This document shows, one piece after another, positions 1 through 40,000 of a DNA stretch of 40,000 nucleotides. The DNA is from Chromera velia. Lineage: Eukaryota > Sar > Chromeraceae. Both the position numbers and the translations under genes were made by a program. The notes under the pieces were generated by a model. It was not told the origin of the DNA. It saw nothing but the letters and a program-made list of their open reading frames with translations, and searched no databases. The stretch is from NCBI GenBank assembly GCA_018398765.1, contig JAHBMJ010001769.1, forward strand, positions 468 through 40,467, written 5' to 3'. Every line of letters begins with the position of its first letter. Position 1 is the first letter of the stretch.

Positions 1-70
1 CACACACACACAGACGCACACACATACAGAAACAGACACATATACATACACACACGCACACACACACATT
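1..70. repeat. CA-rich microsatellite at left edge
   Basis: Imperfect (CA)n tract with interruptions. It lies just beyond the GTAAGA donor of the sensor gene on the minus strand, so it is probably intronic. Confidence 0.85.
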
Positions 71-75
71 CTTAC

Positions 76-1934
76 CTGAAAGAACCAAAACCGCATTGGA
101 TGCACGAGCAGATCCGGGAGGTCTGCGGACAATTCTCCCCATGTCGGTTCTGCAAGCGTGAAGTCTCGTGAGTGTCTCTTGTGCCTGCACACTCGGCATC
201 CAGCTCTGTGCGGTGCATTGTAAGGTTCTTTGTGGGGATACTCGGACAGGTCAATCCATCGATACCCCTCCCGGCCTCTGTGCCCCCCCCTCTCTTTTCC
301 AGCACGAATCTCTTGTATGAGCCACATGAAGGGAACGGGGGGGCTTGATCGTGTTCTCCGAATGCGTTCCCTTTCCCCCCCTTTTCTTCTGATGGTTTCT
401 TCTTTCCTCCGATTCTCAGAACAACTCCAAGTTGGACTCACAGACTGATCGGCTGGGTGGACAGGTGTATCTTCCCATTCCTCTCCATCCTTCTCTCTCT
501 CTTCCCTTCTCTGCCTCTCCCTCTCTGCCTTCAAACGAACTCTCTCTCGAGGCCTCTCAGATCCTGTCAGAGCGGCCAACAAACGACTGGCTTGATCCCC
601 CCCACGACCCCCCCCCTCACGCGACTGCTGAAGCCGACGGGCTATATCCCCGATTCTCTCGTCAAATTCCGTTCCCATCCGCCCGCTCGTACCTGAAACA
701 ATACCCCCCGAAGCCTCAGAGCTCTTATTACCCGCCACCGTGCTAGTTGAATTACCCGTTGCTGCTGCTGCAGCAGCAGCTGCAGCGGCTGCCGCACGGG
801 GGGTAGTGGAAGAACCCGCCACCCCTCCCCCACTCCCCCCACTAGCAACGACAGAACCAAAAGCGGCATTCTCGCCCAGTTGAGTCACAGGAGGCTGGGC
901 GAGGGGATGGACTGCCGCTGCCCCCCCGCCCCCTCGGAGACTGACGGGGCCCGTAGGACGACCTACCCCTACAGGTTTAATGTCCCTGGGTCTCCCTCTT
1001 TTTTGCATCGCCGCTGTCTGCTGCCGTTCGTTCAGAATTTCTGCCGCTTTCCCTCCCTCACCAACAACCTTAGAATACTCTTTGTAAAGCTCGGGCGGAA
1101 GGAAGGACGCCAACACCTCAGAGGGTATGGACAGGTCAGTCATCACAGCTTCTCCCGCATTTTGGGGGTTGGTTGACATCCGCACCTGCACGTTTCTGGC
1201 CCCGGAAAGCGCAGACGAAGGAGCCTGCATTTCTAGGTCTTGCTGCGGCATGCCCCCCCCCGCAGAGAGAGGAAGGTGGCTTCTCTGACCCTCAGGGAGT
1301 TCGAGAATCTGTGCCCCGCAATGCTCGCATGCACCGGGTCTCTGCATGAACTTGGCCATCGAACTGCCGGCCTCAATCGCCAAAACCCGGACGTACCCTT
1401 TCCGCGTGACTTCGACGGTGTCTAACCACCGAAGAGCAGCAGGGATGGCAAGGAGAAGTAGCATGGCGGTGAGGAGGGAGATCATCGCCGTCACCCCCTT
1501 CAACCAAATCAAAACGGTTGCGTTGGAGAATATGCCGCTCTCCAGCATTGCGGTCCAGAAGTGAGTTGTGCCGCAAAAGAGAATGAAGAGAATGAAGCAG
1601 ACAGCCATACAAGAAAGTTCAATCTGCAGACAGGGGGCGGGGGGGAGGGAGGAAGGCGCATCTTTCCTTTTGTGTCTCTTGGTGGAGGACAACGGGTCTG
1701 GCAGAGACACTCACGGGTCACTAAATCGACAGAGAGACAGGAAGGCAGATAGATCGGCGAACAGAGGCTTTGCTCGGCTGCCTGCAGAGCTCACTAAGCA
1801 GACCAGACCTACCTGATCTCTTGCTGTGACCACCCGATCGGCCAGCAGTTGGGAGAAGGGGGTATAGTCTGTCTTCAACCGGTACGAAATGGTGAAGAAC
1901 AGAATCTGACAGGGAATGCTCACGTACGCAATGC

Positions 1935-2010
<76 letters not shown>

Positions 2011-2454
2011 GGAGGGGGGAAGGGGGAAGGGGGAAGTTCAGAGATAGATTCAGAGAGAAGAGACCTCTGTGCGTGAATCAGGTTAAGAGAGGATCCAGGA
2101 GACGAGGGCTGGAAGGCGGGCGAGGGGTTCACAGCCAAGCAGAGAGCGCGCAAGACTGCCCAGAAAAGGTCGACAATGGCTGAAAAGAGAGATCTCAAGA
2201 GATGGGACCGCTCAAAGGCGAGCAGACAGGCTCCAAGCCACGTGAAAAAACGACACTCTCACACCGAAAAGAAATTGGTTGGGCGAGAGACGGCAAAGTG
2301 ATGCCCCCCTCTTTCGACCTGCCCGGAGGTTCCGAGCACAGCGCCATGAACACACTCAAGTCTTCTTCCGTTACTCATGCACTCACTTACTGGTCGCGAT
2401 GTCGAACCAGACGGAGAGAATGTCCCCTGCCCCGAGGTGAGGAGACTCCGCCAT
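76..2454 (-). CDS. Ethylene-receptor-like membrane sensor, N-terminal part (gene continues past left edge)
   Basis: Exons: 2454-2391, 1934-1813 and 1623-76. Their phases agree (1, then 0), and donors are GTAAGT, GTAGGT and GTAAGA. The ATG at 2454 opens a 578-residue visible part. Three hydrophobic segments (about residues 12-38, 65-88 and 97-126) match the ETR1-type ethylene-binding domain. Asp18, Tyr25, Ile28 and Pro29 lie in segment 1 with ETR1 spacing (Asp25, Tyr32, Ile35, Pro36). FCGTTHF holds Cys79 and His83, equivalent to the Cu(I) ligands Cys65 and His69. Lys104 begins segment 3, followed by a conserved-looking IP near 122. In the family this domain binds ethylene through copper in the ER or plasma membrane and signals to a GAF/histidine-kinase part. 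No GAF or kinase is visible here. Instead there is CEHC (161-164), an Ala/Gly/Ser-rich linker, a charged segment and a CRVC motif. The last exon stays open into the left edge, so any output domain lies outside. An undetected intron inside the long third exon is possible. Confidence 0.8.
1937..2008. repeat. Composite (CA)n(GA)n microsatellite abutting a splice acceptor
   Basis: On the minus strand this reads (CT)n then (GT)n then GCAG, and leads straight into exon 2 of the ethylene-receptor-like gene at 1934. It therefore occupies the polypyrimidine-tract position of the intron. Confidence 0.9.
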
Positions 2455-3315
2455 GACTGCTTGGTCGCCGAGACGCACAGTTAACCTCGAGTGTTTTTCC
2501 TTCCAGTCCCTTTATTACACAGTAAAGACACCTCCGTTGCACATGTAGCTGCTCTCTTCAGGAAGAGAATACCGGGAGCGGGGCGGTTCCTTCCCCTTCG
2601 GTCAGGCCTGCTCCGTCTGCGAATGACCTCACTTCGACGGATGTGCTCCTGCACAGAGCCCGAATACACTGCCCAAGCCGGAGATAGCCGAAACCTTGGG
2701 AGGAAGCTGTGCTATACTGTGTGGATTGTGCAAGTCAAAGTTTCATCGGACCGACGGTGTGTTGACCGAATTTGAGACTTGTCTGAGTTAGTCTGAGTTA
2801 CTGAGAGTGACTAAGAGGGACTTCGACGACCATCTTCAAATGCCACGATTTGATTATGGCACTGAATCGGCAGTGAGTTTTTCAAATATACAGCTCATTT
2901 CCGGAGTTGTGCTTTTGATTTCGAGTTTTGGCCGCCCCACGCGATAATTTTCTGCTTTTTGTGGGATCATTGGGATGGTAATTTCGGCTATATATTTCTG
3001 CTCAACTTGGGAATAATTCTAAGGATTGATTTATAATTTGCACAATTTTTTGCAGTGCATGCGTAGTGCAAGCTTTGTCTCTCAGCTTATAGCCTTCATG
3101 AGAAGACACAAGAGCCTGTGAGCAACAATGTTTACTCCACGCTGCCCATTCCCCCTTGTATAGTCGAGCCCAATCACGTGGATGGTGCAACTACTTGCCC
3201 TTTAGACTTTCTTTTGACACATAGAGACGGTTATGGCAAACGTAGCCAAGCAACAGTGAACAAGCATTTGTACATACCACACACAGCTCAGCACTCTCTG
3301 CATCCTTCGAGGAGC
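2455..3315. promoter_or_regulatory. Divergent intergenic region
   Basis: About 860 bp separates the inferred start codons of the minus-strand sensor gene and the plus-strand giant gene, so both promoters and 5' UTRs should lie here. The right half is AT-richer. A plus-strand open frame upstream of 3316 is in the same frame as the start chosen for the giant gene, so an earlier start near 3118 (a GTG) cannot be excluded. No specific promoter motif was identified. Confidence 0.4.
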
Positions 3316-6300
3316 ATGACAGGTGGTGCAGGGCAACCGAGCATCTTTACTGGTGTCGTGGGTGCCAGGGGTGCCTCGGTGCCTGCGACTCCGTTCGATC
3401 TTCTGATCAGTTGTGGGGACTATGGGATGAAGGTCTCGGTCAGTCTGCATGTCAGGCAGACTGAGTCGTTCTTTGTTGGTTGGCTGGGTTTATCTGAACT
3501 GCAAGCGGCATTCCTCTGTCTGGTCAACGGTTTGTGAGCTCACCTGCCCTGTTTCCATGCACCTCTCCCTCCCTCTCTGCATGCATCCCCCCCCCTGCAG
3601 GTACCCTCGAAGGCCATCCGTTTGCTGGTGCTCTCCTTCAACGACATTGTCTCCTTCACTATTCACGAGAAGGAGAAGGACGCGGAGAAGGCAGAGAGCG
3701 GCAGGCCAAGACAAAGACAGACAGGAGCCCCACTCTTCCAGGCCAAACAGAGGGTCTCTTACTTCTTCTCCTGCACCAAAGACTTCGCCAAGGAAATTGA
3801 CATGCCCCTCCTTGACATGCGGCGGGGGGGTACTGAAGGGAAGCTCGTGGGGTCTCTGCGCGTGGTGATTCACTGCGTCGACCAGTCTCTCTCTGCTGCA
3901 ATGGGGTCCGACTCCCAAGTGAGCAAGTCCGTTGAGTCGCGGTTCAAGAAAAGACTCGCGAGAGCAGTAGAACGTTATGTGGAGGTGAAGGAATCTTGTC
4001 AGTTTCTTCCGATCGCCCTGGAGGAGGAGAAGGACAGAGGACAGAGAAAGGGGGAAGGGAAAAAGAACAGTGCCGACGCTCCGTCCGTAACGCTCCCTGC
4101 CTCATCTCACCCCCCTTTCCTGAATCCCTCAGGACATACTCCGGGCTCTGTGTCTGCTCACCCGTCTGTATCTCAAGTACACTACCCTGAGGGGAACCCC
4201 CCCGCTCCAACAGAAGGAGTCCCCCCCACTGCCCCTTCATCTTTCCATCAGAATACATTCTCAAAAGCCCATGATCATATTTCGTCTGCACAATTTCAGG
4301 GGGCACCAGCAGCAGGACTAGTGGGAGGATTTGAGGGAAGTATGCTTATGAACGCAAACACAAGTACAGGTTTCGGGCCCGCAAGAGGGCAACACAGAAG
4401 TGCAGAGCGTACGCGGCCCGTCGAGGCTCCATCCCCTTCTTTCTTTGAGTCTCAGCAGCCCACTCGGCAGAAGAGTGCACCCAGACTCTCGGGCTCTCTC
4501 TCAACGGGTGGGGGTGGAAGTTCGTCTCTCTCTCATTCTTTCCTCCCCCCTCCGTTCTTACAGCCCCCGACGAGGCAAGTCGAGAGTGAGAGGGAGGAAA
4601 TGCCTCCCCCCTCTGTGTTAGTCGTACACCACTCCAATGCCTCAGCCTCAGCTGCCGCTCTCTCCCCTACAGCTCCAACACAAACGTCAATGCTTCAACT
4701 GGGTCACCGGGCATCTCCCCTACACCCCCACAGCCCCCCTCCCCCTCTCCCACCCCACGACCTTGCAGCCTCTCAATTTATCCCACCAGATTCAAACAGA
4801 CTTCCTCCCCACGCGAACGCACACTTCCACGGAGTGCACATCCGTTCGGCTGCACAGCAGCAGTCCCTCACCCCCCCTTCATCCTTTGTTCCTCCATTCC
4901 CCCCCCACGCCCTCCTCCCTCTCCCCCGCGACCCCACGGGAGGAAGGGGCGTTCCCGTCTCCTCTGCCTCTGGTGCCATTGCCCGGTCCTCTGTCTACGG
5001 TCCCTCCCCCCCCTCTTCCATACGCTCTCCACCCCCACCGCAGACAATCCCCGCCAATCACTTCCCCCAAGCAGTGCAACCAGTACCCCCCCACATCACA
5101 TCAAGCATCCCACAACAAGTCAACCCATCCTCAGCCCAAATGGTGATGCAACACCACTGGCAGCAGCAGCAGGGTAACAACGTTGGAGGGCCAGTGTCCA
5201 GGTTGAGCTACGGACTGACCATCCGAAGCACCGGAGCGGCCCCCCACCCCCACCCCCCCATGCACCCCTGTGCGTACCCCCAAATGCAGATGCAGACGAT
5301 GGTACAACCCCAAGCCCAGGTCCAAACAACCACCCAGACGGGGCTGTCTGTCTCTCATCACCAGCCTTCCGAGTCCTGCCTCAGCCGATCTGTGACCGAC
5401 GATCTCCGTCTGCCGACCTCTGCAGGCAGTGTGGTGGGGGCCCGTGCGGCTGCAGGGAGCTGCCAACCGACCCCGGTCACTCAAGCGACCCAGCCGGTGG
5501 ACGATCAGCCGGTCGTATCACCCCTGGCGTCATCACGCATGCATCAGGCACATGAGGAAGGAGAAGGAGAGAATAAATATGAAATGAATGATAACCATGC
5601 GTGTATCTCTTCAGTTCCCGTCCCTTCGTTTGCTTCCGTTCTACAGGAAGGTGCGTATGGGAGGAAAAGATCCCTTTCAAGGGAGAGGGGGGCCCTCAGG
5701 GGTGCCTCCCAGACAGACCCCCGGGACAGCCTGATTCAACTGTCTTCTTCTTCTGTCCGCGTTCAGACTCCAGGGAGGGCAGCGGGACACCAAATTGTCG
5801 GCACTGGGAGTGCGTTACCGTTTTCTTCGAGTGAGTGGGACAAGAAATATGTAGAGAGCCGACCTGCTCAACAGCAAGACGAGCCAAGGCGGGAGGTGCA
5901 AATGAGGTCAATTGTGTGTCCAGTAGTTCAGCCTGTGGTCTCTGCTTCAGAGGACCGGCTTCTAGAGAATACAGAGAAGGAAGGGAAGAGAGCAGAGGGG
6001 TTTTGTGATGAAGAGGGGGGTGAAGCTGCTCCGTCTGCCTCCTGGTGTTGTGATTCCAGGCCCCGGCCTGGCGCACACGAAGAGAGAGAGAAAGTGACAA
6101 TGCCGCCGTTGCCCTTGACAGAATTGATGGCCGCTGCTTGCACCTCTGGTGTTCATGAGGTCGACAGAGTGGGGGGGGAGGGTTGGGATGGAATGGGGGC
6201 AGGGGAGGGAGACGGGTCTTCTTCGTCTTTGTACTCCTCATCCTCTACCCGTCTTCCTGGACACGTCTCCCATCTTTCAGTCAACAGGAGCGCTCTTGTA

Positions 6301-9300
6301 GAGGTAGGGGGGGAGAGGGGGAAGGGGAAATTGAGGGGGGAGTTGGAGGAACCTGAACCAGCACTGCCCGGTACCTCGGTGCACATTACAATGGGAGGAG
6401 GAGAGGACGCTGTGTTTCCTCCCCAACATGGCTCTCTGCCCCTCTGCCAGGCCTCTGCTTCGTCTTCTTCCTCTTCCTCTTCTGGGCAGACAGAGAAGGA
6501 CATGGGGCAGAAGGGGGGAGTGTACGGACAGAAAGGGAAGAGGGGGGCCGAGGGGGTGCCTGTTCAGGTCTCAAGCTTGGACAAAAAGAAGAACGGAAAG
6601 GGGGGAGAGAAGAGTGCTGTGCACATTTCAAGTACAGGGTCAGGCAGTGGGGGTAAGTCGGCATTGGGGGGGAAGAATGGGAAGAGGGGGACTGCGGGGA
6701 GTCTACACCTCCGCAGTCAGAAGGAGAACAGAAAAAACTCCGAAAAACCTGCACCCCTCCCCTCAAACCCATACCCTGAAGAGACCACCCCAGTTCAACC
6801 CACACCCTCCAACGACACTGCATTCCTCTCTCTTGCACCTCCCACCTCCAGCCCACCGAAGCAGATCGAGGTAGGCGAACACATTGAATCCCAGGAGGGA
6901 GATACAGGAATTGCACATGGCCCAGAGGAGCCGAGACAGCCTCTTTCCTTCCCCCTTGCCGACCCGCAGTTTGAGTCGAGGGGGACCGAGGTTGAAGAAG
7001 CAGCACTCGTCAGTGATGTCAAGCAGAAAGAGACAGATCTAGGCCCTATCCGACCAGAACAGCATGCAGGCTGTGAAGAGGGGGACCACCAAAGAACATC
7101 GTTCGACCCCCCCAACCCCCCCGAGGCTGAAGGGAACCCCTCCGTTCTCTCCGAAGCCGACGCTGAGGCTCCTCAGTCTCAGGCGGTTCCTCCTCAGTCT
7201 CGTCGGACCCTTCCTTTGGGGGCCGCACGAGAGGAGGACAGACCGGAGGCCGCACGAGACATGGCGGCAGTGGCTCGGCGTCTCCTTTCCGTTTGTCGTC
7301 GGGCTGGGTTTCCTGCCGGTGCGCAGTCGATAGACATTGGGTTTGGAGGTCTGTCTCTCGAGGCCTTGAACCTGCCGATTTCCGAACAATGTCATGCATC
7401 ATCGGGTCAATTAGACGGCCCCCTTGGCGGCCTTGGGGAGGGGGAGATCGGAGGGTCGGGAGCTCCGCCAAGCCCCCCTCTGGATGCGGGTCCGTTTTGG
7501 TCTGCGCGTGGTGAGAGAGACAGAGAAGGTACAGAGGAGTGCAGAAGAGGGGAGTGGGAAAGGGAGAGAGAATCGGGAGGAGGAGGGGGACTGCCTCGGC
7601 TTTCGGCTTTGCCTCTGCCATCTTCTGGTGCGGGGGGGAATATGAATATGTATGCAGAGGCGGACAGCTGGGGGGAAGGGGAACTGCCGGAAGCCTCGGC
7701 ACGTCTGGAGCCTGTTGCTGAGAGTCATGAAGAGGAGGAAGAGGAGGGTGAGGACGCTTCTGGAAACGTCGATGTGCAGAAAGTGGGAGAAGGGGGGGGA
7801 GTGTTAGAAATGGAAGAAAGACAAGATGAAAAGGCAAGAAAAGGAGAAGGGAATTTGGTCTCGTCTTCTGCTCCTTCAGGGGAGTCATTTGAGGAGGCAT
7901 TACAACCATACAAGGACCTCATTCTGGTCAGTCCGTCAGTCAATGAGTGGAGAATTTTGAATCTCGTCATCCTTCCTTCCCTCTCCCTTCCTTTCTTCCT
8001 TCCTTCCTTCCCTCTCCCTCCCTTCCTTGCACCCGCATTCTGACTTTTTTTTCTTTGCTTCTCTCCTTCCCTTACCTCTCCTCTCCTATGCTTTCCTCTT
8101 AGTCTCTTCTGCCCTTTACTTTCTCTTTCTCCTTTCCCTTGTTTTGTTTCGTAGGTCCTTGAGAGGAAGCTGGAAAAGATGAACGTGCTGGAGGCTCAGT
8201 GCACGTCCCTGCGTGTGGAGAGCTCGCGCCTCAGACAGAGAGAGGAGGAGAGAGACGCCAGCGAGAGGGTGCAGGAGGAAGAGGAGAGAGCGCTGTCTCT
8301 GTCTTTGAGTGCCAGACAGAGAGGAAGTGCGCAAACCGAGAGAGAAGAGGGTGCAGAGGACCATGCCTCCTCTGCTGCCCTCCGACTCTGCACGTCGAAG
8401 GCTGTTGGTGCCCCCGAGTCTGGCGGAGGGAAGCTTTCGGACTTGGTCAAGGAGGTGTTGAAGAGAAACGAAGAGCTGGAGAACGAACTGGAGGTCGGTC
8501 GGGTGCACGGGATTTGCAGGTGTTCTTTTGGAAGAATTTGTATATGTATATCTGCGTGTGTGTGTGTGAGAGAGAGGAAGAGAGGTTGTTGTGTCCTTCT
8601 TCTTCGTCAAGGAAGGCCTTTTCATTTCCCGCGGGCGGGAGTCTGGCCGAATGATGACTTTTTTGTTCTCCATGTGAGCGCATCTCCTTTTTTTTCCTGC
8701 AGCAATCTCGACAGAAGCTCTCCCCCTTTTTTTTCCTGCAGCAATCTCGACAGAAGCTCTCGCACTCTTCGGAGGCTGCGGATGGACCTGGGGGAGTGGG
8801 CAGGGAGAAGGGGAAAAGAAGCGCTTTGCAAGGGGGGCCTGCAGGAGCAGGTCTAGGTGCAGGGAGAGGATCTCGTCGTTCCCCCTTTCCGCCTTTTTCT
8901 TCTTCTTCTCGGTCTCTGTCTCTGGGTGACGATCCCCTTCCTTCCTCCAACTGCGGTTCTTCTTCCAATGACTCCACCACGGCTTGTACCCTGTCGTTGT
9001 CTTCTTCTCTGAAGGCTCGATTGGCAGAGAGGGAAGCTGAATTGGAAACCGAGAGGGGAAGAAGAGAGGAGAAAGAGGCAGAGGCGGCCAACCTGTCCAG
9101 ACAGTGCGCGTCAGTTTGCGTTTTCTTTTCTGTCTGGTTCTGGACCGTCTTTCCCTTTTTTTTCTTCCGTGCGTATTCCCATCTTTTTTGTCATTGGAAG
9201 AATCCACACAATTTTTGTTGTTGGAAGAATTCACACATTCGTATGGACACACAGCGAGGGGAGAGAGCCGGAAAGGAATTCTCAATCAATCAGGGAAGCT

Positions 9301-12053
9301 GCCCTCACTGCAGCGTCGTGTGTGTGTGAATGGGTGGACTGAAGAACCTTTTTTTTTGTTTGTTTGTTTGTTTGTTTTATAAATTTTCCGGTCAATTTGT
9401 TTTTCTTTTCATGCCTTTGCACTTCTCTTCTCCGTCCTTTTCGATCTTCGCCCTGCAGAGCATTCAGAGCACAAAACCTAGACCTGGCCACTGCGGTCAA
9501 CAGGGCAAAGGAGGAGTCCAGAGCCAGCGCAGACAGCGTGAGTGAGTCAGTGAGGCGGTCGGTCAGAGAGGGAGTGAGGGGTTCAATGCTTTCTTTGACG
9601 ATCATTTGGCAAGAAGACGGTAGAAAAGGGCGGGGAGGGGGGGAGATGACGATCGAGACAGTGCGTTTGTTTGTTCTGCTTTCCGTCCCCCCTTTCTTTC
9701 TTTTGCCGATTGAAGACATTCTTTCAAAGTCTGTTCGCATTTTTTCAAAGTCACAGAGGGACTTGTGCTGCATTGATTTGGTGGGTTGATCGATCGATCG
9801 ATCGACGTTTTCAGCAGACAAGCACACGACTGCCTGCTATGATGACGCACTGACGATGAATTAATGCAGTTGGAGGAAATCGTGAAGCTGAAGGACCTGA
9901 AAATCGACGAGATGCGGTCCGTTTATTCTGTCTCTTTTGTCTGCCTGAAGACAAGTGGGAGTCAACTGAATTGGAGTGACATGAAGACGAATGTCCGCAG
10001 GAGCTTCTGCTCTGACTGTGTAGAACTGATGACCAGGTTCCTCCGTGAATGGAACAGCGGAGCAAAATTGACACTCTCCCTCCTGTGTTTTGGTGTTCCT
10101 ATGGCTGTGTGAAATCAAGCGAACAAACAGGAGGTCACAGGGAGCATCGAGAAGAAAAAGTGCCAAGACTTATTACGAGCACGCATTTGCCTTTTCCATT
10201 ACAGCTCGCGAGCATCTGTCTTGCCTCCGCCCGACCGGATGGAGGTTATTTCTTCCTTGGCTTTTTCTTTCTACCTCATTACTGCTTTCCGCCTGTCTGT
10301 GCGTCTGTCTTTTTTTGTGTGTGCAGAAAAGCTCTGAAGACTCTGAGCGCAGATCGGGATCGGGTGGAACGAGAACAGGTCTGTGATCGAACCTGTTCGT
10401 GCATGGATAAGTCTACGAGGCTAGGGAGCTCTGTGGGTGTGCGTGTGAGTGTGCTTCTCTGTGTGTGCGTGTACGTGTACGTGTGTTTGAGCGTCACTCT
10501 TTGCCTATGTACACGAGTCCGTCTCTGTGCGTCCTCTCTCTTGTCCTCTGATCGATCCCATGCAGGCTGAACGTGTTGCCCGACTTGAGAAAAAACTGTC
10601 GGACAGAGACAGACAGGAGATGGAGCGGAAAGAGAGGCAGAAGCAGCCTGAGGCGGGTCCTGGAGCAGCAGCAGCAGCAGAAAGAGAAGGAGAAGGAGAA
10701 GACGTTGCCCTCCCTCGTTGTACATCCACACTCAGCCTCAGTTGGGGAGACCTCAACTTGGCATGGGAATCTGTCATGCGGGTGGGGGGGGGGGGGGGTG
10801 GATTCTTGCTGACGTCATAGTGATTAGAGGGCAGACAGAGGGTGCTGTGATTCATGTTCATCGTTTTTACGTTGGAGTCATTTTGAGATCCTGAGGGATA
10901 CTTCGGGAGCTTTTGTGATTCGACGCTTTTTTTCTTCGTTTGTCAGTTGTGGATTTCCTAATGTTGCGTTGCTTCCTTCTCGGCGCTCTACACGCACACT
11001 GTTTGGACCTGTAGATAGTACATGTAGAGGGGCCAGCAGACAGATAGAGAAGAGGAGGCCTCTGGCTGGCACTTTTGATTGATTGTGTCCCCCCGTCAGT
11101 CAGGCTCTCCTCTTTGACTGACCTCTTTTCTCAGTCTGCGCCTTCTTCTATGTATACACCTGGGTGTCTCTGCTTTCCTTCCTTCCTTCCTTCCTTCCTT
11201 CCTTCAGGCCTCCCCCGATTCTCTCCGTGAGACCCTCGGGAATTTTGAGACACACACGTGTGGGGAGGGGCAGGGGGAGGATGTTCTTCTGGGCCTCTCG
11301 TTGTTTCCTTCTCCTCCGAGCGGCTCATCTGGACTGGCAGAGGGTGGGGGGTCTGTTCAAGTTGAAAGAGCAGGCAGGATGCTTGAGGGTCTGATTGGGT
11401 GGGCTCTTCAGAGGGCGGCAATGGACTCGGAGGAGGCTGTAGGAGGTTGTGCTTCGTTTGTAAAGAAAGAGACAGAGGCAGAGACTGAGGAGAAAGAGGT
11501 GCAGGTGAGTCTGAGATGCCCTGCAGTGGAGAGGGAGCTCGAGGGACTTCGGCATCAAATCTCCACTCTGCGAGACAGGGTCACACAAACAAAGAGCAGA
11601 AGCGAGAGGGAGAGTGTGAACGGAGCCTGTCAGAGTATCTCAAGTGTGGGTGTGGAGGTGCAGACACAAACGCAAACACGGCAAGAGGGGGACGGGGGTT
11701 TCGCAGGTGAGGGAGCAGACGCATCTGCTGCCATGAGTATGCGAGAGGAGCAGCTGTCGGGTGCCCTCTCTAGGGTGGAAGAATTGGAGGCAGCACAAGC
11801 AAGGGACAAGGAGGGACTTCGGAGACTGAAGACCAGGGTGGACAGCCTGGAGGGCATCAGAGCGAATGTAAGCAGGAAGAGCAGATTTCTTTCCTGTGTT
11901 TCTTTGTTTTTCTTTTCTGCTTCTTTGTCGAACGTCTCCGCTTGATTTCTCGTTTCATGAAGGTCCAGGAGGAATTTGCTTGTGGCAGATTCACTCCATG
12001 CTTTTGTTTGTGGACTTTTTTATCTGTGCGATCAGAAGGAAACACCCGCTTTG

Positions 12054-12100
<47 letters not shown>

Positions 12101-12723
12101 CTGTGTGTGTGTGTGTGTGCAGTTGCAAGCAGAGCTAGACAGCGAAAGGGCGGCATTCACAGACTCGAATTTGGCCCTCGAGAGAATGGGGGAGCGTTTT
12201 GATGAGAGACTCTCTCACTGGCAAGGTTCGTTGGTGCATGCATGTCTGTGTGCATGGGGTTGTTTTTTCCTTTTTTTCCCTTCTTCGTTTGTTTGTGTCA
12301 GCACAGTAGAAATGAATAAGAAGGGGTGGGAATTCCTATTTTCTCTTTTGTCTTTTGTTTGACTGATTTTGTCTCCGTCCGCCCCTCTTTCTGGTGTTTC
12401 TCCGCCGTCTGAAATGTTCATGGAGCGTCACTTGCCTCTGAGAGAGGGAGGCATGGGTGGATGAATGGAAGGTTTGGTAGTTGTTGCTTACACTTTCCGA
12501 CGCCTTTCTCTACCTGGAAGTGTCCCCCTTCCTCCTGACTTGATTGGTTGATCTCTCCCTCCCTCCCTCGCTTTCCTTCGCGCCCTTCTTTCGCTTCTGT
12601 GTGCCTTCCTTGCTTCCTTGCTTCCTTGCTTTCATTTTCTGTTACTTTCGTTGCCTTTCTTTTCTTCGATCAGCAAAACACTTGTTCCGTTCCGTCCCTC
12701 TCTTCATCTTTTCCTTCCTTGTG

Positions 12724-12775
<52 letters not shown>

Positions 12776-12783
12776 TGTGTGTG

Positions 12784-12818
<35 letters not shown>

Positions 12819-14915
12819 CCTCAAAAGGGGCATTGGAGAGAGAGCTGAGGGATAGAGCGGCAGCGTCAGCGCACCTTGTCAGGTTTGTCAGGAGGAGAGA
12901 GCGGAGGTGGAGGGAGATGGTTGACCGTGAGAGGGAGAGAGAGAGGGAGATGGAGGGCGCCTGGAAAGGAAGGGAAAGCGCCCCCCTGGAAGGTGACGCG
13001 AACGCCCTGCTGCTGCTGCCTGAGAAACCCGGGGGGGCGAGAAGATTGGAGGCGAGTAACTCGATGGGAGTCTCTCCTGAAGGAGACGGGCAGCAGCAGC
13101 AGCAGCAGGGCTCCTCTGTGTCTCCTGAGAGTGTGGAGACCGGCTTGAGAGGAAATTGGATGTATGCGCTGTCTCGGTTCCATTCTTCGAGGAGGGAGAG
13201 GGGGGAGAGTCTGGAACCCCTGCCCCATGTGGCGCTGGATGGACAGGAGGTGCGTGGGGGGGGGGGTCCATGGCTCCTCTTTTTGCGTTTTGTTGAGGGA
13301 CTTTGATTGAGCGTCTTGTTTTGCTGTCTCTCTTCTTTGTGTGTCAGGTGTGTGTTTTGTCCGTACCATTGGTCATTGGGGTTACTGCCCATCAGAAGCT
13401 TTAGGGGGGGGTTCTGTAGGTGCGGCTGCCGTCTCTTTGTTTCCTCATTTGGGGATCGCTGTTTTATCTTTCGCTTTTGTTGCTCTCCTCTGCTCCAGTC
13501 TTTCTTTCTGATTCTGTCTCTTCCCAATATTTGCCGACTTGGCGGTGGGCTGGCTCATTGAAGAAAGATGGTTGCAACGTGTGCGTGTGCGTGCAGGCGG
13601 ACGAGGTCGACCTGGCACTGGACGAAGGCGCCCGACGGAGTGGGGGGGCTGTGGGGGGAGGGGGGGGGATGGATTTGTCTTCTCTGTGTGGACATAGGGG
13701 GGTGCGCATGGGCGTTGGAGGAGGGGGGGCGGCGGGGGGAGTCTCGAAGGCTGCGGGGGCACTAGGCGGACGACAAGGGCCCAGTCACCCTCCGATCTCA
13801 AAAGTTGCCAGGGGGGTCAGTCAGTCAGTCAGGCAAGGGATCTTGAGGAGACAGTCTGGCTGTCTTGTGTTACCCTTCATTTCTTTTTCCGTCAGACCAG
13901 AGTTTTTTTGATGACCACTGGCCTGTAGTGGCGTTCGAGGTGTGTGCAGATGAGGAAGAGGGGGGAAGGTGGAGAGGGCCGGCAGAGGGTTTGAAAGTGA
14001 CGCATCCTTCCTTCCTTTCGTGGGGTCAGATGGGGTCATTGAATGCGTACAAATGTACAACGAAGTGCAATTTGTATTCGTGAACGACTCTTTGTACTTC
14101 TGTTTTCTCTCTCCTGAAATGTTGCCTTCTTTTTTTGTTGAGACGTATGTGTGCTCAGTCGATACAGAGGCTCAACTCTGTGTGTGTGTGTGTGTGTGCG
14201 TGTGCGTGTGTGTGCAGCTGTACCTCTTGTGGGGCCAATACTGCCAGGTCGCGTGTTGTAACGGCAGCATTCAAGGTAGGCAGGCGGACCTTCTGTTTTG
14301 GCGAATGTCTGAGTGTGCTGATTAGAAATCAAATGAGAGGAGTGGGACTTGAAGAAGAATTCAGATGGAGATTCCGTCCACCAGCTTTAGTGCCAAACCA
14401 TCCATCCACCTTCTCTCTCGTGACCGCCTTTGTACATCCATCCTGCGGCGGCATCATGTCTCTTTTTTCGATCACGCACCGACATCCATCAGTCTTTTGC
14501 TCCCGTTTGCATGTTTAACACCCTCTCACCTGCACTTTTCTGCCTGTACGTTATCTGCTTCCTTCCTTCAGTCTGGGACCTCTCCTCTCCTAGCCTTGGC
14601 GTTCCCTCTTCCCTCGAGGCGTTCAGCAGCATGCAGGCAGGGGCGTACGGGGGGCAGGGGGGCGTGGACTGTGGGTCTCTGGGAAGCGACGCGGGAGAGG
14701 GAGAGGGGGAGGGGTCGGTCGACCCGGCCGGGCCGCCTCTGGGTGCTTGTCCCTCTCCTGCCGAAGCTGCTGAGGGAGGGGGGGAAGGAGAACCTTTTCT
14801 CGAGCCTCCTCATGCCGGGGCCCGTTCTTTGAGCCATCACCACCAGACTTCTCTGGCAGGTATCGACGCGTTTGAGCTGGAGGCCGCACAGTCTGGGGGA
14901 ATACCTGAGTGTTGA
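3316..14915 (+). CDS. Giant low-complexity/coiled-coil protein with possible C2-like N-terminus (15 exons)
   Basis: Exons: 3316-3438, 3601-7926, 8155-8493, 8742-9109, 9459-9537, 9870-9916, 10327-10378, 10566-10781, 11208-11867, 12123-12225, 12819-13249, 13597-13819, 13896-13996, 14218-14275 and 14572-14915. All phases agree and give about 2,489 residues. Residues 1 to about 150 alternate beta-strand-like segments (FDLLISCGDYG, IRLLVLSFNDIVSFTIHEKE, LVGSLRVVIH) and could be a C2-like sandwich; this is a guess. Exon 2 (1,442 codons) is mostly Ser/Pro/Gln/Gly/Glu-rich disorder. From about residue 1484, heptad-like charged segments (such as LERKLEKMNVLEAQ and AERVARLEKKLSDRD) indicate coiled coils, mixed with Gly-rich stretches. 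The tail near FFDDHWPVVAFE and LYLLWGQYCQ looks folded. I do not recognise the family; a cytoskeletal or basal-body scaffold is possible. Least certain points are the exon 1 donor (GTCTCG or GTCAGT, both in frame), the exon 4 acceptor, and the ends of exons 12 and 13. Confidence 0.7.
8686..8760 (+). repeat. Tandem duplication of a 3' splice site
   Basis: The block 'T-tract, CCTGCAG, CAATCTCGACAGAAGCTCT' occurs twice, 39 bp apart. Both copies end in a usable acceptor (exon start 8703 or 8742). They are in the same frame with no stop between, so choosing one or the other adds or removes 13 residues. Confidence 0.85.
11173..11207 (+). repeat. (CTTC)n tract forming an intron 3' end
   Basis: A CTTC/CCTT tetranucleotide repeat ends in CAG directly before exon 9 of the giant gene and serves as its polypyrimidine tract. 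Confidence 0.8.
12056..12122 (+). repeat. (CT)n(GT)n tract ending in CAG at a splice acceptor
   Basis: A composite CT then GT microsatellite is followed by GCAG. Exon 10 of the giant gene begins at the next base (12123). Confidence 0.9.
12727..12818 (+). repeat. (CT)n(GT)n tract ending in CAG at a splice acceptor
   Basis: A second, longer composite CT then GT tract. It ends in GCAG at 12818, immediately before exon 11 of the giant gene. Confidence 0.9.
14178..14217 (+). repeat. (GT)n tract ending in CAG at a splice acceptor
   Basis: A GT/GC-rich microsatellite ends in GCAG right before exon 14 of the giant gene. Confidence 0.85.
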
Positions 14916-15078
14916 TCTTTCGGTGGAGATGGAACCTGCTAGAAGAACAAACGTCGTCTGGCTTATTTAAATCTGCGTGAACTCCGCAGAGGTCTGAAAT
15001 GTGTGCAAAAAGATAATGTGTGTGGTGATTTAATTCTCATTGAATCTAACACCGCATTTTGATCTTAAAATCAGGAAT

Positions 15079-15123
<45 letters not shown>

Positions 15124-15250
15124 CGTGTATGTGTGATCCTGTTTGTGAGCGTGTGTGTGAGCGTGTGTGTGAGCATGTGTGTGAGAATGTGTGTGCGTGT
15201 GTCACTGTCTGTGTCTGCGTCTGTGTGCGTGTGCATATGCGTGCGTCACA

Positions 15251-15288
<38 letters not shown>

Positions 15289-16715
15289 GTGAAATACTCC
15301 TTTGTTTCAGATTTTAGCGTCATCTTTAATTTACATAATGTAAGTATAATGAAAGTAGCAAGCTTACGTTGCATTTTAGCCGTATGCTTTAATCAGGAAC
15401 CTTTGAGTTTATTTTAGTTTATTCATGTTTATTCTGACAGAATATTAAACCTATTTATTATGTAAATTTATTCTTAAAAAATAATTTGACAAACTAATGA
15501 ATTAAAAAACTTTATTAGTCTTTATTAAAGAAAAAATTTGTATTGTTGTGATATGTAGAGTTCTATACAGTTTCATGAAATTCATTAGGATTTATGTTTT
15601 GGGAATCTTTAGGATAGGAAAGTATATGATTGATGTTCCAGGTTGCTCTACGGTCCACTGCTGGGTACTACCGGGCTTTGACTTATATTGACCGTGACTT
15701 GCACCTTCATTGTGTTTCGCTGTATTCCGCTGCTGTATGTAGCCGTATATAACCGTATCTATTGGCTATTACTAACTACTACTAGCTAGTACTAGCTAGT
15801 ACTAACATATTATTACATATAATTTTTTTTATCAAATGTCCAAGTATGTCCAAGAGATATTATTTTGTCTTATGTGGCTAGTATTTCAAAGCTAGCTTTA
15901 AAGTTTAAGAACTCTTGGTTGTATCTAATACTTTTTGCTTCATTTCGTCTAACAGCTGGGCAGATTGAGTCTATGCTATTGTCCATGCAGCACAGCTCGA
16001 TCATGCATGCCCCCGCCTGAATTCAAAATTAATATTAATTTAAAACTAAAGAAAGAAAAAAGCTTGCTCTGTATATATATCTGCAAAAAAAGAGATTATT
16101 AATAACAAGTCAGTTCGCGCGCGCGCATTGCGCGTGGAGTCAAATGAGTATATGCATGCGTGAGTGCGCGAGCCATCGCAGGAACTCACTTACCCGGCGG
16201 CAGCTGCAACCCTAATGACGCGTACGTAGACGGGGGCACGGGCCATGCAACGCGCGCGGAACCATCCATGGAACACCGCACATTTTCTGGGATTTTGCGC
16301 CTTCCGGGCCCCCATTTAGCTCGGCATTTCTTACATTTTTTATTCTAGACGGCCGGGATTATAATTAACACACGTACGTATACAGATTAAATTGCCAAAT
16401 TAAATTCGATCAATACATGCATGCACGTATAGGCACTTTTTTTTATATATATCAAAATATACATGCGTGCACAGTCGGATCCAAAGTATATATATACTGT
16501 CTATATCACTTTCTGGTCGTGCATGAACGAGCCCAACAGATGACAGCAACGCTGGCAGTTTCATCTGCAAAACGATCCACGGAAAATTAGGCCTGATTCC
16601 CTTCTCAGTCGCTTGATCACGTGAGCAACACATAACTGTTGTTGAACTGTCTCTTTCTAAAGCCTGCATCCATTCCTCTTTTTTTCGCATCGAGAGGCAC
16701 CCAGTCTAACAAACG
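14916..16715. other. AT-rich intergenic region
   Basis: No gene is supported between the stop of the giant gene and the CFAP144-like start. Composition shifts sharply to AT-rich from about 15290 to 16100, with many short palindromes (ACTAGCTAGT-like near 15780-15805, several GCATGC and CGCGCG clusters near 16110-16250). The 3' UTR of the giant gene and the promoter of the next gene should lie here. Confidence 0.5.
15077..15286. repeat. (GT)n(GA)n, degenerate GTGTGA repeats and (CT)n
   Basis: A (GT)n(GA)n block (15077-15123), a degenerate GTGTGTGAGC-type repeat, and a (CT)n block (about 15252-15286). They lie downstream of the stop codon of the giant gene. Confidence 0.85.
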
Positions 16716-18767
16716 ATGGGAGATCCCCAGAAGCAACCCGTGCTTGGAAGAGAGCTGAACATTGGAGGCTCAAATCCTGTACACAGGCAGGAGATTTGGA
16801 ACGAGACCATCAAAAAAGAACTCAACTGCCTGCGCATCGGTGCCAACACTTACCAAGTGAGGGCAAAAAGTCTTCACACAGTGACGGACAAACCCACTCT
16901 CGTTGTCCCTAACAACATCCTGAAGGACGCACAGTCACAGCTCGAGAAGAACGAAGTCACGGAGAAGAGGAACCTTGCTCGCTTTGCCCTGAGTAACGCC
17001 ACCACAGCCTCTGCAGGGAGCGACGAGGCAGAAGACGACGATGACTCGACTCCTCCTGGACTCGAAAAGTCAGCGTGCACGCATCCGTATGGCACCTCCA
17101 TATAGATTAGTGTGCTATTGGGATGGTTTGCCTTATGCCGAATACACCGTCTGTTGGTATGTATGTCTACCTTCTGTGCTTGCAGGACGTACCAGGACAT
17201 CTACAACACTACTCACGTGCCCATAGAGAAGTACCCCGCACCTCAAACAACAGCGTAAGTCTGTCCCTTGATTGGAGGAAAGATTCGCTCAGATATCCAC
17301 AGAGAGGAATAGCAAACTCCCATGCCTATGCAAGTCAAAGAAGGGACTCCAAAAGAGGGCATTTGGGACAGCCCACGCCTTTTCTTTTACTTTTTCTGTT
17401 GAACTTGCCTCGTTACAGCCACACAGGCAGAAAGACGGCCAAAGCAAGTACATCTTGCAGTCAGCCCGTCCCTTGGTCTCTCTGCTGCAAGAGTACAGGA
17501 AAGAAAGATTGGATGCGCCAAGCACTCTCGAGCTCTGCACACATGCGAAAGGTTCCATTGTGTGGGTGGGCGTATGCGCATGCATGTGTGTGCGAGCAAT
17601 CGGTTGAAATCAGTTGGGTGGACAGGCTGGCCCAGAAAAACAGAGTGGGGCCCGCTGCCTGAGCCTTAGTCATCAATATGGCCTGCATGCCAGTCATGCT
17701 CGGTTTCTCTCTGAGTCTATGTCAAGAACTGCCAGCAAGGAGCCAAGCAGATATTTATTCTGGTTGCATGCATGGGTGCATGCAGACAAACGTACGGCTG
17801 GATGGTGGAGGAGACACGACAGCGTGGGGGAGTGACGTGGAAGGGAGGTGAGTGCCTTGCTGCGGTAAAAGACCTCTCTCTCTCTCTCCAGATTTCCTTC
17901 GGCTTTCTTTTTTCGAATTCGATTTGGACCTCGGTGATTGTCAACTGAAAGAGATTAGGTACTTGATTTGTCTGCATCTCGATCGCTGGTGAATTCGTTT
18001 TCTTCTGGGGCCCTCTGTCTCTGTCATTCACACAAAAGTCCTACTAGCATTTCTTTCAAGTGAAAACACTAATATGTCATTAGAGACCAAAGGTAAAGGA
18101 AGTAACTGAGCAGAGAAACCCCTCAGACTCCAGAGAAGAGAAGACAATTGCAGAGCAGACGAGGTTTTGGAAGTGAAGGGTTTCTCCTCTTTCTGCGTAC
18201 ACATTTATTTTCTCACGTTTCCCATAATCCTCATCTTCCTTCCTTCCTTCCTTCCTTCCTTTCTGTACACTGCTCTCATCTGTCTAGCTGTGTTTGTTCT
18301 CTTTCCTTCCCTTCTCAGGAGGCACCAACTCTCTCGTGACGAGGAAGAAGACAGAAGACTTGTCAGTCAGCATCCTCTCCCCCCCAAAGAAACTTTTCCT
18401 CTCTGTATGTCTGCCGTTTCCCCTATGTCTATCTGCCCTCTGACTCTCTGTCTCTGTCTCTCCCTCTGTCCCGCCCCCCCACCACACACACACACACACA
18501 CACACACACTGACTCACTCACTCACTCACTCACGCGCTTACTCTGGAGGCATTTCAGGACCTTCGAACTTGGGAGTGGAAAGCCATTCGGTGTTCCTCAG
18601 TACATAATGAGCCAGGGGCCCTTGCTGGACGTAAGTTTGCTTCTTTGGAAAATTAAATGATGAATCCATTCATGCCGGCTTTGGTTTGCGGTTCTGCTTG
18701 TGCAATTAGCATTCTGCTTTTGTTGTTCATCCAAGTGTCTTTTGTTTCCCTTCCTTCTTCTCTGTCT

Positions 18768-18835
<68 letters not shown>

Positions 18836-18947
18836 CTGGTTCCACCCTCTTCTTCGGAATGAGATCGCGGGGTATGCAGAGAATTACATCAACACGAGGG
18901 GAAGGTCGCCATTCGCACAGCCACTCCCGGGCAACAGAGCGCCCTGA
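16716..18947 (+). CDS. CFAP144: CFAP144 (FAM183)-like ciliary microtubule-inner protein
   Basis: Proposed exons: 16716-17068, 17186-17254, 18558-18630 and 18836-18947, giving about 200 residues. Exon 1 contains HRQEIWNETIKKEL and SLHTVTDKPT, which resemble the FAM183 pattern of a basic N-terminal helix followed by K-LHTxTDKP. Exon 2 supplies YNTTHVPIEKYPAPQT, matching the KYPxPQT stretch of the family. The last exon gives NEIAGYAENYINTRGRSPFA, like the YA-Y-GRSPF ending I recall for protist members. Family members are axonemal microtubule inner proteins of motile cilia. An acidic insert (DEAEDDDD) follows the conserved N-terminus. Exons 1-3 agree in phase, with donors GTCAGC, GTAAGT and GTAAGT. 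Exon 3 ends in phase 0 but the conserved frame of exon 4 needs two more bases, so the last junction is unresolved. The alternative frame stops after about nine residues. An alternative exon at 18320-18358 was considered but does not fit the phases. Confidence 0.6.
18236..18262 (+). repeat. (TTCC)n microsatellite
   Basis: Short TTCC repeat in the second intron of the CFAP144-like gene. Confidence 0.8.
18482..18534 (+). repeat. (CA)n and (CTCA)n microsatellites
   Basis: A CA tract followed by ACTC repeats, a few dozen bases upstream of the exon 3 acceptor of the CFAP144-like gene. Confidence 0.8.
18769..18835 (+). repeat. (CT)n(GT)n tract ending in CAG at a splice acceptor
   Basis: The same composite CT-then-GT design as in the neighbouring genes. 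It ends in GCAG at 18835, directly before the last exon of the CFAP144-like gene. Confidence 0.9.
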
Positions 18948-19024
18948 TCGATCGAGAGGCTGCATGGCTTCTCTCGATTGAATGCCCCTGTCCTGCATCT
19001 GCATGTCTGTCTTTTGTTGCGTGG

Positions 19025-19056
<32 letters not shown>

Positions 19057-21045
19057 TACATTCTTGCCCTTCCTCGTTCGTCCTTGGATTGATTGTTCTC
19101 TTTCAAACAGCAAAATCAGTCAGTCAATCAGTGTCTCTCTAGCTACTCATTTCCCTCTAGCTCTTCCCCTTTCTTCTCCTCTGGTTGAAAGGGAGGAGAG
19201 AAAAAGAATTCCTGGAAGGAAAGAAGGCTCGTCGCCGACCGGTCTGTCCACTGAAAGAGGAGGACAGTCAATTGAACGAACTAACCGGAGGACGGAGGGA
19301 TGGAGGGAAGAGATGTTCGAAATGGGAGGGGAGGAAAGGGAATTAAAGGAAAGGACGGTGGGTAGGTGAAAGGGCGGCAAGGAAGGAAGAAAGGAAGGAA
19401 CGCCCATGCACGCACGCAGGGTGGGTGTTTTTTCTTTCTTGTTTGTGTGACCTGACTGTGTGGGTGGATGTGTGCATGATTCAAAGTAAAATGTGCAGAT
19501 CTTGTCGTTGAGATCTAGATCTGTACGTTCACGAAGCAACTCTCTGTTTTTCTTTCGTACTTTTTTTTGCGTGTCTTAAGTTGTCTTTCTCGTGTTCCCT
19601 CCCCTTCTCCAAATGTTCGTTCTGTCTGCTGTTCGACACTTCTCTTTGTCTTTCCGTTCCTTTGTTCTTCCATGCAGAAAATGCATGTCGATCGAGTTTT
19701 GGTTTTCGCCTGTTTCGTAGACATCTTTTCTGTTTCTACCTTTTACGGATTCTGTATCCCCGTCTTTCCCCCGCATATTGATTGAAAACCGTCTCTCTTG
19801 CTCCCTTCCTCACCTTCTGAGAGGAGGGAAAGTCTCCAGTGAGTGACGGAAAGGGGGTGGAGGCCACAGGCTGAACAATGTTCAACGAAGGAGAAGGGTT
19901 ACGTTGACCTTTTCCGTCCAGCTGTCTGCCCGCCTGAAAGAAAATCGTGGAGGGAGGGCCGGGGGGAAGTTGCACCTCGAAGGAATTCCTGACTTGCTGA
20001 CCTGTCAGCTGGCAGATGGACGGACGGAAAGAAAAACCATTTGATCGTGTGACAGAAAAAGTCCATCGATCTAACCTCGTCGGCGGATCGATGAGCAAAG
20101 AATGAATTCAAAAAAAAAAAGAAACTAACTGTAAAAGAACGAAATTGAAAAGTCCCGGGTGTTCTTTAGTTAGGTCAACTTCAATGCACAAAGCAAAGGG
20201 GGGAATTTTTTCTGGCGGGTCCAAAAATGACCCTTTTTTTTTCTCTTTGGGCCGAAGATTGAGGCTGAGACGGGCTTGAAATTGCTGCAGCTGGCTTCTG
20301 ATTCGTCTTGGTCCGGAATGGGGAGTGGGGGGTGGGGGCTGGGGTGGTTCACGTGAGAAAGCCATGAAGAGGGAGGGGGGAATAGGGTCTCTGGAAGAAA
20401 GCCGAGAAGGACCATAGGTAATTACGCCTAGGGAAGCCTGCCTGACTGGGGCTTTCCTATGGATCTGTTTACTGTCTGTCGTGTGGTGGCAATGCTGCAG
20501 TGCGGGAAACTGCATGCCCCCCATGGCAGTCGGACCGGACCGTCTTGTTTGATCGGTCCCTTCGATCTTAAATTTGCGATGTGCAGCAACGGACGCGCCA
20601 CCGCAGCCTTCCAGGGATCCGGCGGGGTGTTGCGATCATGTATGCGGATGCATGCATCTCGATCGCTTCAATAGGATCCGCTTCTATCGAATTGATTGGT
20701 GAGAAGCCGGTAAATTAGCGGAAGGAACTAGGGAAGGAATCTATATAATTCAAAGTTTGGAGCTCCTCTTAATGTTAGTCTCCTGAGAGGCGCGTTTATA
20801 CGTGTCATCTTTAGTCGTTTTAGGTAGTTGGAGCTAACACAGAGTCATATATCTGATTAGAATTTCACACTTCTTTTTTTTCTCTCTAGGCCCTGCACTA
20901 GCTACATAAAAAAAGAAAGAAAAAAAAAGTTTTGTCAGTTTTTTATGTTTTAATTTATTTATCTACTATTGATTGATTGATTGATTGATTGATATGTTCC
21001 GCCCTAGGGCCTTCCCGCTATGTCTAAACACTAGCGTAAACAACT
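18948..21045. other. Gene-poor stretch
   Basis: No convincing coding exon on either strand; the open frames here are short and of biased composition. It contains (GTCT)n at about 19025-19055 and small GGAAGG-type repeats near 19300-19400. The right end, from about 20700, becomes AT-rich and includes (TGAT)n at about 20968-20992. Confidence 0.5.
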
Positions 21046-21068
21046 ACATCAGTGGGTTAACTCGAGAG

Positions 21069-21276
21069 CGTTCTGCATAATGATTATTAATGTCATTAGT
21101 GGAGTTAATAGTGGAGATTGACATGAATAATCATTATCAACTACAGCTTAAAATATATAATGATTATCAATAAATAATCATTTTTTCTAATAATCATTAT
21201 TGATTTTAGGTTAAAGTGGGTAATGATTATGAATGTTAATCTCCACTAATGACATTGATAATCATTATGTATAACG
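21069..21276. repeat. Imperfect long hairpin
   Basis: The left arm 21069-21104 and right arm 21241-21276 are reverse complements with only a few mismatches (shared core AATGTCATTAGTGGAG). The loop region is itself made of smaller ATAATGATTAT palindromes. It sits at the left end of the element bounded by the 18-bp inverted repeats. Confidence 0.7.
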
Positions 21277-21544
21277 TTCTCAAGTGACTAAAAAGAATGA
21301 ACTTCTGTCTTAAGAGTAATGATTTTGTTATCAATAATTATGGAAGCTGCTGATCATTCTCAAGCTGCAAGCTCAGCCCACTGCCAGTGGCCTGCCAGTC
21401 GCAGCTCTTCTCGAAAGCAGCTCTTCTTGGATAAAAAGAGATTCAATGTGAGCATCAATCCTTCCATCTTTCCACATCTGATGCAACTCCTTCTGTACCT
21501 CCTCTCTCGTCTTCACTGTCTTCATGCTGACAGAACGAAGGCTT

Positions 21545-21962
21545 TTGCTGACAGAAGGAAGGAAGAAAGGAAGGAAAGAAGGAAGGAAGGAAGAAAGGAA
21601 GAAAGGAAAGAAGGAAGGAAGGAAGGATGGAAGGAAGGAAGGGAGGCAGGAAGAAAGACGGGAAGGGAGGAAGGAAGAAAGACAGGAAGGAAGGAACAAA
21701 GGAAGGAGGTAAGTAAGGAAGGAAAGAAGGATGGAAGGAAAGAAGGGAGGCAGGAAGAAAGACAGGAAGGGAGGAAGGAAAGAAGGAAGGAAGGAAGAAA
21801 GACAGGAAGGAAAGAACAAAAGAAGGAATTAAGGAAGAAAGCAAGGAAGAAAGACAGGAAGGAAAGAAGGAAGGAACGAAGGAAAGAAGGGAGGAAAGAT
21901 AGAAGGAAGGAAGGGAGGCAGGAAGAAAGACAGGAAGGGAAAAAAGAAGGAAGGGAGGAAGA
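21545..21962. repeat. Long purine-only tandem repeat (GAAGG/GAAAG type)
   Basis: About 415 bp of almost pure purine on the plus strand, built from GGAAGGAA, GAAAGA and GGGAGGCAGGAAGAAAGAC higher-order units. Open frames through it encode only Lys/Glu/Gly/Arg repeats (plus strand) or Ser/Phe/Leu/Pro repeats (minus strand) and are compositional artefacts. Confidence 0.9.
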
Positions 21963-22493
21963 GACTTAATTAAGAAGTTCAGAGTTACTGAGGCAGTCGG
22001 CTCGTCACGGGTTCCAAAAAGCAAATGCATGCCAACCTGCAAAGCAGTTACATGCGAATTTCAGGAAAGTTGGGCCGCGGCGGCCGTGGAGCTAGGGTAC
22101 GCAGTGCATGTATCCCGTGCGCCAGCCCGCGACCCATCTGCATGATTCGTCTAATTGTCTGTCTTTCATGCAGATTATGGCTTATCTGGCTCAAACGGCA
22201 TGAGAAACGCCAGCTGTGAGTAATAGTGATAGAGGAATAAAGTGTGATCGATCATTATACAAAAAAAAAAAACTAATATATAATAATAACAAAAAAAATA
22301 AAGTGCATGTGATTAAGATGTATAATAATTATTTATTTTGATAATAATTACTCATTATGATAATTATTAAGAGCTTAAAGTCTCTTGAATACATAATGAT
22401 TATTTAAATTGATAATCATTATACATCCACTCTATAATGATTATCAATTTAAGTAATGAGTGAATAATCATTATTGAGTTAACCCACTGATGT

Positions 22494-24387
22494 TCCAAGT
22501 TCTCTTCACGACTCTGTTACTCACTATCATAGCGAAACAGCTAAAATGCAAAACAACCTACCACACAAAAGAGCAATGCATGCACCAACTCCCTTTTCTA
22601 GTACCATTTGTCATTATAACATTATGACTGCGGGGTTTAGTCTAAGGTGTAGGCAACTTTCACTGCCACTATCAAATAGTCTATCACTATTTACATACAC
22701 CATATAATGATACACAATCATACACATTCATTCTTTAAACCAGTTTTTTAAATATCCGTCGTTGTCTCTTAACTTTGAAGCCATAACTTTTAGTAAGTGT
22801 GTCCCTTTGCAACTTAACTCCCAAGTAATGTTGAAATTGAATTTCTCATCTGATTATAAAACCGAGTTTATAAAATTAATTGTGAATCTGAAGTTAGACT
22901 AGAGTTAGACGTCGGCTAATATCGGCTAAAGAAAAAGAAAAAAGATTTTTCCAAACCCTTTACTTTTTTTTAATCCTAGTTTTCATCTTTTTTAGTCATT
23001 GACAGTCAAACAACCGTGACTGTTGTTCATACAAGTGTTACATAAGTGTTGTTTGTCTCAGTTGTCTGCTGGACACTATTGGTTGGTCTAGTAGAGTTAA
23101 AAAGTAAAAAAGAAACAAAAAAATATCTCCTCAAATTGCTTTTTTTTTTTTGTTTTAGCCTGCGCCTAGTAGATCTGAAGTTCAAGTTATACTAGGAGCC
23201 AAACTAAAAAATATCTCTGATAGTCGATCTCTTTAAGTTTAAGCTCTTTTATAATCTTTTTATTGTTATAAAAACAATTAATCAATCAATCAACGTACAG
23301 TTTTATCAACGTAGTTTATCAAACAATATTAATCAATAATATCTACAACAAAAATTTTGAATGAAACTCTATGTTCAGCAGCTTTCAATATCAATGCATA
23401 AGCGAAATAGAAAGACGATCGTTAGGACGATAAAGACGATGACAGAAACACTATATAGCAGAAACCTCAGCAAAAACAGTCAGATTTAGTTATAGATTGG
23501 TAAATTTCTAAGTAAATTTGAAACAATTCAAAACATTGAATTCGTACTTTGTAGATCGACAATCATACCAATAAGGTCCAACATGCTAGTCAGCTAGCAT
23601 GGATTTCATTAATATGTTTGCAGAGGAAGAAACAGAGAAAAACGGAAGGGGAACTCAAGCCTCCGCCAAGGGAATGTTAAGCCTCCGCCACCCTGCCGAG
23701 CAGATGGCTTGGCAAAGAAAACAGCCAGAGATTCAATGTGTATGAGCCGATTCGAAAATCATGATTGCGCTACTGACGTCGCCATGTCATTGAGCTCCAA
23801 CCTCGTCCAGCTGTTTTTTTCTGTGCGCAAGGTCAAGTGCTCGAGATCTCGAAGACGCTACTCTGTCTTCTGTTTGAGAGCCAAACACGCTGACAGAAGG
23901 TGTTGAGGGCGAAAAGACTGAAAGAGGAGATGTGAATTGAAGTGAAGACCCACAGAAACGGTGTAAGAATAGAGGAATAGACGGCTTTACAGGAAGGGGA
24001 AAGGGATGCTGTAGACAAGATGCTGCAGCGATGATGCCGTCAGCTAAAATCGGCCGACGAAGGAAGACAGGGAGAAACACACAAAGAAAAAGGGGTAAAA
24101 AGGACGGAAGGAACAGCGGAAGGAAAGAAGGTGCATGGAGGTCTGATCAAACAAGCCCGATTTCCCACAGAAAGAACGCTCGTCGAGCCGTCAATCTGCT
24201 GACATTGACAATGTTCTTCTTTTGGGAATACATTTCTCCTCCCGTCCCGTCCCTTCCCTGCCCTGAGTTCCTGTCGACCTTCCCTCTCGCACCCCTTTCT
24301 GCATGCTGTGCTCCACTGCACTTCCATGAAAAGAGAAGGAAACAAAGCAAAAGAGAGCAGGCAAGTGTGAAGAGACGGCGAAGGTTC
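22494..24387. other. AT-rich stretch without a gene
   Basis: AT-rich, with short simple repeats such as (ATCA)n near 23278-23292 and a small perfect inverted repeat (CATGCTAG...CTAGCATG) at about 23581-23600. From 23600 the composition returns to that of genic DNA. The last few hundred bases probably include the 3' UTR of the IFT38 gene on the minus strand. Confidence 0.5.
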
Positions 24388-27300
24388 TCAGAACCCGGCG
24401 TCGAAGCCGTTCCCCCCCCACTCATCAGCCTTCCCCCACAACTCCCCATTTCCTCTTCTGTTGTTCCCCTTCCTCCCCCCCGCATTGCCCCCCCCCCTGT
24501 TGTGGCCTCTGAGAGAGAGCTCATCACCCTGAGAGGATCCGTCGTCATCGTCATCGTCGTCATCGTCCGGGATGCCGTCAGAGGAACGGGGCGACGCCGC
24601 AGCCTCCATCGAAATCTTCGGGTGTCCCCCGGGAGGCCTCTCTCCCCTCTCGCTCCCTGCAGAGAGAGACAGAAGGACGGACAAACAAAGAAGGGAAGAA
24701 AATGAAAGAGAAGGGTGTCTGCTGATGTGTATCTGCATTAGTTCTCTCTTGACCTTTCTGCCGGCCTTCTCCACTTCATTTAGTCTTTAAGAGAGAAGGT
24801 TTTTGAATCAAGTGTTGGAGACAGGCAAGTTCCTTCTCATTTGTCTGTGTACTTCCTGGGAAGCTGTTGCTTGCTCTAGGGAAATTTGAAGTCTTCACAG
24901 AAGAAGCGTCTGTGTACGTAGCCATCATTGCATGTGTCAAGAGAAGTGCACACTGTCTGACCTGAGGGAAAATCGGATTCTGCCCCGTTGGCGTCTCCCC
25001 TTCCTCCCATGCTCCTCCCTTCTCCATCGTCAGACAAAGGATCCCCTCCCGCACCTCCCCCGTGGCCTCCTGCCCTCAACTCTCCTGGCTGCATGCACAA
25101 TTGACCTCACATACATACACACATATGGACTCGTGGATACGTAGGCATGTGCCGTCCAGCAGGAGACAAAGTTAGCCCAGGAAGATCCCGATTTTGTCGC
25201 TCGTTTTGATTTACTTTTATTTCTTCTCACGATACTGATGACAGCAGACACCGGATAAGAGAGTGATCCTCTTATTTGTTCCTCCGAATTCCCGTCCCTG
25301 TACAGATCTCCTGCACACCCGCCCACTCCTGCCTCTTCTCCACCCCATTCCTTCCCAAAACAACACAATTCCGCTGTTCACCCAAACAGTGCATTCTGCT
25401 TCACTTACCCGGCCGCCACGCATGTCTCCCTTGCCTCCTCCCGAGTTGAGTCCGTCGAGCTGCAGGTAGAAGGGATGCAGGCTTGGACGTAAAGGGAGGT
25501 AAGCATGAAAAACTCTTCGCACTGACGTCACAGACAGAAGAGAGGGAGGGACGGAACGATGGAAGAAGAATGCAGGGACACATTGACAAAGAGTGTTACA
25601 CGCAGGAAAGGAAGAAAGGCAAAGCGAACGACAAGAGGGGTGCTGAGAGGAACAAACCAGTACGGCAAAAGATGCAGCGAGGAAAGAGAGAGCAAAAAGA
25701 TATGCTTTCCCTACAAAGGGCCCACCAACCAACCGCATTGTCAAGGTCAGCGTCCGTCTCACCCCGCAGAATCCTCCACTCCTGCAGCCAGTAAGTCAGT
25801 CAGTCCATCGGGAAGTTAAGCAAGCAGGCAGAGACACAGGTCAGCCAGGACTGCTTCATGGCGAGTCACTTGGCCTGTCGGTCTCTCAGCGGTCGACACG
25901 AACAAAAAAGTGAACTCACCCGACGAACACAGACAATTGCTGAGTTCTGTTCAGACGTTGGCTTGTGAAATGGATTCTTTCCTTTTCGTCTTTCATTCTC
26001 GCCACCCTTTTCCTTCTTTGTTGTCTTCGTGTGTGGCGAAATTCAACTCTTCCAGGACTGTGCAGTCGCACACTGTTGTGAGTCTCTGCCTTACATTCAC
26101 ACCGCAGCTTTCCACCCCCCTCGCACCCATTTACACTCCACAAAAGCATGGATTCTTCGTTTTGTCTCATGGCCCTTTTTTTGTACACTGGATAGGTAGG
26201 AAAAAACAAGTTCATGCTCGGGGAAGCGTTTAGAGCATCTCCCTGTCCTTTCAACAGGAAGAAAGGCACTTCGACCGACGTCTTCCCTCAGTTTCTTCTG
26301 CATTTTCTTCAGTTGTCTCTCGTTCGCCTCTATTCTCTCCTGCTCCCTCTGAGAGAGGACACCCAACTCATGCTCCAGGTAGTCAAGGTTTCTGCAAACA
26401 CCAACCCAACAGCAGTCAAAACAGAATCAGAGCCAGATTGGAATGGAAACTCGACATCCTTGTTCAAGGTAGTTGAGCACGTTCCCCTCTTTTCGAAATT
26501 CAACGAAGGAAAACGAATTTCGATCATACCTCTCTCTAATCTCACTAAAGGAACAGCAGGCTCTCTGTTTGTGACCTCGGAATAAACCCCCACCCCAAAG
26601 GATAGGTTAGTCAAAAGCACCATAGAGAAAGCGACCTGTTGTCAATACACATGAAGTCTGAAACGGAGAAACAGTAACACGCCAACGTAAACGGCTCTTC
26701 GCCCATCTAACGACCAATCCCACTAGTTATGACAGCGCAAATCTCCCCGCACTCTTTGCATGCCAACAGCACAATCCCACACACGCAGCTTTCTGTTTCC
26801 ACCGTATTCTTTCCCCTCCGCCCCCCCCTTTCTGACCGGAACTTCTCCAGGTACAGCTCGAAGTACCACTGCACCTCCTCCTCCAGACGCTCAAACTCGT
26901 CCAGGAAAGCAGGGCGGACCTGGAGGAGAAAAGGGAGCAAAGGAGGCGTTGAGGGGAGGGCTATTCGAACCAAGGAGACAAATCAGTAGAGAGTGAGGAG
27001 TTCGTGACCAAAGTGAACAAAAATGTCTGTCATGTCCGTCCCTCTGTGCCTGCCCACCTGCCTGAAGCGACTGACTGCCAGAAGGCACAGCCCAACCAGT
27101 CAATTCTGTCTCGCTTTGTGGCCTGCTTGTTTTCCCGCCCGTCCGACTGCCCAGGTACATCATTCGTGGCCGTTCTTCCTACTGACTAACTGACTCACTC
27201 ACTCACTCACTGACTCACTCACTGAATGACTGACTGAGTGACTGACTGATTCACTGACTAACTGACTGACCAACTGACTGACTCACTGAAAGACTAACTG

Positions 27301-28426
27301 ACTGACTGACTGACGCTTTTGAGTGACTTGAGTCTCTTCTCTGCCCTCTCGATCTCCTGACTCCTTTTCTGGATGCTCGCACGGAGCTTCTTCTCGTCTG
27401 CCGTCAGGTCAGCCATCGAGGCCCTGCAGAAATTCGATCATCCGTTCGCGAATGAATGGCATACACGCATGAATCATTCATGGAAACACGAAGTAGAAGC
27501 AGAGGGCCGTTGAGGAAGGACAACACGAAAAGCACAGCATCAGGGGGAAACAAACATTCAAGCACCCTCTTTGCGTACGGACAGATAAATTACATGCATC
27601 TCATCCCTCGTCCGCCAATGGTCAAATGGACATTTCATTCTCTCAATCAGAGGGAACGATTTGTGTTTCTCGCTTCCTTCTCCCCTTTGCGCCCTGATTC
27701 CTTCATACGATTTTTCCTTCACGGTTTCTGCGACGCGTGAAGAGATACATGACAGAACACCTGTCTGACATTCAGTGGTAGGATCGTTTGTCTCTCGACT
27801 GACTTGAGGTCCGAGAGTTTCTCTGCGTCCTGTTTCATCAGTTGGTGGATGGACCTCTCGATGTACTCTGCCTCCGTGTTCCTGTCCAGGTTCCGACTCA
27901 CAGAGTCCAGAAACGCGATGGCCCTCTCTCGTGCTTCGCTGTTCTCCTTCTCCTTTCCCAAAAGATCGTGGAGAGTAGCCCCGCTCTCGAGGAGGGTGGA
28001 GGCTGCCTGTCTGGCTGCTTTGAGGTCGTGCAGTTTGTTGCTGATCTGGAAGTCGGATTGGGCCTCTGCGGCTTGTGCTGCAGAGGAGGAGACTGCGGTC
28101 TTCAGAGATTGGTCCAGAAAGGACGCAAACTTGAGCAGCTCCTTCACAGCATGACCGTCAGACTGGTACAGTTTTTTCGGGTTCAGACGTAGACGGGTTT
28201 TCGAGACGATGATCTCACACGCCTTCGTGATGAACGCGATTCTTTGGCTTTCTGTGTCAATGTCGTCAGGGAGAATGGCTGAAGGGTCATAACGCCGAAC
28301 GAGCCAGTCGAGGATATCGGCAGCCAGGCCGAAGTTGGGAGACCGGAAGGACTCCATCGAGACCGTGCGGGGATACCCCAAGTTTCGGAGAATTTCCCCG
28401 AAGTTTCGGATTTCCCTGTACGACAT
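24388..28426 (-). CDS. IFT38: Intraflagellar transport protein IFT38 (CLUAP1/qilin homolog)
   Basis: Eight exons: 28426-27804, 27423-27315, 26919-26837, 26391-26280, 25781-25734, 25459-25409, 25088-24962 and 24656-24388. All phases agree, giving 473 residues; human CLUAP1 is 413. The start MSYREIRNFGEILRNLGYPR matches the family N-terminus closely, followed by SMESFRSPNFGLAADIL and LNPKKLYQSDGHAVKELLK. This is the calponin-homology-like domain, which in the family contacts other IFT-B2 subunits. Residues from about 125 to 330 are coiled coil, including the family signature VRPAFLDEFERLEEEVQ and NLDYLEHEL. The C-terminus is Gly-rich and acidic, with nine consecutive Asp, as is typical. IFT38 belongs to the IFT-B2 complex, which moves cargo along ciliary microtubules. 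Most donors are GTCAGT, GTCAGA or similar rather than GTAAGT. The small exon 25781-25734 (EWRILRGE...) is supported by phase and by resemblance to other protist IFT38 proteins as I remember them. The GTTGGT donor after it is the weakest point. Confidence 0.9.
27181..27314. repeat. Degenerate (ACTG/ACTC)n repeat in an IFT38 intron
   Basis: About 130 bp of four-base ACTGACTCACTC-type repeats. On the minus strand they read (GTCA)n and begin exactly at the GTCAGT donor of exon 2, so the splice donor is the first unit of the repeat. Confidence 0.85.
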
Positions 28427-30324
<1,898 letters not shown>

Positions 30325-30329
30325 AAAAT

Positions 30330-30981
30330 GTTCGCTGCAGTACAAAGAGAGACAGAGGCAGGAGGGGGCATGAGATCGTTTCGGGAGAAGGAAGCAAGAA
30401 GGGTTTACACGCATGACTTTTTCCTTTGCGGAGGACACAAAGAAGGGAGAGATTCACCTTTTGGTGAAAAGAGAGACGGGGAGGGAAGAAAGGGCATTCG
30501 ACGAGCTCGGCGCTCACAAAATTCATTTGTTTTTTTCTACCAAAAAGTCTTTTACGATCCTGAATAAGAATTTCGGAGCGCTCAGGGTGAAGGTGGAAAA
30601 GGGACAGTATTTTCTAAAAGACTGCCTCCAGGACTCCAACTTTTTTTTTTACGAAGAAAATGGACGTTGACCGTGCCCTGCGAATGACTGTCTCCTTTGA
30701 GGACTACTCAAAAAAGGCAGAGATTGATGATACGGTGAAGAGAGAGACGGGAAAAGGTGATAGAGCATTCGAGGAGATAGGAGAAAACAGAATCCATCTC
30801 TTTTATAACATCAGAAAATCCTTTACAGTCATGGACCAGACTTTTGGGGCTCTCGGCGGGAAGGTGGAGAAGGCACAGTTTCTTCTGAAGGACTGCCTCG
30901 AGGACAAGAACAAATTCAGAGAGATCCTGTTAGTTGCTTTCCCTTTTGGTCATCTCTATGATCGACTCCATCTCCTTTTAT
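30330..30981 (+). pseudogene. Decayed locus with three copies of an unrecognised ~75-residue repeat
   Basis: Three related coding stretches lie head to tail, each in a different frame: about 30330-30415 (partial), 30413-30670 and 30660-30983. The two longer copies share the pattern KK-EI---VKRETG---RAF-E-G---IHLF----KSFT---FGAL--KVEK-Q--LKDCL-D, roughly half identical. The partial copy keeps VQRETEAGGGMRSF. The last copy ends with a hydrophobic tail and a stop. Frame changes between copies, stops and the absence of clear splice sites suggest a broken multi-repeat gene, though separate exons cannot be ruled out. The family was not recognised; the repeat looks alpha/beta and highly charged. Confidence 0.5.
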
Positions 30982-30983
30982 GA

Positions 30984-32358
30984 CCTTCCCTTTTCACCAT
31001 TCCCTGGCTCTATGTTCTGTCGATGCCGACTGGTGGTGACTCATATTCGTCTCCATTTCAAAGAGCAGCTAGGTTGCTTAATTGACCCATACCTCTTATC
31101 TTCAATCCACGTGCTCATATGCTTATACGTTTTTGTACACATGTTGCATGCAGTGGGGAATCCGATTTTTCCACGGAGACAGTCAGTATACGCGAAACGT
31201 ATTAATATTTTGTTTGCTCGAGTAGGTAAATATTCCGGCCAGTTTTTGTGCATGAATGAATACCTGAGCAGCCCCGAGAATAAAAGAAATGCAAAGGGTA
31301 GTGCTGCAGGTTGAGAGTGTCAATTAGATAGGCTACCTTTGGGCTCCGCTAGCTCAGTTACATGAAGCCGAGACCTGTCTTAACAAGACTGTAAGTCTGT
31401 GTGGCTTTGCAACATCCGATTGTTCGTTGTAAATCAACCAAATTCTGTGACTCTGAATCTATTGCTCAAATTGCATGCATGCATGCATGATCACGTATGA
31501 CGTATCGATATATATGTATGCACGTGGGCCAGCTGCGGTGCCGGACTGGGCCGCTCCATCAGGTGCATGGATCGGGATGTGGGTCTTTCAGGGGGCGCAC
31601 TGGTGATCGAGGAACACATATGGTACAAGGCTACAGTGAGGAAGCTGTACACAGTGGCTCTGAAGCCCTTCAGACGAACACTCCACATACCATACAGTCT
31701 GCTGATACCACCACACACTGACTGGAAGATTGAATTCATTTCACTTCACAGCAGTCATACACATGTTGCATGCACATATTCAGTGACTGTCTTCATTTCC
31801 AGTTTCACAGAGAGGGAGCGTGAACAGATGCATAGGAGGAAACGAACGAACTAGTCGCGGAGGCATGGTGGCTGTGGGGGGGGAAAGAAGCGCAACGATT
31901 TATTTGGGGAGGTCCCTCCATAATTGTAGCCAAATTTTACTAATTTTATACTTCAAATTCCCTTCAAAACTGTAAACAAAAAAGCGGACCAAAACTTAGT
32001 TAAAAACTGTACTTCTTAACTTTTGAATCTCTAGTTTATTTCAAAATTGCTACACTTAATTGTCAACAAAAAGGCGGACCAAAACTGCGAATGAACAGAT
32101 GGACGAAAAGGTGGATGAAATATGACAAATTTGAGATGGAAAGAGCCTTCACTGACCAAAGGCGAGTGGAGAATCACTGCAGATCAACCAAACAAGTGCG
32201 AAGACTCATTAAATTTTAAGAGACTAGATGACAGATTGACTTCAAAGATTTGAGGTTAAAGGTTCTCGTTGTAGCAAGCATGAAAATAAAAGTTCATTGC
32301 TTGACTCGTAAGAGAAGATCGTGCAGTATTGACAGAGAACGACTGATCTGAAAGTGTA
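30984..32358. other. Stretch without a supported gene
   Basis: AT-rich in parts. A plus-strand open frame at 31567-31854 begins with a plausible protein-like stretch (about 50 residues) but has no recognisable family and no matching splice context. GCATGCATGCATGC lies near 31475-31488. A tRNA-like TAGCTCAGTTA at about 31350 lacks the rest of a tRNA. Confidence 0.4.
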
Positions 32359-33839
32359 ATGAGTCGTGTCACTTCAACTCAGACGCAAGAGCCATACAGT
32401 GGTCTTCAGACGGCGCTAAGCATCACAAAGCAAGCACTCAAGCAATCCCAGTCTCTGCTTCTGGTATCCGTGACTGATCTTCCAGTGCAGGTCGCAGAAA
32501 TCATCAGCTCTCTGCAACACATTCAGAGAACACTTTCTTCCGTCTCCAATGCTTCTGTCTCCAGGGATAAAGAGACAAAATTGTAAGAGTGCAGCTCCGG
32601 AATGAACCCTCAAGAGATGGGCAAGCCTAGTAGCGTTTCCTTTCGCAAGTCAACCAGAAGAGGCAAGCGCTGGTCGAGATTGTAGTGGCTCCAGACGCTA
32701 ACTTAAAGCCTTCAAGGAGAGGCCCCGAAGAGATGGCAGAAACAAAAACAGTTACGTTCTTCCGGGCACCTTCCCCTCGTCGCGTCCTTCCAGCGACTTA
32801 TCAGCCACAGCTCATCCATGGTATCCATATCGTCCGAGGCCGTAACGGTTCCACCAGGCTCCTGACAAGGCCAGAGACTTTGGAAGCAACGCCACAGCAG
32901 ATGTCCAGTTGCGTGTGCCTTCCATGAGACTGTCCCACCAAGTGTCACTGAACCACCTTCACGTCTCTCCTCCCCCCAACTGCAATGTCATTGTGCACAG
33001 CGAGGTCTTACGCAACACACCCAGTTCAGGTCAACCTGTAAGTGCAGAATAAAACAGTCACCCTGTTGTGACAGTTCTAACTGTAGGGAGCCATCCGGTC
33101 CCCACATCCCCAGATGAAGACTCCGTCTTTCCGCCTGTATGCGAGACTGTTCCCATCTCTACACCCGTAGACCACGACTCAATCGTTCCATGCGCAGCCG
33201 TCCCAAGGCTCACGTCTTTTATAGCGCGTCTTCTTTGACAGCGGAACCGATCTTTGCATCTCGCAACACTTCTGCAGCGCCGGCTACCCTGCAATGCTGG
33301 CAATACGAAGACAGCAGTGCAGGAAAGAGGTGCAGCCAGTGCAAAGTTGCAACTTATTGCAGCGTTGCATGTCAGAAAGTTCACTGGAAGACTCACAGAG
33401 CGAAATACGACAGAGAGTGGGCGGGACACGCTATGAAGGGCACAAAGAAGGAGAATCTAATAGATAGTGCAGAAGCGCTGGACTTCTTGAAGAGAGTCGA
33501 GATAGCAACTGAAGCAAGGAAGCAAGAGCTTGTTAACGAGCAATTGGTGAACTTTGTGGTTGGCTGTCTCTGCATCGACGGGCCTATCAAGACGATTGGC
33601 TAAGACAGGGATCAAACGGATGCGCAGAGGGACGTTCAACTTGCTCAGCTGATCAAAGGGGCACTAGATGCACTCGTAGCGTTCCCTAACCAGATGATGG
33701 AGGATGCATTGGATAAAGACCCCGAAGAAAGCCTCCAAGATGATTTGCTTTGTCTGCTCTGCTACATTGCTGAACAAGACCTCATGTCAGAAAGGGTAAA
33801 AGCACAAGCAACGCGCCTTTACTGGAGGTATGCAGTATG
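32359..33839 (+). pseudogene. Decayed MYND zinc-finger protein locus
   Basis: The clearest part is 33139-33603. It contains CWQY...KRCSQCKVATYCSVACQKVHWKTH, the MYND pattern, but the second ligand of the first pair and the final Cys are both Tyr (CWQY and HRAKY), so two of eight zinc ligands are missing. An in-frame TAA at 33601-33603 is followed by 78 further open codons in the same frame (DRDQTDAQRDVQLAQLIKG onward) to a TGA at 33839. Upstream, a short open frame at 32359-32586 and Ser/Pro-rich stretches in other frames are broken by stops. In the family, MYND fingers mediate protein contacts. Multiple lesions point to a pseudogene; a gene with small introns is the alternative. Confidence 0.5.
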
Positions 33840-33944
33840 AAGGAAGGGTGACACTGTGGTTGCATGTGGTTGAAGCCGTGGGTCAAAGTTTTTATGTCAC
33901 AGTGACTCTGTATGCTTCTCAGACGGTTTATTCATCAATTGATG

Positions 33945-35575
33945 GTGAATTTCTTTCTTTTCTCATTCAATCTCTATTTTCTCTCTTTTCTTTTCCCTTT
34001 TTCAGACTCAGAGTGTGAAACCTGTCTTTCTTGTCACTCCCTCTATCACTTCACCTCTATTAGTCAGACAGAACGATAAGAAACAACCCATAAGAAGAGA
34101 GAGGGTTTTTTATTCCCATCTGTGTATCTCGGGAAAAGAACGTTCATGGCAGGGTTGCCGATTTTTTTGGCGGTAGACAACCTTCATTACCGGTAACCGG
34201 TAATTACTGGCAGAGTTTGCTGGTAGTCGGAAAAGACTTGGACTTTGCAGAATTCTAATAATCACTCACACTCCCTTATAGGTCAATCAATCAATCATAG
34301 GTGGCACAGTCCAAAGAAGTGCTTTTACCGTCTAGTTGCAACTGGCAGTATAGAAGGTATAAGACAGTCACTAGGTCAAGTGATGCATGCCGGACCATTG
34401 CCGGTCGATCCTAAAATCTATATTATTAATTGTATTGATATAGATGAGAATACAGATACAGATGGATCAAACAGAACAAAGACACAAGCAAGAGGAAGTC
34501 TCTTCATACTGTTGTGAACAGTATTAACTTCTGTAAGGTGTGAACTCTGGATGAGTATACCTTAGGAGCTGACTACGCTAAGTACTGCTAAGTCGTTACT
34601 CGTCTCTTACTTTGATTGTTCTCAAACGACGGCTCAAGGCCTGATACAGAGAAGCAGAACAGTAGGAGATGGAACAGAGTTAATTTAAGAAAAAGGGAGT
34701 AGCTGTTAGACAGAGCTGTTAGAACTTTATGTCACTTTAATATAGGGGTGATCGAAGCAGTTAAAATACAATTGAAATTATAGTAAATTATAAAATTTAT
34801 ATATATATATTTTTTGATAATAGGCTTTTCAAATGTCAATAAATACTTAAGAACATGTTTTTGAAGGTTGGCGCCACAGGCGAAATTTTTTTTTTGACCC
34901 TATAATTTTTATCTTTTTTTTTGTCGGTAAAAGCCTAAAAGGAAGGTAGACTGAGGCCATTACCGGTTACCGGCAATTGCCGGTAGACTACACCTGTTAC
35001 CGACCAGAAAAGTAACTCTGGTTCATGGTGACTCTGAAAAGTGTGAAAAAAAAGAGAAGTGAACTCTTGATTTCCCTTTCCTTTTTGTTCTCTGTTTGAA
35101 AGTTTCTTTTCTGCAACTCTCTCTGTCACTTTACCCTTTTTGAGTCGGACAGAAGAACAGGAAGCAACCCACAAGAAGAGAGAGGGTCTTCCATTCCCCT
35201 CTGTGCGGCTCGGGAAAAGAATATTCTTGGTTACTCAGAAAAATGTGAAAGAAAACAGAAGAGTACTTCTCTCTTTTTCTCACTGGCACTTTGTCTCAAT
35301 TCTTCGTTCTTTTTTCTCGCTCTGGTAGAAGTTTCCTTTTTTGTTACTCTCTCTGACAGTGTCATTTCATCTTTTTGAGTCAGACAGAACGATAAGAAGC
35401 AATCCATAAGAAGAGAGAGGGCTTTTCCGTTCCCCTTTGTGCGTTTCAGGAAAAGAAACGTTCTTAGTTACTCTGAAAAGTATAAAATAAACGTGTTCTC
35501 TCTCTCACTTGGTCTTAATCTCTTCTCTCAATTCTTTTTCTCCTTTTCACTCTTGCGTTTCAGCACTAAAAGTCA
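33945..35575. repeat. Tandem array of ~200-230 bp units (three copies), split by a transposon
   Basis: The segment GTCAGACAGAACGATAAGAA, then a CAA-CCATAAGAAGAGAGAGGG-type block, a GGGAAAAGAA block and a TTACTCTGAAAAGT block recur. The anchors lie at about 34062, 35145 and 35380, with CT-rich spacers between. Subtracting the 871-bp insertion plus its target duplication gives a first-to-second spacing of about 200 bp; the second-to-third spacing is about 235 bp. Confidence 0.8.
34150..35020. mobile_element. hAT-like non-autonomous DNA transposon
   Basis: An 871-bp insertion interrupts one unit of the tandem array. It is flanked by the 8-bp direct repeat GTTCATGG (34142-34149 and 35021-35028). 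Its ends read CAGGGTTGCC (left) and, inverted, CAGAGTTACT (right), matching the CAG-R-GTT start common in hAT elements, which make 8-bp duplications. Subterminal regions carry inverted ACCGGTAACCGGTAA and GGTTACCGGCAATTGCCGG motifs. Removing the element and one GTTCATGG restores the sequence seen in the other array units. The only open frame inside (34245-34517) is not a transposase. Confidence 0.75.
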
Positions 35576-35660
35576 TTTCGCTTTTGGCAGCCTTTTGCCC
35601 CTCTGCCAGATGGCCTCAGATCGGAATGAGAAAGCCATTCAGATAAAGGAAAAATGATGC

Positions 35661-37479
35661 CGCGTGTGCTTTTTCTTCAATTGTAAACCGTTTACGGCAC
35701 AGGCTAGACCTGTGCGGGCCGGCCAGGGAGGTCTGATGCGTCTAGACGCTTTCCTTGGGAGCTACACATCGGACATTCGTCATTAGGGCGGGAAGCCAAT
35801 CCTCCGGACATAAATCCTAATCCTAATCCTAAGTAGATTTGATAGGATTTGATAAACTTTGAACCCTATCATGCTAAAGTTTCTCAGACCTAATTTTTGA
35901 GGTTAAGCCCAACTTCAAATCAATTCAAATCAAATCTGGTCACTACCTAGAGCACCAATTAAATCACTATCACTATCAACCAATCAATCCATCAAACTTA
36001 TAGTATAAAGAAGATGTTTTTATCTTCTTAAAATCCTCTGGCTGATTTTTTTTTGAATGAATGAATGAATGAATGAAGTTGGCTTTATTATGTCTATAGC
36101 GTTTATATGAGTTAACTCAGTTAAACTAGCAATCAGATTAACATATCATTGTCAAACAGTCCTTGAAACGGACTCAAACGAGTCAAAACTCAATCAATCA
36201 ATCAACCCAGACCAAGGGTAGTAGACCTCAACGACACAATGCTCAGCAATTCGTATGAGCATTTAATTCATTTTTTAAAGATAGGAACATGCAGACAAGA
36301 AAACAAACACAACAAATCTGGGTAACAATTGGCAACAGTCCTTCAGTTGCACGCTCGATTGCTTTGTACTCTTACACACAGCAAGTTGTCAGCAACTCGA
36401 ATTCAGCAGGAAAGTATACATGCAGACGGTCACGTGGAGAAGAGGAGTGGCGGGAAAGAAAATACAAACAAATGAACGAACGATCAATCAATCAACCAAG
36501 CATTTAAAAGCACGCATTCAGGCATGCATCCAAATGATAAAATGCAGGCACCTACACAGTTTCCTTGACTGACCCGGCTGGAAGCACAGGAAGAGCGGGA
36601 CGGACTACTCACCCACTTCATTCACTGATAAGCACAGACAGATGGAGAGCGTATCGTGGTTCAAAATTTTCTGTTACAAGAAGATCGCACAAGCATTCAA
36701 CGGGACGGTCTGGTGCTACTCTCGACTACTGCACTGACAGATGCACACCGGGGAAGAAAGATAAAGATACACAGGGGCCGCAAACTTTGAGTAAGCAGCC
36801 AAAGATACAGCAACATGAAAAGAATTTTACAGACGAGCTGACAAAGTGATAAAGCACTCGGACAGTCGTTTAGTGAGTGCGTGGGAGTACCGATCGAACC
36901 TTCTGAAATCCTGCATCCTTCTCTTTTAGGTCAAGACTTCCCCTTTTTTTATCTATCGACCGAAAATTTGGAATGAATGCATTGATTCAATTTGATGCGG
37001 GTGAGTGGAATGATCACAAAGACAGACAGGCAGACAGGAAAGTAACTGTAGAGAGACAGACTTGCACAAGCAAGCAAGTAAACAAACAAACAAAGGATCA
37101 AAAAGGGAATTTACAATCAAAAGACTCAAATTTCCCGTCCGAACAACTTCTCTCCCCCCTTCCCAGTTTCACCGAACAAACCCCAACTCCACACTTGTCC
37201 TCACACAATCTCTGCAATCCGGATGCATGGATCGATCAAAAGAACGACCGTCCTGTCGGCCGGTCGAGTAGATTCTTCTCCGCAAAAAGACAGACAGACA
37301 GACCGAGAGACACCAAAAAAGAATAAGCCAGACAAACCCAATGCCTTCGGAGTCAAAATCCCACTCCGCTCTTCAGAAGGCCTTCCCCACCCCCTCGTGC
37401 TTCTAGAAGTCCGTACGACTCACGTCAATCTACTGCCCTTACCCCTCTCCCTCTTTTCTCTCTTACCTTCCTATCCTTT
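35661..37479. other. Gene-poor stretch
   Basis: No gene is supported. It holds TAATCC repeats at about 35813-35832, (GAAT)n at 36055-36076, CAATCAATC runs, and small (ACAGACAG) repeats near 37020 and 37290. The right end should include the 3' UTR of the nucleotidase gene on the minus strand. Confidence 0.5.
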
Positions 37480-39879
37480 TCAGTTCTCTGTTTCTTGTTC
37501 CTCCCCCTCTTCCTCTAACAGTCTGGGCAAATCATCAAAATCCAAAACAGACTCATGAGGCATGCGCTCTCGGGGAGGACGGAAAGAACGGGAACCCGAG
37601 ACCAGGCCTAGGTTGCTCACACGCGCAGTGTACACACACGAATAGTCCTGTACCTGTTTTGCAAACTGGCTCTTCTGGTATCCTGCCTTGAAAAGCTCGC
37701 CCCAGGTGGGGTGGTACACAGCATGCAACTCTAGATTCAATTTCTTCCATCGCTTTGTGACCTCCTCCTGTTTGATTCTTACCTCTCGAATCTCAGCATC
37801 CAGAGCGACTGAGGAAGGGCTGTTATCGTTTGCCTTCCTTCTCTTCCTCTGCTCCATCACGAGAGCGTCAAGGTAGAGGTCTACATCATTCAACTCCCCC
37901 CTCAACTCCTGCAACTGTGCCATTGTTTTCTTCTGAATCTGCTGTGTTCGGACTTCGTAAGCGAGCTCAGGGATGACGAGGCAGGTACGCCACCCGAGGC
38001 TCTTCCTGCCCTCAATAATGTCGGAGTACATGTGATCCCCTACATAGAGGAGCTGCTCCCTGCCTGCCTGCAGGTTGAGGAGATTGTTCAACGTCTTCCA
38101 GTTACCTGCCTGGAACACCTTGCCCTCTGCAAGATACCCATCGACATCTGCAATCAAATCGGGGCATGTATTGAGCAGCCTGCCGTCTTTCGGATCTACT
38201 CGGAAGAGATCCCGGCGATCCGAAAGAAATGCCGGTTTCCCCGCAGCCACGATGATCAGATCGAAGAGATCGAGCCACTCTGTCGTGCGGGTGTGGGGTG
38301 CTTTGTTTCCCATCACAAAATTCATCACGACTGTGGTGTACTCCCAGTGGGAATTGGTGAGGAGGAACACCTTCTTGCCTGCCTCCTTCAACCCTCTGAG
38401 CATGGACAAAACCTCCTTGTCCTCGAAGATGTACTTCTCGGGGTCCTCAGCGACTGTGTCCTTAATCGTGCCGTCGTTATGGCACAGGTCCACTACTCTG
38501 TGTACGTCTGCGAACATCTTTTCGTAGTTCTTCAGACGTCCTTTCTCGACAAGATCAGGCCGACTGTCGTGCAAATCAACAAGCTGAGCAAACAACACCG
38601 CGTCGACCAACTGAAAGAGGGTGTTCAGGGGAACGAAACGGGAGTCTCGAAGAAATGAGGGCAACTTCACCAAAGAACGAACGTACAGATTCAAACGTTC
38701 CTCCCTCGGCATTGGTTTACTGCCGTGGGAAGCAGCTCGAACCGCTTTGTGTTTGTCAATCTTGATGAAGTTACCCAGCTGCTTATCCACCAACAGCCCC
38801 CTTCTAAACAACGTTGGGTCATACCGAAACCCCAAAACTTCCTCGGGATACCCCATAATCTCCACAAGCTTCTTCTTCGCACCCTCGTACGCCAATTCAT
38901 CAAATGCAGTCGTATACTGCGCAAGGGTGAAGTCCATATCGAACCCCACTGCCTTAATCTGAGACATCTGCAGCTCTCTGTTGCAAAAAATGTCCCGATG
39001 GGAAACCAATCGGTGGGGCACGGTGTCCCTAATGATCTCTTCCTCTTCAGGGTCTATCCCTGCACGCTGAAGGACCAAATCCGGACTCGTCTTCAGTCCG
39101 GACAGAGTAGAGGTCACAGACTGAACAGGGATGGACTCTTCTGAGAGCTCTAGTTGCTCTACAGTTGCAGAGGAGCTGTCATCAGGGGGCGCGTCTCTCA
39201 ACAAGCTCTTCTTCGGAGAGAAGACTGCAGACCCTGCGGGCAGGCAGGAAGGGAAGCAGGGAGATGAAACAGAAACAGCGCATGAGGAGTGCCAGAGGAG
39301 AATTCTAAACCACACAAAGCATGAACAGACTGTGGATGCGAAAGGAGTCGAACCTTGCACTCTTTCAAGGCTGAGTCGTTCTTACAAATAGGGTTTACTG
39401 AAAGCCTCGGTGCACGGGAGCCAGGAAGGCGCAGAATGACAAAAGAGCACTAAACGGGCCCGACAGAGCACAAGACGACCACGGGAAAGAAGAGTTATTG
39501 AAACACAGGAGAGAGACGAAGAGACAACCGGGGGGGGGGAAACACAGGAGAGAGAAAAACGAGACGAGACGGGGATTGCATGACAACCAAAGAGAGACGC
39601 GGGAGCTCACTGCATCTAAACCTGTGCACATTTCTTTCAGTTCTGACCTCTGGAAAGGATTCCTGTTCCTTCTTGGTGAAGCCATGATTGGGCAGTCTCT
39701 CGTCGAGAGATGGGAGCCAATGAGACAGGCTCAAATTTGCGATTCAACACGAATGCATTGGCAAAGATCCGGGAAGCTGTGGATATGAAGGCCGCGCTGA
39801 TTAGACTCCGCACAAAACAACTACTCGCTCTCGAGGTGGATGGACCAGTGCCTCTAACTGCAGAGCCCTGCTGAGCCAT
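37480..39879 (-). CDS. HAD-superfamily 5'-nucleotidase (NT5C2/NT5DC-type) with N-terminal extension
   Basis: Two exons, 39879-39648 and 39233-37480, joined in phase 1 (donor GTCAGA), give 661 residues. The catalytic core shows the HAD motifs in order: GFDMDFTLAQY (nucleophile Asp, about residue 176), LLTNSHWEY (motif II), a Lys-containing AAGKPAF segment (motif III) and YVGDHMYSDI (motif IV). FCNRELQMSQIKAVGFDMD is typical of the purine 5'-nucleotidase family, which dephosphorylates nucleoside monophosphates. A coiled, charged C-terminal region ends in a Glu-rich tail. Exon 1 (start ATG at 39879, with an upstream in-frame stop and no earlier ATG) encodes a Ser/Arg/Ala-rich stretch with a hydrophobic patch at about residues 20-45, which could be a signal or transit peptide. 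The exon 2 acceptor could also be at 39224, nine bases downstream and in frame. Substrate is unknown. Confidence 0.88.
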
Positions 39880-40000
39880 CACGCTTTCTCCCTCTGTTCC
39901 CTTGAAGTACGCACTGACAGTCTTCAGGACAGGGGTGCGCTGCCACAAACGCCGGCGAACAGAAAAGTTTCTTCAGGCAGTCTCGATCGTCTTCGTTGAG
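39880..40000. other. Right edge, upstream of the nucleotidase gene
   Basis: Short 5' region of the nucleotidase gene. On the minus strand the frame of the start codon has a stop at about 39973-39975, which supports the ATG at 39879. Nothing else is visible. Confidence 0.4.

Follow-up and report, generated by a model that had tools for sequence, protein, structure and literature searches.

Does a single-celled, photosynthetic relative of the malaria parasites carry a sensor for ethylene, and what would such a sensor do with the signal? The question is raised by a gene near the start of the window, the stretch of 40,000 nucleotides of Chromera velia DNA analysed here as a whole. The predicted membrane-spanning front end of this gene matches the region with which plant receptors hold ethylene. 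An ethylene-receptor domain in the chromerid clade is already known at clade level. According to passages of one review, SAR clades, zooxanthellae and chromerids among them, have homologues of cytokinin and ethylene receptors; their domain arrangements vary, and none had undergone functional tests (PMC7700396). A research paper, in the part that bears on these groups, lists putative ethylene receptors for Zooxanthellae and Chromerida, likewise without functional tests (PMC9603746), and a section of a third source names zooxanthellae among other groups (PMC6944256). These putative receptors resemble the window gene in clade and domain type, and the relevant passages give no gene names (PMC7700396, PMC9603746). 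The novelty implied in the preliminary description is not supported. In a term search, neither ethylene nor histidine kinase came up in the main text of the published chromerid genome study (PMC4501334), and the portions of the literature searched contained no residue-level case, no family of three and no account of kinase absence beside the domain.

Gene structure

The readable part of the gene consists of three predicted exons on the minus strand; like all exon models in this study, they are based on splice motifs and homology. Exon 1 (2391..2454, 64 bp) begins with an ATG at 2454, encodes the first half of helix 1 including Asp18 (D25 of ETR1), and ends at a GTAAGT donor. Intron 1 (1935..2390, 456 bp, GTAAGT..GCAG) has GA/CA simple repeats inside. 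Exon 2 (1813..1934, 122 bp) encodes the remainder of helix 1, with Tyr25, Ile28 and Pro29 (Y32, I35 and P36), and the bulk of a long loop between helices 1 and 2. Intron 2 (1624..1812, 189 bp, GTAGGT..GCAG) is followed by exon 3 (76..1623, 1548 bp in frame), which encodes helices 2 and 3 with Ile76, Cys79, His83 and Lys104 (I62, C65, H69 and K91), and then a long low-complexity part. Within exon 3, the helix 2-3 part of the domain occupies 1399..1623 (residues 63-137), and the tail beyond the domain occupies 76..1398 (residues 138-578), with a CEHC motif and Ala/Gly-rich and charged stretches. A third-intron donor, GTAAGA, lies at 70..75, and the later exons fall outside the readable contig. 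The joined product is 578 residues long up to the donor at 75, and the gene continues past the readable contig. The exon coordinates first proposed (2454-2391, 1934-1813 and 1623-76) are right; the introns are of the GT..AG type, and the exons join in frame. Two diverged sister genes that keep the same pattern support the predicted splice model. On the opposite strand, a 1501-aa stop-free low-complexity frame (3538-8043, plus strand) adjoins the receptor gene.

An ETR1-type domain at the N-terminus

A profile search of the joined exons had been suggested as a check on the domain. It gave a match to PF25487 (Ethylene receptor 1-like N-terminal domain, ETR1_N) at 35.3 bits (E 1.4e-8), where the curated cut-off is 27, and this is the sole Pfam-A family in the window protein up to E 1; the query continued for 25 residues beyond the last donor. 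On its own, exon 3 likewise exceeds the cut-off (30.0 against 27 bits, residues 4-65 of the exon) and reaches 31.0 bits with 29 extra residues in front. Because exon 3 passes by itself, the verdict on the domain is independent of the splice model.

A home-built profile of 20 cyanobacterial and 8 plant-type domains points the same way. It scores the window domain at 33.7 bits, with 11.4 bits for the best of 3000 shuffles (1000 for each of three copies) and 9.8 bits for the best shuffle of the window's own sequence. The ETR1-type domain is common in plants: among the best 120 of 857 matches, the entries that name an organism are all land plants. The plant-type rows were drawn from these 120 and comprise 7 named plants and an unnamed transcript, P0030, which is 96% identical to the query. 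Cyanobacterial titles stand on all 80 loci kept of 481; from these 80, the 20 rows were picked for genus spread, and none was dropped later. The same 20 and 8 reference rows were used in the profile, the tree and the residue comparison.

Hydropathy indicates three hydrophobic regions in the window protein, at about residues 10-41, 56-91 and 92-135. BLASTP aligns the domain to a plant receptor with 28% identity across 97 columns (E 5e-5 when a single comparison is counted). A single-sequence search of a large protein database gave no match at E<=0.001 among 652 candidates. A small-profile search of the same kind gave none among 993 candidates, where a query of ~130 residues reaches only proteins of similar length and full-length receptors are out of reach. 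The PDB sequences held no match up to E 10, and NCBIfam gave only one far match below cut-off. At the level of sequence, the Pfam match, the profile, the residues and the two sister genes establish the three-helix N-terminus as a genuine, diverged ETR1-type domain, and the earlier assignment to an ethylene-receptor-type transmembrane domain stands on the same four lines of evidence.

Residues of the predicted sensor

All eight ETR1 residues D25, Y32, I35, P36, I62, C65, H69 and K91 are kept in the window protein, as D18, Y25, I28, P29, I76, C79, H83 and K104. Seven of them had been named correctly in the preliminary description, and I76, the equivalent of I62, can be added to its list. Ten positions were compared across 31 rows. 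D25, Y32, I62, C65, H69 and K91 are identical in 20/20 cyanobacterial, 8/8 plant-type and 3/3 alveolate rows, and I35 and P36 are kept in every row except one sister copy, C3632. Position 31 of the window protein is Ala, as in plants. Position 38 is Gln, where plants have Glu and the cyanobacterial rows Thr or Met. The spacing had been described as that of ETR1, which is accurate inside the D-Y-I-P and C-H blocks but not between blocks. P29 and C79 are 50 residues apart, as opposed to 29 in ETR1, which lengthens the helix 1-2 loop by 21 residues, and H83 and K104 are 21 residues apart instead of 22.

We take the seven binding residues to be D25, Y32, I35, P36, I62, C65 and H69. The window copy has 7/7, as does the sister copy C855, and C3632 has 5/7. 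Plant ETR1 forms a covalent dimer through an N-terminal Cys pair; no such pair was found in the window protein, whose first 29 residues are free of Cys. The ethylene-binding domain of plants is followed by a GAF domain and a kinase, and in cyanobacterial receptors a kinase is usually next after the sensor domain. The window protein is like the plant ETR1 family in its three helices and eight residues, and differs from it in overall identity, the longer loop, Gln at 38, the lack of the Cys pair and the lack of a GAF domain or kinase in the visible tail. With cyanobacterial ETR1-type receptors such as SynEtr1 it shares the sensor residues, and it differs from them at position 38 and in that a kinase is not seen in the visible protein.

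Seven conserved residues are needed for ethylene binding, according to passages of PMC6944256. As described in parts of PMC11819568, C65 of ETR1 holds copper, a model has D25 positioning H69 and pairing with the helix 3 residue K91, K91 takes part in output, and binding is abolished by loss of C65 or D25. In simulations covered in a portion of PMC6586836, C65 and H69 hold copper, with D25 joining them at times. Since C65, D25, H69 and K91 are kept in 3/3 alveolate copies, copper-dependent ethylene binding is our best guess for the window copy.

Sister copies of the domain

The genome that was searched comprises 178 Mb in 4040 contigs. Two further loci carry the domain, C855 on the minus strand and C3632 on the plus strand. 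Their unjoined Pfam matches (18.3 and 23.7 bits) are below cut-off. When the exons are joined at GT..AG sites, both exceed it, with 38.4 bits for C855 and 39.3 bits for C3632 on PF25487. The same profile had matches in three of 14 control genomes, over cut-off in none. On the home-built profile C3632 scores 32.8 bits and C855 18.6 bits, the latter with much bias correction. Used as queries, both sisters retrieve the window gene (E 1.4e-6 for C855 and 2.4e-7 for C3632), and the identity to the window domain is 34% for each. C855 and C3632 gave no significant match to each other. Two other loci, C818 and C1021, were considered as extra copies and set aside as weak candidates in which the motif is absent.

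C855 keeps all eight ETR1 residues. C3632 (L006, about 7091-8117) has Leu at I35 and Ser at P36, both of which are invariant in the other 30 rows. Because P36 is missing, ethylene binding is less sure for C3632, and with these two substitutions its domain may lack it. In the C855 gene (L005, 799-1011), the last domain exon has its end (WLDS-EVTRK) repeated in tandem, as three 59-nt copies spaced 76 and 78.

Downstream of the sister domains, the frames of C855 and C3632 have one segment in common (L008, about 563-660, minus strand, and L007, about 4035-4090, plus strand). It is 50% identical over 20 residues and scores 26.6 bits, equal to the domain exons; the best score of an opposite-strand C3632 control is 24.6. 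In both genes the segment starts directly after an acceptor-like polypyrimidine-CAG site, with the phase identical in the two, and it lies about 4 and 6 kb past the domain. By eye it is ankyrin-repeat-like, and it has no Pfam match. Comparison of the window tail with either sister showed no such segment there. The common segment is a hint of a shared tail in C855 and C3632, and is suggestive only. About 20 kb past the C3632 copy lies a gene (L024, 8126-9947, plus strand) that by eye is serine/threonine protein kinase-like and has a hydrophobic leader.

The region after the sensor domain

Residues 138-578 of the window protein (441 residues) contain no GAF, kinase or other Pfam family up to E 1, and this tail is low-complexity and charged in appearance. 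A search of the rest of the genome with the piece that follows the domain gave no clear relative; a single 22.6-bit match contains stops. The preliminary description had spoken of a protist with an ethylene-type receptor. Of that claim, the putative sensor domain is borne out, and the visible part of the protein has no kinase.

The genome is rich in two-component parts. HisKA accounts for 87 matches at E<=1, many below cut-off (101/101 candidates scored), and receivers for at least 50 (50/139 candidates scored). To our knowledge, so many two-component genes are unusual for an alveolate. The contigs that bear the three copies (C1766, C855 and C3632) contain none of the 87 HisKA matches, in a search that could miss an exon-split HisKA, and none of 38 HATPase matches (38/154 candidates scored). 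Beyond the sister domains, stretches of about 9 kb for C855 and 21 kb for C3632 were scanned for histidine-kinase box motifs, and none was found. The same scan found at least one motif in each of three control kinase loci, and it is incomplete, as it missed the serine/threonine-kinase-like gene in L024. Among 22 open frames that were picked by eye from the sequence following the sister domains, none of them from L024, no Pfam family exceeded its cut-off. These downstream negatives are limited by domains split by exons, undefined gene ends, partly scanned frames and the unreadable later exons of the window gene. The best match to an EIN3-type factor has 16 bits, the cut-off being 27; this search went through the genome exon by exon, had 2 candidates and could miss an exon-split gene. 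As no EIN3-type factor in the genome is over cut-off, this result speaks against a plant-like pathway.

Host genome and origin of the gene

The surroundings of the gene are eukaryotic. Alveolin repeats give 11 matches in the genome and light-harvesting proteins 58, of which two fall on the contig of the window; one control bacterium passes the alveolin family too, and one control cyanobacterium the light-harvesting one. These matches bear out the earlier description of the host as a probable alveolate, and they fit a chromerid. Elsewhere in the window, a 633-aa open frame (37483-39381, minus strand) encodes a 5'-nucleotidase family protein (PF05761, 488.8 bits), and an exon of a Cluap1 family gene lies at 27722-28477 on the minus strand (PF10234, 210.5 bits). 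Cluap1 is a ciliary transport protein. The introns and the eukaryotic neighbours support a resident nuclear gene, as first proposed.

In a tree of 31 rows, the three alveolate domains form a group of their own (99/99), separate from the plant and cyanobacterial rows. Their end branches measure 0.88, 2.28 and 7.02 changes per column. Because these branches are very long, a plastid and a lateral origin are not separable by the tree, which supports neither.

Interpretation

The window gene probably encodes an ethylene/Cu(I) sensor with an ETR1-type N-terminus and a non-classical output through a long, mostly disordered cytosolic tail. In the proposed mechanism, the domain would form a dimer in an internal membrane, with Asp18, Cys79 and His83 placed to hold Cu(I) and Lys104 placed to relay a change. 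The copper would bind ethylene or a similar small alkene, and binding would alter the state of the cytosolic tail, which may serve as a long, mostly disordered, partner-recruiting region instead of the plant array of GAF domain and histidine kinase.

A classical hybrid histidine-kinase ethylene receptor, with its kinase in unreadable exons past a long linker, would fit the many kinase parts of the genome (87 HisKA matches at E<=1, at least 38 HATPase with 38/154 scored, and at least 50 receivers with 50/139 scored) and a gene that extends beyond its last visible exon. The homologues are also placed within histidine-kinase signalling by the review that mentions chromerids, in the passages concerned (PMC7700396). 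This arrangement appears unlikely, given 441 visible residues past the domain with no Pfam family, sister contigs with no HisKA match anywhere on them, and about 9 kb (C855) and 21 kb (C3632) of downstream sequence in which the incomplete motif scan found no histidine-kinase box. We are equally doubtful that a domain of ethylene-binding ancestry now senses something else, such as copper or another small ligand, or is only structural. The long branches, Ser for P36 and Leu for I35 in C3632, and the lack of an EIN3 match over cut-off would suit such a change of function, whereas C65, H69, D25 and K91 are kept in 3/3 copies and the window copy keeps all eight positions.

The domain is short and hydrophobic and single-sequence searches gave no match, as might be expected if a hydrophobic stretch resembled the receptor by chance; with three separate genes over the Pfam cut-off and 0/3000 shuffles near the window score, such a coincidence is very improbable. 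Contaminating bacterial or plant DNA might be suspected from a domain that is common in plants and cyanobacteria. The GT..AG introns, the eukaryotic neighbours and the light-harvesting exons on the same contig make this source extremely improbable, and no close bacterial or plant sequence was found.

Returning to the sensor with a non-classical output, a broader proposal can be made tentatively, and we hold it to be somewhat less than an even prospect. This chromerid may have a small family of kinase-less ethylene-binding-domain proteins, in which a plant/cyanobacterial sensor was uncoupled from two-component signalling and joined to a new cytosolic output, mostly disordered and perhaps with ankyrin-like exons common to two copies, despite the many histidine kinases of this photosynthetic alveolate. 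In this relative of apicomplexan parasites, which is photosynthetic, a putative sensor that retains all the key residues known would provide a way to test ethylene as a signal. The same putative sensor would also provide a way to test the wiring of such a sensor to something other than a histidine kinase.
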